64,000 nt of DNA from Paenisporosarcina sp. HGH0030. GTDB taxonomy: Bacteria; Bacillota; Bacilli; Bacillales_A; Planococcaceae. The translations under genes were made by a program, and so were the position numbers. The notes beneath the pieces were generated by a model. The model was not told the origin of the DNA, searched no databases, and was given only the letters and a program-made list of their open reading frames with translations. Shown piece after piece: positions 1-64,000 of the stretch; the first letter of the stretch is position 1, and every line of letters begins with the position of its first letter. The stretch covers positions 1 to 64,000 of the forward strand of contig NZ_KE150423.1 in assembly GCF_000411295.1 (NCBI RefSeq). Direction: 5' to 3'.

Positions 1-7
1 AAAAAAA

Positions 8-124
<117 letters not shown>

Positions 125-144
125 TTTTTTATTTATACTTTTAT

Positions 145-219
145 TCCGAAGTAGCTCAGTGGTAGAGCAATCGGCTGTTAACCGATTGGTCGTAGGTTCG
201 AGTCCTACCTTCGGAGCCA
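145..219 (+). tRNA. tRNA-Asn (GTT)
   Basis: Cloverleaf with acceptor arms TCCGAAG/CTTCGGA, anticodon GTT in loop CTGTTAA and an encoded CCA end. First tRNA of the cluster trailing the rRNA operon. Confidence 0.95.
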
Positions 220-232
220 CTACTTTCTTCTT

Positions 233-305
233 GCTTCCATAGCTCAGCAGGTAGAGTGCTTCCATGGTAAGGAAGAGGTCACCGGTTCGAGCCCGGTTGG
301 AAGCT
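233..305 (+). tRNA. tRNA-Thr (GGT)
   Basis: Acceptor arms GCTTCCA/TGGAAGC, anticodon GGT in loop ATGGTAA. The CCA end is not encoded, so it must be added after transcription. Confidence 0.94.
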
Positions 306-343
306 TTTTTCCAAAAATACAGTACTCGTTTATCATACATATC

Positions 344-418
344 GGCCCCTTGGTCAAGCGGTTAAGACACCGCCCTTTCACGGCGGTAACACGGGTTCGA
401 ATCCCGTAGGGGTCACCA
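344..418 (+). tRNA. tRNA-Glu (TTC)
   Basis: Acceptor arms GGCCCCT/AGGGGTC, anticodon TTC in loop CTTTCAC, encoded CCA. Very close to the tRNA-Glu I recall from Bacillus subtilis. Confidence 0.95.
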
Positions 419-576
419 TGAATTTCTTTTTACGTAACTTTAACCAGTTCGTAAAAAGGATCAAAAGCAAGTAGTTCTAGGAAACGAACGAATGAATGAA
501 GGAGCGTACAAAAGTACGTGACTGAAATGAATGCGTGAGTTGACAACGAAATACGCCGCTTTTCATTCTTTTTACC
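419..576 (+). other. Long spacer inside the tRNA cluster
   Basis: No gene is seen in this 158-nt spacer, which is much longer than the others in the cluster (about 6 to 40 nt). It contains a short hairpin (CGTAC-AAAA-GTACG near 514) and GAATGAATGAAG-like tracts that resemble rRNA spacer or leader sequences. It may be a processing or antitermination region carried with the rrn operon, which is an inference. Confidence 0.4.
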
Positions 577-652
577 GGAGGATTAGCTCAGCTGGGAGAG
601 CATCTGCCTTACAAGCAGAGGGTCGGCGGTTCGAGCCCGTCATCCTCCACCA
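577..652 (+). tRNA. tRNA-Val (TAC)
   Basis: Acceptor arms GGAGGAT/ATCCTCC, anticodon TAC in loop CTTACAA, encoded CCA. Confidence 0.95.
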
Positions 653-674
653 TTATTTTTATATGTTTACCCTT

Positions 675-758
675 GGAGGGGTAGTGAAGTGGCTAAACAC
701 GACGGACTGTAAATCCGTTCCTTCGGGTTCGGCGGTTCGAATCCGCCCCCCTCCACCA
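675..758 (+). tRNA. tRNA-Tyr (GTA)
   Basis: Class II tRNA of 84 nt with a long variable arm, acceptor arms GGAGGGG/CCCCTCC, anticodon GTA in loop CTGTAAA, encoded CCA. Confidence 0.95.
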
Positions 759-776
759 TTTTTTCGATTTTACTAA

Positions 777-851
777 TGGGGTATAGCCAAGCGGTAAGGC
801 AACGGATTTTGATTCCGTCACGCCCTGGTTCGAATCCAGGTACCCCAGCCA
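777..851 (+). tRNA. tRNA-Gln (TTG)
   Basis: Acceptor arms TGGGGTA/TACCCCA, anticodon TTG in loop TTTTGAT, encoded CCA. Confidence 0.95.
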
Positions 852-863
852 TAACACTTGTAC

Positions 864-936
864 GAGCCATTAGCTCAGTTGGTAGAGCATCTGACTTTTA
901 ATCAGAGGGTCGTAGGTTCGAATCCTACATGGCTCA
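864..936 (+). tRNA. tRNA-Lys (TTT)
   Basis: Acceptor arms GAGCCAT/ATGGCTC, anticodon TTT in loop CTTTTAA. The CCA end is not encoded. Confidence 0.94.
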
Positions 937-958
937 TTTTTTTATTTAATCTTTTTTC

Positions 959-1031
959 GGGGCCTTAGCTCAGCTGGGAGAGCGCCTGCCTTGCACGCAG
1001 GAGGTCAGCGGTTCGATCCCGCTAGGCTCCA
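959..1031 (+). tRNA. tRNA-Ala (TGC)
   Basis: Acceptor arms GGGGCCT/AGGCTCC, anticodon TGC in loop CTTGCAC. CCA is not encoded. Last tRNA before the terminator. Confidence 0.95.
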
Positions 1032-1037
1032 TAATTT

Positions 1038-1079
1038 AAAAGATGTTTGGAATATTTATATTCCAAACATCTTTTTTTG
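1038..1079 (+). terminator. Intrinsic terminator of the rRNA/tRNA operon
   Basis: A 16-bp perfect stem (AAAGATGTTTGGAATA and its complement, 4-nt loop) is followed by a run of T. It closes the tRNA cluster and also faces the end of the convergent citR-like gene, so it may act in both directions. Confidence 0.9.
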
Positions 1080-1096
1080 TTTTTCTGAAATCATGT

Positions 1097-1987
1097 TTAT
1101 CCAAAATAATGCGATGACAAGAGCTGAATGAACTCTTTCTCCAATTCCGCTTGTTTCTTTACGACAACATAAGTCGTGACTTTCGGTAATTCAAATAAAT
1201 CAAAATGGACATTCTTCAATCTGCCCTCCAGTAGTTCACGTCTGACAATAGAGTGAGGAAGGAATGAGATACCGAGCCCTTCCTGGATAAAACGTTTGGT
1301 GATATGTGCTTGAGAGACTTTCATGGAACGCAAGCCGGTTACTTGTTTTCTTAACTTTATCAACACGTCATCCCAAAACACGGGGTGATGGTGGGTAAAC
1401 AGTGTATAAGTTTGTAAAAACTCCATTTCATCGTACGCAGGCCCACTTTCATCATCATAGATATCCACAGGAGCAATGAAAAGAAGAGGTTCTTCAAAAA
1501 TTGGAATCGATTCAATATGTTTATAAGTCGAATTTAATGCGGATATCCCCAAATGTACGTCTTCTTTATCCACAAGTTCTTCGATGAGGTGCGATTCTTC
1601 CACGCGAATCGTGATTTCTAAGTCTGGATGTTGCCGCATAAATGAACGCAGGATATGAGGTAATATGGTTTCTGCCAACAACGGAGAAATGGCAATGGTC
1701 CAATTCCTTCTAAACCCCTGTTTGTAAGCATGAATGGTTTGGATACTTTCTTCATATTGTTGAAGGAGTTTGTCTGCTTTATCCACAAATAATTTGCCGG
1801 CATCCGATAACGTAACCCGGTTTTTGCTACGTTCAAATAAAGAAATTCCTAAAAATTCTTCCAACAATTTAATGTGCACGGAAACACTCGGTTGTGACAT
1901 TAAAAGTTGCTCGGAAGTTTTTCGGAAATTAAGCGTCTTGGCAGCTACACTGAATGTTTTTATCCATTGAATTTCAATAACAAACAC
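1097..1987 (-). CDS. citR: LysR-family regulator, CitR-like
   Basis: LysR-type regulator of 296 residues with an N-terminal winged helix (residues about 5-65, with the typical SQPSVSVHIKLLE recognition helix and FERSKNRVTLSDAG) and a periplasmic-binding-like effector domain (about 90-290). It is divergent from a small citrate synthase. The same arrangement (citR-citA) in Bacillus subtilis has CitR repress citA, so this role is inferred from context. The start is uncertain. The GTG at 1987 overlaps the only good Shine-Dalgarno sequence (GAGG). A rare ATT codon at 1978 would be better spaced and gives a protein starting near residue 4. No ATG lies nearby. Confidence 0.8.
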   Translation of the reverse strand: MFVIEIQWIKTFSVAAKTLNFRKTSEQLLMSQPSVSVHIKLLEEFLGISLFERSKNRVTLSDAGKLFVDKADKLLQQYEESIQTIHAYKQGFRRNWTIAISPLLAETILPHILRSFMRQHPDLEITIRVEESHLIEELVDKEDVHLGISALNSTYKHIESIPIFEEPLLFIAPVDIYDDESGPAYDEMEFLQTYTLFTHHHPVFWDDVLIKLRKQVTGLRSMKVSQAHITKRFIQEGLGISFLPHSIVRRELLEGRLKNVHFDLFELPKVTTYVVVKKQAELEKEFIQLLSSHYFG

Positions 1988-2079
1988 CTCTATTAAGAAA
2001 ATTAATTAAGTTAATTATAACTATTTAATTTTTATAATCAATTTGCCGACGTATACTTCTTTTATAGGAGGCGATCAGT
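1988..2079. promoter_or_regulatory. Divergent citR-citA control region
   Basis: AT-rich 92-bp divergent region containing TTAATTAAGTTAATTATAAC, a run of overlapping TTAA/TAAC half sites of the sort LysR regulators bind. This is the probable operator for the divergent pair. No single T-N11-A box can be singled out with confidence. Confidence 0.35.
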
Positions 2080-3150
2080 ATGTTTCAAAAAGGTTTGAAA
2101 GACGTGGTGGCCGTTCACACGAAAATCGCATCAGTCGATGGAGACAAAGGTGAATTGCGCTACCGTGGAGAACTTGTGGATAAAATCATCCCAAATGCAA
2201 CATTTGAACAGTTGTCCACATTTTTATGGACAGGAGAGAAGGAACCAGTTTCCTCATTACTGAAAGAAGGAAGAGTACTTCCTGAACATGTACTAAACCT
2301 ACTGGGGCAATTGCCCATTGATTTACAAGTGATGGATGTATTGAAGGTAGCTGTTTCGGCTTACGGAACCCCGTCATTCCTGGGAAAATCAACATATGAA
2401 CAATCGGTTATTTTAACAGCTGCTCTTCCGGTAATCGTTGCTTTTTATTATCGAAGACAACAAGGATTGGAGCCTTTGTCTTCACTTGATAATCTCGGAC
2501 ATACAGCCAATTTTTTATACTTGTTAACAGGGATATCCCCAACACCTGCACAAGTGGAAGCGCTTGAGACGTATTTGTTATTAACAATGGAGCATGGTTT
2601 GAATGCATCGACGTTTGCTGCACGTGTCACCATCTCAACGGAGTCTGATATTCCATCTGCAATTGTATCTGCACTAGGGACGATGAAAGGTCCTTTACAT
2701 GGAGGTGCTCCTTCAGGGGTGCTTGATTTATTGGATGAGATGCAGTCTCCCGAAGGAGTGCGTGCAGTCATAGAAGAAAAGCTAGCTAGGGGAGAACGCA
2801 TCATGGGGTTCGGTCACAGGATCTATAAAACGGAAGATCCGCGTTCGATTGTGCTTCGTGAAAAATGTTTATCACTTCAAGGAGAAGATGCATGGCTTGA
2901 TCTTGCTACTTTTGCTGAAAAAGAAATAATTCATCTGTTAAATGAACATAAACCTGGCCGCAAGCTGTATACCAATGTCGAGTTCTATGCAGCAGCCATC
3001 ATGCGTGCCATTAATTTGGACCCGGCACTCTTTACACCTACCTTCAGTGTGGCTCGAATTGTCGGGTGGACTGCCCATGCGATGGAACAAGCAGAAGATA
3101 ACACAATTTTCAGACCGCAGTCTGTATATATTGGAAAAACTTTTGTATGA
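2080..3150 (+). CDS. citA: Citrate synthase, short CitA type
   Basis: Condenses acetyl-CoA and oxaloacetate to citrate in the cytosol. The 356 residues match the short citrate synthases of Gram-positive bacteria. The substrate-binding and catalytic histidines are visible in GPLHGGA (His207) and GFGHRIY (His246). The position of the usual catalytic aspartate (NVDFY in many synthases) reads NVEFY, with Glu301. The start has a clear ribosome site (AGGAGG). Pairing with a divergent LysR gene points to the citR-citA arrangement, so this is probably the minor synthase rather than the citZ-type main enzyme, which is an inference. A methylcitrate synthase activity cannot be excluded from sequence alone. 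Confidence 0.88.
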   Translation: MFQKGLKDVVAVHTKIASVDGDKGELRYRGELVDKIIPNATFEQLSTFLWTGEKEPVSSLLKEGRVLPEHVLNLLGQLPIDLQVMDVLKVAVSAYGTPSFLGKSTYEQSVILTAALPVIVAFYYRRQQGLEPLSSLDNLGHTANFLYLLTGISPTPAQVEALETYLLLTMEHGLNASTFAARVTISTESDIPSAIVSALGTMKGPLHGGAPSGVLDLLDEMQSPEGVRAVIEEKLARGERIMGFGHRIYKTEDPRSIVLREKCLSLQGEDAWLDLATFAEKEIIHLLNEHKPGRKLYTNVEFYAAAIMRAINLDPALFTPTFSVARIVGWTAHAMEQAEDNTIFRPQSVYIGKTFV

Positions 3151-3179
3151 TAGTGTAAAAGTTGTTGGGAGTGTGGAAT

Positions 3180-3764
3180 ATGAGCGTTTTATTAATGCAT
3201 GATGATGTGACGTTACGACCGATGCAAGAATCCGATATTGAAAGACTGTGGAAACTGACAACGTTCGAAACGTTTACTTTTATGCTTAATAAATTTCAAC
3301 ATATGGAAGAGTTTGAAAAGTGGATGAGCTCCGGCTATGAAGATATGCAATTAACTGATTCGACATTTGTTTTTGTTGCAGCGAACTCAAAAACGGATGA
3401 AATGTATGGTTCTACACGTATATATAACATTGACCATGCGAATAAAACATGTGAAATAGGCGGTACTTTTTATGGCAAACCATTTCAACGAACGCATATC
3501 AATACGACAGCTAAGTGGCTGCTGCTCACATATGCCTTTGAAACGCTTGGCATGATTCGCGTTCAATTTAAAACAGATGAAGAAAATGTGGAGTCTCAAA
3601 AAGCGATTGAACGACTCGGAGCCCAAAAAGAAGGCATCTTACGAAATGAACGAATTCGCTCGACTGGAAAACCGCGCAATGCCGTTGTTTACTCAATCAT
3701 TGATAAAGAGTGGGCCAGCGTCAACAAAGGGTTGCAAGAAAAAATGAATAAATATTCAAAATGA
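3180..3764 (+). CDS. GNAT N-acetyltransferase, RimJ/RimL-like
   Basis: Predicted acetyl-CoA-dependent acetyltransferase of 194 residues. Visible family features are the N-terminal VTLRPMQESDIERLW and, in the C-terminal half, the RimJ/RimL-type GMIRVQFKTDEENVESQKAI followed by RLGAQKEGILRNERI. The start is placed at the ATG at 3180, with GGGAG about 8 nt upstream. An in-frame TTG at 3162 is also open but has no ribosome site. It begins 30 nt after citA and is probably co-transcribed. The substrate is unknown: ribosomal protein N-terminus, amino acid or antibiotic are all possible. Confidence 0.8.
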   Translation: MSVLLMHDDVTLRPMQESDIERLWKLTTFETFTFMLNKFQHMEEFEKWMSSGYEDMQLTDSTFVFVAANSKTDEMYGSTRIYNIDHANKTCEIGGTFYGKPFQRTHINTTAKWLLLTYAFETLGMIRVQFKTDEENVESQKAIERLGAQKEGILRNERIRSTGKPRNAVVYSIIDKEWASVNKGLQEKMNKYSK

Positions 3765-3831
3765 TGTGCAGTTGAGCCAAGTGTACCTCTTGATTTACAA
3801 TAGACCTAAGTAAATGGGGAGGTATAAAATA

Positions 3832-4737
3832 ATGAATAAATTAAATATATCTTTAATTGGGGTACCGATGGATTTGGGGCAAAATCGTCGTGGGGTTGAT
3901 ATGGGACCGAGTGCGATTCGTTACGCTGGCGTTGTTGAACGTTTAGAAGAGATTGGTCACACGGTAACAGACGAAGGCGATATCCAAATTGCAGCGGCAG
4001 AAAAAACTGCTCCAACGAATACAAATTTACGCAACTTAAAAGAAGTAACAGATGCAAGTACAACTTTAGCTAATAAAATCCATGATGTTATGGAAAATGG
4101 TCAATTCCCGCTTATTCTAGGTGGAGATCATAGTATTGCCATTGGCACATTGGCTGGTTTAGGCGATCGTTATGAAAATCTAGGCGTTATCTGGTACGAT
4201 GCGCATGCAGATTTAAATACGGGAGATACGTCTCCATCTGGTAACATTCACGGAATGCCACTTGCAGTAAGTATTGGATTGGGCAATGAACAATTGGTGA
4301 ATATTCGTGGATTTGCACCAAAAATCAAGCCTGAAAATGTTGTCATTATCGGAGCACGTTCAATTGATCCTGGTGAGCGTGAGTTAATTAAAGAAAAAGG
4401 CATCAAAGTGTTCACGATGCATGATATCGATAAGCTTGGAATGACGGAAGTTATGGACAAAGCTATGGGGTATTTAAAAGATCGTGAAGTAGATGGTGTC
4501 CATTTATCACTTGATTTAGATGGAATTGATCCGATCTATACACCAGGTGTGGGAACTCCTGTACCGGGTGGAATCAGTTACCGCGAAAGTCATTTAGCGA
4601 TGGAAATGCTGTATTCTGCAGACATAATCACATCAGCTGAATTCGTTGAAGTAAACCCGATTCTTGATGAGAAAAATAAAACAGCGGATGTAGCTGTAGC
4701 TTTGATGGGCTCACTATTCGGCGAAAAATTATTATAA
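3832..4737 (+). CDS. rocF: Arginase
   Basis: Hydrolyses arginine to ornithine and urea using a binuclear manganese centre. The 301-residue length is typical of Bacillus RocF. All metal-binding motifs are present: GGDHS (97-101), DAHAD (123-127) and SLDLDGIDP (226-234). The ATG at 3832 is chosen because GGGGAGG lies 9 nt upstream; an earlier in-frame ATG at 3814 overlaps that ribosome site. The gene stands alone between a 67-nt gap and its own terminator, with no rocD, rocE or regulator beside it. Confidence 0.95.
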
Positions 4738-4748
4738 GTTAATATCGA

Positions 4749-4793
4749 ACGGTTCAACCTGGCATATGATGCTTAATGGTTGAACTGTTTTTG
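4749..4793 (+). terminator. Terminator after rocF
   Basis: Stem CGGTTCAACC/GGTTGAACTG (one G-U pair) followed by TTTTTG directly behind the arginase stop codon. Confidence 0.75.
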
Positions 4794-4910
4794 TATTTAA
4801 TTTCATGCCACTAATTGACGTGAATGGCTGTCAACGTATAGGTAGGTTTTTAAATAATTGTAAGTATCTTGAAATATTTCTGATATAATATAAGGTATTG
4901 ATAAAAAAGA

Positions 4911-4937
4911 TGAAACCTGTCTCAACTTTAATCCGTA
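4911..4937 (+). promoter_or_regulatory. SigW-type ECF promoter upstream of sigW
   Basis: TGAAAC (4911-4916) and CGTA (4934-4937) are separated by 17 nt. This matches the SigW consensus TGAAAC-N16/17-CGTA. The gene behind it is sigW itself, so the pair implies autoregulation, as known in Bacillus. Confidence 0.85.
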
Positions 4938-4974
4938 TAAGTAAGACAGCCGCATGAGCGGAGGGGAAATCACC

Positions 4975-5538
4975 ATGGATGCTTTGGTCAACAAACGAAT
5001 AAAAGAAGTATTAAAAGGCGATCAAAATGCATTCGCGGAGATTGTCGAGCTATACCAAGATAAATTATATCGGGTATGTTTTCGTATGCTTGGAAACATG
5101 CATGAAGCGGAGGATATCGCACAGGAAGCATTTGTTCGTGCCTTCATTAACATCCACACGTTTGATACAAATCGAAAATTTTCAACTTGGTTGTACCGAA
5201 TTGGAACCAATTTGTGTATCGACCGTATAAGAAAGAAGAAACCGGATTATTACTTGGATGCAGAGGTTTCAGGTACAGAAGGTTTGAATATGTACTCGCA
5301 AATCGCTGCCTCAGAAGAATTGCCGGAAGATCAGGTAATGAAAATGGAAATGCAAGACCGTGTCCAATATGAAATCAGTCGCTTGCCGGATAAGTACCGC
5401 GCAGTGATTGTATTGAAATATATGGAGGATTTGCCGCTCCAGGAAATAAGTGACATTTTGGAAATGCCACTTGGAACTGTGAAAACCCGTATCCACAGAG
5501 GGCGCGAAGCGCTCAGAAAGCAATTGAGTAACATGTAG
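4975..5538 (+). CDS. sigW: ECF sigma factor SigW
   Basis: RNA polymerase ECF sigma factor of 187 residues that in Bacillus controls envelope-stress and antimicrobial-resistance genes. Region 2 (about 25-95) has MLGNMHEAEDIAQEAFVRAF and FSTWLYRIGTNLCIDRIRKK. Region 4 (about 130-185) has LPDKYRAVIVLKY and MPLGTVKTRIHRGREALRKQ. Length and sequence follow B. subtilis SigW nearly end to end. The ATG at 4975 has GGAGGGG upstream. Its own consensus promoter lies 38-64 nt upstream, and the anti-sigma gene follows after 12 nt. Confidence 0.97.
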   Translation: MDALVNKRIKEVLKGDQNAFAEIVELYQDKLYRVCFRMLGNMHEAEDIAQEAFVRAFINIHTFDTNRKFSTWLYRIGTNLCIDRIRKKKPDYYLDAEVSGTEGLNMYSQIAASEELPEDQVMKMEMQDRVQYEISRLPDKYRAVIVLKYMEDLPLQEISDILEMPLGTVKTRIHRGREALRKQLSNM

Positions 5539-5550
5539 GAGGGATTCACG

Positions 5551-6177
5551 ATGAACAAATGTCCAGAACATATCGTTCACTATATGCATGAATATTTGGA
5601 TGGCGACATCAGTGGTGAACATGAGCAGGAGCTCAAATCCCATTTAGCCAGTTGTCCGTCTTGTCAACAGCACATGCATGAGTTAAGCAAAGTCGCTGCG
5701 TTCGTTCAGAGCGCTTCACATATTTCAGCACCGAATGGTTTTGTGGAAGGCGTGACGGCACGATTGCCAAAAGAAACATCAAAAGTTGGGATGAAACGCT
5801 GGTTCCACAGTCATCCACTACTGACTGCTGCAGCCTTGTTTATGATTCTGATGAGTGCTTCACTCTTCTCCAGTTATAACGATGACCAACATTTCTCGTT
5901 TACAAAACAACCAAATCTTGTGGTTGAAGGAGAAAAAGTAATCGTTCCTGCAGGAGAGATTGTCAAAGGGGACTTGGTTGTCAAAAACGGTGACCTTCAA
6001 ATTGATGGAGAAGTAGATGGGAATGTAACGGTAATCAATGGACAGTATATGGCATCAACAGCCAATGTGACAGGTGAAATAGAAGAAATCAATCAAGTGT
6101 TTGATTGGCTTTGGTACAAAATTAAAGCAGGCGCAAAAGACGTCACGTCGCTTGTTGATGGAAAAGAAGATAAATAA
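5551..6177 (+). CDS. rsiW: Anti-sigma factor RsiW
   Basis: Membrane anti-sigma factor (208 residues) that holds SigW inactive until regulated intramembrane proteolysis. The cytosolic N-terminus carries the zinc anti-sigma motif, His followed by CPSC (HLASCPSCQQHMHE, about residues 28-42). A single membrane segment (about 90-108, LLTAAALFMILMSASLF) follows. The extracytoplasmic C-terminus contains bactofilin-like short beta repeats (GDLVVKNGDLQIDGEVDGNV). It lies 12 nt after sigW with its own AGGAGGG ribosome site, so the two are co-translated at similar levels. In Bacillus PrsW and RasP cut RsiW; neither gene is in the window. Confidence 0.94.
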   Translation: MNKCPEHIVHYMHEYLDGDISGEHEQELKSHLASCPSCQQHMHELSKVAAFVQSASHISAPNGFVEGVTARLPKETSKVGMKRWFHSHPLLTAAALFMILMSASLFSSYNDDQHFSFTKQPNLVVEGEKVIVPAGEIVKGDLVVKNGDLQIDGEVDGNVTVINGQYMASTANVTGEIEEINQVFDWLWYKIKAGAKDVTSLVDGKEDK

Positions 6178-6210
6178 GCCTACCCATTGAGGGTGGGCTT
6201 TTGCTTTGTC
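6178..6210 (+). terminator. Terminator after rsiW
   Basis: Stem GCCTACCC/GGGTGGGC (with one G-U pair), 5-nt loop, then TTTTGCTTT. Confidence 0.8.
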
Positions 6211-6262
6211 TCTATTGAAAGGTAGGAGATAGGACGTGATTCCGGCTGCGAAATATGTGAAC

Positions 6263-6367
6263 GCGAATAGAATTTGTGGAAAAGCGAATAGAAGTCAATG
6301 AAACGCGAATAGAAATGGAATAAGCGCGAATAGAAGTCCCCAAAACACGCATAGGCCAAAATCCATG
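6263..6367. repeat. Non-coding 21-bp-period direct repeat array 1
   Basis: The core GCGAATAGAA occurs at 6263, 6284, 6305 and 6326, exactly 21 bp apart. A fifth degenerate unit (ACGCATAGG) falls on the same register at 6347. Only the 10-bp core is conserved; the 11 bp between cores vary. It lies between the rsiW terminator and cdaA and contains no plausible gene. A second array with the same period lies at 24591-24716. Confidence 0.85.
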
Positions 6368-6476
6368 CGCTATAAGTGTCAATCTTGCCTGAAGCGTTGC
6401 GCTATTAGGCAGAAGGCTGGATGTTTATGTTATACTGATTCCATATGAATATGTGATGAAAAGTGGGGGATGCCAC

Positions 6477-7313
6477 ATGCCGTTTATTGACCAATTCACC
6501 GATTTGACGCCGGTAAACGTGCTCGTTAATATACTTGATGTGTTACTCGTGTGGTTTGTCATTTATAAGATCTTCACTTTGATAAAAGGAACGAAAGCGG
6601 TCCAATTATTAAAAGGAATCTTTGTAATCATCATTGTCCGGGTGCTAACGCAAACAGTTGGATTGGATACACTTGGTTGGATGATGCAAAAAATCATTGA
6701 CTGGGGCTTTCTTGCCATTATTATTATTTTCCAACCGGAGCTAAGACGTGCACTCGAACAGATAGGTCGAGGTAAATTATTCGCCCGCACGAGCCTTCAA
6801 GAAGCAGAAGAGCAAAATCGATTAATTGAAGCCATGACGAAATCTGTAAGCTATATGGCAAAACGACGAATTGGTGCGTTGATTTCGATTGAACGCGAAA
6901 CAGGGTTAACGGAGTACATTGAAACGGGTATTAAAATGAACTCCGAAACTACATCGGAATTATTGATTAATATTTTCATACCGAACACGCCACTTCACGA
7001 TGGAGCGGTTATTATGCAAAAAAATAAAATAGCGGCTGCTGCCTGTTATTTGCCGTTATCTGAAAGTCCATTCATTTCGAAAGAGCTTGGTACACGTCAT
7101 CGTGCGGCACTGGGTATAAGCGAAGTGACGGATGCCATTACCATTATTGTATCTGAGGAAACGGGAGCGGTTAGTTTAACGTCTAACGGAGACCTTCACA
7201 GAAATCTATCCATTGAAGAATTTGAAACACGCTTGCGTAAAGTGTGGTTTGGACCTGAACCTGAAATGGTTAGCACTTCTAAATGGACGTGGAGGGGGAA
7301 AAAGAATGGATAA
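6477..7313 (+). CDS. cdaA: Diadenylate cyclase CdaA
   Basis: Makes c-di-AMP from two ATP at the membrane; the product controls potassium and osmolyte uptake. The protein has 278 residues, with three predicted membrane helices (about 14-33, 40-60, 68-85) and a cytosolic DAC domain. The catalytic DGA (175-177, in LHDGAVIM) and RHR (207-209, in GTRHRAALGIS) motifs are intact. The C-terminal WRGKKNG resembles B. subtilis CdaA. The ATG at 6477 is preferred because GGGGGA lies 6 nt upstream; an earlier in-frame ATG gives 8 extra residues without a ribosome site. It overlaps cdaR by 8 nt, so translation is coupled. Confidence 0.96.
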   Translation: MPFIDQFTDLTPVNVLVNILDVLLVWFVIYKIFTLIKGTKAVQLLKGIFVIIIVRVLTQTVGLDTLGWMMQKIIDWGFLAIIIIFQPELRRALEQIGRGKLFARTSLQEAEEQNRLIEAMTKSVSYMAKRRIGALISIERETGLTEYIETGIKMNSETTSELLINIFIPNTPLHDGAVIMQKNKIAAAACYLPLSESPFISKELGTRHRAALGISEVTDAITIIVSEETGAVSLTSNGDLHRNLSIEEFETRLRKVWFGPEPEMVSTSKWTWRGKKNG

Positions 7314-8589
7314 AATGATGAATAGCCCTTGGTTTTTGAGAATCACTGCGCTACTTCTTGCCATGCTTTTGTTCTTGACAATTAAATCCGATGAAGAAAG
7401 CTTGAATGCATCAACGAACGGGAACATGACGGATATTATTCGCGATGTGCCGGTGGAAGTCTATTATGATGATGAGAACTTAGTGGTCACGGGAGTTCCA
7501 GAAACAGTTGATGTAACGATAGAAGGACCTACGTCGATTGTACAATCAGCAAAACAGTTGCAAGATTTCACCGTCTTTGTGGATTTACGCAATTTGAATA
7601 TGGGTCAGCATAATGTCATGCTCCAAGTGGAGAACGTGTCAGAAAAACTTGAAGTCACCTTAGATCCTTCTTATATCGAAGTGAGTATTGAAGAGAAAAT
7701 AACCCGGGAAATGCGGGTAGATGCTGAATTTAACGAACGATTGCTGGCTGAAGACTTTATCGTGACGGGCATGAAAACGAACCCTGAACGTGTATTGATA
7801 ACGGGAGCGAAAAGTGTAGTTGAAAGCATCAGTTTTGTAAAAGCAACTGTCGGGGGAGAGCCAGGACTCAATAAAACATTCACGCAAGAAGCGAGCGTAA
7901 AAGTATTGGATAAGGATTTATCCAAATTGAATGTGACCATTGAACCTGCTCAAGTGGACGTCACGGTTAACATTGAAGAATATAGCAAAGAGGTACCCAT
8001 TGCTTTAAGGCAAATCGGGCCACCTAAAGAAGGCGTAATAATTAATGATTTAACGCCATCATTTGAGTATGTACGTGTGTACGGAAACCGAGCGGTTGTC
8101 GATGCATTGGAGTCAATCAAGGTGGACGTAGATGTGAGTAAGCTTGAAGAATCAAAAGAACTCGCATTGAAATTACCGGTACCTAAAGGTGTGTCGAGAC
8201 TTTCTGAATCTCAACTGGAAGTACTTGTTGATGTGACACCAGCACCTAAAGAAGAGTCGGTGGAAGAGTCCGGCCAAGTGCCAGCTGAAGAAGATAACGA
8301 AGTTAAAACAAAATCCCGTGAATTCGCGGATGTTAATGTAGAAGTCAAAGGGTTGAATGAAAAGGATCATTACGCATTCAGCCAACCTGAAAGTGGTCAA
8401 GTCCTCTTGACTGTACGAGGAGAAAGTCCATATATTGACACCTTGAGTGCGAAGGATTTTCAAGTATATGTAGATGCAAGCACAGCTGAAAACGGTGAAA
8501 ATCTTTTGGTTGTCACCGTTGAAGGTCCTGAAAACGTGACTTGGACGGTGTCTTCACCTTCTGTCACAGTGGATGTCGTGCGAGCTTAA
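7306..8589 (+). CDS. cdaR: CdaA regulator CdaR, YbbR-domain protein
   Basis: Membrane-anchored extracytoplasmic protein that binds and modulates CdaA. An N-terminal membrane segment (about 8-27, WFLRITALLLAMLLFLTI) is followed by four YbbR-type beta domains (roughly 45-125, 130-215, 220-310 and 335-427). An acidic linker before the fourth contains EESVEESGQVPAEEDNE. Length is 427 residues. The start at 7306 has GGAGGGGG upstream and overlaps the end of cdaA. Confidence 0.93.
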   Translation: MDKMMNSPWFLRITALLLAMLLFLTIKSDEESLNASTNGNMTDIIRDVPVEVYYDDENLVVTGVPETVDVTIEGPTSIVQSAKQLQDFTVFVDLRNLNMGQHNVMLQVENVSEKLEVTLDPSYIEVSIEEKITREMRVDAEFNERLLAEDFIVTGMKTNPERVLITGAKSVVESISFVKATVGGEPGLNKTFTQEASVKVLDKDLSKLNVTIEPAQVDVTVNIEEYSKEVPIALRQIGPPKEGVIINDLTPSFEYVRVYGNRAVVDALESIKVDVDVSKLEESKELALKLPVPKGVSRLSESQLEVLVDVTPAPKEESVEESGQVPAEEDNEVKTKSREFADVNVEVKGLNEKDHYAFSQPESGQVLLTVRGESPYIDTLSAKDFQVYVDASTAENGENLLVVTVEGPENVTWTVSSPSVTVDVVRA

Positions 8590-8617
8590 GTTTGGATTTG
8601 AAGGAGAGAATAGATAA

Positions 8618-9970
8618 ATGGGTAAATATTTTGGAACTGATGGGGTACGAGGCGTTGCGAATAGCGAGCTTACACCAGAATTAGCATTTAAATTAGGTCG
8701 TATCGGTGGATACGTTTTAACAAAAGAAGCTACAAGTCGTCCGAAAGTTTTGATTGGACGTGATACACGTATCTCCGGTCATATGCTGGAAGGTGCACTG
8801 GTTGCTGGTCTTTTATCTGTAGGTGCAGAAGTTATGCGTTTAGGCGTCATCAGTACGCCAGGTGTTTCTTACTTAACGCGTGTGATGAGTGCTGAAGCGG
8901 GCGTCATGATTTCAGCTTCACATAACCCGGTTGCAGATAATGGAATCAAATTCTTTGGTTCTGATGGCTTCAAGCTTTCTGATGAACAAGAAGCGGAAAT
9001 CGAAGCGCTTATTGATACAGAAGTGGATGAATTGCCACGCCCGGTTGGCGGCAATTTAGGATCTGTTACGGACTACTTTGAAGGTGGACAAAAATATATC
9101 AGTTACTTAAAGCAAACGTTGGATGAAGATTTTGTTGGCATCCATGTTGCTTTGGACTGCGCACATGGCTCTACTTCTTCTTTAGCAACTCATGTTTTTG
9201 CTGACCTGGATGCGGATCTTTCCACGATGGGCGCATCACCGAACGGTTTGAACATTAACGAAGGTGTCGGATCTACTCACCCTGAAGTATTGGCTAAGTT
9301 TGTCGTTGACAAAGGAGCTCATGTAGGGCTTGCGTTTGATGGAGACGGCGATCGTCTGATTGCAGTGGATGAAAAAGGTCAAATCGTAGATGGCGATCAA
9401 ATTATGTACATTTGTGCGAAGCACTTGCATAGTGAAGGCCGTTTGAAGCACGATACAGTTGTTTCTACAGTTATGAGTAACATGGGCTTCTATAAGGCGC
9501 TTGAATCTCATGGCATGAGTAGCGTGCAAACAGCGGTTGGTGATCGATATGTTGTCGAGGAAATGAAAAATAATGGCTACAATTTAGGTGGAGAACAATC
9601 AGGACACATCGTGTTCCTGGATTATAATACAACAGGTGATGGTTTACTAACGGGTCTTCAATTGGTGAACATCATGAAAATTACAGGCAAGAAGCTGTCT
9701 GAACTTGCAGCTGAAATGACGATTTTCCCACAAAAACTTGTGAATGTACGTGTCACGGACAAACATGGCGTAACGGATAATGCAAAAGTGGCGGCAGTCA
9801 TTGCGGAAGTTGAGCAAGAAATGGCTGGCAATGGCCGCGTGTTGGTACGTCCTTCCGGTACTGAACCATTGGTGCGTGTCATGGTTGAAGCGTCAACGCA
9901 AGAAGATTGCGAACGATATGTGGAACGCATTGCTGAAGTTGTGCGTACTGAAATGGGACTAGCAGAATAA
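8618..9970 (+). CDS. glmM: Phosphoglucosamine mutase
   Basis: Converts glucosamine-6-phosphate to glucosamine-1-phosphate for UDP-GlcNAc and peptidoglycan synthesis. Of 450 residues, key sites are the phosphoserine loop MISASHNP (Ser101), the metal loop DGDGDR (241-246), the sugar-binding GGEQSGH and the phosphate-binding [12 protein letters not shown]. It is the third gene of the conserved cdaA-cdaR-glmM operon, in which GlmM binds and inhibits CdaA in other Firmicutes. The enzyme that supplies its substrate, GlmS, is encoded at 19997-21799. Confidence 0.97.
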
Positions 9971-9979
9971 TTTATTTGG

Positions 9980-10018
9980 GGGGCCAGCTTCTATGAAGTT
10001 GGTCTTCTGTCGTTCTGT
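9980..10018 (+). terminator. Possible weak terminator after glmM
   Basis: Stem CCAGCTTC/GAAGTTGG with one G-U pair is followed by only a broken T tract (TCTTCTGTCGTT), so termination may be partial. Confidence 0.4.
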
Positions 10019-10128
10019 GTATATAAATTCCCATTTAAAAACAAATCGTAAGAATATTAATTATTTTTCTTCCCAGCTGCTAATTCTTTTCGTATAATAC
10101 CAATACAATGGTGGAAAGTGGGTGGCCC

Positions 10129-10578
10129 ATGCGTTTAGATGCTACAGATAAACGTATTTTAGAATTATTGATTGCCAATGGACGCTTATCGTATGTAGAT
10201 ATAGGTAAAGAATTGAACTTATCACGCGTTGCTGTGCGCGAACGTGTACACCAGTTGCAAGAAGCGGGAGTCATTGAACGTTTCACGGTGGTAATCAACT
10301 CGGAGAAAGTTGGTAAAAGTGTATCTGGCTTCTTTGAAGTGGACTGTGAACCATCTTCGCTTGTGGAAGTGGCTGAAAAACTTGCTGATAACCCTAGTGT
10401 TGCGAGCTGTTATCAAATGACCGGACCTTCAACCCTGCATATGCATGTCTTGGTGGATGATTTTTCCAATCTGGAAAAGTTCATCAACGAAGAATTGTAC
10501 GCATTGGAAGGCATTACGCGTGTGGAAAGCCACATATTATTAAGACGCTTCAAGAGCCGAAGCGGATTAAAACTATAA
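10129..10578 (+). CDS. Lrp/AsnC-family regulator, YwrC/ChrS-like
   Basis: Small transcription regulator (149 residues). The N-terminal AsnC helix-turn-helix (about 1-60) begins LDATDKRILELL and includes DIGKELNLSRVAVRERVHQL. The C-terminal RAM ligand-binding domain (about 65-140) forms the usual oligomer. In B. subtilis the Lrp-like ywrC (chrS) neighbours ywrD and the half-CHR genes ywrA and ywrB. The same partners occur here about 6-9 kb downstream, so this is probably the local regulator (context inference). The start is ambiguous: the ATG at 10129 fits the family length, and an in-frame ATG at 10108 adds 7 residues. A TATAAT lies at 10093. Confidence 0.82.
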   Translation: MRLDATDKRILELLIANGRLSYVDIGKELNLSRVAVRERVHQLQEAGVIERFTVVINSEKVGKSVSGFFEVDCEPSSLVEVAEKLADNPSVASCYQMTGPSTLHMHVLVDDFSNLEKFINEELYALEGITRVESHILLRRFKSRSGLKL

Positions 10579-10584
10579 CAAAAT

Positions 10585-10626
10585 AAAGACCCCTGACATT
10601 TCTTATGAAAAGTCAGGGGTCTTTTT
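10585..10626 (+). terminator. Strong terminator after the Lrp-like gene
   Basis: A 13-bp perfect stem (AAAGACCCCTGAC and its complement), 14-nt loop, then TTTTTG. Confidence 0.92.
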
Positions 10627-10653
10627 GTGTAGAAATTTCAACTTACGAAATGA

Positions 10654-10668
10654 TTGTAAACGTTTTCA
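10654..10668. promoter_or_regulatory. cre site (CcpA operator)
   Basis: TTGTAAACGTTTTCA matches the Bacillus cre consensus WTGNAANCGNWNNCW at every position. It lies about 240 bp before the peptide ABC operon in a gene-free 280-bp region, so CcpA control of peptide import is likely. Repression or activation depends on the transcription start, which I cannot place. Confidence 0.75.
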
Positions 10669-10908
10669 TCATTTTAATAAGGCGATACTAACATTTTGAT
10701 TGAGTTTTTCTGAAACGAATTACGTTATGTAGGAGATAATCACTATTTATTAACGAAAGGAATATAAAAAATGAAAAATTATAATTTATTTGAATATTCA
10801 TGTAGATTTTTAATTCTCAATGCTCTATAATCACATTTAACAAATAACAACCAATTGTTAATCAAATTAAAAAAATCAGTTAACAATTGCAAGAAGGTGG
10901 GGGAATAA
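10669..10908 (+). other. AT-rich leader of the peptide ABC operon
   Basis: No gene is seen. The stretch is strongly AT-rich, with repeated TTGTTA/CAATTG motifs (ACCAATTGTTAATC, AGTTAACAATTGC at 10850-10888) that could be an operator. Confidence 0.35.
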
Positions 10909-11850
10909 ATGATAGCTTTGATTGTCAGAAGAGGGATACAACTGGTTTTTTTATTACTAGGAATTTCCTTTCTTGTATTTTCATCCATGTACATAGCTCC
11001 TGGCGACCCAGCCACGATGGTGGGCGGACCTACGGCGACTGAAACCGATTTGGAAGCCATCCGAGATAATCTTGGCTTAAATGATCCATTCCTTGTTCAA
11101 TATGGAAGTTATTTAAAGCATGCAGCTCAAGGCGATTTTGGTTATTCCTATCAGTCAAAGCAAGCTGTTTCAGAGGCTATATCAATCCGTTTTCCAAATA
11201 CATTAAAACTTGCGATTGCCAGTATGATTGTTGCGGTAGTCATTGGGATATTTGCAGGGTTGATATCAGCACTCAAACATAATTCATGGCTGGATGTCAC
11301 GTCAACCACGTTTGCGCTTGCTGGCATTTCCATTCCGAACTTTTGGTTAGGTACACTGTTAATTTTAGTGTTTGCAGTAAATCTGCAATGGCTTCCAGTA
11401 GGTGGACTTTCCGAACCTTTTTACACGGTTGACGGCTTCAAACAATTGATTTTACCGGCAATTACTCTTGGTACGGGCTCCGCAGCTATGATTGCACGAA
11501 TGGCGAGGTCTTCCATGCTTGAAGTGATTAAAGCTGATTACGTTAGGACAGCAAGGGCGAAAGGTGTAAAAGAACGAAACGTCATTTGGATTCACACTCT
11601 GAAAAATGCCATGATTCCAGTCATCACAGTCATCGGACTTAACTTTGGATTTTTGCTAGGGGGAACAATCATTACTGAAAAAGTATTCGCCATCAATGGT
11701 GTAGGAAGGTTAATGATTGATTCAATCGCAATGAGAGATTTCCCTATGGTTCAAGGATCTGTGCTGTTAGTGGCCACTCTGTTTGTGGTCGTAAATTTAA
11801 TCGTAGATATTGTTTATACCTTTATCGATCCACGTATCAGCTACGACTGA
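10909..11850 (+). CDS. Peptide ABC transporter permease, DppB/OppB family
   Basis: First of two membrane subunits of a peptide importer. The 313 residues have about six membrane helices, the N-terminal hallmark of this family (MIALIVRRGIQLVFLLLGIS) and the cytoplasmic ATPase-coupling loop (EVIKADYVRTARAKGVKERN). The start has AAGGTGGGGG upstream. A permease, permease, binding protein, ATPase, ATPase order follows. Confidence 0.93.
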   Translation: MIALIVRRGIQLVFLLLGISFLVFSSMYIAPGDPATMVGGPTATETDLEAIRDNLGLNDPFLVQYGSYLKHAAQGDFGYSYQSKQAVSEAISIRFPNTLKLAIASMIVAVVIGIFAGLISALKHNSWLDVTSTTFALAGISIPNFWLGTLLILVFAVNLQWLPVGGLSEPFYTVDGFKQLILPAITLGTGSAAMIARMARSSMLEVIKADYVRTARAKGVKERNVIWIHTLKNAMIPVITVIGLNFGFLLGGTIITEKVFAINGVGRLMIDSIAMRDFPMVQGSVLLVATLFVVVNLIVDIVYTFIDPRISYD

Positions 11851-11866
11851 TGAAAGGAGATACCAT

Positions 11867-12763
11867 ATGACGAATGCAATCCTGACAACGGAGAAACGTT
11901 TGCCGGTTGTTAATAAAAAAGAGAAAGTTTATGTGACTACTTTAAAAAGATTGTTCAAAAATAAGTTAGCGGTTGCGGGACTGATCATCATCCTTTTACA
12001 AATCGGAATGGCAGTTTTTGCACCACTTATTGCGATCCATGATCCCATCAAACAAAACTTGGTGGCAAGCGAATTGCCAATGTTTTCAGATGGCCATTGG
12101 TTAGGAACTGACAACTATGGACGGGATGTGTGGGCACGAATTGTCTACGGTGCACGAATTTCCTTGCTTGTAGGAATTATGGCCGTATCACTCGGTCTGA
12201 TTGGGGGGGTCACGCTTGGATTGCTCGGCGGGTACTATAAAAAATTAGATGGCGTCATCATGCGCATTGTTGATTTATTGTTCTCGTTCCCAGGGATATT
12301 GCTAGCGATGTTGATTATCGCAATTTTGGGCACGAATTTGGTCAATGTCGCCATCGCAATCAGTATTTGGTCCATTCCAACATGTGCCCGTATTGTACGA
12401 GGCTCGGTTCTTTCCATTAAACAGAAAGAATACATCATGGCGATGAAGTCATTGGGTGCATCTGATTTTCGAATTATGATCCGTCACATTTTACCGAATG
12501 CATTCGCACCGATCATTGTATTCGCGACGATGCGAATGGCTACGGCGATATTATCCACAGCTGCACTCAGTTATTTAGGACTGGGCGCTCAGCCTCCCAC
12601 ACCTGAGTGGGGAGCCATGATTGCACAAGGTCAAGATTATATGTGGACTTCTCCTCATTTAACAATCGTCCCAGGTATTGCTATTATGTTGACGGTTTTT
12701 GCATTCAATGTTGTCGGTGATGGATTGCGGGATGCATTAGATCCGAATATGGATATTCAATAA
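11867..12763 (+). CDS. Peptide ABC transporter permease, DppC/OppC family
   Basis: Second membrane subunit (298 residues). An N-terminal cytosolic tail precedes LFKNKLAVAGLIIILLQIGM, the first helix of the OppC family. HWLGTDNYGRDVWARIVYGARIS-type sequence and the coupling loop (YIMAMKSLGASDFRIMIRHI) are clear. The ATG at 11867 has AAAGGAG upstream, 16 nt after the first permease. Confidence 0.93.
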   Translation: MTNAILTTEKRLPVVNKKEKVYVTTLKRLFKNKLAVAGLIIILLQIGMAVFAPLIAIHDPIKQNLVASELPMFSDGHWLGTDNYGRDVWARIVYGARISLLVGIMAVSLGLIGGVTLGLLGGYYKKLDGVIMRIVDLLFSFPGILLAMLIIAILGTNLVNVAIAISIWSIPTCARIVRGSVLSIKQKEYIMAMKSLGASDFRIMIRHILPNAFAPIIVFATMRMATAILSTAALSYLGLGAQPPTPEWGAMIAQGQDYMWTSPHLTIVPGIAIMLTVFAFNVVGDGLRDALDPNMDIQ

Positions 12764-12772
12764 AAAGCGAAA

Positions 12773-12867
12773 CGCGCCACTTTAGCTCGCCGCCGAAGAA
12801 CCGATTCGAAAGCTTGCTTTCGCATGAGGGACTAAAGCTGAAGTGCGAACTGGCGTGTATTGCCAGA
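12773..12867 (+). other. Structured spacer between permease and binding-protein genes
   Basis: The RNA can fold into a branched structure. The outer stem is CGCGCCA (12773-12779) with TGGCGTG (12851-12857), a second stem is CTTTAG/CTAAAG (12780-12785 with 12832-12837), and an inner hairpin is CGAAAG-CTTG-CTTTCG (12807-12822). There is no T run, so it is not a classical terminator. Such structures between membrane and binding-protein genes often set unequal expression through mRNA stability (inference). Confidence 0.5.
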
Positions 12868-12898
12868 CATCAATAATAATGGAGCAGGGGGAAAAAGA

Positions 12899-14452
12899 AT
12901 GAAGAAAATAGTATGGTACTCAATCATGTTAATGGTAATGCTTGTACTTGCAGCTTGCTCGGGGGAATCCGCATCAGCACCTAAAGATTCTGATGGGAAA
13001 TCAAGTGGTGGATCTGCAAGTAATGAAACATTCACATATGCATCAACTTCAGATGCTGTAGGGTTATCACCGATCTTAATGAACGACGCAGTATCCGCGA
13101 ATATCACGGAGCATGTCTATGAGCAACTATTTACTCGTAACGGAGATACACAGGAATTTGAACCTTTGCTTGCTGAATCATATGAAAACCCTGATGAAAA
13201 CACATGGGTCATTAAATTAAAAGAAGGCATCAAATTCCACGATGGCACACCTTTTAATGCTGAAGCAGTAAAATATACATTTGATAAACTTCGCGATCCA
13301 GCAACTGCTGCACCACGTGCATCATTATTGGAACCGGTTGATACGATTACAGTACTAGACGAACACACGGTTGAAATTAAAACAAAATATCCGTATGGAC
13401 CGTTCTTAGCGTCTTTATCACATACGAATGCAGCAATTGTCAGCCCGACTGCCGACAAGAAACAAGACTTAATGAAAGATCCAGTTGGAACGGGTCCATT
13501 CAAGTTTGTTAGTTGGACACCTGGAGATAAAGTTGAATTAGAAGCAAATGAAGAATATTGGGATGGGGCACCGGAATTAAAGAAAGTTGTGCTAAAAGTC
13601 GTTCCGGAAATTTCAACTGCGATTTCCATGCTACAAACAGGGGAAGTTCAATTTATCGATAATTTACCAACAGAGCAAGTGAAGCGATTGGAATCAATGG
13701 ATAACATCAATATTGAAAAGAAAGATGGTACGAGTGTTTATTACTTAACGTTCAACCATTCACTTGAGAGAAACCAAGATGCTGAGTTCCGTAAAGCAGT
13801 TGCATTAGCAGTAGACCGTGATGCATTTGTTTCGAAACTGAATGGTTTAGGTGTAAGAAGTGATAGTGTTATCGGGCCGCAAGTATTCGGCTTTGATGAA
13901 TCTGCAGACAAAGCGGGAACAGCGTATGATGTTGAAGCGGCAAAAGCCTTAGTTAAGAAAAATGGATACGGGGACAAACCAATAAAATTATTAACTGCTA
14001 ATCGCGACAATTTCATCTTAATGGCTGAAATCGTACAAGCTCAATTAACTGAAGCAGGATTCAAAGTAGAGATTGAATCGATGGAATGGGCAACATTCTT
14101 GGATACAGCTCGCGCGGGAGACTATGACCTTACTTTCTTGAGTTGGTCAAATGTAACGGGAGATGGTTCTGAATTATTATATCCGAACTTCCATAGTGAT
14201 AACGTTGGTTCATCTAACCGTTCTCAATACAGCAATCCGGAATTTGACGAACTGGTTGTTCAATCTCGTACAACGATTGACCAGGATGAGCGTTTGCAAA
14301 TTCTAGATGAAGCCAATCATTTAATGATTGATGAAAATGTTGTCATCCCAATGTATCACGGGATTGTTACGGCAGCGCTGGATAAAAATTATTCTGGTCT
14401 TGAAATTGATCCAAATGGTAAGTGGTCCTTGAAAAAAGTTTCAAGAAAGTAG
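12899..14452 (+). CDS. Peptide-binding lipoprotein, DppE/OppA family
   Basis: Extracellular substrate-binding protein (517 residues) of the ABC importer, SBP family 5. The lipoprotein signal is plain: charged MKKIVWY, hydrophobic stretch, and lipobox LAAC with the lipidated Cys at about residue 20, then a Ser/Gly-rich linker. Family motifs include NTWVIKLKEGIKFHDGTPF and DPVGTGPFKF. The ATG at 12899 is chosen, with AGGGGGA upstream. What is carried is unknown; the gamma-glutamyltransferase downstream suggests glutathione or gamma-glutamyl peptides (inference). Confidence 0.94.
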   Translation: MKKIVWYSIMLMVMLVLAACSGESASAPKDSDGKSSGGSASNETFTYASTSDAVGLSPILMNDAVSANITEHVYEQLFTRNGDTQEFEPLLAESYENPDENTWVIKLKEGIKFHDGTPFNAEAVKYTFDKLRDPATAAPRASLLEPVDTITVLDEHTVEIKTKYPYGPFLASLSHTNAAIVSPTADKKQDLMKDPVGTGPFKFVSWTPGDKVELEANEEYWDGAPELKKVVLKVVPEISTAISMLQTGEVQFIDNLPTEQVKRLESMDNINIEKKDGTSVYYLTFNHSLERNQDAEFRKAVALAVDRDAFVSKLNGLGVRSDSVIGPQVFGFDESADKAGTAYDVEAAKALVKKNGYGDKPIKLLTANRDNFILMAEIVQAQLTEAGFKVEIESMEWATFLDTARAGDYDLTFLSWSNVTGDGSELLYPNFHSDNVGSSNRSQYSNPEFDELVVQSRTTIDQDERLQILDEANHLMIDENVVIPMYHGIVTAALDKNYSGLEIDPNGKWSLKKVSRK

Positions 14453-14463
14453 GGGGAAATGAT

Positions 14464-15468
14464 ATGGAGACATTACTCGAAGTGAATCACTTGGTAACCG
14501 AATTTCGCACAGCGGACGGCAACGTCCAAGCTGTGCGGGATGTCTCCTTTTCCATTGCGAAAGGGGAGACGCTTTGTATCGTTGGTGAATCAGGCTGCGG
14601 GAAAAGTATTACGTCCCTATCTGTCATTGGACTGCTTCCGAGTAATGGAAAGATCGCAGGCGGAGAAGTGAAGTACGAAGGAAAGCCGATTCATAATCTA
14701 CCATACGAAGAAATGAGAAAAATGCGTGGCACGAAAATTTCAATGATTTTCCAAGAACCGATGACCGCATTGAATCCAGTATTGACGGTGGGGTACCAAT
14801 TGCGTGAACCACTCATTTTGCATCATAAAGTCAGCAAAAGTGAAGCGACGAAACAAGGCATAGAGTTATTGAAGCAAGTCGGCATTCCCTATCCGGAGAA
14901 ACGTATGAATCAATACCCACATGAACTGAGTGGGGGGATGAGACAACGAGTCATGATTGCCATTGCCCTCGCCTGCCATCCTGGCCTGCTCATTGCAGAT
15001 GAACCAACTACTGCATTGGACGTCACCATTCAGGCTCAAATTTTGGATTTAATTAATGACCTTAAAGAAAAATTGAATATGGGCGTTATGATGATTACCC
15101 ATGATATGGGCGTTGTCGCTGAAGTTGCTGACCGTGTGATGGTCATGTATGCAGGTGAAAAAGTGGAGGAAGGCACGGTCACTGAAATATTTGATCATCC
15201 AAAACATCCGTATACAATTGGCTTGCTGAATTCAGTTCCGAACATTGATGATCCTGATTTTGAGTTGGAACCGATTCCTGGGTCCCTTCCGAGTTTACAG
15301 GAACACATCCAAGGATGTCGTTTCCATCCGCGATGTAAATTTGCGACTGATAAATGCCGGGAACTGACACCACCTGAATTTAAAACGGATGAAGGACATG
15401 TCGTCAGTTGTTGGTTGCACGAAGAAGTGGAGGAGGTTAAGCATGGTCACCTTGTCGCCCAAATCTGA
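14464..15468 (+). CDS. Peptide ABC transporter ATPase, DppD/OppD family
   Basis: First ATP-hydrolysing subunit, 334 residues. Walker A GESGCGKS (about 39-46), signature [15 protein letters not shown], Walker [13 protein letters not shown] and the switch histidine ITHDMG are all intact. The C-terminal oligopeptide extension carries cysteines in [14 protein letters not shown], the iron-sulfur-type motif of this family. It starts 11 nt after the binding-protein gene. Confidence 0.95.
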
Positions 15469-16444
15469 TCCGAAAATTCTCCTTGAGTTAAGAGGCGTGA
15501 AAAAGTATTTTCCTATTAAAGGCGGTATTTTGAAACGCGTTCAAGGCCACGTGAAAGCTGTAGAAGATGTGTCACTTCAATTGTTTGAAGGGGAAAGTCT
15601 GGGAGTGGTTGGCGAATCGGGCTGTGGAAAATCAACTCTGGGTAGAGCCATTTTAGGACTGGAAGAATTGACGGAAGGAAAAATCCATTTTCGTAACGAA
15701 GAAATACAAGATTTAAAACGTAAAGAAAAATTGAAATTCGTCAAAGAAATGCAGATGATTTTCCAAGATCCATATGCGTCCCTAAATCCACGCCAACGTA
15801 TCGGTCATGCATTGGAAGAAGTATTTACAATGCATACAAACATGTCTGCAAAAGAAAAGCGAGCGAGTGTATTGGATTTACTACAAGAAGTCGGATTGAA
15901 AGAAGAACATTTTGAACGGTATCCGCATGAATTCAGTGGAGGACAACGGCAACGAATCGGCATTGCGCGTGCGATTGCCTTGAATCCTTCTTTTGTCATT
16001 TGTGATGAAGCGGTTTCGGCTTTGGATGTTTCAGTCCAGGCACAAGTGTTAAAATTATTGAAGTCGCTGCAAGAAAAATACCAGCTGTCGTACTTATTTA
16101 TTTCTCATGACCTGGGCGTTGTCCGTTATTTCTGTGATCGGGTCTTGGTTATGTATCTGGGCAACACGGTGGAGCTCGGCACGGTAAAAGATTTGTTTGC
16201 TAATCCATTGCACCCGTACACGCAGGCTCTGCTATCCGCTATTCCGAGGCCATCTGTTCAAAAAAATACTAAACGGATTCGTTTGCAGGGTGATTTGCCA
16301 AATCCGGCAAACCCTCCTAGTGGATGTCCATTTCACACACGTTGTCCGATTGCGCAGGAAGTATGCAAAGTCGACAAACCGGCTTGGCAAGAAGTAGAAC
16401 CAGCTCATTTTGCTGCTTGTCATTTTTCAGGAACAAAAATTTAA
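15443..16444 (+). CDS. Peptide ABC transporter ATPase, DppF/OppF family
   Basis: Second ATPase subunit, 333 residues. Walker A is GESGCGKST, the signature is FSGGQRQRIGIARAIALNP, Walker B is FVICDEAVSALD and the switch is FISHDLG. The C-terminal extension has CPFHTRCPIAQEVC. The ATG at 15443 has GGAGGAGG upstream and overlaps the preceding ATPase gene by 26 nt, so the two subunits are translationally coupled. Confidence 0.95.
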   Translation: MVTLSPKSDPKILLELRGVKKYFPIKGGILKRVQGHVKAVEDVSLQLFEGESLGVVGESGCGKSTLGRAILGLEELTEGKIHFRNEEIQDLKRKEKLKFVKEMQMIFQDPYASLNPRQRIGHALEEVFTMHTNMSAKEKRASVLDLLQEVGLKEEHFERYPHEFSGGQRQRIGIARAIALNPSFVICDEAVSALDVSVQAQVLKLLKSLQEKYQLSYLFISHDLGVVRYFCDRVLVMYLGNTVELGTVKDLFANPLHPYTQALLSAIPRPSVQKNTKRIRLQGDLPNPANPPSGCPFHTRCPIAQEVCKVDKPAWQEVEPAHFAACHFSGTKI

Positions 16445-16477
16445 ACATTGAACTGACCGAACTTAAGGGGGAACATC

Positions 16478-18082
16478 ATGGATTACTTAAACCACCCATT
16501 TGCTGCGAAGCGACATACGGTATTCGCGAAAAAAGGCATGGTCGCCACTTCACAGCCACTTGCAGCACAGGCTGGTCTTGAAATTTTGCAGAAAGGCGGA
16601 AATGCAATTGATGCTGCCATTGCAACAGCTGCCGCATTAACTGTAGTAGAGCCCACTTCAAACGGTATCGGTGGCGATGCATTTGCCCTCGTATGGTCAA
16701 AGGACAAGTTGCATGGTCTGAATGCCTCCGGTCCTGCACCGCAATCGATTTCTGCTGAAGCCATCCGCGAGAAAGGGCATGAAAAAATGCCGGTCTTCGG
16801 TGTCATTCCTGTGACGGTTCCCGGGGTTCCAGCTGCGTGGGCTGAACTGTCCGCGAAATTCGGGAAACTTCCATTAAAGGACGTGCTCGTTCCGGCGATT
16901 CGATACGCAGAAGAAGGCTATCCATTGTCACCGATTCTCGGCAAGTATTGGAAAGCTGCCTATAAGAAGTACAAAGAAACGTTCACGGCCGAAGAATTTG
17001 CTGGGTGGTTCGAAACGTTTGCACCGGACGGTCGTGCGCCTGAAATCGGGGAAGTCTGGTCTTCACCAGGCCATGCAAAAACGTTGCGTGCAATTGGTGA
17101 AACGAATGTGCGTGATTTCTACGAAGGTGAAATTGCCGACAAAATCGATGCCTTCTTCAAAAAGCATGATGGATATTTAACGAAAGAAGATTTATCTACA
17201 TATAAACCACAATGGGTGGAGCCTGTTTCAGCCAACTACCGCGGTTACGATGTGTGGGAAATTCCACCGAACGGGCAAGGAATGGTTGCGTTGATGGCGT
17301 TGAACGTATTCAAGCAAGTAGATCCACCTACTTGGCAGGATGCGGACACGTTCCACCGACAAATCGAAGCGATGAAGCTGGCATTTACAGATGGCCAGGC
17401 ATTCATTACAGAACCTGAATCAATGTCTGTAAGTATCGAACATCTGCTGTCAGATGAATACGCTGCAAAACGTGCTGGTGTCATTGGAGGTACTGCTACG
17501 AACCCTGAACCGTATGAATTGCCAAAAGGCGGAACGGTTTATTTAGCCGCTGCAGATGACGAAGGAAACATGATTTCTTACATTCAAAGTAACTATATGG
17601 GCTTCGGCTCGGGTATCGTGATTCCAGGCACAGGCATTGGTTTACAAAACCGAGGGCATGATTTTTCACTGGATGAAACACATCCGAACGTGCTGAAGCC
17701 AGGCAAGCGAACGTACCATACGATTATTCCTGGCTTCCTGACGAAAGATGGTCAGGCTGTCGGCCCGTTTGGTGTGATGGGTGGATACATGCAACCCCAA
17801 GGTCATTTCCAAGTGGTCACAAATACAGTTGACTTCCTATTAAATCCGCAAGCAACGTTGGATATGCCACGCTGGCAGTGGATGAAAGGGAAGACTGTCC
17901 ACGTAGAACCGGAGTTTCCGAACTACTTGGTTCAGAGTTTGGTTAGAAAAGGACATGACATTTACGTAACATCCGATGGCGGCAGTTTTGGACGTGGACA
18001 AATAATTTGGCGAAACCCTGAGACGGGTGTGCTTCAAGGTGGCACAGAATCCCGAACAGACGGAGCCATCGCGGCTTGGTAG
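16478..18082 (+). CDS. ywrD: Gamma-glutamyltransferase-like hydrolase, YwrD type
   Basis: Ntn hydrolase of the gamma-glutamyltransferase family (534 residues), expected to cleave gamma-glutamyl bonds in glutathione or similar peptides. The precursor is cut before a nucleophile Thr, here most likely Thr353 in KGGTVYLAAADDEGN. The N-terminal GMVATSQPLAAQAGLEIL with GGNAIDAAIA and the SNGIGGDAF motif are typical. No signal peptide is seen, so it is probably cytosolic, as for YwrD and unlike secreted Ggt. Spacing (33 nt after the ATPase gene, GGGGGA ribosome site) makes it part of the importer operon. Import followed by cleavage of a gamma-glutamyl peptide is an attractive reading. Confidence 0.88.
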   Translation: MDYLNHPFAAKRHTVFAKKGMVATSQPLAAQAGLEILQKGGNAIDAAIATAAALTVVEPTSNGIGGDAFALVWSKDKLHGLNASGPAPQSISAEAIREKGHEKMPVFGVIPVTVPGVPAAWAELSAKFGKLPLKDVLVPAIRYAEEGYPLSPILGKYWKAAYKKYKETFTAEEFAGWFETFAPDGRAPEIGEVWSSPGHAKTLRAIGETNVRDFYEGEIADKIDAFFKKHDGYLTKEDLSTYKPQWVEPVSANYRGYDVWEIPPNGQGMVALMALNVFKQVDPPTWQDADTFHRQIEAMKLAFTDGQAFITEPESMSVSIEHLLSDEYAAKRAGVIGGTATNPEPYELPKGGTVYLAAADDEGNMISYIQSNYMGFGSGIVIPGTGIGLQNRGHDFSLDETHPNVLKPGKRTYHTIIPGFLTKDGQAVGPFGVMGGYMQPQGHFQVVTNTVDFLLNPQATLDMPRWQWMKGKTVHVEPEFPNYLVQSLVRKGHDIYVTSDGGSFGRGQIIWRNPETGVLQGGTESRTDGAIAAW

Positions 18083-18672
18083 AACGTGCTGGGGTGAAGA
18101 ACGCTACGGGACGTCCACGTCGTGTTCTTTACCGCAATATCGCGCTGGCTTTCTTTCGCACCGGCATGCTTGGATTTGGAGGGGGTCCTTCCTCTATTCC
18201 ATTGGTCCATCAGGAAGTCGTGAAAAAATATGAATGGATGACGGATGACGAGTTCGGCGACACTTTAGCTCTTGCCAACACGTTGCCAGGTCCCATTGCG
18301 ACTAAAATCGCTGGATATATTGGCTACCGGATAGCGGGTGTCTGGGGATGCTTGATTGCCCTTGCGGCATCTATCATACCAACAGTTGTATTGATGATTG
18401 TTTTTTTAGGATTATTGCAAACATATAAAGATATTCCCTGGGTTCAACATATGTCAGCGTCCGTCGTACCGGTTGTTGCGGTCATGCTTGCCGTATTGAC
18501 TTGGGATTTTGTTAAGAAATCAGGAGAAACTCTCGGTTGGATGCGCGCCATATTATTGATCGGGTTATCCGGCATTCTAATAGAAGGTTTGCAAATCCAT
18601 CCGGCTATTGTCATTTTGGTTTGTATCCTTATCGTCTTTTCACCGCTCCTGAAAAGGAGGAAAAAAGCATGA
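18076..18672 (+). CDS. CHR (chromate transporter) half protein 1
   Basis: Short-chain CHR family membrane protein of 198 residues with about five to six helices. The hallmark FGGGPSSIPLVHQEVV and LANTLPGPIATKIAGYIGY are present. Short CHR proteins work as pairs of antiparallel subunits, and the partner follows directly. B. subtilis has the matching ywrB-ywrA pair beside ywrD. The start is uncertain: a TTG at 18076 overlaps the end of the transferase gene by 7 nt and fits the frame, and a GTG at 18094 is an alternative. Neither has a good ribosome site, so translation is probably coupled to the upstream gene. Real substrate is unproven. Confidence 0.88.
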   Translation: MVERAGVKNATGRPRRVLYRNIALAFFRTGMLGFGGGPSSIPLVHQEVVKKYEWMTDDEFGDTLALANTLPGPIATKIAGYIGYRIAGVWGCLIALAASIIPTVVLMIVFLGLLQTYKDIPWVQHMSASVVPVVAVMLAVLTWDFVKKSGETLGWMRAILLIGLSGILIEGLQIHPAIVILVCILIVFSPLLKRRKKA

Positions 18673-19199
18673 TTTATTGGCACTTGTTTTTAGCATTTTT
18701 CATTCCTGGTATCCTCGGTTATGGTGGAGGACCAGCTTCGATTCCATTAGTAGAGCATGAAGTGGTAGGGAATTATGAATGGTTAACCACGCAGGAATTT
18801 AGTGAAGTGGTCGCGATTGGCAATTCCTTGCCTGGTCCAATTGCTACGAAAATGGCGGGGTATATTGGGTACACGGAAGCGGGAGTACTCGGATCTATCG
18901 TCGCGATGTTCGCGAGCGTCGCACCGTCTTTACTCCTGATGATTGGTATGATGGCCCTCCTGCTTAAGTACAAAGACGAACCGGAAGTGAAAAACTTAAC
19001 GAAGATTATTCGACCAGTCATCGCTGTGTTGCTAGGTTTCATGACCATCCAGTTTGCGCAGGAATCAGTTGAAGGTGTTGGTCCCGGTTATACTTTGTTT
19101 TTGATGGCGGCAAGTTTCGTACTGTTGGAAAAAGTGAAGTTACACCCCGCTTTTGTCATTGCGTTGGCATTGGTATTTGGGGCTATAACGGGTTTGTAG
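18669..19199 (+). CDS. CHR (chromate transporter) half protein 2
   Basis: Partner half transporter, 176 residues, about five to six membrane helices. Motifs YGGGPASIPLVEHEVVGNYE and GNSLPGPIATKMAGYIGY mirror those of the first half. It overlaps its partner by 4 nt (ATGA) and has an AAAGGAGG site inside the upstream gene, so the two are made in equal amounts. Last gene of the operon before a terminator. Confidence 0.9.
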   Translation: MIYWHLFLAFFIPGILGYGGGPASIPLVEHEVVGNYEWLTTQEFSEVVAIGNSLPGPIATKMAGYIGYTEAGVLGSIVAMFASVAPSLLLMIGMMALLLKYKDEPEVKNLTKIIRPVIAVLLGFMTIQFAQESVEGVGPGYTLFLMAASFVLLEKVKLHPAFVIALALVFGAITGL

Positions 19200-19226
19200 G
19201 AGTCGCAGAGATGCGACTCTTTTTCA
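19200..19226 (+). terminator. Terminator after the CHR pair
   Basis: Perfect stem GAGTCGCA/TGCGACTC with a GAGA loop, then TTTTTC. The region 19207-19217 is also a perfect complement of 19241-19251, so an alternative fold competes with this terminator. Confidence 0.85.
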
Positions 19227-19236
19227 TTTTCCCGAT

Positions 19237-19468
19237 ACACGTCGCATCTCTTTGTCAGCTTCGCTCACTCACATTCTCATGTACTTATGTACACTCCGGT
19301 GTTCGCTCGCTTGCTTCCGCGACCTGCTCGTGTCTCGGAAAAATGGTGTGTTACACGTCGCATCTCTTTGTCAGCTACGCTCACTCACATCCTCATGCAC
19401 TTTTAGTGCACTCCGGTGTTCATTTACTTGCTTCCTCGAACTGCTCGTGTCCCGGGAGAATTGTTATT
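19237..19468. repeat. Tandem 116-bp imperfect repeat with covarying hairpins
   Basis: Two direct copies start at 19237 and 19353 with ACACGTCGCATCTCTTTGTC. Inside each copy is a small hairpin, TGTAC-TTAT-GTACA in the first and TGCAC-TTTTA-GTGCA in the second. The T-A pair of one is a C-G pair in the other, which is a compensatory change. No start codon with a ribosome site makes either strand look coding. Confidence 0.75.
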
Positions 19469-19768
19469 TAAGAATGATTGAAAGGCCATCTTATAACAAG
19501 ATACTTGGTGAAAAATGGTCATTGAGAATATATAAAATGTTTAATTAAACTAGGAAAAACGGATGGTAAATTTTAAAAGGCTGTTTTCTTAGACTTTCAT
19601 GTTTCTTTGGAATATATTGAGGGTATGTACTGTATTGACGTATGTATGTGAATTCAGTATGATAGGTGTGCTGACGTGAATTGTAAGTCATTGACAACTG
19701 ACTACTTTAACGTTACCGTGCAAAAGGAGTGAATTTACGCACGTCAAAAAAATCGGAAAACAATGATA
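19469..19768 (+). other. glmS upstream region
   Basis: No gene is seen. It holds the probable glmS promoter (19634-19663) and the first part of the leader RNA, including a CGTGC/GCACG stem (19717-19743) just before the ribozyme. Confidence 0.5.
19634..19663 (+). promoter_or_regulatory. Probable SigA promoter of glmS
   Basis: TTGACG (19634-19639) and TATGAT (19658-19663) are 18 nt apart. Transcription would begin near 19670, giving a leader of about 100 nt before the ribozyme. A TTGACA at 19691 has no matching minus-10. Confidence 0.6.
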
Positions 19769-19940
19769 GCGCCTGAGCTGAAGAAATCGGACGGAAATGG
19801 ATCTTCAGCAGACGAGGAGGAGGAGTATCGAAGATTCGGCGGATACCTCCCGGCCGCGATGCCCGGTCGTAATTCTGATTCTTAAACCGCAGAAGTGATT
19901 TTGCGATTAAAGGAAGAAGAGGGCACACGAACAGCGTCTG
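19769..19940 (+). ncRNA. glmS ribozyme (GlcN6P-activated riboswitch)
   Basis: Self-cleaving RNA that uses glucosamine-6-phosphate as cofactor and lowers glmS mRNA when the product is abundant. The conserved start GCGCCTGAGCTGAAG is present, with cleavage expected between A19768 and G19769. The P2 stem (AGCTGAAGA with TCTTCAGC) and the P2.1 core (GAGGAGGAGTATCGAAGATT, CGGCGGATACCTCCCGGC) match the family closely. It lies just upstream of glmS. The 3' boundary is approximate. Confidence 0.95.
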
Positions 19941-19996
19941 CACGCTTAGCAGAACGCTTATTTTATTATGATTAAATTATTGGAGGATTTTAAATT

Positions 19997-21799
19997 ATGT
20001 GCGGAATTGTAGGATACATCGGAGAGTTAGATTCAAAAGAAATTTTATTAAAAGGGTTGGAAAAATTGGAATACCGCGGTTACGATTCAGCTGGTATTGC
20101 CGTTCGCAATGAAGATGGTGTAACTGTATTCAAAGAAAAAGGACGCATTGCAGACTTACGTCAAGCAGTAGAAAATGATGTGCATGCAAAAACTGGTATC
20201 GGCCACACGCGTTGGGCGACTCACGGAGTTCCTAACCAATTGAATGCCCATCCACACCAAAGTGAATCAGGTCGCTATACGCTGGTTCATAACGGAGTTA
20301 TCGAGAACTATCATTTGCTTCAAAAAGAATATTTACCTGGCATGGAAATGAAGTCCGACACGGATACAGAAGTCATTGTTCAGTTAATTGAGAAATTCTC
20401 TAAAGACGGCATGACTACTGGTGAAGCATTCCGCCATACACTTGGCTTGTTGCACGGATCATACGCAATCGCGCTATTGGATTCAGAAGAAGCACAAACA
20501 ATTTATGTTGCGAAAAACAAGAGCCCATTATTAGTTGGTCTTGGTGACGACTTCAACGTTGTAGCGTCTGACGCAATGGCGATGTTACAAGTAACAGACC
20601 AATATGTAGAGCTTCATGATCAAGAAATGGTTATTGTGAAAAAAGAGTCTGTTGAAATTCAAAAATTAGATGGCTCGGTAGTAGAGCGTCAAGCTTATAC
20701 AGCTGAACTGGATATGAGCGATATCGAAAAAGGCACATACCCACATTACATGCTGAAAGAAATTGATGAGCAACCGGCTGTTATGCGTAAAATCATCCAA
20801 GCTTACCAGAACGAACAAGGCGAGCTTGAAATCGATGAAGCAATCTTGACTGCTTTAAATGAAGCGGATCGTATGTATATTATTGCAGCAGGAACTAGCT
20901 ATCATGCTGGTTTAGTAGGAAAAGAATACTTCGAGAAAATTGCGGGTATTCCAGTAGAAGTTCACATTTCAAGTGAATTCGGCTATAACATGCCGTTGCT
21001 ATCTGAAAAACCATTGTTCATGTTCATCACTCAATCTGGTGAAACTGCGGATAGCCGTCAAGTATTGGTGAAAATCAAAGAATTGGGCCACCCAACGTTA
21101 ACAGTAACAAACGTACAAGGTTCTACACTTTCACGTGAAGCAGATCACACATTGTTATTGCATGCAGGTCCTGAAATCGCTGTAGCGTCAACGAAGGCTT
21201 ACACAGCACAAATCGCTGTACTTGCCCTTACTGCAGCAGTAGCGGCTAAAAAAGCGGGACGTACAGTAGATTTCGATTTCGTTAAAGAACTTGGTATCGT
21301 AGCTAATGCCGTTCAAGCGATGGTTGATTCAAAAGAAGAAATGGAGCAAATCGCTCGTGACTTCCTATCAACTACTCGTAACGCATTCTTCATCGGCCGA
21401 AACTTGGACTTCTGTGTCAGCATGGAAGGCGCATTGAAACTAAAAGAGATTTCTTACATCCAAGCTGAAGGCTTTGCTGGTGGCGAATTGAAACACGGAA
21501 CAATCGCTTTAATTGAAGACGGTACTCCAATCTTCGCATTGGCGACTCAAAAAGCAGTAAGCTTGAACATCCGTGGAAATGTTAAAGAAGTCGTAGCACG
21601 TGGCGCAAACCCGTGTATCATTGCGATGGAAGGCATGGAAGAAGAAGGCGACACATTGGTACTGCCAAAAGTGCACCCATTGTTGACTCCACTTGTTTCG
21701 GTAATTCCTTTACAACTGATCAGCTACTACGCAGCACTTCACCGTGACTGTGACGTGGATAAACCTCGTAACTTGGCGAAGTCTGTTACGGTTGAATAG
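19997..21799 (+). CDS. glmS: Glutamine--fructose-6-phosphate aminotransferase
   Basis: First step of the hexosamine pathway: fructose-6-phosphate plus glutamine gives glucosamine-6-phosphate. The 600 residues comprise an N-terminal glutaminase with the nucleophile Cys2 (MCGIVGYIG, exposed after Met removal) to about 225, and two SIS isomerase domains (about 285-420 and 455-590; [19 protein letters not shown], the C-terminal NLAKSVTVE). The ribosome site is GGAGGA. Expression is set by the ribozyme in the leader; the product feeds GlmM encoded at 8618-9970. Confidence 0.98.
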
Positions 21800-21854
21800 A
21801 CACTAGAAAGTGAAAAGCCGAACAAGAGTAAGTTCACAATAAATCTACGCAAGT

Positions 21855-21893
21855 AGACCCGGTCCATTTTTTATTGGATCGGGTCTTTTTTGT
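21855..21893 (+). terminator. Terminator after glmS
   Basis: Stem AGACCCGGTCCA/TGGATCGGGTCT with one G-U pair, T-rich loop, then a T run. Confidence 0.9.
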
Positions 21894-22050
21894 GTTGTTA
21901 GATTCAGTGGGAATTTTTAATAAAGTTTGATTACTACATGAAGGAGTTAGGGGTAAAAATACTAGGAGCATTATTGGTGTTACTAGTAATTTGATTCAAC
22001 TAGAACACCCCTTACCAAATGGAGGAGGGTGGTGTAAAGGATGAAACTAC

Positions 22051-23142
22051 TTAATCTAATGTATCTAATTTCCCTTTTATATAATTCGCCCGTGCTTCAA
22101 TAAAATTCAATATATACTCCGGTTCTTTATCAAATAAAAGGATATCATCTTTCTTATAGGGATCTTCAAGAAAATATGGTCTTATCAATTCATGCAGACC
22201 TTGTATTTTCGGTTTCAAATAGTCTACATTAAATTGGTTGTTTATAATGACTTCTAGCAAGTTTTTGTATTGACCGCGGAATGTTTTTACATCGAGAATT
22301 CTTGCAGTTAGCGTATTAAATCCTTCGATTCGTAAATAATCCTCCTCCATTACTTCCCCGTTTACATCTCTTCCCCATGTTGCATCGTAATCCCACGGGA
22401 GGACTTCGAATAGTCTCGTTTCACTATTTTGGTATAGTGCGTAGTTATGAACAAAACCATCAAAATTTTGGGTGAAAACAACGCCAGCCAACCATCGAAG
22501 ATACTGATCAACATTTAGGTATTTCACAATTTCTTTTTCAAAATCATCTCTTGAAATGGTATTAATATTAATAATAAATTCTTGTAAATGAAATTCATCT
22601 TGTTCTGTACCACATTTTTTTTCATAGCCAAATTTAAGTGATTTTTTTACATCTTTATCAAGATCACTCATTAACGAAAAGTTAGCATCTCCGTCAATCG
22701 CATAGAATATAGGTCCTTTCGGTAGTTGTCGATTCGCAAGGAAATATTCATCCACTGATTCTAATTCCAAATATAGCCCCTCATTTTTCCCATTCAATTT
22801 TATATTTACAAATCGAGACTTTGGAGATAGGCATCCTATGTCATTGAAAAAATCGAGCGATAATTTATTTCTCATTAGAGACGGATCTTTATATTCTGCG
22901 TTGATATGAATTTCTTTGGCATTTCTATACGTATTTGGTTTATAAAACGAAATGTGATATGACTTCTTTTGAAACTCCCGGATATGCGAGCCACGATACG
23001 CAATATCGATATCATGTTTCTTTTTGTTTATCGTTAGCTTCGCGGAAACCGGATCATCCGTCCAAATTTCTTTTCGAAGTTCCCTTAAATCGATAGGATT
23101 AATAAAAAGCTGATATACAGGTATTTCCACGACATTATCCAC
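22051..23142 (-). CDS. cotH: Spore coat protein kinase CotH
   Basis: Atypical protein kinase of the spore coat that phosphorylates serines in CotB and CotG in B. subtilis. This protein (363 residues from the chosen start) follows B. subtilis CotH along its length. Visible motifs are [20 protein letters not shown], the [11 protein letters not shown] segment, the conserved HNYALY and the metal-binding [18 protein letters not shown] at 23142 is chosen because AAAGGAAG lies 7 nt upstream and the N-terminus then matches CotH; longer in-frame starts exist up to 23184. It is divergent from a Ser/Arg-rich repeat coat protein, the likely substrate. Confidence 0.94.
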
Positions 23143-23372
23143 GCGAATTCTTCCTTTCATTTTTATAATATTCGTATGAAACAAGAATAAAAGATGCCAA
23201 GAAAAGAAACGAAATTTTATTTATTTTAAAATAGTATGCGTTTGTCTCTACCATAATTAGTACAATTTCGTAACTTACTATATGAGAAAGAAATGTGTAT
23301 CAGCACGAGTTTGAATTAAAGTAAAATTGATTTTTTTCTTTCTCTAATATAAAGATGAAGGGAGGTTTGAAA
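23143..23372. promoter_or_regulatory. Divergent cotH / cotG-like control region
   Basis: AT-rich 230-bp divergent region expected to hold mother-cell (SigE/SigK) promoters. On the minus strand CATACGAAT near 23178-23170 resembles their minus-10 elements but is not a full consensus match. No other promoter can be assigned with confidence. Confidence 0.3.
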
Positions 23373-23882
23373 ATGTCACGTTTTAATGTTGACGGCATTA
23401 AAAATGCAGTCGAACTATCTAACTCTAGAGGGTTAAGCAACTTCATGTTCCAGGATACTTTTAGTAGTGAACGACGCTCGAACAAAAGACGCCGCACAAG
23501 CAGAAATCGTTGCACTTGTCGAAACGGACGGTGCACGAACAGAAATCGTCGTACTTCGCGTAACAGACGATGCACGAGCAGAAATCGTCGCACTTCGCGT
23601 AACAGACGGTGCACGAACAGAAATCGTCGCACTTCGCGTAACAGACGATGCACGAGCAGAAATCGTCGCACTTCGCGTAACAGACGGTGCACGAACAGAA
23701 ATCGTCGCACTTCGCGTAACAGACGATGCACGAGCAGAAATCGTCGCACTTCGCGTAACAGACGATGCACGAGCAGAAATCGCCGCACTTCGCGTAACAG
23801 ACGGTGCACGAGCAGAAATCGTCGCACTTCGTTCAACAGACGATGCTGTAGAAGAGGCTTTTTCGGTAACTGGTTCTTTTAA
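23373..23882 (+). CDS. CotG-like Arg/Ser/Cys-rich repeat spore coat protein
   Basis: Low-complexity protein of 169 residues. A non-repetitive N-terminus of about 45 residues (MSRFNVDGIKNAVELSN) is followed by about nine 13-residue repeats of the type RRTSRNRRCTSRN, ending in CCRRGFFGNWFF. It is highly basic and rich in Ser, Thr and Cys. B. subtilis CotG also has 13-residue basic repeats, lies divergent to cotH and is phosphorylated by CotH, so context and architecture agree although the residues differ (Arg and Cys instead of Lys and His). The ATG at 23373 has GGGAGG upstream. Other frames are also open across the repeat, but only this one has a proper start. Confidence 0.8.
   Translation: MSRFNVDGIKNAVELSNSRGLSNFMFQDTFSSERRSNKRRRTSRNRCTCRNGRCTNRNRRTSRNRRCTSRNRRTSRNRRCTNRNRRTSRNRRCTSRNRRTSRNRRCTNRNRRTSRNRRCTSRNRRTSRNRRCTSRNRRTSRNRRCTSRNRRTSFNRRCCRRGFFGNWFF
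23508..23858 (+). repeat. 39-bp tandem repeat array in the coat gene
   Basis: Nine units of exactly 39 bp start every 39 nt from 23508 to 23820. Units alternate between TGCACGAACAG and TGCACGAGCAG variants (Asn or Ser in the protein), giving a partial 78-bp higher-order pattern. Likely to expand and contract between strains. Confidence 0.9.
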
Positions 23883-23928
23883 AAAATCTTCGTGGTGATT
23901 TTTCGCTATCTGAAGAGTATCTACTTTC

Positions 23929-24000
23929 AGTTCTTTAAAGAACTATTTAGTGCGTCAGTATTATAAAGTTAACTAGTTCTTAATAATGGTTAACTTTTTA
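23929..24000 (+). terminator. Probable terminator after the CotG-like gene
   Basis: A 16-bp perfect palindrome AGTTCTTTAAAGAACT (23929-23944) is followed by an AT-rich stem AAAGTTAAC/GTTAACTTT (23965-23997) ending in TTTTTA. Confidence 0.6.
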
Positions 24001-24590
24001 ATACACAATGGAGCTACCAATTTCCAACTCCTTGCATTATAGGCTATGTAGAATTAATGATGAGGCTTAGACTAAGACCCATGTTTGGGGTCTTTGCATG
24101 GAACGATTTTGGACTGTTTCGCAAATCTCCAATTGGCATTTGGCAAAAAGAAAAGAAATAATCAAGTGCGTATTTGATGATAAGAAAGAAAAAGCATGGA
24201 ATGGATTGGACAGATCATGATTACAAAAGGCATCCGGATTAAGACCATCCGGATGCCTTTTGTCTTTTACCTAAGACAACCTATTAGGAATGACTTTTAG
24301 TTATTCGTTTCTCTGTCCATGAAGAAGAATTTTATGAGCAAATATTGGAAAAGAAAAAGCCGTTTAATGATTGGACTAAAAACTATTTCCCGGGTAATAC
24401 AAATTTAAATGAAATCGTGGGAATAGATATGTGAATAAAGTGAAGTGCGGAACGCGCCTTGCTTATACAAAGGCTTTATTTAATAAGGTGAAATACACAC
24501 GACGAATTCTTGATTCCAGCGATTAACCCATAGTAACGTGCCATTTGCGATGCAAATGGCACCATTTCAGCGAGTTTGAATTGTGCGGAT
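24001..24590. other. Decayed intergenic stretch with gene remnants
   Basis: No intact gene is convincing. A 34-codon reading frame (24057-24161, ending FGLFRKSPIGIWQKEKK) and an open stretch without start (24294-24434, ending KPFNDWTKNYFPGNTNLNEI) look like the ends of former genes. A strong terminator (24225-24268) and an 11-bp hairpin GTGCCATTTGC/GCAAATGGCAC (24538-24562) with no T run are also present. Confidence 0.45.
24225..24268 (+). terminator. Terminator in the decayed stretch
   Basis: A 15-bp perfect stem (AAAAGGCATCCGGAT and its complement), 7-nt loop, then TTTTGTCTTTT. It has no intact gene before it, which supports loss of an upstream gene. Confidence 0.85.
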
Positions 24591-24716
24591 TTCGTGAATT
24601 TTAGATATGAGTACTCGATTTCTAGATAACCCAGACACATTTCAAGATATCCCTTTCTGAAATGAAGATATCACAAGATGAATCCTCGATAAACACCCGC
24701 GAATCCTTGATATCCC
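24591..24716. repeat. Non-coding 21-bp-period repeat array 2
   Basis: GATA occurs at 24604, 24625, 24646, 24667, 24688 and 24709, exactly 21 bp apart. Each unit also carries a GAAT/GATT-like element 8 bp before it (GCGAATCCTTGATATCCC in the last). The consensus is roughly GAATTCTAGATATCCC within 21 bp. The last unit abuts a truncated gene. Confidence 0.8.
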
Positions 24717-25074
24717 CAGCTGTGAGTTTGAGCCTAACGGTGTATGGCATTATTGCATGAGGTGCATCGATGAGGGCCAGGGTGACTTTTTTGGCCACGA
24801 ATCATGGGGGAAAGCTGTATTCCAAGAGATTAATGCACCTAAAAAAATCGTCTATATGGACATGTTTGCAGACGAAGAAGGTAATACTGTAGATAGTTTG
24901 CCAGAGATGCAGATAACAATGGAATTCGTTGAACACGAAGGAAAGACGAAACTTATATCACGTTCTCAATTTGCTTCCATCGAAGCACTTCAGCAAGTAA
25001 TGGAAATGGGAGTTGTTGAAGGAGTAGCCTCTCAATACGAGTGCCTCGAGGACCTCCTGAACGAGATTCGGTAA
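24682..25074 (+). pseudogene. N-terminally truncated SRPBCC (AHSA1-like) protein
   Basis: The open frame begins directly after an in-frame stop at 24679. Recognisable SRPBCC/AHSA1 sequence starts only at SCEFEPNGVWHYCMRC (about 24718) and runs to the normal C-terminus (FQEINAPKKIVYMDMF, EHEGKTKLISRSQF, GVVEGVASQ). Roughly the first 45-50 residues of the family are missing and their place is taken by the 21-bp repeat array. A 105-residue product from the ATG at 24757 is possible but has no ribosome site and lacks part of the fold, so I call it a remnant. Confidence 0.65.
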
Positions 25075-25109
25075 GTAAGTTCTCGCTTTTTTCTAAAACA
25101 AATAATTTC

Positions 25110-25152
25110 CTAAAAGGCGTAATTCATCTATGAGAATTGTGCCTTTTTTTAC
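25110..25152 (+). terminator. Terminator before fliW
   Basis: Imperfect stem AAAGGCGTAATTC / GAATTGTGCCTTT followed by a T run. Confidence 0.6.
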
Positions 25153-25332
25153 GTTTAGTACTATGTTCTCCCTTAGGTTTTCATTAATTTAATCCCCCTA
25201 GAAATAGTGAACTAAAGTACATATATCCTCATGTGAAAAACCCTTCAAGAAATAGTTTTGCTGTCTAGTGAAACTGATTTGTGTAAAAATAGAATTAAAT
25301 AGAAAATCTTTACAAGATGAAAGGAGCCGCTT

Positions 25333-25791
25333 ATGAAGATTCAAACTACACGTTTTGGAGAAATAGAGGTAGAAGATAGCAGTGTCATCACGTTCAATAA
25401 AGGAATTCCAGGATTTGAGGAATATAAGAAGTATGCATTGATACCGGCTGCTGAAAAAGGGGAATCCCCATTCTTCTTCCTGCAATCGATAGAGGAAGTA
25501 GAAGTAAACTTCTTTTTGGTAGACCCTTTCTCATTTTTTAAGGAATATGACATCAAATTAGAAGAACAAATGGTAGATAGACTTGAGTTGAAAGGTCCCA
25601 CAGATGCAATCGTCTTAACAACCGTTACGGCGACGGGCGAAATAAAAGATGCAACGACTAACCTAAAAGCCCCACTTGTCATCAATAATAATAGACAGCT
25701 TGGCATGCAAATTGTATTGGATAATAAAGACTACCTAATTAAGCAGCCTTTATTTCAAAACAGTATTAATGCTGAATCAAGGCAGGTGTAG
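25333..25791 (+). CDS. fliW: Flagellar assembly factor FliW
   Basis: Small protein (152 residues) that binds either flagellin or CsrA. When flagellin is exported, FliW is freed to remove CsrA from hag mRNA. Family features are the start MKIQTTRFGEIEVEDSSVITF, the GIPGFEEYKKYALIP segment and the C-terminal LKAPLVINNNRQLGMQIVL. Ribosome site AAAGGAG. The csrA gene follows after 3 nt and hag next, so all three partners of the switch are adjacent. Confidence 0.97.
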   Translation: MKIQTTRFGEIEVEDSSVITFNKGIPGFEEYKKYALIPAAEKGESPFFFLQSIEEVEVNFFLVDPFSFFKEYDIKLEEQMVDRLELKGPTDAIVLTTVTATGEIKDATTNLKAPLVINNNRQLGMQIVLDNKDYLIKQPLFQNSINAESRQV

Positions 25792-25794
25792 CAG

Positions 25795-26016
25795 ATGTTA
25801 GTGCTTGGAAGAAAAAAAGGTGAATCCATCATAATTGATGACGACATTGAAATCTTCGTTACTGCTATTGAAGGAGAAATGGTTAAACTCGGTATTAAAG
25901 CACCAAAACATATCACCATCCACCGAAAGGAAGTCTATCTAGAAATCCAGGAAGAGAATCGACGAGCGACTTCTAACGTCATTAACTTGAGCGATTTTTT
26001 GAATATGAAGAAGTAA
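25795..26016 (+). CDS. csrA: Carbon storage regulator CsrA
   Basis: RNA-binding dimer (73 residues) that blocks translation by covering GGA motifs at ribosome sites. [20 protein letters not shown] and [20 protein letters not shown] are classic. In B. subtilis its main target is hag, and the hag leader here has matching GGA sites. It is translationally linked to fliW. Confidence 0.97.
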
Positions 26017-26023
26017 ATTTAGG

Positions 26024-26058
26024 GAAAGCCTGCAGAATTATAGCAGGCTTTTTATTTT
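26024..26058 (+). terminator. Terminator after csrA
   Basis: Stem AAAGCCTGC/GCAGGCTTT, 9-nt loop, followed by TTTATTTTTT. It separates fliW-csrA from the SigD-driven hag gene. Confidence 0.88.
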
Positions 26059-26091
26059 TTAAAAAATAATAGAAATATTTTCAAAAAACGC

Positions 26092-26118
26092 TAAACATTT
26101 ATCAAAAGCCTCCGATAT
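26092..26118 (+). promoter_or_regulatory. SigD promoter of hag
   Basis: TAAA (26092-26095), exactly 15 nt, then TCCGATAT (26111-26118). This differs at one position from the consensus TAAA-N15-GCCGATAT. Confidence 0.88.
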
Positions 26119-26133
26119 AAATTATGTAAGCTA

Positions 26134-26183
26134 GTCCAAACGGATTTGGACACTTGCAAAAAACAAAAAACATTACACGGAGG
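26134..26183 (+). promoter_or_regulatory. CsrA-binding leader of hag
   Basis: A perfect hairpin GTCCAAA-CGGA-TTTGGAC (26134-26151) shows GGA in its loop, the preferred CsrA site. A second GGA lies in the Shine-Dalgarno sequence (ACACGGAGG, 26175-26183). The two sites are about 37 nt apart, which allows one CsrA dimer to bridge them, as described for B. subtilis hag. Confidence 0.8.
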
Positions 26184-26193
26184 TAATACAAAA

Positions 26194-26967
26194 ATGAGAA
26201 TTAATCACAACATCGCAGCACTTAACACACATCGTCAATTAGGCAGTGCAAACAATGCACAAATGAAAAACATGGAGAAACTATCTTCAGGTTTACGTAT
26301 TAACCGCGCTGGTGATGATGCAGCTGGACTTTCAGTTTCAGAGAAAATGCGCTCACAAATTCGTGGCTTAGATATGGCCGCACGAAATTCACAAGATGGA
26401 ATTTCATATCTTCAAACTGCAGAGGGAGCTCTAAATGAAGTTTCTTCTATGGCAACACGCCTTAAAGAATTAGCAGTTCAAAAAGAGAACGGAACTTATA
26501 ACGCAGAAGACACAATTAACCTTAACTTAGAGATGACAGCTTTAACGGATGAAATTAAGAATATCTATGCAACAACAGAATTTAATGGTAAAAATGTTTT
26601 TACGTCTAGTGTAGATATTACAGTAACTCAAGATGCGTCAGCTATGTTAACTATTGCTCCGGCAACAACGACATTGTCAAACGCTTTAAGTTCTGGTAGC
26701 GATGTAACTGCAATTGATGCTGCAATCGATGAAATTAACTTACAACGTGCAACTTACGGTTCACAACAAAACCGTTTAGAGCATACAATCAATAACTTGA
26801 ATACTACTCAAGAGAACTTAACGGCTGCAGAATCTCGTATCCGTGATGTTGACATGGCGAAAGAAATGATGGAGCAAACTAAAAACTCAATTCTTTCTCA
26901 AGCATCACAAGCTATGTTAGCTCAAGCTAACCAACAGCCTCAAGGCGTTCTACAACTTCTTCGTTAA
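26194..26967 (+). CDS. hag: Flagellin
   Basis: Filament subunit of 257 residues. The conserved D0/D1 ends are complete (MRINHNIAALNTHRQL and KLSSGLRINRAGDDAAGLSV at the N-terminus; LNTTQENLTAAESRIRDVDM and QANQQPQGVLQLLR at the C-terminus). The central part (about 145-190) is very short, so there are no surface D2/D3 domains. The ATG at 26194 follows GGAGG by 10 nt. Regulation combines the SigD promoter, CsrA repression and FliW release. Confidence 0.97.
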   Translation: MRINHNIAALNTHRQLGSANNAQMKNMEKLSSGLRINRAGDDAAGLSVSEKMRSQIRGLDMAARNSQDGISYLQTAEGALNEVSSMATRLKELAVQKENGTYNAEDTINLNLEMTALTDEIKNIYATTEFNGKNVFTSSVDITVTQDASAMLTIAPATTTLSNALSSGSDVTAIDAAIDEINLQRATYGSQQNRLEHTINNLNTTQENLTAAESRIRDVDMAKEMMEQTKNSILSQASQAMLAQANQQPQGVLQLLR

Positions 26968-26984
26968 TTTTTACTTTTTAAAAA

Positions 26985-27017
26985 TGAGATCCTTGTTTAC
27001 GAGGGTCTCTTTTTTTA
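26985..27017 (+). terminator. Terminator after hag
   Basis: Stem GAGATCCTTG / CGAGGGTCTC with G-U pairs, then seven T. Confidence 0.8.
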
Positions 27018-27125
27018 AAGACTTAATATAGGTCTTTGTGTGTATATAAGGGTTATTTGTGCCTGTTATTTTGATATTAAAAAGAGGGTAGTAAGATTTA
27101 AATATATTTTAAAATACCAAGTGAA

Positions 27126-27206
27126 AAAGGCAAACCATTGGGAAACCATGGGGCGCAAAGCCAAGGGCCTGAAACATGTAGATTTACATGAAGGTAGCCG
27201 GTTGCC
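27126..27206 (+). ncRNA. c-di-GMP class I riboswitch (GEMM-I) 1
   Basis: Aptamer for the second messenger c-di-GMP. The core AGGCAAACC, a GAAA tetraloop on P2, the CGCAAAGCC junction, GGGCCTGAAAC and GGTAGCCGG are in the canonical order. By alignment with the Vc2 aptamer as I recall it, the ligand-contacting G20 (27130), A47 (27158) and C92 (27205) are retained. A G at position 20 argues for c-di-GMP rather than cGAMP. It lies directly before a giant repeat protein. Confidence 0.95.
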
Positions 27207-27256
27207 ACAAGGAATCATAGACCGATTCTATGAACCTTGTTGAAGGTTCTTTTTCT
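27207..27256 (+). promoter_or_regulatory. Riboswitch 1 expression platform (antiterminator/terminator)
   Basis: Two exclusive folds are visible. One pairs ACAAGG (27207-27212) with CCTTGT (27235-27240) and CATAG with CTATG. The other is a terminator, GAACCTT (27232-27238) with AAGGTTC (27243-27249) and a T run. Both need 27235-27238. Which one c-di-GMP favours cannot be read with confidence. Confidence 0.75.
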
Positions 27257-27286
27257 TTGGAATTCAAGAAGCGGAGAGGTTATGGA

Positions 27287-30200
27287 ATGAATAAACGAAC
27301 AATTAAAATGACGTCCTATTTGGCGCTATTGCTGCTTTTGATTCAAATGATTAACCCATTTGCAGCTGCATTTGCAGCAACGAATAGTAATATGTTGCCG
27401 CCAAGTAATCTGGCTGTCCAACAAGTGACACCAGATGACGTGAAACTTACGTGGAGTTCTGTATTCGGTGCTACTGGATACAATGTATATGAAATTCAAG
27501 AGGGGCAGCTAAACCTGCTTGGCAATAGCACTTCTCCAAGTTTCAATCTAAATAATCTGTCTGAAGGGACTACTCGATATGTTGTTTCTACGATGAGTCC
27601 AGAAGGGGAATCAGGCCCGAGTGCACCTGTATCGGTAGAAATTCTTTACCCGGAAATGATTGCCCCTTCAACATTGACACAAACAATCAAGAACGGAAAT
27701 GATATCGCCTTGAGCTGGGGGTCATCTGCATATTCAGAAACTAATAATCTTTACCAGCTTTCTGTTGACGGACAGAAGACACTAGTAACAACTACTCAGA
27801 ACAAAACGACATTCACTGTTAATAACGCTCCTGAAGGGAACTTCATATATGCAGTTACAGCAGTTAATGCATTGTATGGGGAATCTCCTCTTTCAGAATC
27901 AGTTCAAGTGGAAGTTGTTTATCCTACGATAAAAGCTCCTGCCAATTTTACGTATTCTGTGACAAATGGGAGCGACATTACATTCAAGTGGAATGCAGCT
28001 GCAAATGCAGCAAATTATAAACTATATCAAATCGTGGATGGACAGCCAGTTTTGAAAAATACGGTGGTTGGTACGTCTGTGAAATTAACGAATGTGCAAG
28101 CAGGAGACTATGAATATGAGATCCGTTCAAACAGTGACCGCTTTGGTGAGTCTGGGGATAGCAGCAAGGTTTCTGTAACTGTAGGTACTGTTTCAATGAC
28201 GGCACCTGGCAATTTTACATATAAGCTTGAAAACACAAATGATGTTGTGTTGGCTTGGGATACAGTCCCGTACGCTAACAGTTACAAAGTCTATCAAATC
28301 ATTGATGGAGAAAAAGTATTGAAAAGTATGGTAACCGGAACTGGAATCAAGTATTCGAAGATGCCTTCCGGAAACTACATTTATGAAGTGTACTCTTACA
28401 GTACTCGTTATGGCGAATCTGCTGAGGGAAGTAGAGCCGAATTGACAGTTGATGAAGTTCTGATTCAAGCACCTGCCAGCTTGGAGTATAAAATACAGAA
28501 CGGCAATGATGTTGTCTTAAACTGGATTGCTGCGGACAATGCGACAAGCTATAAAGTCTATCAAATTGTAGACGATCAAAAAGTATTGAAGAGTACAGTG
28601 ACTGGAACATCGGCAACCCTAGCTAATAGAACAGCTGGTAGTTATAAATTTGAGGTGTATTCACTGAGCGACCGTTTTGGGGAGTCGAAAGAAGGTAGCA
28701 GTGTTTCATTTGAATTGATACATCCAACAATGAAGGCTCCTGCTAACTTGAAAGAAACCATAAAAACGGATACGTCCTTTACGCTGTCTTGGGACACTAC
28801 CGAGTACGCAACGGACTATAGAATCTACCAAATTATAGCGGGACAAAAAACATTAAAGAAAACAGTAACGGCTTCCAATAACACATTTACGAACATGCCG
28901 TCAGGTGACTATGTGTACGAGATACATTCATACTCTTCTAAATTTGGTGAGTCCAATGAAGGATCGAAAGTGTCCTTTACACTGAAAGGCCAGACGATGC
29001 TTGCTCCGCAGGATTTATCGCACACCATTACTAACGGTAATGACATCAAATTGAACTGGACAGATGTAGAAAAGGCGACAAGCTATAAAGTCTATCAAAT
29101 TATTAATGGGGAAAAAGTGCTTAAGAGCAGCCCGACGAGTGAATCCATTGCTTTTTCGAACTCGCCTGCCGGAGATTACACATTTGTGGTTCACTCCTAT
29201 TCAACTACTCATGGAGAGTCGGAATATGGAACGGAAATCTCGTTTAAATTGATTTATCCAACGATTCATGCGCCTGAAAATACTGCATATCAAATTAAAA
29301 ATGGTAATGACGTTGTATTATCGTGGAATGTAGCTACATTTGCAACTGGCTACAAAGTATATGAGCTGGTGGATGGTCAGAAAGTATTGAAGTCTTCGCC
29401 AACAGCATTAACCACCACACTTTCTAAAGTGCCTGCTGGCGAGCATATGTATGTAATCCATTCTGTCAGTTCACGTTTTGGAGAATCGACAGAAGGTACT
29501 TTGCAAAAGGTGACTGTGGACGAGCATACGATGGAAGCTCCGCAAAATGTGACATCAAGCATTGCAAACGGCAACGATTTAACATTGAGGTGGGAAGCTT
29601 CAATATTTGCAACTTCCTATAAAGTTTATCAAGAAAAGAATGGTCAGCTAGAGTTAGTCAAAACAACAACAGGACCATCAACGACATTTGCTAATATGCC
29701 TAAGGGAGATTACAAGTATATAGTTCATTCCTATAGTGATCGTTTTAATGAATCTCCAGTAGGCAGTGAAATAGTTGGTACGATGGTATATCCAACCATG
29801 CAGGCTCCTGGAAATCTTAAACAAAGCATCGTAAACGGAAATGATATTAAACTAACATGGGATGCAGCGGCTTATGCAACCGGCTATAAAGTGTATCAAA
29901 ACGTCAATGGCGAATTGATTTTGACAAAAACTGTACCTAGCACGACTGTTACATTTTTCGATATGCCAGAAGGGGATTACGAATATGAGGTTCGCTCATA
30001 CAGTGATCGTTTCGCTGAATCACCAGTCGGTAGCACAGTAGGTATTAATGTGATTTGGCCAGTCGTAGAACCACCTGTACTTACTAGTAAATTTACTAAT
30101 GTCAACAATGTGGAGTTAACATGGAAATCCGTTACTTGGGCTAATGAATATCGTGTTTACCAAACTGTAGGGGGCAGCCAAACGCTTGTTTATAAAGGAA

Positions 30201-32620
30201 CTGCTTTGAAAGCTAATGTGTACAATTTGGTCGAAAACACGCATTCCTTTGAAGTAAGAGCCTACAGCACACGATTTGGAGAATCCCAACCATCCAACGC
30301 CATTACACAAAAGATTGTATATCCAGAAATGCAGCCACCAACGGCCACAGTGACAGTTTTGAGTAATTCTAGTGCTAGAATAGTCTGGGATTTCGTCACT
30401 TACGCTAACGGATATAATATTTATGAAATCGTTGATGGCAAGGCAGTCTTGGTGGCAGGAAAAGTGAATAACTTATCTTACACAATTAACAATCTGTCAT
30501 ATGCTAACCATGAGTTTTATGTCACTTCTCAAAGTAATTCGTTCGGGGAATCAAAACCATCAAATACGGTTTTGGCCAAATTGATTGTGGATACAGAAGC
30601 ACCGGTTACTATATCTGACGCACCTACAGATTGGACAAATAAGCGTCCTGTCATCACACTGTCAGCATCCGATAATGAAACCGGAGTGGCAACTACGTAT
30701 TATTCAGTGGATGAAAGTGATTTCATTGCTGGAACTAACATTTCAATTGAAGAGGAAGGCATCCACAAAGTTTCCTTCTATTCAGTTGATAAAGTAGGCA
30801 ACAAGGAAGCGATTAAAACCATTAACATCAAGTTTGACAAGACTGCACCTGTGACAAAAGAAAGCGTTACTCCAGCTTGGTCTAACCTGCCTATTACAAT
30901 AACTCTGGCATCAGCTGATGTGCATAGCGGTGTTGCAGCTACCTACTATTCGATTAACGGATCAGAATATATGGTAGGCACAGAACTTACATTAGATAAA
31001 GAAGGAATCAACGAAGTATCCTTCTATTCGATCGACAAAGCAGGCAATAAAGAAAATCCGCAGACAGTAGAAATTAGTCTAGACCAGACAGCTCCTGTCA
31101 CGTTGTCCAATGTTGGAGAACAATGGTTCAATGATCAATTTATCGTTGAATTAACTGCAACTGACGATTTCAGTGATGTACAGGCATCCTATTATTCAAT
31201 CAATGGTTCAGAGTACCAGCAAGGTACAAGCTTCGAATTAAGTAAAGAAGGCATAAATGAAATATCCTTCTACAGTATAGACAATGCAGGAAACAAAGAA
31301 GAAGTGAAAACAGCTAAAGTCAAAATTGACAAATCAGCACCAGCAACAATTTCTAATTCAACTGACGAATGGCACCAAGAGTTCACTGTGGAGTTCACTT
31401 CAAAAGATGAACTTAGCGGTGCAGACTCAACGTACTATTCAGTAAATGGTTCTGAATTTGCAGAAGGAAATAGCCTTCTTGTAAATGAAGAGGGAATCAA
31501 CGTAATCACGTTCTATAGCGTTGATAACGCCGGTAATAAAGAAGAAGTAAAAACAGCTGAAGTCAAAATCGACAAGTCAGCACCAGTAACTTCTTCCAAT
31601 GCAACAACTGAATGGCAACAAGAGTTTACTCTAGAATTTACTGCTAAAGATGACCTAAGCGGTGAAGCAACAACATTCTATTCAGTAAATGGTTCTGATT
31701 TCACAAAAGGCAATAATGTTGCTGTAAAAGAAGAAGGAATCAACGTAATTACGTTTTATAGCGTCGATAACGCTGGTAATAAAGAAGAAGTAAAAACAGC
31801 TGAAGTCAAAATTGACAAGTCAGCACCAGAAACAACTTCAAATGCTAGCGATTTTTGGGTAAAAGAAAGCTTTGCGGTGGAATTGACTGCAGCGGATAGC
31901 CAAAGCGGTTTATCATCAACTTATTACTCTATCAATGGTTCTGAATACGTTGAAGGAAAAAGCTTCACGGTAAATAAAGAAGGAATTAATGTAATTACGT
32001 TCTACAGCGTAGACAAAGCAGGTAACAAAGAAGAAGTGCAAACAATCGAAGTGAAGATTGACAAAACGGCCCCAACTGTAACGTGGGAGCTTAAGGAAAT
32101 CTATACTCTTGGTACAAAACTTCAATTGGCCTATACAGCTAAAGATGCTGAATCAGGAATCAAAACGGAAAGCTTGACGGTTAATGGTGAAGCATATAAA
32201 AACGGTGATATCATCGACTTTACTAAACCGGGTAAATATACCGTAAGAGTAACTGTAACTGACCATGTTGGACTGACGACAACTCTTGAAAAGACAATCG
32301 TAGTCTACATTCATGTAAGCACCATCAAAGTCAATCCTGGTGTTATCAAGGATAACGGCGGAGTTTTCACAGTTGACGTATCGTTGCCAAGAGGATTTGA
32401 CACGAAGAATTTCATTTTAGAAACAGTAACGATCAATGGCGTATCTGCCCTTTCCGGTAAAAATGGCTATGAAAAACAAGCCGAAAAAGGCCAATTCAAA
32501 TTCAATCGGGATGACTTTGACTGGAGTAATGGCAAGCAGACACTTGAGTTCAGTGGAATGGTTGGCGATTACCTAGTACTTGGAACTACCGAAGTGGAAG
32601 TAAAAGGGTCAAAAAAATAA
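27287..32620 (+). CDS. Giant secreted repeat protein, candidate adhesin
   Basis: Predicted exported protein of 1777 residues. A signal peptide (about 1-31, MNKRTIKMTSYLALLLLLIQ then FAAAFA) is followed by 12 fibronectin-III-like repeats of about 89 residues (about 34-1105; each has the KVYQI and RFGES signatures). Six OmpL47-type beta repeats of about 82 residues follow (about 1106-1596; TYYSINGSEY and VSFYSVDKAGNKE), then a diverged Ig-like unit and a unique C-terminal domain of about 90 residues. No LPXTG, transmembrane or SLH anchor is seen, so it is either released, wall-associated by charge, or linked to the filament. The ATG at 27287 has GGAGAGG upstream. Control by a c-di-GMP riboswitch and position among flagellar genes suggest an adhesion or matrix role (inference). 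Confidence 0.8.
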   Translation: MNKRTIKMTSYLALLLLLIQMINPFAAAFAATNSNMLPPSNLAVQQVTPDDVKLTWSSVFGATGYNVYEIQEGQLNLLGNSTSPSFNLNNLSEGTTRYVVSTMSPEGESGPSAPVSVEILYPEMIAPSTLTQTIKNGNDIALSWGSSAYSETNNLYQLSVDGQKTLVTTTQNKTTFTVNNAPEGNFIYAVTAVNALYGESPLSESVQVEVVYPTIKAPANFTYSVTNGSDITFKWNAAANAANYKLYQIVDGQPVLKNTVVGTSVKLTNVQAGDYEYEIRSNSDRFGESGDSSKVSVTVGTVSMTAPGNFTYKLENTNDVVLAWDTVPYANSYKVYQIIDGEKVLKSMVTGTGIKYSKMPSGNYIYEVYSYSTRYGESAEGSRAELTVDEVLIQAPASLEYKIQNGNDVVLNWIAADNATSYKVYQIVDDQKVLKSTVTGTSATLANRTAGSYKFEVYSLSDRFGESKEGSSVSFELIHPTMKAPANLKETIKTDTSFTLSWDTTEYATDYRIYQIIAGQKTLKKTVTASNNTFTNMPSGDYVYEIHSYSSKFGESNEGSKVSFTLKGQTMLAPQDLSHTITNGNDIKLNWTDVEKATSYKVYQIINGEKVLKSSPTSESIAFSNSPAGDYTFVVHSYSTTHGESEYGTEISFKLIYPTIHAPENTAYQIKNGNDVVLSWNVATFATGYKVYELVDGQKVLKSSPTALTTTLSKVPAGEHMYVIHSVSSRFGESTEGTLQKVTVDEHTMEAPQNVTSSIANGNDLTLRWEASIFATSYKVYQEKNGQLELVKTTTGPSTTFANMPKGDYKYIVHSYSDRFNESPVGSEIVGTMVYPTMQAPGNLKQSIVNGNDIKLTWDAAAYATGYKVYQNVNGELILTKTVPSTTVTFFDMPEGDYEYEVRSYSDRFAESPVGSTVGINVIWPVVEPPVLTSKFTNVNNVELTWKSVTWANEYRVYQTVGGSQTLVYKGTALKANVYNLVENTHSFEVRAYSTRFGESQPSNAITQKIVYPEMQPPTATVTVLSNSSARIVWDFVTYANGYNIYEIVDGKAVLVAGKVNNLSYTINNLSYANHEFYVTSQSNSFGESKPSNTVLAKLIVDTEAPVTISDAPTDWTNKRPVITLSASDNETGVATTYYSVDESDFIAGTNISIEEEGIHKVSFYSVDKVGNKEAIKTINIKFDKTAPVTKESVTPAWSNLPITITLASADVHSGVAATYYSINGSEYMVGTELTLDKEGINEVSFYSIDKAGNKENPQTVEISLDQTAPVTLSNVGEQWFNDQFIVELTATDDFSDVQASYYSINGSEYQQGTSFELSKEGINEISFYSIDNAGNKEEVKTAKVKIDKSAPATISNSTDEWHQEFTVEFTSKDELSGADSTYYSVNGSEFAEGNSLLVNEEGINVITFYSVDNAGNKEEVKTAEVKIDKSAPVTSSNATTEWQQEFTLEFTAKDDLSGEATTFYSVNGSDFTKGNNVAVKEEGINVITFYSVDNAGNKEEVKTAEVKIDKSAPETTSNASDFWVKESFAVELTAADSQSGLSSTYYSINGSEYVEGKSFTVNKEGINVITFYSVDKAGNKEEVQTIEVKIDKTAPTVTWELKEIYTLGTKLQLAYTAKDAESGIKTESLTVNGEAYKNGDIIDFTKPGKYTVRVTVTDHVGLTTTLEKTIVVYIHVSTIKVNPGVIKDNGGVFTVDVSLPRGFDTKNFILETVTINGVSALSGKNGYEKQAEKGQFKFNRDDFDWSNGKQTLEFSGMVGDYLVLGTTEVEVKGSKK

Positions 32621-32708
32621 GGCTCGAATAACGGCCATCACCATGGGTTCAAATACTGGGAATGGTTAGCTTCTTTAGTAAAGCGAGCAATCGGACAATA
32701 CTAATATA

Positions 32709-32756
32709 GAAGAAGGACTGTGACTTATTTCCTGCCACAGTCCTTCTTTTTGTTCT
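32709..32756 (+). terminator. Terminator after the giant repeat protein
   Basis: Stem AGAAGGACTGTG/CACAGTCCTTCT, 14-nt loop, then TTTTTG. Confidence 0.92.
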
Positions 32757-32865
32757 TTTTTTCTATAAAGTACCAACTAATGAGATTATACGACTATTCT
32801 TTTAATTATTTTTTCTATGTAAAATGATTGGTATGAATATATAAAGAAGGATGCGAAATCTATCA

Positions 32866-33579
32866 ATGACCAGCCCGATCTCTTCCAATTGGTTTTATTA
32901 CATGACAATGGCTTCTATGGCACAAGCAATGCCTTCGATAAATCAATCAGGCAGTGCAACCAATTTACTCGGTAATGTAGGAAATGAAAATTCTCTATTC
33001 CTTATGGTATTGAATGCAGCGATGCAAGGGAGCGAATCGAACAATACAACCACTCTGCCTTTTGCTCAAAATCAGTTGATTCCACAAATAAACAGTCCAT
33101 TTACTCTTCCAGTAAATGTGCAGGCAGTAGATAAAATAGATGTCCCTACAAGTCCAAATGATACAAGTGACTTCCATTTCAAACCCGTGCAATTCTTGAA
33201 ACTTGATAGTAGTTTGGAAGGGAAATTGAGCGGATCAGCCTCGCACTTTATCAATGCAGGGAAAAAGTATGATATAGATCCGAGTCTTCTTTCTGCGATT
33301 GCCATCCATGAAACGGGGAATGGTTCATCAAGAGCAGTCAAAGAGAAGAATAATGTCGCTGGCATGATGGGTAAGAATGGCTTGAGAAGCTACGCATCTA
33401 TAGAAGATAGCATTTTCGATATGGCTCGTAATTTACGTAAAAATTATTTGAACCAAGGAAAATCCACGATTGCCGAGATTGGAGCGAAATATGCCCCAAT
33501 TGGTGTTGCAAATGATCCAACTGGTCTAAACAATCATTGGACAACAGGGGTCAGCCGTCATTTTGATAATCTATCATAG
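32866..33579 (+). CDS. Glucosaminidase-domain peptidoglycan hydrolase
   Basis: Protein of 237 residues without a signal peptide. The C-terminal domain (about 105-235) resembles endo-beta-N-acetylglucosaminidases: LLSAIAIHETGNGSSRAVKE with the probable catalytic Glu in HETG, NNVAGMMGKNG and YAPIGVANDPTGLNNHW. A hydrolase without a signal inside a flagellar locus may be exported by the flagellar apparatus, like FlgJ-type enzymes that open the wall for the rod (inference). The ATG at 32866 is preferred because the one at 32851 directly abuts the only AAGG site; spacing is poor for both. Confidence 0.72.
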   Translation: MTSPISSNWFYYMTMASMAQAMPSINQSGSATNLLGNVGNENSLFLMVLNAAMQGSESNNTTTLPFAQNQLIPQINSPFTLPVNVQAVDKIDVPTSPNDTSDFHFKPVQFLKLDSSLEGKLSGSASHFINAGKKYDIDPSLLSAIAIHETGNGSSRAVKEKNNVAGMMGKNGLRSYASIEDSIFDMARNLRKNYLNQGKSTIAEIGAKYAPIGVANDPTGLNNHWTTGVSRHFDNLS

Positions 33580-33580
33580 A

Positions 33581-33619
33581 AAAGACTGATTCTAATCGAA
33601 TCGGTCTTGTTTTTTTGAA
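33581..33619 (+). terminator. Terminator after the glucosaminidase gene
   Basis: Stem AAGACTGATTC/GAATCGGTCTT with one G-U pair, then GTTTTTTT. Confidence 0.88.
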
Positions 33620-33641
33620 CAAATATATTTGTAAATAACAC

Positions 33642-33668
33642 TAAAAATTTCGCTGTTTATGCCGATAT
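33642..33668 (+). promoter_or_regulatory. SigD promoter of flaG-fliD-fliT-fliS
   Basis: TAAA (33642-33645), 15 nt, GCCGATAT (33661-33668): a perfect SigD consensus, 84 nt before flaG. Confidence 0.93.
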
Positions 33669-33751
33669 ACATAAAATAAAGGTTGATTTGCAGTGAAGTA
33701 GATTTGTTTTCTTTCTCAACCGACAATGACGATACAAGGGGATAGCCACTG

Positions 33752-34096
33752 ATGGAAGTTAAACCAGCACCTGCAATACCGTTTCCAAAGAAAGTCGATC
33801 TTGCAATGGAGTATCCTGTCAAAGGTCCAGTTCAATTAGAAGAACCGACCACTGAACTAAAAGAGAAAGTAACTAAAGAAATGCTGATAGATAAAGTCGA
33901 GGGGATGAATGAGTTCCTGGAACCGACTCCTACTGAAATAAAATTCAAACTGCATGAAAAACTGGATATCTATTATGTACAAGTAATCGATACAAACTCG
34001 GATACAGTCCTGAAGGAAATTCCACAAAAGAAATTTCTTGATATGTATGCTTCTATGGCGGAGTTAATGGGTTTGATTGTGGATGACAAATTTTAA
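33752..34096 (+). CDS. flaG: FlaG family protein
   Basis: Small protein of 114 residues of the FlaG family, which limits filament length in some bacteria. The conserved C-terminal half has KFKLHEKLDIYYVQVIDTNS, VLKEIPQKKFLDMYA and GLIVDDKF. First gene behind a perfect SigD promoter and directly before fliD, the usual context. Confidence 0.9.
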   Translation: MEVKPAPAIPFPKKVDLAMEYPVKGPVQLEEPTTELKEKVTKEMLIDKVEGMNEFLEPTPTEIKFKLHEKLDIYYVQVIDTNSDTVLKEIPQKKFLDMYASMAELMGLIVDDKF

Positions 34097-34157
34097 TTAA
34101 GTCTATTATGAAAATCATGACATAAACACAGAAACGAAAGAAGTGGAGTGAGGTAAA

Positions 34158-35651
34158 TTGCGTATTGGCGGAATAGCATCAGGAATGGATACGGATTCAT
34201 TAGTCAAGGAACTTATGAATGCACAAAAAATACCATTAAATAAATTGATGCAGGAGAAAGTATGGACAGAATGGCAACGGGGCGCCAATCGAGAGTTTAA
34301 CTTGACTCTATCGAAGTTAAGGTCAACTGCAAGTGATCTGCGTTTTCAAGGTTCATTCAATGCCTATAGTGCAACATCATCAAATCCGAGCAGTTTAACA
34401 GCATCAACAACAGCCAACGCATTGAATGGTACTTATCAGGTAGAAGTAGTGAATGTTGCGAGTCCTGCAAAAATCCATTCTGCCGGCATGATTGAAAAAG
34501 TCGCTGGAGTTGCTGCTAAATCAACTGATGTAATGTCTGCTACAGGATTGATCACAATTAAAGATAATACGGGCACGGTTTTGGGAAGCGTTGATGTTAC
34601 TAGTGGCATGACTTATGCCGAGGTCGCGAAAAAACTTCAGGAATCAACAGCAGGAAAGACAACCGAGTTACGAGCGAGCTTTGATGACACTACATCGAGC
34701 TTCTTCATGTCGACCAAAGGCATGGGTTCTGATCAAAACTTCACGTTGGAATTCAGTAATGACCTGTTAGCCAAACAAGTAATAAACGATGGCACCAATA
34801 CGGTCTTCACCACTGGCACTGCTGTAGGGGGTGGCTTCATGTCATCCGCAACAAACGGAGAAGTGAAATTCGACGGAATTACTGTCAATAACTTGACGTC
34901 AAACAAAACAACAATCAATGGCCTCACCATAAATCTATTACAAAAAGGTACATCCACTATTACGGTTCAATCAGATACAACCAAACCATTAGAAATGATA
35001 AAAAATCTAGTGGAGAAATACAATGAAACAATTTCTGAAATCGAGAAAAAGCTGGTAGAGAAACGTTATCCCGACTTCAAACCACTTTCCGATGAACAAC
35101 GAAAAGGCATGAGTGAAAAAGAAGTGGAACTATGGGAAGAGAAAGCAAAAAGTGGTTTGCTACGAAATGACCCTATTCTAAAAAATGCTTTGCAAGAGCT
35201 TAGAAGTGCCTTCATGAACCCAATAACAGAAATTGCTAATGGAAATATAAATATGCTTACTCAAATTGGCATTAATACCGGCAAGTACACGGAAGGAGGA
35301 AAACTTTTCATTGATGAAGATAAGCTAAAAGAGGCATTGTCAAATAAACCTGATGAAGTCATGGAGTTATTTACTAACAGTGCAAACGGCATTGGTCACC
35401 GAGTTTATCAGGAACTGAACGATGTTGTAAAACGTTTGAGTGAACGTGCAGGCAGTACAACGAGTGCTGTCGACAACAGTACCATGTCAAAAAAAATCAC
35501 CCAAATGAACCAAGAAATTAGTAAATGGAATGACCGGTTAAAGATTGTTGAAAACCGCTATTGGAAGCAGTTCACTGCCATGGAAAAAGCATTGAGCCAG
35601 ATGAACTCACAAAGTTCTTGGATGCAACAGAATATGTTCGGTGGCATGTAA
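34158..35651 (+). CDS. fliD: Flagellar cap protein FliD
   Basis: Filament cap (497 residues) that helps flagellin fold at the tip. The N-terminal MRIGGIASGMDTDSLVKELM and the C-terminal coiled coil (about 400-495, ITQMNQEISKWNDRLKIVENRYWKQF) are diagnostic. The start is a TTG at 34158 preceded by GTGAGGT. The stop overlaps the ATG of the next gene by one base, so chaperone and cap are coupled. Confidence 0.95.
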   Translation: MRIGGIASGMDTDSLVKELMNAQKIPLNKLMQEKVWTEWQRGANREFNLTLSKLRSTASDLRFQGSFNAYSATSSNPSSLTASTTANALNGTYQVEVVNVASPAKIHSAGMIEKVAGVAAKSTDVMSATGLITIKDNTGTVLGSVDVTSGMTYAEVAKKLQESTAGKTTELRASFDDTTSSFFMSTKGMGSDQNFTLEFSNDLLAKQVINDGTNTVFTTGTAVGGGFMSSATNGEVKFDGITVNNLTSNKTTINGLTINLLQKGTSTITVQSDTTKPLEMIKNLVEKYNETISEIEKKLVEKRYPDFKPLSDEQRKGMSEKEVELWEEKAKSGLLRNDPILKNALQELRSAFMNPITEIANGNINMLTQIGINTGKYTEGGKLFIDEDKLKEALSNKPDEVMELFTNSANGIGHRVYQELNDVVKRLSERAGSTTSAVDNSTMSKKITQMNQEISKWNDRLKIVENRYWKQFTAMEKALSQMNSQSSWMQQNMFGGM

Positions 35652-36040
35652 TGATCGGGTACCAAAACGTACTAGCTGAGTTTCTTCAATTGACAGAAGA
35701 AATCCATAATCATTCTAAAAAGCTTTATTCAAACATGAAAGATAATGAAACTGGGCAAGTGGAAACCTTGCTATCCCTTTTCGATAAAAGACAACAGCTG
35801 ATTTCTCAGCTGGATACATACATGCAACTGACTGACTTTCACTGGACAGAAGAAGATAAGAAAGTAATTCAGCAAATGAAAGAAACCGAACAATTAATCC
35901 AGACGCTTATGAAGGGTTTACATCAGTCGTTCAAGTCGCAAATGAATCAAATCACTCAAACGAAACAAGGGTCCAAGAAGTTTGTGGATGCGTATCAAAA
36001 TGTATCGACCGAGGGATCTTTTATCGATAAACGGAAGTAA
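35651..36040 (+). CDS. fliT: FliT-like flagellar chaperone
   Basis: Protein of 129 residues, helical and charged, with EEIHNHSKKLYSNMKDNETG and LLSLFDKRQQLISQL. Size, composition and place between fliD and fliS fit FliT, the export chaperone of the cap protein. Sequence identity in this family is low, so assignment rests partly on context. In B. subtilis the order is fliD-fliS-fliT; here fliT and fliS are swapped. Confidence 0.75.
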   Translation: MIGYQNVLAEFLQLTEEIHNHSKKLYSNMKDNETGQVETLLSLFDKRQQLISQLDTYMQLTDFHWTEEDKKVIQQMKETEQLIQTLMKGLHQSFKSQMNQITQTKQGSKKFVDAYQNVSTEGSFIDKRK

Positions 36041-36058
36041 AAAGCAGGAGGATTCAAT

Positions 36059-36436
36059 ATGTCAGTTATCAACCCTTACCAAACTTACCAACAAAATTCA
36101 GTGATGACCGCATCTCCGCAGGAGCTTACACTGATGTTATATAACGGTTGCTTAAAGTTCATCAGGCTGTCCAAAAAAGCGATGACCGAAAAGAATTACG
36201 AGGTAAAAAATACAAATATCATTAAGGCACAAAACATAATTCAAGAGCTGCGAATCACCTTGAACCAAGAAATCGAAATTTCCAACAATATGACACAACT
36301 TTACGAATATATGCACACTAGACTGGTTGACGCCAATATAAAAAATAACCTGGAAATACTGGAAGAAGTTGAAGGGTATGTTGTAGAGTTGCGTGATACA
36401 TGGAAGCAAGTCATTGAGCTTGCGAAAAAGAACTAA
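36059..36436 (+). CDS. fliS: Flagellin chaperone FliS
   Basis: Export chaperone (125 residues) that binds the flagellin C-terminus and, in Bacillus, works with FliW in flagellin balance. The start NPYQTYQQNSVMTASPQELT and LMLYNGCLKFI are typical. Ribosome site AGGAGG. Confidence 0.96.
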   Translation: MSVINPYQTYQQNSVMTASPQELTLMLYNGCLKFIRLSKKAMTEKNYEVKNTNIIKAQNIIQELRITLNQEIEISNNMTQLYEYMHTRLVDANIKNNLEILEEVEGYVVELRDTWKQVIELAKKN

Positions 36437-36484
36437 AGGTCACGGTACGTTTGTTATTCTTTGAAATTGAAATGAGGGTTTGGT

Positions 36485-37288
36485 GTGGATAAGACATCAT
36501 GGTTAGGCATAATACTTGGAATGTTCGTACTGGTCGGTGGGATGATTTTGAAAGGCTCCGATCCAATCGCTTTATATAATCCTGCGGCACTCGTCATTAT
36601 TTTTGGCGGAACAGTTGCCTGCATACTTATTGCGTTTCCATTTGAAGAAGTGAAGAAAATCCCTGTTCTATTTAAGGTGATTTTTTCTGAGTCGAAGATG
36701 GTTTCTCTTAAAGAATTGATTCCAGTGTTCACGGGGTGGGCGATGGTCGCAAGAAGAGAAGGGTTACTGGCATTGGAAGAGCGTTCGGAAGAAGTGGAAG
36801 ACCCATTTTTACAACGTGGTTTGAAAATGGTGGTTGATGGACAATCACAGGAACATATTCGTGAACTGATGGAAGAAGAAATTGCTGCGATGGAAGACAG
36901 ACATGAGCTTGGGGCGAAAATTTTTACACAAGCTGGTACATATGCACCTACACTCGGGGTACTCGGTGCCGTAATGGGATTGGTATCGGCACTTGGCCAC
37001 TTGGACGATATTTCATTGCTTGGTAAATCCATTTCGGCGGCATTTATTGCTACTTTGTTCGGTATTTTTACGGGGTATGTCATGTGGCATCCATTTGCCA
37101 ATAAATTAAAGCGTAAATCAGAGCAGGAAGCCAGAATGAAATCGATTATGTTAGAAGGCTTGCTGGCTGTTCAGGAAGGTCTTCCAGTACGTATAGTAGA
37201 AGAGAAATTACTGACGTATTTACCTGCTAAAGATCGTGTTCTTGTGCAGGAAGAAAAAACAAGAGAAGGTGTTCGCGTTGAAGCGTAA
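36485..37288 (+). CDS. motA: Flagellar stator protein MotA
   Basis: Proton-channel stator subunit, 267 residues, four membrane helices (about 5-24, 33-53, 150-172, 180-203). MDKTSWLGIILGMFVLVGGM, AGTYAPTLGVLGAVMGLVSAL and YVMWHPFANKLKRKS follow B. subtilis MotA; the cytoplasmic loop EDRHELGAKIFTQAG is intact. The start is a GTG at 36485. It overlaps motB by 11 nt. Similarity to MotA rather than MotP suggests proton coupling. Confidence 0.94.
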   Translation: MDKTSWLGIILGMFVLVGGMILKGSDPIALYNPAALVIIFGGTVACILIAFPFEEVKKIPVLFKVIFSESKMVSLKELIPVFTGWAMVARREGLLALEERSEEVEDPFLQRGLKMVVDGQSQEHIRELMEEEIAAMEDRHELGAKIFTQAGTYAPTLGVLGAVMGLVSALGHLDDISLLGKSISAAFIATLFGIFTGYVMWHPFANKLKRKSEQEARMKSIMLEGLLAVQEGLPVRIVEEKLLTYLPAKDRVLVQEEKTREGVRVEA

Positions 37289-38051
37289 GAAAAAACATGA
37301 AGATCATGTTAATGAATCATGGCTGATTCCTTATGCCGATATTTTGACGCTATTACTCGCTCTTTTCATCGTATTGTTTGCGGCAAGTGAAGTCGATTCA
37401 CAGAAATTCAAGGAAATCTCAGAGTCATTTAATAATGAGCTCCAAGGTGGGACAGGCATTCTGGACGAAGAAGCGGCTATTGAAATTATGACTGATACGT
37501 CCAAAATCTCTAAACTGGATGAGATTAAACCTGAAACTGGAGTGAAATCAGTAGCTGAAATAACCCTTGAGCAGGACCTTAAAGAACTCGGGGAACTCAG
37601 GGGGAAAATTGAAGTTTACATAAAAGACAAGGGATTATCTACAAAAATTGAAACAGCTCTGACAAGCAAAGGGTTGGTGTTGAAGATAAAAGAAGGTGTA
37701 CTTTATCCTTCGGGTAGTGCGGATATAAACGAAGAATCAAGAACGATTGCGGTTGAGATTTCAAATTTACTGGTTACAGACCTACCACGGAACATTTATA
37801 TTGATGGTCATACGGATAATATTCCGGCTAATTCAGAAGAGTTTCCATCAAACTGGGAATTGAGTGCTGCAAGGGCCATCAATTTCATGAAAATACTACT
37901 GGAAAATAAAAAGTTAGATCCGAAAGTATTCAGTGCAACCGGATACGGTGAGTACCGACCGATTACTTCAAATGACACTCCACAAGGCAGAGCAGAAAAC
38001 CGACGTGTGGAAGTTTTGATATCACCGTACAAGCAAGAAACTAACCACTGA
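37278..38051 (+). CDS. motB: Flagellar stator protein MotB
   Basis: Stator subunit with one membrane helix and an OmpA-type peptidoglycan-binding domain, 257 residues. NESWLIPYADILTLLLALFI contains the proton-binding Asp in PYAD (about residue 23). The OmpA domain (about 140-250) has IDGHTDNIPAN, NWELSAARAINFM and NRRVEVLI. A TTG at 37278 is chosen since AGAAGGTG lies 6 nt before and the N-terminus KRKKKHEDHVNESW fits MotB. Confidence 0.94.
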   Translation: MKRKKKHEDHVNESWLIPYADILTLLLALFIVLFAASEVDSQKFKEISESFNNELQGGTGILDEEAAIEIMTDTSKISKLDEIKPETGVKSVAEITLEQDLKELGELRGKIEVYIKDKGLSTKIETALTSKGLVLKIKEGVLYPSGSADINEESRTIAVEISNLLVTDLPRNIYIDGHTDNIPANSEEFPSNWELSAARAINFMKILLENKKLDPKVFSATGYGEYRPITSNDTPQGRAENRRVEVLISPYKQETNH

Positions 38052-38062
38052 AGAGGTGTACC

Positions 38063-38488
38063 ATGGGAAAAATGAAAGTTTTAGTCATCCTCTTCTTCGC
38101 TATCATTTTATTAGGCGGGGGAGCCATGTTTTTTTTGAAAGAAGAAGTAATGGGCAAGGAAAAGGAAAAAGTAATTTCAGCAGAAGAACTGGTTGAAATG
38201 AGTGTTGACACCGACGTCATCACAACCAATCTAGCATCCGCCAACAATTTTGCAATTGTTCAGTTCAATATTTTGTTAAGTAGCAAGGAAACGAAAGAAG
38301 AGGCGGAAAAACGTAAACCTGAAGTACGCGCAGCCATCATTTCCACTGTTGCTGGCTTTACAAAGGACGAGTTAATTGGCAAGGAAGGCATTGTCAAACT
38401 TGAAAAGGAACTATCTACAAAACTTGAAAGTATTGTGGAAACAGGAGAAGTCGAACGGGTATTGGTAACGGAATTTAAATTACAATAA
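38063..38488 (+). CDS. fliL: FliL family basal-body protein
   Basis: Single-pass membrane protein (141 residues; helix about 5-25) that surrounds and supports the stator in other species. KMKVLVILFFAIILLGGGAM and the C-terminal VERVLVTEFKLQ fit FliL. In B. subtilis fliL lies between swrD and fliM in the fla operon; here that slot is empty and fliL follows motB by 11 nt, which matches its stator role. Confidence 0.88.
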   Translation: MGKMKVLVILFFAIILLGGGAMFFLKEEVMGKEKEKVISAEELVEMSVDTDVITTNLASANNFAIVQFNILLSSKETKEEAEKRKPEVRAAIISTVAGFTKDELIGKEGIVKLEKELSTKLESIVETGEVERVLVTEFKLQ

Positions 38489-38501
38489 TTCGTATTTGTA
38501 C

Positions 38502-38528
38502 TAAACATTCTGTGAGAAGTGCCGATAT
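38502..38528 (+). promoter_or_regulatory. SigD promoter of yvyF-flgM-flgN-flgK-flgL
   Basis: TAAA (38502-38505), 15 nt, GCCGATAT (38521-38528): perfect SigD consensus, 28 nt before yvyF. Confidence 0.93.
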
Positions 38529-38556
38529 ATACATTAGAAAGATTCAGGTGATTTAA

Positions 38557-38994
38557 ATGCAATCAGGTCAATTGGATAACTGCAGGATTTGTGGCAAATT
38601 GTTTCTCAGAGAGCATACAGATTATTGCTTGAGCTGTTACAAAAAAACTGAGGACGATTTCAAACTGGTTGCCGACTTTTTAACAGACGAGAAAAATCGT
38701 TTTGCTACGATTGAAGAAGTAAGCATAGAAACGGATGTTTCATTGAAACAGGTTGCTGATTTCATTCGTGACGGTCGGATATTTGCGGAGGACTACCCGA
38801 ACCTGGGTTACCGCTGTGCGCATTGTAGTAAAAAGATAAAAAGACAGTTGTTATGTGACGAGTGTTTCAATCAATTCTCATCTGAAATCAATCAAACCTT
38901 GAAAAGAGAAAATCTCCAAAATGAGATTAGAAATAAACAAAATAAACAACCGACAAAAGTGAACACGCCACAATATTGGCAGTTAAAGAAATGA
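38557..38994 (+). CDS. yvyF: YvyF-like flagellar operon protein
   Basis: Protein of 145 residues with cysteine pairs suggestive of zinc binding (CRICGKLF, CLSC near the N-terminus; CAHC and CDEC near 88-108). The middle has an HTH-like segment (ATIEEVSIETDVSLKQVADF). This matches the TIGR03826-type family found before flgM in Bacillus. Function is not known. Confidence 0.88.
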   Translation: MQSGQLDNCRICGKLFLREHTDYCLSCYKKTEDDFKLVADFLTDEKNRFATIEEVSIETDVSLKQVADFIRDGRIFAEDYPNLGYRCAHCSKKIKRQLLCDECFNQFSSEINQTLKRENLQNEIRNKQNKQPTKVNTPQYWQLKK

Positions 38995-39019
38995 AAATAA
39001 ACGACAGGGCGGTGAAGGA

Positions 39020-39292
39020 ATGAATATCGATAAGACGACAGGTTCTTCCTTTATTCAATCTTATCAAAAACAAATGCAGGTCTCCCAAGTTGGCAAAACG
39101 AGACCATTGCAAAAAGAAGACCAGCTTCAAATTTCAAATCAAGCAAAAGAGTTATTTGAAAAGAACACCGAAATAGATTTAGACAGACAAGAAAAGATCA
39201 GCACATTAAAGGCACGAATTCAGTCAGGTGAGTATCAAATTCACAATGATAAAGTGGCAGATAAAATCTATCAATTTTGGTTTGATAAATAG
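39020..39292 (+). CDS. flgM: Anti-sigma-28 factor FlgM
   Basis: Anti-sigma factor (90 residues) that holds SigD until hook completion. A disordered N-terminus is followed by the sigma-binding half: LQISNQAKELFEKN, RQEKISTLKARIQSGEYQIH and VADKIYQFW. It lies behind a SigD promoter, giving the usual negative feedback. Confidence 0.95.
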   Translation: MNIDKTTGSSFIQSYQKQMQVSQVGKTRPLQKEDQLQISNQAKELFEKNTEIDLDRQEKISTLKARIQSGEYQIHNDKVADKIYQFWFDK

Positions 39293-39321
39293 ATGTTCGT
39301 CTATATAGAGGAGGGTGTCGG

Positions 39322-39804
39322 ATGCTTCAGTTAATCACGACGCTGAAAGAATTGATGGTAATACTGGAAAAACTCATCAACTTGGCGGAACGAAAGAAAG
39401 TTGTTTTAGTCGAACGAAAAGTGGACGAGTTGAATCAACTGGTACAAGAGGAAGCAAAGATTATAAAACAGCTCAATCAAGTAGATCAGGAGCGTGAACA
39501 GCTGGTTGAAAGTGTGATGCAAAATCATCCTTCTCTTAGTTTCAGTCAATTTGTAGAACAACTTCCAGATGAACTTACGAGGAAAAATCTACAATCAAAA
39601 TTGAAAACATTACAACAGCTCATGATGGAGCTGCATGATATAAATAAAGTAAATGAGTCACTAATTGAAGACTCAGTGAATTTTGTTCAACATATGATCG
39701 AACACATTACTAAGTCAAAACAACAACACTTCAATTATCAATCTCCTATAGGTCAACAAAAATCACAAACAAGCAATCGGGGCTTTTTCGATACAAAAGC
39801 TTGA
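39322..39804 (+). CDS. flgN: FlgN family export chaperone
   Basis: Helical protein of 160 residues (two long coiled-coil helices, about 1-60 and 85-130; EKLINLAERKKVVLVERKVD). FlgN proteins chaperone the hook-junction proteins FlgK and FlgL, whose genes follow at once. Ribosome site GGAGGG. Confidence 0.9.
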   Translation: MLQLITTLKELMVILEKLINLAERKKVVLVERKVDELNQLVQEEAKIIKQLNQVDQEREQLVESVMQNHPSLSFSQFVEQLPDELTRKNLQSKLKTLQQLMMELHDINKVNESLIEDSVNFVQHMIEHITKSKQQHFNYQSPIGQQKSQTSNRGFFDTKA

Positions 39805-39829
39805 TTGACGTTAGAAGGTAGGGAATAAG

Positions 39830-41128
39830 ATGGTTTCAACATTTCACGGATTAGAGGTTGGGAAGCGCGGATTAATGATGGGGCAGGCAAGAATTGCAAC
39901 AACAGGTCACAATATTGCCAATGCAAATACCAGAGGCTACTCACGCCAACAAGTGAATGCATCCACTTCCCCTTTTCTAAACATTTGGACAAGTGGTACG
40001 GTCAACCCCGGCCAACTTGGTACTGGGGTCTCATTGGACTCCATTACTCGTGTGAGAGACAAGTTTTTAGACGGAAAATTTCGTGAGCAATACGCAAAAC
40101 TAGGTGAAGCATCCGTCAAACAAGAAACACTTGATCAACTTGAAACGATTATCAATGAACCAAGCGAAACGGGATTAGGTTCTTCAATGGATCAACTGTG
40201 GGGAGCTTGGCAAGACTTGGCGAATGATCCGGATAGCCTTTCCGCTAAAGCAGTAATCAAAGAAAGAGCACAGGCTTTCATCGATACCGCGCAAGCTATG
40301 GATAGTGCAATGACAGGTGCTAAAGCGGACTTGGATAACCAATTGACTGCGAAAATTAAAGAAGCGAACGGTTATTTGGAGCAAATTGCCCAGTTGAACG
40401 ACAGCATCAAACGCAATGGTACGCAGGCGAATGATTTATTGGATAAGCGAGATGTACTTGTTGAAGAACTATCGAAAATTGTGGATATTAAAGTTGCCGA
40501 CCAAACAGACGGAACTTATAAAATCAGCTTAAGCTCTGGTGAAACACTAGTTGATGGATCAGCTGTTAATGAGCTTGCCACTGTAGCTGATAGTGATCCA
40601 ACTACTACTGAAGTTATTGTTAGTGATTTAGTCGGAGGCGAATTATCCGGTATCCTTAAATCAATAGATACGGTTGATGAGTACCAAGCGAACCTGAACA
40701 AAATTGTCAATGATTTTGTCCAGGCAAACCAGATGTCATCAACGGATCCCAACGTACCTGGAGAAAATCTATTCAGCGGGAATACGATTGCTTCACTTAA
40801 AGTTAATCCGTTAATTGAATCTGATAGTAGCCAAATTACTTCTTTGATTCCGGGCAATGAGCAAAAATACAAGAGCGTAAACAATGAATACCGAGCGCTT
40901 GTTAGTGAACTTGGTGCTGAAAGCCAAACGGCCATCCGGAATATGGCAAACTATGAAGCAACCTTGCTAGCGACAGATAGCCGTCGTCAATCGATAACGG
41001 GTGTTTCACTAGATGAAGAAATGGCTAATTTAGTTCAGTACCAACATTCATATAGTGCTGCAGCAAGAATGATTTCAACGACGGATCAGATGCTCGATAC
41101 AATCATCAACCGCATGGCTGCACGTTGA
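39830..41128 (+). CDS. flgK: Hook-filament junction protein FlgK
   Basis: Junction protein of 432 residues. The N-terminus STFHGLEVGKRGLMMGQARI with HNIANANTRGYSRQ and the C-terminus VSLDEEMANLVQYQHSYSAA plus MLDTIINRM are the family signatures. Confidence 0.96.
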   Translation: MVSTFHGLEVGKRGLMMGQARIATTGHNIANANTRGYSRQQVNASTSPFLNIWTSGTVNPGQLGTGVSLDSITRVRDKFLDGKFREQYAKLGEASVKQETLDQLETIINEPSETGLGSSMDQLWGAWQDLANDPDSLSAKAVIKERAQAFIDTAQAMDSAMTGAKADLDNQLTAKIKEANGYLEQIAQLNDSIKRNGTQANDLLDKRDVLVEELSKIVDIKVADQTDGTYKISLSSGETLVDGSAVNELATVADSDPTTTEVIVSDLVGGELSGILKSIDTVDEYQANLNKIVNDFVQANQMSSTDPNVPGENLFSGNTIASLKVNPLIESDSSQITSLIPGNEQKYKSVNNEYRALVSELGAESQTAIRNMANYEATLLATDSRRQSITGVSLDEEMANLVQYQHSYSAAARMISTTDQMLDTIINRMAAR

Positions 41129-41153
41129 TGAAGCGCATGGGAGGAAAATGATG

Positions 41154-42035
41154 ATGAGAGTTACACAGCAAATGTTACATCAAAATTCAGTTCGCCATAT
41201 GAATCAGAACTTGAGTCGACTGGAAAAAACCAATAATCAAGTGACGACAGGCAAACAGCTACACCGCCCATCTGATGATCCGAATGGCGTAAGTAAGGCA
41301 ATGAACCTGAAAAGTGCACTTGTTGCTAATGATCAATTTGAACGTAATACCAATGAAGCTAACCTTTGGTTGGATGAATCAGGTCAGACGATTAACGAAA
41401 TGGTTAATGCCATGCAGAAAGTACGTGAACTAGGAGTCCAAGGAGATAGCGGGACTCTTACGGATTCTGATCGTAATATCATTGCAATAGAAGTGGAAGA
41501 ATTGACCGAGCAAATTCGTCAATTTGCTAATTCAAAAGTAAACGGCAAATATATATTCAATGGTTTAAAAACGGATGAGCCTCCTTATCCCAATAAAAAT
41601 TCCTATCAAAATGATACATTTGATACGAGTGCCAAAATGTTTACGATTGCAGATGGCGTAGCAGTAAAAGCAAATGTCACTGCCGATGAGTTATTTGGAA
41701 ATGCTGCTGATAATACCAATCTGTTTAACACATTGAATTTACTGGCTTCAGATCTTCGTTCGGGTTCTGACATTCAGATGGATCAAATCGATAAAGGCAT
41801 CAATCGAATGTTAACTGTAGCTTCAGAAGCGGGCGCAAGAAAGAATCGCGTTGAAGGAATTGAAAACCGGATTCAAGACAGCAATATTGAACTTAAGTCC
41901 ATGTTATCAAAGCTGGAAGATGCGAATTATGCAGAAGCCGTTACGAAGTTGAAAAGTGAAGAGAGTGTATATCAGGCAAGTCTTGCTGCTTCAGCAAAAA
42001 TCATTCAGCAAACTTTGATGGACTTTCTAAGATAA
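41154..42035 (+). CDS. flgL: Hook-filament junction protein FlgL
   Basis: Flagellin-like junction protein of 293 residues. MRVTQQMLHQNSVRHMNQNL and the VTTGKQLHRPSDDPNGVSKA segment are typical, with the C-terminal KLEDANYAEAVTKLKSEESV. Three ATG codons in a row occur (41148, 41151, 41154); the last gives the conserved MRVTQ start and the best spacing from GGGAGG. Confidence 0.95.
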   Translation: MRVTQQMLHQNSVRHMNQNLSRLEKTNNQVTTGKQLHRPSDDPNGVSKAMNLKSALVANDQFERNTNEANLWLDESGQTINEMVNAMQKVRELGVQGDSGTLTDSDRNIIAIEVEELTEQIRQFANSKVNGKYIFNGLKTDEPPYPNKNSYQNDTFDTSAKMFTIADGVAVKANVTADELFGNAADNTNLFNTLNLLASDLRSGSDIQMDQIDKGINRMLTVASEAGARKNRVEGIENRIQDSNIELKSMLSKLEDANYAEAVTKLKSEESVYQASLAASAKIIQQTLMDFLR

Positions 42036-42156
42036 AGAATAAGGAGCATTCGCCATATGGGTGAGTGCTTTTTCAGCTTGTTGACAAAAGAATATTAATC
42101 AAAAAAAAAGTATAAAAATTCGCATTCTTATCTTTTGCACTCTATCGAAAAAGATT
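42036..42156. other. Region after flgL with degraded terminator copy
   Basis: No gene is seen. 42039-42060 is an exact 22-bp copy of 42662-42683, followed by a poorer stem and TGCTTTTTC. It may be the old flgL terminator split from its partner by the inserted sequence. Confidence 0.55.
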
Positions 42157-42288
42157 ATGGTCGGCTATTTCTTTCGCTTTCCGCGGACGAAACGCTAGCC
42201 TCCTCGGCTCAGCTGTCTATGACAGCTGAGCCTGTGGGGTCTAGCTTATTTCGTTTTTCCGCAGGAGTCTTCAGAAATAGCCGACCAT
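42157..42288. repeat. 132-bp palindromic (MITE-like) element
   Basis: Perfect 16-bp terminal inverted repeats (ATGGTCGGCTATTTCT at 42157-42172, complement at 42273-42288). Inside are nested arms (CCGCGGACGAAA against TTTCGTTTTTCCGC) and a 12-bp perfect central hairpin (42206-42232). The CTTTCCGCGGACGAA and CCGCAGGAGTC sequences resemble dispersed repeats that I recall from Bacillaceae and Planococcaceae genomes. Confidence 0.8.
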
Positions 42289-42336
42289 CTTACTAATGAA
42301 ATAATATGAAGAGATACGCAAACAGAAGCGAAATCC

Positions 42337-42590
42337 GTTGATTGGAGTGGAGGCGGCGGAAAACCCCACAGGAAACGAATAGTGCAAGTGTAAGTTTGCA
42401 CTATTCGTTTGCGACGAAGCTAGCGAAGCGATCCAACGTACTTTCATGTTTCGAAGCTAGCGAAGCGATGCAGAAACAGAAACAGGAGCAATGTATACTG
42501 CGTCGAGTAACCGCAGGCGCACCGGTTTTTCTAGTGACAAGGAGACTAAAGCCGTGCCCGCGAAACGCGTCCGCCGCAAAGGAAATCAAC
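42337..42590. repeat. 254-bp inverted-repeat element
   Basis: Ends GTTGATT and AATCAAC, with inner arms GCGGCGGA (42353-42360) and TCCGCCGC (42570-42577). It contains a 13-bp hairpin (stem ACGAATAGTGCAA, 42374-42410 region) and two exact copies of CGAAGCTAGCGAAGCGAT (42415-42432 and 42452-42469). Open frames across it have no family resemblance or ribosome site. Confidence 0.7.
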
Positions 42591-42661
42591 ATTTTCTTGC
42601 ATACGTTCTTTTTCATTAGTATACAGTTATATTCACTCTTTTTATTTTTTGTCTACAGTCT

Positions 42662-42699
42662 ATAAGGAGCATTCGCCATATGGTAAGTGCTCCTTTTTT
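42662..42699 (+). terminator. Intact terminator copy downstream of flgL
   Basis: Stem AAGGAGCA/TGCTCCTT followed by a T run. Its first 22 bp repeat 42039-42060 exactly. Confidence 0.8.
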
Positions 42700-42756
42700 G
42701 CATTTACATATTGGGTGAACGAAAATAAAACTTCATAGGAAAATCAAACAAAAGAA

Positions 42757-42799
42757 AAAAGGATGGGATTAATGACAAAGTCATTAAACCCATCCTTCT
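42757..42799 (-). terminator. Terminator of flhO-flhP
   Basis: Long stem AAGGATGGG-TTAATGAC against GTCATTAA-CCCATCCTT with a 3-nt loop. A run of A on the plus strand before the stem gives the T run for minus-strand transcripts. Confidence 0.85.
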
Positions 42800-42806
42800 A
42801 TTTAAC

Positions 42807-43637
42807 TTATGATTTTATCGTATTGACCAAGCCCATCATATCATCCGCAAATGATATCGCTCTTCCTTGGGATTGCAGCAATCGTTGAGTAGAAATTAAT
42901 TCGGTCATTTCATCAGTCAAATCAACATTGGACATTTCGAGTGCCCCTTGCGTGATTCGGAACGAACCATCATTGTTTCCAATTTGCAGGGTACCGTTTG
43001 CTACTTGATTTGCTTCCGTTCCAGGAAGTTGATAACGGTTGGCTCCGATTTTTTCGAGAAGATTCGGCCTGTTAATTTGGGCGATGCTCAACTGGATTTG
43101 GGTTGGCTGTTTTGAAGGATTCCGATAAGACAATTCAAGTGTTCCGTTTTCCGTTACTTTGATGTTGTTATAATCTCCATCAAAAACAATCGGGCGGTTA
43201 TTGCTATCGAGAACAGAGTCTCCAGAAGACGTGACCAAGTTTACTTGGTTAGAATTCAGGACTGGCTGAACTTGAAATGATCCATCTTTTGTATAGTAAG
43301 TTTTTCCTTCGGAAGCCACGCGGAAAAATGCATCATTTCCCTGAATCATGAAATCAAGAGGGCGATCTGTTTTTTTCATGGACCCTTGTTCAGTCCGAAT
43401 CGACGTCTGGGTAATGATTGCACCAGAACCAACTCGAAGACCGTTCGGCGTGATTCGGCCAATTTCGTTGTGAGTTCCGGCTTGCTTTACAATGGATTGG
43501 TAAAGGGCATCTGAAAAGTTCGCTTCCTGACGTTTGTACCCGTTTGTATTTAAATTGGAAATATTATTAGCAATGATATCAATTTTTTTCTGCAATTCAC
43601 GCATGGATGTTGTGGCGGAATTCATTTGGATACTCAT
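42807..43637 (-). CDS. flhP: Flagellar rod/hook-type protein FlhP
   Basis: Flagellar rod-family protein of 276 residues. The N-terminal IIANNISNLNTNGYKRQEAN and the C-terminal GALEMSNVDLTDEMTELI signatures flank a variable middle. FlhO and FlhP form the distal rod in B. subtilis. It is encoded opposite to nearly all other flagellar genes, 14 nt after flhO. Confidence 0.92.
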   Translation of the reverse strand: MSIQMNSATTSMRELQKKIDIIANNISNLNTNGYKRQEANFSDALYQSIVKQAGTHNEIGRITPNGLRVGSGAIITQTSIRTEQGSMKKTDRPLDFMIQGNDAFFRVASEGKTYYTKDGSFQVQPVLNSNQVNLVTSSGDSVLDSNNRPIVFDGDYNNIKVTENGTLELSYRNPSKQPTQIQLSIAQINRPNLLEKIGANRYQLPGTEANQVANGTLQIGNNDGSFRITQGALEMSNVDLTDEMTELISTQRLLQSQGRAISFADDMMGLVNTIKS

Positions 43638-43651
43638 GTATTCATACCTCC

Positions 43652-44494
43652 TTAGTAAATACGGCCAATCTCATTGACTGCTTTTTCCATGCTGCGGTCA
43701 TATGCCTGTATGACTTTTTGATTCGATTCGAAACCTCGATAAGTGTTCATCATTTCCGTCATTGTTTGAGTCAGATCCACATTGGATTGTTCGATAAATC
43801 CTTGTTTGACGAAGGGGCCGGTTAAGCCTGTACCTTCAATGGACTGAGGACCTTCTGCCGGATTTCCTTCCCAGCGTAATAATCCCTGACCCTGTTTAAC
43901 TAATTGTTCAGGCTGTTCGGTATACCCAAGCCATAGACGATTTGTAGCGGAACCATTTTGTAGAATAATCTGGCCATCTTCTTGAACTGTAAATTCTTTT
44001 GAGTTCACTTGGATAGGTTGCAAGTTTTGATTCAAGACATTGTAACCGTCACTCGTTTTTAGGAAGCCGTTTTGATCAACTGAAAATTGTCCATTTCGTG
44101 TATACCGGACTTGGTCATTTTCCAGTCCAACTGCAAATACAAGAGACCCCTTTTTTTGAGTGACCGGATTCACGGGCAAACTTTCATCAAGAAGAGCAAA
44201 GTCTGTTGTATTTCCTGTGTCTTTTAGTGGTCCTTGAAGAAATGAAGGAATTCCTTCCTGTGTATATACGCCTGTATTTAAAGTGCCCACAGTGGATTGA
44301 CCCATTTTCATGGTACCGCCAGTCGTGCTTTTCATTTCCATTGCTTTTATCAATTGTTCAGGAAACGCACGCAAGACATTTTGATCTTGTTTAAATCCAG
44401 GAGTACTCGCATTGGCTAAATTATTTGTCAAAATTTGTTGTTTTCTGTTATTTGCCATCATACCTGATGTGGCAGTATATAAACCACGAAACAT
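43652..44494 (-). CDS. flhO: Flagellar rod/hook-type protein FlhO
   Basis: Rod-family protein of 280 residues. MFRGLYTATSGMMANNRKQQ, LTNNLANASTPGFKQDQ and QSNVDLTQTMTEMMNTYRGF are diagnostic. The ribosome site AAAGGAAG precedes the ATG at 44494. Upstream on the minus strand, TGTTATGCT near 44547-44539 could be an extended minus-10 element. Confidence 0.92.
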   Translation of the reverse strand: MFRGLYTATSGMMANNRKQQILTNNLANASTPGFKQDQNVLRAFPEQLIKAMEMKSTTGGTMKMGQSTVGTLNTGVYTQEGIPSFLQGPLKDTGNTTDFALLDESLPVNPVTQKKGSLVFAVGLENDQVRYTRNGQFSVDQNGFLKTSDGYNVLNQNLQPIQVNSKEFTVQEDGQIILQNGSATNRLWLGYTEQPEQLVKQGQGLLRWEGNPAEGPQSIEGTGLTGPFVKQGFIEQSNVDLTQTMTEMMNTYRGFESNQKVIQAYDRSMEKAVNEIGRIY

Positions 44495-44670
44495 GCCTTT
44501 TTTCTTCCTTTCAAACGCGATAGGGTTGATTATGCGTTAGCATAACACGAAGTTGACAGAAAATATAGGTCAATATTGTAAATTAAGGTAAACAAAATAC
44601 AACGAAAAATAAAAATATACAAATAGACGAAAATGTGAGATTATATTTTTGGTACAATTATTACTAAAAT
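44495..44670. promoter_or_regulatory. Divergent flhO / flgB control region
   Basis: No gene is seen. The region is strongly AT-rich and holds an inverted repeat TTGAC-N11-GTCAA (44553-44573) and an extended minus-10-like TGGTACAAT (44650-44658). Promoters for both directions must lie between here and 44720. Confidence 0.45.
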
Positions 44671-44709
44671 ATGACGAAATATGACACGATATGACAATTA
44701 GATTAAAAT
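44671..44709 (+). promoter_or_regulatory. Probable SigA promoter of the flgB operon with ATGAC triplicate
   Basis: ATGACA (44681-44686), 17 nt, TAAAAT (44704-44709) forms a good SigA promoter starting transcription near 44716, just before the riboswitch. ATATGAC occurs three times with exact 10-bp spacing (ATGAC at 44671, 44681, 44691), so the repeats overlap the minus-35 region. Confidence 0.6.
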
Positions 44710-44725
44710 GTAGAGTTTTTATCAT

Positions 44726-44811
44726 ACCGATAACGGCAAACTTATTCGAAAGATAAGGACGCAAAGCCACGGGCCTAAGTGAAATCGATAGGGCAGCCGG
44801 GTTACCGAAGA
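44726..44811 (+). ncRNA. c-di-GMP class I riboswitch (GEMM-I) 2
   Basis: Second c-di-GMP aptamer, with ACGGCAAAC, P2 CTTATTC-GAAA-GATAAG, GACGCAAAGCCACGGGCCT, and GGGCAGCCGGGTTACCG in order. Ligand-contact positions corresponding to G20 (44736), A47 (44764) and C92 (44805) of Vc2 are kept. It precedes the flgB-to-flhG operon. Clostridioides difficile has a class I c-di-GMP riboswitch at the same place that turns flagellar genes off. Confidence 0.96.
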
Positions 44812-44827
44812 TGGAAGCTTTTAAAGT

Positions 44828-44857
44828 TATCCACCTTTAATTAAAGGTGGATTTTTA
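44828..44857 (+). terminator. Riboswitch 2 terminator
   Basis: A 24-bp perfect palindrome (ATCCACCTTTAA and its complement) is followed by TTTTTAT, 20 nt after the aptamer and 36 nt before flgB. A possible competing pairing is GATAAC (44729-44734) with GTTATC (44825-44830). Confidence 0.9.
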
Positions 44858-44892
44858 TATGGACCAAACACTTAAACATGGGGGGTTAAAAG

Positions 44893-45294
44893 ATGAAACT
44901 ATTTCCTCAATCTTTTCAGTCATTGGAGCAGGCATTATCAAATGCCACATTAAAGCAACGAGTTCACTCGGCTAATATCGCAAATGTCGATACACCCAAT
45001 TACAAGAGCAAGCAAGTGAGTTTCAAGTCTACATTGAATGATGCAATCAATAACCAAAGCATGTCCAGTTACAAAACAAATGCAAAACATATTTCTTTCA
45101 GCAGTGAATCGTCTAATTTTAATCCGACCATAAAAGAAAATAAGTCCACACAATTCAATCCTAATGGAAACAATGTAGATATGGACTATGAAATGGCAGA
45201 GTTAGCCAAAAATCAACTATGGTATAACGCCGTAACGGAAAGAGTGAACGGCAAATTCAACAGTTTACGAACAGTAATCAATGATGGGAGGTAG
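44893..45294 (+). CDS. flgB: Proximal rod protein FlgB
   Basis: Rod protein of 133 residues, first gene of the basal-body operon. RVHSANIANVDTPNYKSKQV and MDYEMAELAKNQLWYNAVTE are typical. Ribosome site GGGGGG before the ATG at 44893. Confidence 0.95.
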   Translation: MKLFPQSFQSLEQALSNATLKQRVHSANIANVDTPNYKSKQVSFKSTLNDAINNQSMSSYKTNAKHISFSSESSNFNPTIKENKSTQFNPNGNNVDMDYEMAELAKNQLWYNAVTERVNGKFNSLRTVINDGR

Positions 45295-45299
45295 CAGTT

Positions 45300-45755
45300 A
45301 TGAGCTTATTTAATGGTTTTAATATCAGTGCATCAGGGTTAACGGCGAATCGTATGCGAATGGACGTTGTTTCTTCAAATATTGCCAATGCCAACACGAC
45401 TCGTTCGCAACTTGTAAACGGCGAATGGGTACCGTATCGTCGGAAATCTGTGGAGTTATCACAAAGCGGGGTATCACCATTTCAACAGCAACTTCAGTCG
45501 GCAATGAATAATCAGTCTTCTAAAGTTTCGGGAGTTACTGTTTCAAAAATTGATGAAGATAAAGCACCATTTACACTTTCCTATGATCCTTCTCATTCTG
45601 ATGCTGACGAGAACGGGTATGTTCGTTTGCCAAATGTTGATCCGATAAAAGAAATGGTCGATCTCATGTCTGCAACACGTTCATACGAAGCGAATATTAC
45701 AGCATTGAACGCTTCAAAGAATATGTTCATAAAAGCTTTGGAGATTGGTAAATAA
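45300..45755 (+). CDS. flgC: Rod protein FlgC
   Basis: Rod protein of 151 residues. FNGFNISASGLTANRMRMDV, SSNIANANTTRS and VDPIKEMVDLMSATRSYEAN are the family signatures. It starts 5 nt after flgB with GGGAGG. Confidence 0.96.
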   Translation: MSLFNGFNISASGLTANRMRMDVVSSNIANANTTRSQLVNGEWVPYRRKSVELSQSGVSPFQQQLQSAMNNQSSKVSGVTVSKIDEDKAPFTLSYDPSHSDADENGYVRLPNVDPIKEMVDLMSATRSYEANITALNASKNMFIKALEIGK

Positions 45756-45780
45756 TCTATCAGATTGCTAGGGAGGCACT

Positions 45781-46077
45781 ATGGATAAATTAAGCTTGAT
45801 TCAAACACCATTTATACAAAACCAATCAATCTCAAAACAAAAGCCTGAAGATAAGGTGGAAGGTTTTGGTCAACTATTTAAACAAAAGCTCGAAGAAGTA
45901 AACACCGCACAGAACACATCGGATAAACTGACCAACCAATTGGTAACGGGTGAAGTAAAGGATGTCCATGAAGTGATGATTGCTTCACAAAAGGCAAGTC
46001 TTTCTTTGCAACTTACCGTTCAAGTACGAAACAAGGTTGTTGAAGCTTACCAAGAAGTGATGAGAATGCAACTATGA
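45781..46077 (+). CDS. fliE: MS ring-rod junction protein FliE
   Basis: Small export-gate/rod adaptor, 98 residues. GEVKDVHEVMIASQKASLSL and VVEAYQEVMRMQL identify it. Confidence 0.94.
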   Translation: MDKLSLIQTPFIQNQSISKQKPEDKVEGFGQLFKQKLEEVNTAQNTSDKLTNQLVTGEVKDVHEVMIASQKASLSLQLTVQVRNKVVEAYQEVMRMQL

Positions 46078-46099
46078 TTTTTAGGATGAGATGAGATAA

Positions 46100-47743
46100 A
46101 TGAAAGAAAAAATATTGGTTTATAAAAACAAAATAATAGAATCATGGGGCAGTTTTTCTCCAAAAATAAAATGGTCTGTGGCCGGCACATTTTTTATCAC
46201 ATTACTTTTACTTTTTGTATTTGTTTTTTTAAACTCCCGCCCGAGTTTTGCGGCGCTATATACTGGTTTGTCTCCCTCAGAGGCTGGTGAAATCAAGACG
46301 GCAATCGAAGAGCAAGGAATTCCAGTACAAGTTTCATCTGATGGGAAGTCTATCAGTGTGCCGAATGAAGAAGTGGCCAACTTAAAAGTTAGTTTGGCAG
46401 CGGACGGCATTCCGAAAAGCGGGAACGTAAACTACAGCATCTTCAGTGAAAATATGGGGTTGGGAATGACAGATCGTCATTTTGATGTAGTGGAACGAGA
46501 CGCAATGCAAAATGAACTTGCTGATTTGGTTAAGCAAATTGATGGCGTAACTGAAGCAAACGTAATGATCACACTTCCAAAAGAAAATGTTTGGATATCG
46601 GATGAAGAACAAGTGGCAACGGCATCTGTTGTTGTAAAAGGTGATCCATCCTTTCAACTAGATCAGAAGCAAGTCAATGGTCTGTATCATCTAATCAGTA
46701 AAAGTGTACCCAATTTGCCTCAAGAAGAAATTGTCATAATGGATCAAAATGGTCAGGTTTTCGAGATTCAAAAAGAAAACCAACTGGATACGGCCTTATC
46801 TGTCTATCAACAGCAACGGGAAATCAAAAAGGATATTGAACGAGATATTCAGCGTGAACTGCAACAAATGCTGGGATTGACACTGGGACATGACAAAGTG
46901 GTCGTGTCAGTCATGACAACGATTGATTTCACCAAGGAAAAGCGGGAAGAAAACCTGGTTGAAGCCGTGGATAAAGAAAAGAATGAAGGCATCGATATCA
47001 GTGTAGAAAGAATTGTAGAGTCCTATTCGAGTGAAGGGGCGGCTATTGCTGATGCAACTGGGACTGGAGAGACTGAAATCGCCAATTACCCAGGGGTTGA
47101 TGGTGAGGGGAATTCGAAATCCGATAAAACGGAAGAACGTATCAATCGTGAAGTCAATCGAATCAACCGCCAAATTGAATTGAGTCCATATGTCATAGAT
47201 GACATAACAATCAATGTTGGAGTTGAACCTCCCAATCCTGAAAATCCGGATAGCTTAACACAACAAAATATAGATGATATCAGCAATCTCTTGAAAAACA
47301 CGGTAAGTACTTCATTAAGCATGAATGGAACGCAAGTGACGGAAGAAGCGCTGGATGACCGTATATCAGTATTCGCAACGGAGTTCCAAGGAAAACCTGT
47401 GGTTGACGGTGAAGCACAGGGTGAATCTTTGTTGTCAATGAACAATATCTCGAACCCACTGTTTTGGATTATCGTTGGGGGTGTTGTCCTACTTCTGATT
47501 CTGATAGTTTTAATCTTCATAATCCGTAAAAGGAAGCGTGAACGCATGGAGGAAGAAGAAGAATATGTTCTTGATATGTTTAATCAACCTATCGAAAAAG
47601 TCAGCAACTTTGAAGAAGCTGAGGTTGACCTATCCGAGTTCAATACAAAAGCAAATCCTAAGAGAAAAACGATTGAAAAGCTTGCTACAGGTAGACCTGA
47701 AGACTTTGCTAAATTGTTACGCTCTTGGATGGCAGATGAGTAG
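46100..47743 (+). CDS. fliF: MS-ring protein FliF
   Basis: Membrane ring of the basal body, 547 residues. Two membrane helices (about 25-45 and 455-477) flank the ring-building domains. GLSPSEAGEIKTAIEEQGIP, IPKSGNVNYSIF and MTDRHFDVVERDAMQNELA are typical. The cytosolic C-terminus ends in the FliG-binding region (RPEDFAKLLRSWMADE). Confidence 0.96.
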   Translation: MKEKILVYKNKIIESWGSFSPKIKWSVAGTFFITLLLLFVFVFLNSRPSFAALYTGLSPSEAGEIKTAIEEQGIPVQVSSDGKSISVPNEEVANLKVSLAADGIPKSGNVNYSIFSENMGLGMTDRHFDVVERDAMQNELADLVKQIDGVTEANVMITLPKENVWISDEEQVATASVVVKGDPSFQLDQKQVNGLYHLISKSVPNLPQEEIVIMDQNGQVFEIQKENQLDTALSVYQQQREIKKDIERDIQRELQQMLGLTLGHDKVVVSVMTTIDFTKEKREENLVEAVDKEKNEGIDISVERIVESYSSEGAAIADATGTGETEIANYPGVDGEGNSKSDKTEERINREVNRINRQIELSPYVIDDITINVGVEPPNPENPDSLTQQNIDDISNLLKNTVSTSLSMNGTQVTEEALDDRISVFATEFQGKPVVDGEAQGESLLSMNNISNPLFWIIVGGVVLLLILIVLIFIIRKRKRERMEEEEEYVLDMFNQPIEKVSNFEEAEVDLSEFNTKANPKRKTIEKLATGRPEDFAKLLRSWMADE

Positions 47744-47754
47744 GAGGGTGACAC

Positions 47755-48768
47755 ATGGCTAAAAATGCAAGAGAGCTAAGTGGGATACAAAAAGTTGCCG
47801 TATTGTTAGTGGGATTGGGACCGGACGTGTCTGTGGAAATTTTTAAACAGTTGACGGAACAAGAAATTGATCAAGTAACAATGGAAATTTCAAATATACG
47901 ACAATTAAAAAACAGTCAAACAGAACAGGTAATCGATGAATTTTATGAAATGATTCTTGCCCAAGATTATATGAATGAAGGCGGCCTGGAATATGCAAAG
48001 GATATTCTTGAAAAAGCGCTAGGTAAAGAAAAGGCAATGGATGCAATTGGCAGATTAACGAGCAGGTTGCAAGTTAAACCGTTCAGTTTCGCAAGAAGAG
48101 CAGATCCGAATCAAATCTTGAATATTTTACAGCATGAACATTCACAAACGATTGCACTAGTACTATCGTATTTGGAACCAAAGCAATCATCGCAAATCCT
48201 TTCTGCACTGCCTCCTGAAAAGCAAGCAGAAGTAGCAAGGAGGATTGCCTTAATGGAGAGTACTTCGCCTGAGGTTATTCATCAGGTTGAACAAATTCTT
48301 GAGAGAAAGCTTTCGGCTACTGGATCACAAGATTACACATCTACCGGTGGTGTAGAAGCAATTGTTAGAGTGCTAAGTAAAGTGGATCGTGGTACCGAGA
48401 AAGCTATTCTTTCTAAGCTGGAAACCGAAACTCCTGATCTTGTTGCAGAAATCAAGAAGCGGATGTTTGTATTTGAAGACATCGTGAACTTGGATACACG
48501 TGCCATTCAACGTGTCATTCGTGAAGTTAATGATGCAGATTTAACTTACGCATTGAAAGTAGCAAGTGATGAAGTGAAGGATACGGTTTATACCAATATG
48601 TCTACAAGACGGGCAGATCAGATTCGCGAAGAAATTGGATTAATGGGTCCTGTGAAACTCAAAGATGTAGAAGACGCACAAACAAACATTGTTACGTTGA
48701 TTCGTAGTTTAGAAGAAAAAGGCGAAATCATCGTGGCCCGTGGTGAAGGGAATGAAGTGATTGTCTAA
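47755..48768 (+). CDS. fliG: Motor switch protein FliG
   Basis: Rotor protein on which the stator acts, 337 residues. The N-domain has SGIQKVAVLLVGLGPDVSVE. The middle EHSQTIALVLSYLEP is typical, and the C-domain with MFVFEDIVNLDTRAIQRVIR contains the charged torque residues. GGAGGG precedes its ATG. Confidence 0.97.
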   Translation: MAKNARELSGIQKVAVLLVGLGPDVSVEIFKQLTEQEIDQVTMEISNIRQLKNSQTEQVIDEFYEMILAQDYMNEGGLEYAKDILEKALGKEKAMDAIGRLTSRLQVKPFSFARRADPNQILNILQHEHSQTIALVLSYLEPKQSSQILSALPPEKQAEVARRIALMESTSPEVIHQVEQILERKLSATGSQDYTSTGGVEAIVRVLSKVDRGTEKAILSKLETETPDLVAEIKKRMFVFEDIVNLDTRAIQRVIREVNDADLTYALKVASDEVKDTVYTNMSTRRADQIREEIGLMGPVKLKDVEDAQTNIVTLIRSLEEKGEIIVARGEGNEVIV

Positions 48769-49558
48769 TATCATTCGCTCGCATTCGCTCCCGACCAATG
48801 AAAAGAAAATAATTCATACAAAAAAAATAGAAAGCAAAACATTGGACTTGAATGAACAAGAACTCGATCCAGTTTTGCAGAAGAAACAGTTGTTAATGGA
48901 AATCGAATCATTGGAAACACAGTACGGAGATCTTCAGAAGCAAATGAATAATGAAATGGAAAGTGCCCGAACGGAAATTGAACACTGGTGGTCAGAAAAG
49001 CAAGATGAAGCCGTGCAGGAAGCTAGAAGAATGGCAGAAGCAGCATCTGAACAAGGTTTTCAAGCGGGTTTTGAGCAGGGCAAGCTGTTAGCGGAAGAAG
49101 AATTCCGGCAAAGACGCGAGGAAATGCATGTATTGATAGAGACGGCTTACGAAGAAAAGGCAAAAATTGTTCAGGAATCTGAGTCGTTTTTATTGTCACT
49201 CAGCGTTAGAGTAGCTGAGAAAGTTATCAAAAAAGAATTGAAGCAGCATGATGACCAGTTACTGAACGTCGTAAAGCAAGCCTTAAAGCATATAGAAGAG
49301 TCAGAAGATGTCACTATGCAAGTATCGCTTGAAGATTATCCGATAATTTTACCGTTTCTCGAAGAGTTAAAGACCTATGTAAAAGCTGACTCAGAGTTTA
49401 AATTGGTTCCGGTTGCCAACCTTTCCAAAGGTGGCTGTATGATTCATACGGCAAGTGGTTCTTATGATGTCACGATTGACAGTCAGCTGCAGGAGATTAA
49501 AAAGCACTTACTGGCTTATTGTGAGGAGAAAACCAACGATGAACCTAAGGGAAGATGA
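48761..49558 (+). CDS. fliH: Export apparatus stator FliH
   Basis: Peripheral stalk protein (265 residues) that regulates FliI. A charged coiled coil (about 35-125, with QEARRMAEAASEQGFQAGFE) precedes the V-ATPase E-like domain (LSVRVAEKVIKKELKQHDDQ, GGCMIHTASGSYDVTID). A TTG start at 48761 overlaps fliG by 8 nt. Confidence 0.92.
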   Translation: MSNIIRSHSLPTNEKKIIHTKKIESKTLDLNEQELDPVLQKKQLLMEIESLETQYGDLQKQMNNEMESARTEIEHWWSEKQDEAVQEARRMAEAASEQGFQAGFEQGKLLAEEEFRQRREEMHVLIETAYEEKAKIVQESESFLLSLSVRVAEKVIKKELKQHDDQLLNVVKQALKHIEESEDVTMQVSLEDYPIILPFLEELKTYVKADSEFKLVPVANLSKGGCMIHTASGSYDVTIDSQLQEIKKHLLAYCEEKTNDEPKGR

Positions 49559-50861
49559 GTACCTCGAATTATTGGAAGAGATTGAGCCAGTAAAAAAGCA
49601 TGGGAAAGTGATTCAAGTTATCGGTCTGACCATTGAATCAAGAGGACCATATGCAAAAATTGGAGAACTTTGTCTGTTGTATCCGAACCACTATGAGCGG
49701 CCAATTGAAGCTGAAGTGGTCGGCTTCAAAGAAAACAAAATTTTACTTATGCCGTTGAAGGACGTATCTCAAATAGGTCCAGGATGCCTGGTTGTTGCAA
49801 CCGGATATCCACTCCAAATCAAAGTGGGACCATCCATTTTAGGAAAAGTTCTCGATGGAACGGGCCAGCCGTTGGATGAAAACATACTTCCGAAAGGGTT
49901 GAAGAAATATTCAACCAATAATACACCACCGAATCCATTGAAAAGACCGAGAATCGATAAACCATTGGAAGTTGGTGTAAGAGCCATTGATGGACTATTG
50001 ACAGTTGGACAAGGCCAGCGCGTTGGTGTGTTTGCAGGAAGTGGCGTCGGAAAAAGTACATTGCTTGGTATGATTGCCCGTAATACAGAAGCTGACGTCA
50101 ATGTAATTGCCCTGATAGGTGAGCGGGGCAGGGAAGTTCGAGATTTCATTGAACGCGACCTTGGTCCTGAAGGGTTAAAAAAATCGGTCGTCGTTGCGGC
50201 AACTTCCGATCAGACGCCATTACAACGAATAAAAGGTGCTATGACGGCTACAGCCATTGCGGAATATTTCCGTGATCAAGGAAAAAACGTCATGTTGATG
50301 ATGGACTCGGTGACACGCTTTGCTATGGCACAACGTGAAGTGGGACTAGCAGTTGGCGAGCCACCAACAAGTAAAGGATACACACCAAGTGTTTTTGCAC
50401 TGCTGCCAAAATTACTGGAACGTTCCGGAACGTCTAACAAGGGTTCGATTACCGCTTTCTATACAGTGCTGGTTGATGGGGACGATATGAACGAACCAAT
50501 TGCCGATGCTGTCCGAGGTATTCTAGATGGGCATATTGTATTGGATCGGAAAATAGCTCAAAAAGGTCAATTCCCTGCAATCAATATTATGTCGAGTGTC
50601 AGTCGGGTCATGCATGATGTTGTATCGGATGAGCACCAGAAGGCAGCTGTTGAATTCAAAAGATTGTTGGCAGCTTATGATGCATCGGAAGATCTGATTA
50701 ATATCGGCGCTTACAAAAGCGGGGCCAACAAAGAAATAGATGATGCCATCCGTTCCTATCCACTGATTAAAGAATTCTTGCAACAAGATATTTATGAAAA
50801 GACAAAGCTGGAAGAGAGTATCGACCGGCTAACAGCGCAATTTGGGGGAGCACAGACGTGA
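49539..50861 (+). CDS. fliI: Flagellar export ATPase FliI
   Basis: F1-beta-like ATPase of the export apparatus, 440 residues. Walker A is GSGVGKST (167-174), with GERGREVRDFIE and MLMMDSVTRFAMAQREVGLA. The ATG at 49539 with TGAGGAG upstream is chosen; it overlaps fliH by 20 nt. Confidence 0.97.
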   Translation: MNLREDEYLELLEEIEPVKKHGKVIQVIGLTIESRGPYAKIGELCLLYPNHYERPIEAEVVGFKENKILLMPLKDVSQIGPGCLVVATGYPLQIKVGPSILGKVLDGTGQPLDENILPKGLKKYSTNNTPPNPLKRPRIDKPLEVGVRAIDGLLTVGQGQRVGVFAGSGVGKSTLLGMIARNTEADVNVIALIGERGREVRDFIERDLGPEGLKKSVVVAATSDQTPLQRIKGAMTATAIAEYFRDQGKNVMLMMDSVTRFAMAQREVGLAVGEPPTSKGYTPSVFALLPKLLERSGTSNKGSITAFYTVLVDGDDMNEPIADAVRGILDGHIVLDRKIAQKGQFPAINIMSSVSRVMHDVVSDEHQKAAVEFKRLLAAYDASEDLINIGAYKSGANKEIDDAIRSYPLIKEFLQQDIYEKTKLEESIDRLTAQFGGAQT

Positions 50862-51322
50862 CGCAATTCAACTTTAGATTTCAAAAAATATTGGATTTAA
50901 AAGAGAATGAAAAAGGCTTGGCGCAAATGGAAATGGCGGATGCCATCAAACAACAAGAAATAGGCCATCGAAAAAAAGAAGCAATCCATAAAAAAATTAT
51001 GGATGCAGAACGTTTGAAAAAAGAAAAACAGCAGGATGGAGTCAACATTTCGGAATTAAGAATGTTGGTCAATTATATCCATCAACTTCAGGAGCTATTG
51101 ATTTCCTTGAATCGCGAACTGGAGCATTTGCAGAACAATGTGTCGAGAAAACAAACTCATTTGCAAATGAAAGCTCAAGAAGAAAAGACATGGGGAAATC
51201 TAAAGCAACAAGAACTTACTATATATGTTGAGCAAAGCAAAATGGCAGAACAGAATTTCTTCGATGAATTGGCCAGTACAAGGTTTTACCGAACAACACA
51301 AGCAAGTTTAGCTGAAGGGTGA
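50858..51322 (+). CDS. fliJ: Export chaperone-escort FliJ
   Basis: Central coiled-coil stalk protein (154 residues; almost all helix, QFNFRFQKILDLKENEKGLA at the start). A GTG at 50858 overlaps the fliI stop and has TTTGGGGGAG upstream. In B. subtilis ylxF lies between fliJ and fliK; it is absent here. Confidence 0.9.
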   Translation: MTQFNFRFQKILDLKENEKGLAQMEMADAIKQQEIGHRKKEAIHKKIMDAERLKKEKQQDGVNISELRMLVNYIHQLQELLISLNRELEHLQNNVSRKQTHLQMKAQEEKTWGNLKQQELTIYVEQSKMAEQNFFDELASTRFYRTTQASLAEG

Positions 51323-51329
51323 TGAAAAA

Positions 51330-52655
51330 ATGGAAACTATGAGTTTATCTATTCCTTCCAACATTTCAACTTCAAAGCCCATTGCATCAAAACAAAGTAG
51401 TGGGTCTGCCACGGTAAATTTCGCTGCACTATTAGGTTCTGTAACTTCAGAAGGACAAAGTGCAAGCGAAGAAAATGTAAATCAACAGGGAGCACTGCTG
51501 GAAAAACTTCAGGATATGTTGCAAACCTTGCAGGAAATACCGAAAGAAAATTTGTCACCCGAAGAGCAAGAAATGATGTATGTAATCGTACAGATGCTTT
51601 CTCTTCAAACGGTTCAAATAGAAAACCAGCTAAATAGTGTCGAGCCTGGCCAAGTGATGAGTGATTCAGTTCAGGAAAAACTGATAAATCTGCTGAACCA
51701 GATCGATCAGGAAATTCAAAAACAATCAACTGTTACTAAATCATTCGAAGCCACTGCAGAACTTGTGGGGGTAGAAGAAAATATTTTAGCTGATCCGAAA
51801 AAATTAGAGCAGGCATTTAAACAATTGGTAGCTATTATCCAGCAACTTGATAACGAACAGCAGGCTATTACAGGAAAACAACAGCAAAACGAAGTGGCAA
51901 AAATATTCAAACAAATGGACAGTTTTACACAACAACCAACTGACCAAACACAGTTAAATGAACCTCCAAGGAATAATGGACTGATTGTAGACACTTCACG
52001 AACACTATCAACACAATCCATTTCACAGCTTCAACAATTGGATGGTAACGCTGCACGAGTGGAACCTGTTCCAACTGAAGTGAATGGACAAGTTTTGACT
52101 GGCAATGCATCGGAAGTCGCAAAAGCTAGCCAAGCTCCAACGCGCCCGGAAGCAAGTGCACCACCAGCACCAACTGTTCGTATGTCAAACCTGATTGAAG
52201 AGTTAGGTGGGGTGCTGAAAGGTTCTTTCCGTTTGAATGGCACGCAAGAAGGAACGCAAATAAAAGTGAACATCTTTCCAGAACATCTCGGACATCTGGA
52301 TATTCGTTTGACAGCTTCAGAAGGAAAGATTGCAGCCCAAATTTTCACCAGTAACTTACTGGCTAAAGAAGCGTTGGAACTTCAAGTGAATCAGTTAAGA
52401 AATTCATTGCTTCAGCAGGGTGTAACGCTTGATCGTATTGAAATTTCGCAACAGAGTTCGCAGCCATCATTTGGACAACAAAACGCACACCCAGATCAGC
52501 GTTTTTCACAACAACAACAACAACAACAGCAACAACAGCAAAAGCAAGGAAACGCATCACACAATAAAAACGGCTATCAACGAATTGAAGAAGAAGCCGC
52601 TATAGAACGTTACCATTCGTCAGAGGGATTAATGAAAGTAGATTATACAATATAA
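51330..52655 (+). CDS. fliK: Hook-length control protein FliK
   Basis: Molecular ruler of 441 residues. The low-complexity N-terminal two thirds is rich in Gln and Ser, and the conserved C-terminal domain (about 285-385) has GTQIKVNIFPEHLGHLDIRL and ALELQVNQLRNSLLQQGVTL. A polyglutamine tract near 393-405 is encoded by CAA/CAG repeats (52509-52547). Length of the disordered part would set hook length. Confidence 0.9.
   Translation: METMSLSIPSNISTSKPIASKQSSGSATVNFAALLGSVTSEGQSASEENVNQQGALLEKLQDMLQTLQEIPKENLSPEEQEMMYVIVQMLSLQTVQIENQLNSVEPGQVMSDSVQEKLINLLNQIDQEIQKQSTVTKSFEATAELVGVEENILADPKKLEQAFKQLVAIIQQLDNEQQAITGKQQQNEVAKIFKQMDSFTQQPTDQTQLNEPPRNNGLIVDTSRTLSTQSISQLQQLDGNAARVEPVPTEVNGQVLTGNASEVAKASQAPTRPEASAPPAPTVRMSNLIEELGGVLKGSFRLNGTQEGTQIKVNIFPEHLGHLDIRLTASEGKIAAQIFTSNLLAKEALELQVNQLRNSLLQQGVTLDRIEISQQSSQPSFGQQNAHPDQRFSQQQQQQQQQQQKQGNASHNKNGYQRIEEEAAIERYHSSEGLMKVDYTI
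52509..52547 (+). repeat. CAA/CAG microsatellite in fliK
   Basis: About a dozen consecutive CAA/CAG codons, prone to slippage in steps of one codon. It would change FliK length without breaking the frame. Confidence 0.8.
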
Positions 52656-52673
52656 CGAGGAAGGGGCATTGCA

Positions 52674-53138
52674 ATGAATGTGAATAGTTCTAGCACGGTC
52701 AAAATGCCGACGGCAGGCGCAAAAATGCACACAGAGCCACAAAATGGACTTGGTAAAGATGCTTTCATGCAAATCCTTGTGACACAAATGAAGAACCAGA
52801 ATCCTTTGGAGCCGATGAAAGATACGGAATTCATCGGACAGATGGCTCAGTTCAGCAGTTTGGAACAGTTAACAAACTTGAATCAGGCAATGAATCTGTT
52901 TATTGGTCTTCAATGGAGACAGTCACTATCCGAAAATGCTGATTTAATTGGTAACAAGGTGTATTGGGAGCGGGAAGTAAACGGGGAGTTGCAGTCAGGT
53001 GAGGGGATTGTCAAGGGACTGGAAATCGTAAATGGGGAGTTAATAGTCGAGCTTGAGGATAACGTCAAGGTTCCAATCGACTCAATCCATCGTATTGAAA
53101 AAGAGTCAAAAACAATAAATGAACAGGAAATTGTCTAA
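52674..53138 (+). CDS. flgD: Hook-capping protein FlgD
   Basis: Hook scaffold of 154 residues. LGKDAFMQILVTQMKNQNPL and FIGQMAQFSSLEQLTNLNQA are classic. The C-terminal part is short, as in Bacillus. Confidence 0.95.
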   Translation: MNVNSSSTVKMPTAGAKMHTEPQNGLGKDAFMQILVTQMKNQNPLEPMKDTEFIGQMAQFSSLEQLTNLNQAMNLFIGLQWRQSLSENADLIGNKVYWEREVNGELQSGEGIVKGLEIVNGELIVELEDNVKVPIDSIHRIEKESKTINEQEIV

Positions 53139-53180
53139 TCCACAAAAGGGATAAGGCAATATTTGAAAGGGGAAAAACAA

Positions 53181-54005
53181 ATGTTACGTTCAATGTATTC
53201 TGGAGTATCAGGTATGAAAGGTTTCCAAACAAAATTAGATGTGATCGGGAACAATATTTCGAATGTAAACACGATTGGATACAAAAAAAGCACAATCAAC
53301 TTCCAGGATTTATTAAGTCAAAACTTATCAGGCAGTGGTGTTAATTCGATGCAAGTTGGTTTAGGATCAATGACTTCTGCAATCAATGTGATTCATAATC
53401 CAGGTTCATTTATGACAACTGGTGTTGGATCAGATGTGGCTATAAATGGCGATGGATTCTTCGTAGTTCAAGATCCAACGGTACCGGCTAATAGTACTGC
53501 AGATCGCTATTTGACTAGAGCTGGTAATTTTGTTGTTAATGCACAAGGGAATCTTGTTACTTCACAGGGCTACAATGTAATTGGTAGACGAGAACCTGCC
53601 ACAAACCCTGCAATCTACGAACCAATTAAGATTGATTCGAATACTTATGAGTCCTTTAGCATCAATCTCTTAGGTGAAGTGGTTGGTAAAGATGCGAATG
53701 GAACAGAAACAATAATTGCTTCTATCGCAATTGCACAACCTGACAATCCAGCTGGACTAAATAAATCTGGCGGATCTTTGTATGAATTAACTTCTAAAGC
53801 TGATTCACAAACACTGACTCAAATGATTGGAACTGCAACGACAAATAATGTCGAAGTAGGTTCAGGCATGCTCGAAATGTCCAATGTTGATTTGACAGAG
53901 GAATTCACAGAAATGATTATCGCTCAACGTGGTTTCCAGGCAAACTCACGTACGATTACTACTTCTGATGAAATCTTACAAGAAGTCGTAAACTTGAAAC
54001 GATAA
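53181..54005 (+). CDS. flgE: Flagellar hook protein FlgE
   Basis: Hook subunit of 274 residues. MLRSMYSGVSGMKGFQTKLD, VIGNNISNVNTIGYKKSTIN and the C-terminal MLEMSNVDLTEEFTEMIIAQ identify the hook/rod family; position after flgD and before swrD matches B. subtilis flgE (once named flgG). The ATG at 53181 has AAAGGGGA upstream. Confidence 0.92.
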   Translation: MLRSMYSGVSGMKGFQTKLDVIGNNISNVNTIGYKKSTINFQDLLSQNLSGSGVNSMQVGLGSMTSAINVIHNPGSFMTTGVGSDVAINGDGFFVVQDPTVPANSTADRYLTRAGNFVVNAQGNLVTSQGYNVIGRREPATNPAIYEPIKIDSNTYESFSINLLGEVVGKDANGTETIIASIAIAQPDNPAGLNKSGGSLYELTSKADSQTLTQMIGTATTNNVEVGSGMLEMSNVDLTEEFTEMIIAQRGFQANSRTITTSDEILQEVVNLKR

Positions 54006-54009
54006 AATA

Positions 54010-54057
54010 GGGAGGGCAGGCTGAGAGGGATGAAGCGTCTCTCCAGCCGCTTTTAAC
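54010..54057 (+). promoter_or_regulatory. Structured swrD leader with mini-ORF
   Basis: A strong ribosome site GGGAGGG (54010-54016) is separated from the swrD ATG by 41 nt. Between them is a hairpin GGCTGAGAG / CTCTC-CAGCC (54019-54048). If it folds, the ribosome site comes to about 11 nt from the ATG. Alternatively, an 8-codon frame (ATG 54030, stop 54054-54056, MKRLSSRF) ends one base before swrD and could couple translation. Confidence 0.6.
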
Positions 54058-54273
54058 ATGATCCAATTAACGAAACTTAATCGAACACCATTTACATTAA
54101 ATGCTCTTTATATCGAAAGAATTGAATCCACTCCAGATACTGTGGTCACGTTGGGGTCAGGAAAGAAAGTACATGTTTTGGAGTCAGTTGAAGAAGTAAC
54201 GAATAAAGTGACAGCTTACTACCAAAAATTAAACCTTTTGCCGAGTTTGCAGAAGCCAAACTGGATGGAATGA
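54058..54273 (+). CDS. swrD: FlbD family protein SwrD
   Basis: Small protein (71 residues) of the FlbD family; SwrD raises flagellar power for swarming in B. subtilis. MIQLTKLNRTPFTLNALYIE and TLGSGKKVHVLESVEEV are typical. It has no ribosome site at the usual distance. Confidence 0.9.
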   Translation: MIQLTKLNRTPFTLNALYIERIESTPDTVVTLGSGKKVHVLESVEEVTNKVTAYYQKLNLLPSLQKPNWME

Positions 54274-54289
54274 AGGGAGGACGGTCCTA

Positions 54290-55276
54290 GTGGATTTCTT
54301 ATCAGATGAAAATATTGAGACCATTCTATCGTCCTTGAAAAAGGAAGAACCTAAGCCGGTTAAACCTAGCAAGGAAAGAAATGTTAAAACATACGACTTT
54401 AAAAAGGCAATGCGTTTTTCACAAGATCAAATTCGAACACTAAATAGAATACATGAAAACTTTGCCCGATTGCTGACATCCTATCTTTCTACACAGCTTC
54501 GTACATTCGTGCAGATTTCTGTAACATCTGTTGAGCAATATCCTTATGAGGAATTTATCAATAATGTTCAGAAGAAATCCATTTTGGGTGTTTTTAAAGC
54601 GCCACCGCTTCAAGGAAGCATGGTTATGGAATTCTCTCCGGATGTGGTGTATGTCACAGTGGATAGAATGCTTGGTGGACAAGGGAACATCTCCCTAAAA
54701 AGCAGCGATTTAACGGAAATTGAAATCAGTGTGATTCAACGGATTTTTGTTAAAGCACTGATCAGTTTTCAAGAAGCCTGGTCGTCTGTAGTAAAACTGT
54801 CTCCGGAGTTCAAAGAAATAGAAGTGAATCCTCAGTTCTTAACCATGTTCCCGCCTAATGAAACAGTTATTATAGTAGCATTGCATGCAAAAATTGGTGA
54901 TGTTGAAGGAATCATCAATATTTGTTTGCCGCATGTAGTGTTGGAGCAAATTTTACCGAAGTTATCCGCTCGCCATTGGTTGGCTAATCAGAAAAAAAAC
55001 GTGGTCAATCAGGAAGTTGCAGCCTTGGAGAAGAAATTGCAAGCCACGAAACTAAATGTTAAAGCCATATTAGGTCGATCAACGATAGACGTTGGCGATT
55101 TTTTGAATCTTAAACGCGGTGATGTCATTCGCTTAAATGAGTCTTACGATGCTCCTGTAACAATATTGGTAGATGATAAACAGAAATTTTTTGCACAACC
55201 TGGGGTTTCGAAAGGACGAATGGCTGTGCAAGTAACCGAAGTTCATAGAGAAGGAGATGAATTCGATGAAAACTGA
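54290..55276 (+). CDS. fliM: Motor switch protein FliM
   Basis: C-ring protein of 328 residues. [20 protein letters not shown] and the [20 protein letters not shown] region, and the C-terminal SpoA domain (about 250-320; [16 protein letters not shown]), are clear. The N-terminal CheY-binding segment reads [17 protein letters not shown] instead of the usual LSQDEIDALL. A GTG at 54290 is the start. Confidence 0.95.
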
Positions 55277-56336
55277 TAAGTTATCTCCAGATGAAATCAA
55301 AGGTTTACTGGAGCAAAGTGGAACGGACGATGAAACGATTTCCGAGAGTTCCCTATCGAAGCGTGAAATGGAAGCATTGACAGAGTTATTGAATGTATCA
55401 CTGGGAAGTTCGTCTGCAGTGCTCACCACTCTATTTTCCCAGCAAGTAAGTTTCTCTACTCCAAAACTATCCATCAGACAAAATGATCAGTTATTAACCA
55501 ATACCAAAGAGCCCTTCATAGTGGTTCTGGGAGAATATGAGGGTGGCATCAACGGCTTACAAATTCTTTCCCTACATGTAGATGATGTTCAGACTATGAC
55601 AAACCTGATCTATACGGACAGCGAAGAGAATCATATCAGAAAACAATTTCAAGTGGTAGAAGAAGTGGTACAAAAAATGTTTACTTCTGTCTCACAATCA
55701 ATGACTACAGTACTAGACCAAGAGGTTTCCCATTCCTTGTCATCGATGGACTTGATTGAAACACTGAAAGACTTCCCTGTTGCAAAATTTACTGATGAAA
55801 AATGGTTTGTAGAAGCAGATTTCCAACTGAAAATAGGTACTCAGGAAAATATCAGCCTTCAACTATATATTCCTGTCCGCTTGGGGAAACAAGTGGTAGA
55901 AATATTAACAGATTTATTGGAAGAAGGAAGTCATCCAGAGGAGACAAAAGAAATGCAATTTCAATCCACTACTCAAACAGATGTAACTACTAAAACGGAC
56001 GAATCAGGTTCATCACCTAAAATCCAATCTGTTCAGTTTTCAAATTTCGATGAATCCGGCTCCGCACATTCAGAACCGAACAATTTGGACATGTTACTCG
56101 ACATTCCACTTCAAGTAACGGTTGAACTGGGAAGAACGAAACGAATGGTGAAAGAAATTTTGAGTGTTTCCCAGGGCTCGATTATTGAACTTGATAAATT
56201 GGCAGGTGAACCTGTCGATATTTTAATCAATAACAAGTTAATCGCTGTAGGTGAAGTTGTTGTGATTGATGAAAATTTCGGCGTCCGTGTAACAGATATT
56301 TTAAGCACAGCAGAGCGTATTTCAAAACTACGATAA
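55266..56336 (+). CDS. fliY: Motor switch phosphatase FliY
   Basis: FliN-fused C-ring protein with a CheC-like CheY-phosphatase domain, 356 residues. The N-terminus [15 protein letters not shown] is a CheY-P-binding motif. The CheC/CheX-type domain (about 35-205) has [18 protein letters not shown] and [20 protein letters not shown]. The C-terminal SpoA/FliN domain (about 275-352) has [20 protein letters not shown]. The ATG at 55266 lies 9 nt after AAGGAG and overlaps fliM by 11 nt. The gene for its expected substrate partner CheY does not follow. Confidence 0.94.
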
Positions 56337-56362
56337 TGCCGTAAGTAAGGAGTTTGCCAGGT

Positions 56363-57046
56363 TTGATTCAAAAAAGATATGTAAAAGTACTTGCGATGAT
56401 TTTACTTTTCACTTTATATGTGATGTTGACCCCGAATTTGGCAAATGCTGCTAAAGATCCGACCGTAAAAGACTGGGCAGAAGACAAAGAAAAGCAGTCC
56501 GATGAGCAACTCGAGCCAGTTGTTGATGAGGAGTTAAAGCCTACTCAAGACACTAATCTCGTGACCATCATTATTAAACTTATATTCTATACGTTGTTGA
56601 TTCTCGTCATGATTTATGGATTGATTAAGTTTTTGGCAGTAAGACAAAAGAAATTCCAACCAAATCAAGCAGTTAAATTAATGGGCGGAACTCCTTTAGG
56701 TAACAATAAATCACTTCAACTTGTAAAAGTAGGTGACAAGGTTTATTTACTGGGAGTGGCAGATCAAGTCACATTGATTAAGGAATTTTCAAATACGGAT
56801 GAGATTAGCAGTATTGAGAATGATTTAGAGCAGCAACCAAATATGTTAGCAAACCCGATCATGAATTTATCGAACTCGATCGTCGATTTTTCGAAAGAAA
56901 AGATAAGCAAGCGGTTGGAATCTAAACCTACAAATGGTTTTGAACAATTATTCAAGCAAAGCCTGAATAAACAAAAGAGTAAACAAGACCAACTCAAGCA
57001 AGATTTGAACAAAGCAGATGATGAAAAGGAAGGTAAATCAGAATGA
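56363..57046 (+). CDS. fliO: Export apparatus protein FliO (FliZ)
   Basis: Single-pass membrane protein with an N-terminal signal-like segment (VLAMILLFTLYVMLTPNLANA) and a second helix (about 68-92, LVTIIIKLIFYTLLILVMIY), 227 residues. The conserved PNQAVKLMGGTPLGNNKSLQ identifies FliO. A TTG at 56363 is preferred to one at 56354, which nearly touches the GTAAGGAG site. B. subtilis has cheY just before this gene; here only 26 nt separate it from fliY. Confidence 0.88.
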   Translation: MIQKRYVKVLAMILLFTLYVMLTPNLANAAKDPTVKDWAEDKEKQSDEQLEPVVDEELKPTQDTNLVTIIIKLIFYTLLILVMIYGLIKFLAVRQKKFQPNQAVKLMGGTPLGNNKSLQLVKVGDKVYLLGVADQVTLIKEFSNTDEISSIENDLEQQPNMLANPIMNLSNSIVDFSKEKISKRLESKPTNGFEQLFKQSLNKQKSKQDQLKQDLNKADDEKEGKSE

Positions 57047-57735
57047 TGATGACAAACTTCCTTCTTTCACTTAGCATTCCTGGAATCAATTTTGGTACGG
57101 ATGCGCCGGGAGATGTTTCCATTACATTGCAGATTTTGTTCCTGATGACCATCCTTTCGCTGGCTCCAGGAATCTTGATCATGCTCACTTGTTTTACTCG
57201 AATCATCATCGTGTTGTCATTTGTTCGTACCGGTTTAGGGACACAGTCTATGCCACCGAACCAAGTGCTAGTGGGACTAGCCCTGTTTATGACCTTTTTC
57301 ATTATGACGCCAGTAATTAATGAAGTTAACGAAACTGCCTTACAGCCATATCTGGCGGGGGATCTCGCACAAGAGAAAGCGTTGGATACTGCGGTGATGC
57401 CAATTAAGGAATTTATGGCAGAACATACGCGACAAAAAGATCTCGCTTTGTTTTTTAAATACGCTGGTTTGGAAAAGCCAGACAGCATTGAAGATATCCC
57501 GTTAACCTCGCTTATTCCGGCGTTTGCCATCAGTGAGTTGAAGACTGCATTTCAAATTGGCTTTGTCATATTTATCCCGTTCTTGATCATCGATATGGTT
57601 GTTGCCAGTACGTTAATGGCCATGGGGATGATGATGTTGCCTCCGGTTATGATTTCGTTGCCTTTCAAGATACTGTTGTTTGTTCTGGTTGATGGCTGGT
57701 ATTTAATTATAGAATCGCTGCTTGTCAGCTTTTAG
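57043..57735 (+). CDS. fliP: Export gate protein FliP
   Basis: Core of the export gate, 230 residues, four membrane segments. LVGLALFMTFFIMTPVINEV, LIPAFAISELKTAFQIGFVI and MGMMMLPPVMISLPFKILLF are conserved. Overlaps fliO by 4 nt. Confidence 0.97.
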   Translation: MMMTNFLLSLSIPGINFGTDAPGDVSITLQILFLMTILSLAPGILIMLTCFTRIIIVLSFVRTGLGTQSMPPNQVLVGLALFMTFFIMTPVINEVNETALQPYLAGDLAQEKALDTAVMPIKEFMAEHTRQKDLALFFKYAGLEKPDSIEDIPLTSLIPAFAISELKTAFQIGFVIFIPFLIIDMVVASTLMAMGMMMLPPVMISLPFKILLFVLVDGWYLIIESLLVSF

Positions 57736-57750
57736 GGAAGGAAGAAAACG

Positions 57751-58020
57751 ATGACTCCAGATACGGTGATCAAGTTAGCGGAACAATCGATATATATGAT
57801 CATTATAATATCTGCTCCCATGCTATTAATTGCACTTGCTGTCGGACTGATTGTCAGTGTGTTCCAAGCGATGACACAAATTCAGGAACAGACACTTGCG
57901 TTCATTCCGAAAATATTGGCAGTGTTTTTGTCCATCGTGTTGTTTGGACCATGGATGCTGACGATCTTATTGGATTTTACAAGAGATTTGTTCCAACAAC
58001 TTCCGCAACTAATCGGATAG
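57751..58020 (+). CDS. fliQ: Export gate protein FliQ
   Basis: Two-helix gate protein, 89 residues; LIVSVFQAMTQIQEQTLAFI is the family hallmark. Confidence 0.96.
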   Translation: MTPDTVIKLAEQSIYMIIIISAPMLLIALAVGLIVSVFQAMTQIQEQTLAFIPKILAVFLSIVLFGPWMLTILLDFTRDLFQQLPQLIG

Positions 58021-58030
58021 TGGGATTGAT

Positions 58031-58810
58031 ATGAATACTATTTTTGAGATGTACCCATATCTACTGCTGATCTTTGTTCGATTAACTAGTTTTTTCCTCG
58101 TTGCGCCTTTATTTTCAATGAAGGGTGTTCCGAACCAATTCAAGATTGGATTGGGGTTTTTCATTTCATTAATTGCTTTATCCGGCATGGACGCTGAAGA
58201 AGCACTTCTAATGGATTCCTATTACATCCTGCTGATCATAAAAGAACTTGCAGTAGGCATCGCACTTGGCTTTACAGCAGCATTATTGTTATACACAGTT
58301 CAAATAGCGGGGGCATTCATCGATTTTCAGATGGGCTTTGCCATTGCTAGTGTGATGGATCCGCAAACAGGCAGTCAGGTGCCGATTATTGGTCATTTCA
58401 AATATATCTTGGCACTGCTTTTTTTATTGACCGTTAATGGACATCATTTAATGCTGGATGGAGTCATGCAAAGCTTCAAGTCATTTCCGGTTGAATCTGT
58501 TTCCTTCTCGGCTGATTTTGGTGACATCACTCATTTTTTCACGACATTATTTGTAGAAATGTTCGTCATCGCCTTGCAGATCGCATTACCGATTGTTGGC
58601 GCACTGTTTCTGATTGATGTAGCTCTTGGCATTTTAGCCAAGACCGTCCCACAATTAAACATTTTTGCAGTCGGGCTGCCATTGAAGATTTTTGTAGGGT
58701 TTATCATGTTATTACTTTCGATGCCCATTTTCTTTTACTTATTACAAATCCTGTTCGAAAAAATAATGGTAAGCATGTCTCAGCTGATTAAGTTGATGGG
58801 GGGACCATAA
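58031..58810 (+). CDS. fliR: Export gate protein FliR
   Basis: Gate protein of 259 residues, about six membrane segments. GAFIDFQMGFAIASVMDPQT and PQLNIFAVGLPLKIFVGFIM are conserved. Its stop codon directly abuts the flhB start. Confidence 0.95.
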   Translation: MNTIFEMYPYLLLIFVRLTSFFLVAPLFSMKGVPNQFKIGLGFFISLIALSGMDAEEALLMDSYYILLIIKELAVGIALGFTAALLLYTVQIAGAFIDFQMGFAIASVMDPQTGSQVPIIGHFKYILALLFLLTVNGHHLMLDGVMQSFKSFPVESVSFSADFGDITHFFTTLFVEMFVIALQIALPIVGALFLIDVALGILAKTVPQLNIFAVGLPLKIFVGFIMLLLSMPIFFYLLQILFEKIMVSMSQLIKLMGGP

Positions 58811-59899
58811 GTGCAAAAAAGATATCCTCTCGACTTACAGTTTTTTGCTTCGGAAAAGACAGAAAAAGCAACACCTCAAAAGAGGCAGGAGTCAAAAAGA
58901 AAAGGTCAAGTGGCCAAAAGTGCTGAAGTACCTGCTGCCTTAATTATGCTTGGTGGAATAATGTTGCTCAATTTTTTGGGTGGCTGGATACTGGATCGGC
59001 TTCTAGCAATCTTTCAAATCAATTTCACTCAGTATATTGGATGGGAGTGGAGCCCGGAAAATATTCGCACCTTGTTCGAACAAATGACGTTCAATGCAAT
59101 AATGATCACGGCTCCAATTATGATTATTGCGATGGTATTCGGCTTTTTGGGGAATTACATTCAAGTTGGGTCTCTATTTACGACAGAGCCTCTCAAGATG
59201 AAGCTTGAACGTTTGAATCCGATAGAAGGTGCCAAGAAAATCTTTTCCATGCGTGCATTGGTGGAACTATTAAAGTCATTACTTAAAATCGCCATTATTG
59301 GCTTTGCCGCTTTTAATGTTTTATGGTCGGCAAAAGAAGAGTTGTTTTTACTCTCACAAAAAAGTATCGGCGATTCCTTGTCATTTATCGGTTCCCTGGT
59401 TTTCAAGATGGGGATGGTTGCATCAATTATCTTATTAGTTTTAGCCATAATGGATTACATGTATCAAAAGTATGAATTTGAAAAGGGCATCCGAATGTCT
59501 AAGCAAGACATCAAGGATGAATTCAAGAAGGCAGAGGGCGATCCTCTGATTAAATCCAAAATTAAAGAACGACAAAGACAAATGAGCATGAATCGAATGA
59601 TTCAGGACTTGCCGAATGCAGATGTTCTGATTACAAACCCCACTCACTATGCGATTGCAATTAAGTATGATGCAGAAACCATGGAAGCGCCAATGGTCAT
59701 TGCAATGGGGAAAGACCATCTTGCCCTGAAAATTAAAGAAAAAGCTAAAGAACTTGAAATTGTGATTATGGAAAATAAACCCCTTGCCCGTGCTCTATAC
59801 AACCAAGTGGAAATAGGTGACTATGTTCCGGAAGAATTGTTCTTGGCGGTTGCAGAGGTTTTAGCATATATCTATCGCTTAAAAGGAAAGATTAAATGA
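58811..59899 (+). CDS. flhB: Export substrate-switch protein FlhB
   Basis: Membrane protein of 362 residues that changes export specificity from hook to filament. Four membrane helices and the self-cleaving NPTH site (276-279, in DVLITNPTHYAIAI) are intact. The N-terminal EKTEKATPQKRQESKRKGQV is typical. A GTG at 58811 is the start, with GGGGGA in the end of fliR. Confidence 0.96.
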   Translation: MQKRYPLDLQFFASEKTEKATPQKRQESKRKGQVAKSAEVPAALIMLGGIMLLNFLGGWILDRLLAIFQINFTQYIGWEWSPENIRTLFEQMTFNAIMITAPIMIIAMVFGFLGNYIQVGSLFTTEPLKMKLERLNPIEGAKKIFSMRALVELLKSLLKIAIIGFAAFNVLWSAKEELFLLSQKSIGDSLSFIGSLVFKMGMVASIILLVLAIMDYMYQKYEFEKGIRMSKQDIKDEFKKAEGDPLIKSKIKERQRQMSMNRMIQDLPNADVLITNPTHYAIAIKYDAETMEAPMVIAMGKDHLALKIKEKAKELEIVIMENKPLARALYNQVEIGDYVPEELFLAVAEVLAYIYRLKGKIK

Positions 59900-59921
59900 A
59901 TTTGTGGGAGGAGGAAACAGC

Positions 59922-61982
59922 ATGAAAATCAAAGATTATCTCGTCTTAGTTTCAGTCATTATGATTGTCGTGATGATGGTTATTCCTCTTCCGCCGATTT
60001 TACTGGATTTCTTGATTATGATAAACATCAGTATTTCCTTGACGATTATTTTAGTAGCAATGAATACGAAAGAAGCACTACAATTTTCAATCTTTCCTAC
60101 GTTACTCTTACTGACAACATTGTTCCGTCTCGGATTAAATGTTTCTACAACTCGATCTATTTTAACCAATCAAACAGGGGGAGAAGTTGTTGAAACGTTC
60201 GGTTCATTCGTCGTCGGTGGAAGTCCCGTTATTGGTATATTGGTGTTTTTAATTTTAGTTATTATTCAGTTCTTGGTCATTACTAAGGGGTCAGAACGTG
60301 TGGCGGAAGTAGCAGCTCGTTTTACTCTTGATTCTATGCCAGGTAAACAAATGAGTATCGATGCAGACCTTGGAGCAGGAATGATTTCTGACCAGGAAGC
60401 TAAAAAACGCAGGGAAAAGGTAAGCCAGGAAGCTGATTTCTACGGTGCCATGGATGGTGCGAGTAAGTTCGTTAAAGGGGATGCGATAGCTGGTATTATT
60501 ATCGTTCTCATTAATATTATCGGTGGCTTAATCATTGGAGTTGTCGTACACAAACTTCCAATCGGTGAAGCTGCTCAACTATTTACCTTATTATCCATCG
60601 GTGACGGTCTGGTAAGCCAAATTCCGGCATTGTTGATTTCTACTGCAGCCGGCATCGTCGTAACAAGAGCCGCTTCAGAAGGGAACTTAGGTTCAGATAT
60701 TACGAAACAATTATTCGCTTATCCAAAGCTGCTTTATGTGGTGGCAGGAACTCTTTCTTTATTTGCTATTTTCACGCCTATCAGTCCTTTATTGGTGTTT
60801 CCAGTTGCTGGGCTTGTGGCGTTCGGAGGCTATAGAATGCAACGCACACTGAATGCCGAAGAAGAGGAAGAGAAAGAAGCTTCAAATGAAGGACAGGAGC
60901 TGGAAGGATTGAAAAGTCCTGAAAGTGTTGTTGACCTCCTCCATGTGGATGCCATCGAATTCGAGTTCGGATACGGCTTGATTCCTATTGCTGATAAGAA
61001 TCAAGGTGGGGATTTATTGGACCGCGTCATTATGATTCGCAGACAATGCGCGATTGAACTTGGCATTGTGGTGCCTGTCATACGAATCCGCGACAATATT
61101 CAACTGTTTCCAAATCAATATGTCATTAAGATAAAAGGTAACCGAGTGGCTTCAGGTGAGATTATGCTTGATCACTACTTGGCAATGAGTCCTGGAGTTG
61201 ATGACGAAAGCATTGAAGGTATTGCGACGGTAGAACCGGCATTCGGGATGCCAGCATTATGGGTCAATGAAGAAATGAAAGAAGAAGCGGAGATGGCAGG
61301 ATATGCAATTGTCGATCCACCTTCTGTTGTTTCGACCCATCTAACGGAAGTTATCAAGAAACATGCCCACGAACTTATTGGCAGACAGGAAGTAAAAACC
61401 TTGGTTGAGAACATAAGAGAAAACTCTCCTGCCGTCATTGAGGAATTGATTCCAAACTTAATGGCAATAGGGGAAGTGCAAAAGGTTCTCATGAAGCTGC
61501 TGAAGGAAAAAGTGTCGATCCGAAATTTACTCGTTATTTTGGAAACGTTGGCAGACTACTCACCTCAAACGAAAGATACAGATGTATTGACGGAGTATGT
61601 GAGACAAGCTTTATCCAGACAAATCACTTTGCAATATACGAATCCTAATGAGGCATTACAGGTTATTACGGCAGGTGCAAGTCTCGAGAAAAAATTTGCA
61701 GAGTCTGTGCATCGTACTGAACAAGGGAGCTACTTATCGATTGACCCAGAAGCTTCACAAACCATTTTTCAAAAGATTTCGGAACAAGTCACTCAGCTTC
61801 AACAATCCGGTGTGCAGCCTATATTGCTGACATCGCCTGCAACCCGCATGTATATGCGCCAATTCGTCGAACAATTTGCACCAGATCTTCCTGTCCTTTC
61901 TTATAATGAATTGGAACCGGAAGTAGAGATCCAAAGTGTTGGGGTTGTTAATATCTCAGGAGGGGTGGGTAGTTTCTCATGA
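59922..61982 (+). CDS. flhA: Export gate protein FlhA
   Basis: Largest export-gate subunit, 686 residues. About eight membrane helices in the first 320 residues and a cytosolic docking domain follow. Key segments are FPTLLLLTTLFRLGLNVSTT, the FHIPEP-like RFTLDSMPGKQMSIDADLGA and KKRREKVSQEADFYGAMDGA. The ATG at 59922 has GGGAGGAGG upstream; an earlier start overlaps that site. Confidence 0.97.
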   Translation: MKIKDYLVLVSVIMIVVMMVIPLPPILLDFLIMINISISLTIILVAMNTKEALQFSIFPTLLLLTTLFRLGLNVSTTRSILTNQTGGEVVETFGSFVVGGSPVIGILVFLILVIIQFLVITKGSERVAEVAARFTLDSMPGKQMSIDADLGAGMISDQEAKKRREKVSQEADFYGAMDGASKFVKGDAIAGIIIVLINIIGGLIIGVVVHKLPIGEAAQLFTLLSIGDGLVSQIPALLISTAAGIVVTRAASEGNLGSDITKQLFAYPKLLYVVAGTLSLFAIFTPISPLLVFPVAGLVAFGGYRMQRTLNAEEEEEKEASNEGQELEGLKSPESVVDLLHVDAIEFEFGYGLIPIADKNQGGDLLDRVIMIRRQCAIELGIVVPVIRIRDNIQLFPNQYVIKIKGNRVASGEIMLDHYLAMSPGVDDESIEGIATVEPAFGMPALWVNEEMKEEAEMAGYAIVDPPSVVSTHLTEVIKKHAHELIGRQEVKTLVENIRENSPAVIEELIPNLMAIGEVQKVLMKLLKEKVSIRNLLVILETLADYSPQTKDTDVLTEYVRQALSRQITLQYTNPNEALQVITAGASLEKKFAESVHRTEQGSYLSIDPEASQTIFQKISEQVTQLQQSGVQPILLTSPATRMYMRQFVEQFAPDLPVLSYNELEPEVEIQSVGVVNISGGVGSFS

Positions 61983-63133
61983 GGCTGAAAACGTATGTTG
62001 TCAATAATATGACCGAGGCCATACCCAAGATCAAAAGAGACTTGGGTCCGGACGCTCTTATTTTAAATACAAAGCAAATTAAAACAGGCGGTTACTTAGG
62101 TTTTTTCAAGAAAGCCAAACTTGAAGTAATTGCTGCAGTTGAACCAGCACCAAGTGAATCAAAGCGAGTCGTATCAATCAAGCCTGAGATTCAAGCTTCT
62201 GAAAAGGAAATGGACGAGGATCCTGAGTTAAATAAATCAGTAAGTCCGATTGATAAGAATGAGGGAAATCTGGATGAGCTGATGAGTGAACTGAAAAGCC
62301 TGAAGCAGTTCATGTTCCAAGTGATTGATGAAGACCGTTTGCCAGAGACGTTAAAAGCACTAAATAAAAAATTAAATGCACAAGGAATTACCGCAGAAGT
62401 TCAATCGGAGATAATGGCTAAGCTGATGCTGGTTTTAGAACAGCATCCTAATACCTCTGAAGATAAAATTAAAGCATTGGCTAAAAGAGAAATCATCAAG
62501 TTGATCAATGCCCATAAAAAAAGACCGAGCAGAAGAAAAGCAGATATCATTTGTTTTATTGGTCCAACCGGAGTAGGAAAGACCACAACCATTGCTAAAA
62601 TAGCGGCTGATTATTTGCTGAGTGAAGATAAAAAAGTGGGACTGATTACGTCAGACACCTACCGGATTGCAGCAGTGGAGCAATTAAAAACGTATGCAGG
62701 CATTTTGAATATCCCAATCAGAGTAGTGGAATCTTCAGTCGACCTGAGTGCGGCTATAGATGATTTAAGCGGCTGCGATATCATTCTAATGGATACGGCC
62801 GGCAGAAACTATCAACAAAAACAGTATATTGATGATCTAAAGCAGATGCTTCCAGACAAGAAGGAAATACAAATTAATTTAGTGTTGAGCCTTACCTCCA
62901 AGTACGAGGATATGAAGAAAATCATTGATAATTTCCAAACAATTGTGATGGACCAGCTGATTTTGACAAAAAAAGATGAAACCAGTTCATCTGGTGCCAT
63001 CTTGAACTTGATTTATCATTACTCAATCCCAATACGATATATTGCCAATGGCCAAAATGTTCCAGACGATATTCTTAACGTAACCCCTGAATTAATAGCA
63101 AACTTCGTATTAGAGGAAGATGAAAATGATTGA
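61979..63133 (+). CDS. flhF: SRP-like GTPase FlhF
   Basis: GTPase that places flagella, 384 residues. An N-terminal B domain (MRLKTYVVNNMTEAIPKIKR) and linker precede the NG domain with P loop GPTGVGKTTT (195-204) and DTAGRNYQQ. Overlaps flhA by 4 nt. Confidence 0.95.
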   Translation: MRLKTYVVNNMTEAIPKIKRDLGPDALILNTKQIKTGGYLGFFKKAKLEVIAAVEPAPSESKRVVSIKPEIQASEKEMDEDPELNKSVSPIDKNEGNLDELMSELKSLKQFMFQVIDEDRLPETLKALNKKLNAQGITAEVQSEIMAKLMLVLEQHPNTSEDKIKALAKREIIKLINAHKKRPSRRKADIICFIGPTGVGKTTTIAKIAADYLLSEDKKVGLITSDTYRIAAVEQLKTYAGILNIPIRVVESSVDLSAAIDDLSGCDIILMDTAGRNYQQKQYIDDLKQMLPDKKEIQINLVLSLTSKYEDMKKIIDNFQTIVMDQLILTKKDETSSSGAILNLIYHYSIPIRYIANGQNVPDDILNVTPELIANFVLEEDEND

Positions 63134-63983
63134 TCAAGCTAAAAAATTAAGGGAAAAAGTGTTGCAAAAGACACCCCAAAAAGAGCGGAGACAAACCCGA
63201 ATTATTGCCGTCACCAGCGGAAAAGGTGGTGTCGGAAAATCAAACTTCGCACTGAATTTTGCTTTGAGTCTTGTTCAACAAAACAAGAAAGTCCTAATTT
63301 TTGACGTAGACCTGGGATTTGCGAATGTCGATGTATTACTCGGCAGATCCAACAAAGAATCCATCGCTACCATGATCGAAAAGGATTTATCTATTTGGGA
63401 TATTATCGAAGAAGGACCGAATGGCTTGTTATTTATCTCAGGAGGATCGGGATTTAATGAGATGTTCAGCCTGGATGAAACGAAAATGAACAAATTTTTC
63501 AGTGAGTTAAGCTCGATACAAGGATCTGTGGATTATATTATTCTGGATACTGGTGCGGGATTATCTTATGAAAATTTACGGTTTATTTTAGCGGCTGATG
63601 ACGTCATTCTAGTCACTACCCCAGAGCCCACTTCGATAACCGATGCGTATTCCATTGTGAAGATGGTTCACGCGAAGGATACAAATGTACATATTAAACT
63701 TATCATCAATCAATGTACGAGTGATAAAGAAGGAAAACAAACAGCCGATAACTTCAAAAAAGTAACCGAGCAATTTTTAAATAAACAAATCGGTACATTG
63801 GGGTTTATCCCAAGTGACATAAATATTCCAAATGCCGTCAAAAAACAAATCCCGTTTTTATTGGCTTTTCCAAACTGTCATGCTTCACAGGCTATGCAAA
63901 ATGTGACAAACGAATTTCTTCAACTTCCTGTTTCTTATAAGCTTGGGATTAAAGGGTTTTTATTGAAAATGCTTTTTAAATAA
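63126..63983 (+). CDS. flhG: MinD-like ATPase FlhG (YlxH)
   Basis: ParA/MinD-type ATPase (285 residues) that partners FlhF in setting flagellar number and pattern. Deviant Walker A SGKGGVGKSNFALNFAL (31 on), VLIFDVDLGFANVDVLLG and IILDTGAGLS are visible. The ATG at 63126 lies 9 nt after GAGG; one at 63120 is too close. Chemotaxis genes (cheB, cheA, cheW) and sigD usually follow in Bacillus, but the window ends here. Confidence 0.94.
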   Translation: MIDQAKKLREKVLQKTPQKERRQTRIIAVTSGKGGVGKSNFALNFALSLVQQNKKVLIFDVDLGFANVDVLLGRSNKESIATMIEKDLSIWDIIEEGPNGLLFISGGSGFNEMFSLDETKMNKFFSELSSIQGSVDYIILDTGAGLSYENLRFILAADDVILVTTPEPTSITDAYSIVKMVHAKDTNVHIKLIINQCTSDKEGKQTADNFKKVTEQFLNKQIGTLGFIPSDINIPNAVKKQIPFLLAFPNCHASQAMQNVTNEFLQLPVSYKLGIKGFLLKMLFK

Positions 63984-64000
63984 AAGCAATGTTAAATGTT

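Follow-up and report, generated by a model that had tools for sequence, protein, structure and literature searches.

The c-di-GMP-I aptamer that precedes a gene for a secreted fibronectin-III (Fn3) repeat protein in Paenisporosarcina sp. HGH0030 (genome size, 3.5 Mb) is followed by an antiterminator (AT) and an intrinsic terminator (T), which are mutually exclusive because the two hairpins overlap, and the presence of a bistable transcription-attenuation platform at this site is well supported. Our folding models suggest, with a probability of roughly 0.6, that this element, hereafter riboswitch 1, is a transcriptional OFF switch that works by strand exchange. We infer the binding of the ligand, the direction of regulation, and its size from the sequence and from predicted structures. 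The window is the whole stretch of DNA that was analyzed, 64,000 nucleotides long; coordinates count from its first letter, and the features given for riboswitch 1, its target gene, and the upstream terminator are all on the + strand.

The aptamer, its locus, and the two hairpins

Riboswitch 1 (27119-27209) scores 62.2 bits with the covariance model of the c-di-GMP-I (GEMM-I) family, RF01051, against a gathering cut-off of 35. The letters at its ligand contacts, G27129, A27157, and C27205, are the G, A, and C that RF01051 requires, and we take them to be positions G20, A47, and C92 of the Vc2 literature. By these features riboswitch 1 is a c-di-GMP-I aptamer, which would be expected to bind c-di-GMP. 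The gene on its 5' side was recognized by eye as flagellin, and riboswitch 1 is probably on a transcript of its own because that gene has a terminator at 26986-27009; a sigma-70 scan of the + strand from 26960 to 27300 gave no promoter-like site. On its 3' side, an open frame from the ATG at 27287 (27287-32620) encodes the 1777-aa Fn3 protein, whose hits include fn3, Big_3_2, and others, Ig-like as well as fn3, and which has a likely Shine-Dalgarno sequence, GGAGAGG, at 27273-27279 (by eye). A glucosaminidase-domain gene and flaG follow. A literature search on this Fn3 target together with c-di-GMP riboswitches found no report. Elsewhere in the window, an apparent tandem repeat at 23355-23882 has open frames on both strands, that of the + strand corresponding to an Arg/Asn/Thr/Ser-rich repeat protein.

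Folding, supported for the outer helix by ortholog comparison, places the outer AT helix between ACAAGG (27207-27212) and CCTTGT (27235-27240), and the inner one between TCATAGA (27215-27221) and TCTATGA (27227-27233). T, found by both folding and the terminator scan, is the hairpin GAACCTT-GTTG-AAGGTTC (27232-27249), with seven pairs, three of them GC, and is followed by the U tract TTTTTCTTT (27250-27258). The original prediction had located these stems directly behind riboswitch 1 and held the hairpins to be mutually exclusive, and on both points it was borne out; its outer AT stem stands as given, and its inner stem, CATAG/CTATG, proved longer. The segment it had named as common to both hairpins, 27232-27240, comprises the 5' arm of T (27232-27238) and two bases of the T loop (27239-27240). 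AT, which was thought to begin one base after the aptamer cytosine pair, starts at A27207, immediately 3' of C27206, the partner of G27123, and the cytosine in contact with the ligand is C27205. What had been overlooked is that A27207 and C27208, the first two bases of AT, are also part of the 3' strand of P1.

Both hairpins are far stronger than those of shuffled sequences. By itself, AT (27207-27242) has an energy of -13.1 kcal/mol (z -5.2), and none of 200 shuffles was equally stable; the corresponding values are -8.9 kcal/mol, z -3.6, and 1 of 200 for T (27230-27256), and z -2.5 and 2 of 200 for the full stretch 27205-27260. The terminator scan of 26960-27300 returned two sites, T and the terminator of the flagellin gene, against 0.2 expected. 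A chance pair of hairpins is ruled out by the shuffles together with the conservation described below. In the platform alone, AT and T are nearly isoenergetic (-13.1 vs -13.8).

Conservation of the platform and of P1

The N-terminal 205 aa of the Fn3 protein were used as the query for orthologs, and they matched in 29 of 261 genomes of the family, in 71 of 398 genomes of the class, where many are weak Fn3 matches, and, at 1e-20, in 38 of 151 genomes of the family of G493. Fifty of the fetched loci were examined, and 38 of them, from several families, have a c-di-GMP-I aptamer close before the fn3 gene; riboswitch 1 and all 37 others pass the Rfam cut-off for c-di-GMP-I or c-di-GMP-I-GGC. A pattern scan of named genomes picked out Mesobacillus subterraneus (L078 = G674), in which this riboswitch again precedes the fn3 gene. 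In two genomes, G670 and G637, the aptamers found by the covariance-model scan (L110:1131-1213 and L111:1133-1215) end nearly 300 bases before the matched gene start. The aptamer-like sequence of G353 is below every Rfam cut-off, and nine loci (L108, L115, L119, L124, L052, L053, L054, L055, and L090) have no c-di-GMP-I aptamer at the Rfam cut-off in the ~1.5 kb around the Fn3 match. Of the 38 loci with the aptamer, 14 have flagellin, identified by motif, no more than 1.5 kb upstream, as do eight of the nine without it, so the riboswitch appears to have been gained or lost at the fn3 locus over time. Upstream of one ortholog, a group I intron match (L112:725-1048) lies in or beside the flagellin region.

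Of the 38 orthologs, 32 have a terminator hairpin according to a script, which found none in the other six (G069, G428, G409, G740, G735, and G743); a motif search placed the two AT arms in 29. The outer AT helix is either AAGAAG/CTTCTT or ACAAGG/CCTTGT, the latter including G-U variants and a form that has lost one base from each arm, ACAGG/CCTGT, and wherever both hairpins were located the 5' arm of T overlaps the 3' side of AT. The spread of AT and T behind the aptamer among these loci shows the arrangement to be old.

Matched AT arms pair better than permuted ones, with means of -6.34 vs -5.38 kcal/mol over 29 orthologs, a difference reached in none of 20,000 permutations; the outcome was the same when C83-C84 were added (0/20,000; 31 orthologs), and matched T arms also beat permuted ones (0/20,000; 31 orthologs). 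Within the ACAAGG class alone (n = 20), 86 of 20,000 permutations did as well as the matched AT arms, and within the AAGAAG class alone (n = 9) 6601 of 20,000 did, so the effect persists inside the former class and disappears inside the latter. The covariation of AT was rejected as clean proof: relatedness inflates the test, and the two sequence classes correspond in large part to clades. In the six-pair class (15 orthologs), pairs 86-90 can form in every member and pair 85 in 13; all of the variation is one-sided. The inner core reads CATAG in 27 and CATGG in one of 28 orthologs that were selected and aligned on that very motif. In these, CATAG/CTATG (27216-27220/27228-27232) is nearly invariant while the loop and the outer stem change, and such a helix, since it hardly varies, provides no proof by covariation.

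The P1 helix of riboswitch 1 possibly has three pairs, between GUG (27121-27123) and CAC (27206-27208), the last two bases of which are shared with AT. Its GTG is kept in 38 of 38 orthologs, but the motif in the script required GTG. P1 pairs were also counted in the c-di-GMP-I family at large, where 71 distinct loci could be compared and two further ones were not placed. Pair 5-84 is possible in 60 of the 71 loci, pair 4-85 in 56 (T-A in 30, C-G in 22, T-G in three, and others), and pair 3-86 in just 38. There is good evidence that P1 in the family would consist of at least two pairs, because pair 4-85 swaps T-A for C-G; the third pair is less general.

Direction of the switch

Ensembles of the whole leader were calculated with ViennaRNA, unconstrained for the free RNA and, for the bound state, under constraints that impose the aptamer core and the G27123-C27206 pair, keep G27129 and C27205 unpaired, and include neither ligand energy nor kinetics. 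In the full-length ensembles of riboswitch 1, P(AT) is 0.92 and P(T) is 0.08 in the free RNA, vs a P(T) of 0.98 and a P(AT) of 0.02 in the bound RNA. When transcripts ending from 27240 to 27256 were folded, the four inner pairs of AT's outer helix stayed at 0.74 or more and T at 0.25 or less in the free series, and T took over from 27246 (0.72) in the bound series, remaining at 0.97 or more thereafter. The median AT-T balance over 32 orthologs goes from -1.6 kcal/mol free to +2.1 bound, or to +1.1 with a flush-stacking bonus. A flip from a free P(AT) above 0.5 to a bound P(T) above 0.5 is predicted in 22 of the 32; the ten that do not flip are six in which the free RNA already forms T (G150, G348, G683, G695, G717, and G389), three that keep AT (G267, G746, and G625), and G631, which forms neither hairpin when free. 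Binding shifts none of the 32 toward AT without stacking and two with the flush-stacking bonus.

The calculation was repeated with four energy settings on 31 orthologs (G278 dropped). The numbers that shift toward T without and with stacking, respectively, are 28 and 28 with Turner 2004, 30 and 30 with Turner 2004 without dangles, 27 and 23 with Turner 1999, and 27 and 22 with Andronescu 2007. The median shifts are just 1.3 to 3.8 kcal/mol, depending on the setting. Under the last two parameter sets, the bound state of riboswitch 1 still leans slightly toward AT (-1.3 and -1.4, respectively).

As controls, 15 c-di-GMP-I switches were folded in the same two states, and the directions given for them are those of the model. 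P(T) falls from 1.00 to 0.00 in L167, L173, and L176, which are from one genus and have a terminator that uses aptamer strands, so the model can answer ON. P(T) also falls in L169 (0.51 to 0.19) and L168 (0.43 to 0.35), and it rises in L170 (0.22 to 0.99, with the cytosine pair not imposed), L171 (0.97 to 1.00), L175 (0.49 to 1.00), L178 (0.00 to 1.00), and L177 (0.50 to 0.99). Four controls are uninformative: L038 was unscored, L040 (0.64 to 0.00) was cut at the wrong U run, and the hairpins of L039 (0.00 to 0.00) and L041 (1.00 to 1.00) are distant. The set includes the other c-di-GMP-I aptamer of the window, riboswitch 2, for which the equilibrium model gives a P(T) of 1.00 both free and constrained, indicating that equilibrium folding can miss a switch. 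Riboswitch 2 (44725-44858, 75.8 bits) stands before flgB, named by eye, and its terminator is ATCCACCTTTAATTAAAGGTGGAT; AAGATGGA may pair with TCCACCTT, one mismatch aside, as an antiterminator. A compact layout similar to that of riboswitch 1 was seen by eye directly behind the aptamers of L186 and L191, from another genus, where a GACGGAAACTCCGTC hairpin rivals the terminator ACTCCGTC...GACGGAGT, and the platform overlaps the 3' strand of P1 by about two bases.

The OFF prediction comes from these models, in which AT is the fold of the free RNA and T that of the RNA with its aptamer constrained, and it can be pictured as follows. Without c-di-GMP, P1 would be weak and the 3' strand of the aptamer free; A27207-G27212 would pair with C27235-T27240 to close an extended hairpin in which the 5' arm of T is tied up, and RNA polymerase would read through into the fn3 gene. 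Upon binding, c-di-GMP would pair with C27205 and lock P1 (G27121-U27122-G27123 with C27206-A27207-C27208), which would remove the two outermost bases of AT; T might then displace the remaining four outer pairs, and transcription would stop. Repression by c-di-GMP would fit a flagellar locus in which the gene comes after that of flagellin. The points against an OFF switch are the small energy shifts and their dependence on the settings, the ten of 32 orthologs that do not flip, the limited occurrence of the third P1 pair, the fact that AT does not take C27205 in the minimum-free-energy structure of free riboswitch 1, the Bc2 switch reported as ON (see below), and a reversal of sign when P1 is reduced to one pair. 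In addition, c-di-GMP in many cases induces targets of the adhesin kind.

That reversal underlies a reading that we regard as unlikely, although it survives best after the OFF switch, namely, that the bound P1 is G27123-C27206 alone, that AT stacks on it coaxially and flush from A27207, and that c-di-GMP would bring about read-through. The original prediction was of this kind, as it suggested that stacking on a ligand-stabilized P1 may favor AT and so make an ON switch. AT does lie flush at A27207, and pair 85 is possible in most orthologs of the six-pair class. In each of the four energy settings, a one-pair P1 with stacking moves riboswitch 1 toward AT (1.1 to 2.2 kcal/mol), so far in keeping with the stacking idea, but the orthologs are mixed, with 14 of 31 going toward T under Turner 2004, 21 with no dangles, and just 10 and 11 under Turner 1999 and Andronescu 2007. 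From other systems, the excerpted report on Cd1 has no P1 helix in its NMR results (PMC9262584), and Bc2, before an adhesin gene in Bacillus thuringiensis, is given as ON in the sections available of PMC4933901. Against an ON switch, pair 4-85 covaries family-wide, and the outer two P1 pairs use the same bases as AT, so that AT overlaps the helix on which it was supposed to stack; when these pairs are allowed, the modeled shift is toward T, and a three-pair P1 leads to T even with the stacking bonus. Moreover, little would be left to switch on because the free RNA of riboswitch 1 already favors AT. About as unlikely is a scheme in which the site is regarded as a three-strand junction. The GU of P1 (27121-27122) and the GU of AT (27239-27240) would compete for A27207-C27208, and AT could always stack flush on whatever remains of P1; if the bound P1 were one pair, coaxial stacking might by itself give an ON response, aptamer and terminator having no strand in common, and two base pairs would determine the sign.

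It is improbable that the leader is bistable yet barely responsive to c-di-GMP, with a kinetic partition between AT and T at a fixed ratio and with expression of the gene mostly set by its promoter. The near equality of AT and T in the platform alone would agree with this idea, and unresponsiveness is conceivable here too given that Bc1 of B. thuringiensis, in the extract of PMC11218506, binds c-di-GMP while expression is unchanged; on the other hand, several families retain the full set of aptamer, P1, AT, and T ahead of the fn3 gene, which argues for the use of the ligand. Mainly translational control, in which a downstream hairpin pairs with the ribosome-binding site and the terminator is secondary, is very improbable: by eye, CCTTTTT...AAAGG occurs immediately ahead of the start codon in many orthologs, and six of the 38 lack a script-found terminator, but riboswitch 1 has a good terminator, and no clear sequestering partner for the GGAGAGG of its fn3 gene was seen by eye. 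In L116, L121, L123, L084, and other orthologs, CCTTTTT...AAAGG can, by eye, pair with the ribosome-binding site, and it may be the control element in G740, G735, and G743, which are among those lacking the terminator.

Whichever direction applies, the locus presents a compact c-di-GMP-I platform that is widely conserved and goes with a single secreted Fn3 protein, in many cases beside flagellin, and it links a surface protein to the decision between motile and sessile life. Natural sequence variants occur in which two nucleotides may decide the sign of a riboswitch. The system is a convenient one for asking how a three-base-pair P1 relays ligand binding to the expression platform, and the natural variants allow the role of the three-pair P1 to be tested.

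Comparison with known riboswitches

The c-di-GMP-I-GGC model (RF03167) describes the same fold, and in a permissive scan it gave riboswitch 1 a better clan E-value; its score, though, is 53.7 bits against a cut-off of 59, and by our own reading of the model its consensus has G where riboswitch 1 has A27157. Identity with c-di-GMP-I-GGC was rejected on these two counts. According to cmscan, RF03167 outranks RF01051 in eight of the 37 other orthologs (L079, L082, L087, L112, L117, L130, L132, and L133), all of which carry A where RF03167 has G, so the two models overlap here; RF03167 is also not specific because many other c-di-GMP-I loci match it.

Bacillus methanolicus has four putative c-di-GMP riboswitches, whose downstream genes are of unknown function or are sinI and an operon for c-di-GMP turnover; the portion consulted of PMC4342826 assigns them no direction. 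Bc2, which precedes cap in B. thuringiensis, resembles riboswitch 1 in its c-di-GMP-I aptamer, its short platform with a terminator, and its adhesion-protein target, as far as the same extract of PMC4933901 describes it; it differs in being reported as ON. Bc2 was not recognized in the 13 loci read of 30 (34 matches, eight further genomes), and among the loci read no genome of the B. cereus group was recognized; in one candidate genus (g40, 12 regions) the downstream genes did not fit cap, and a plasmid search gave partial matches only (7 records).

The pilM riboswitch of Geobacter metallireducens and those of the Bc4 type have a related or the same aptamer class and a terminator just downstream. 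The terminators of these ON switches contain the 3' strand of P1 or P3 along with the ligand cytosine, whose presence there was predicted or measured, according to the part available of PMC4759541. The terminator of riboswitch 1, in contrast, includes neither the 3' strand of P1 nor the ligand cytosine, and a pilM-like ON switch was ruled out since this terminator holds no aptamer strand.

The closest parallel is Cd1, which precedes flgB of Clostridioides difficile and was measured to be OFF at the level of transcription. In the accessible part of PMC9262584, Cd1 shares the aptamer class with riboswitch 1, its AT is built from the 3' strand of the aptamer and the 5' arm of the terminator and sequesters the ligand cytosine, and its terminator can form alongside the bound aptamer. 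The predicted structures of riboswitch 1 have two of these features, in that AT pairs the 3' strand of the aptamer with the 5' arm of T and T coexists with the bound aptamer. The platform of Cd1 is, however, longer, and its AT takes the ligand cytosine, whereas the overlap in riboswitch 1 is limited to two bases of P1 and C27205 pairs upstream in the free minimum-free-energy (MFE) structure. In this respect, 15 of 32 orthologs come nearer to Cd1, as the ligand cytosine pairs downstream in their free MFE structures; where these structures were inspected, the pairing lengthens AT. The targets also differ, flgB in Cd1 and the Fn3 protein gene here. Strand exchange is the heading given to the c-di-GMP case in the portion seen of PMC10907184. 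On the best supported reading, the logic of the platform behind riboswitch 1 is like that of Cd1 and not like that of pilM or Bc4.
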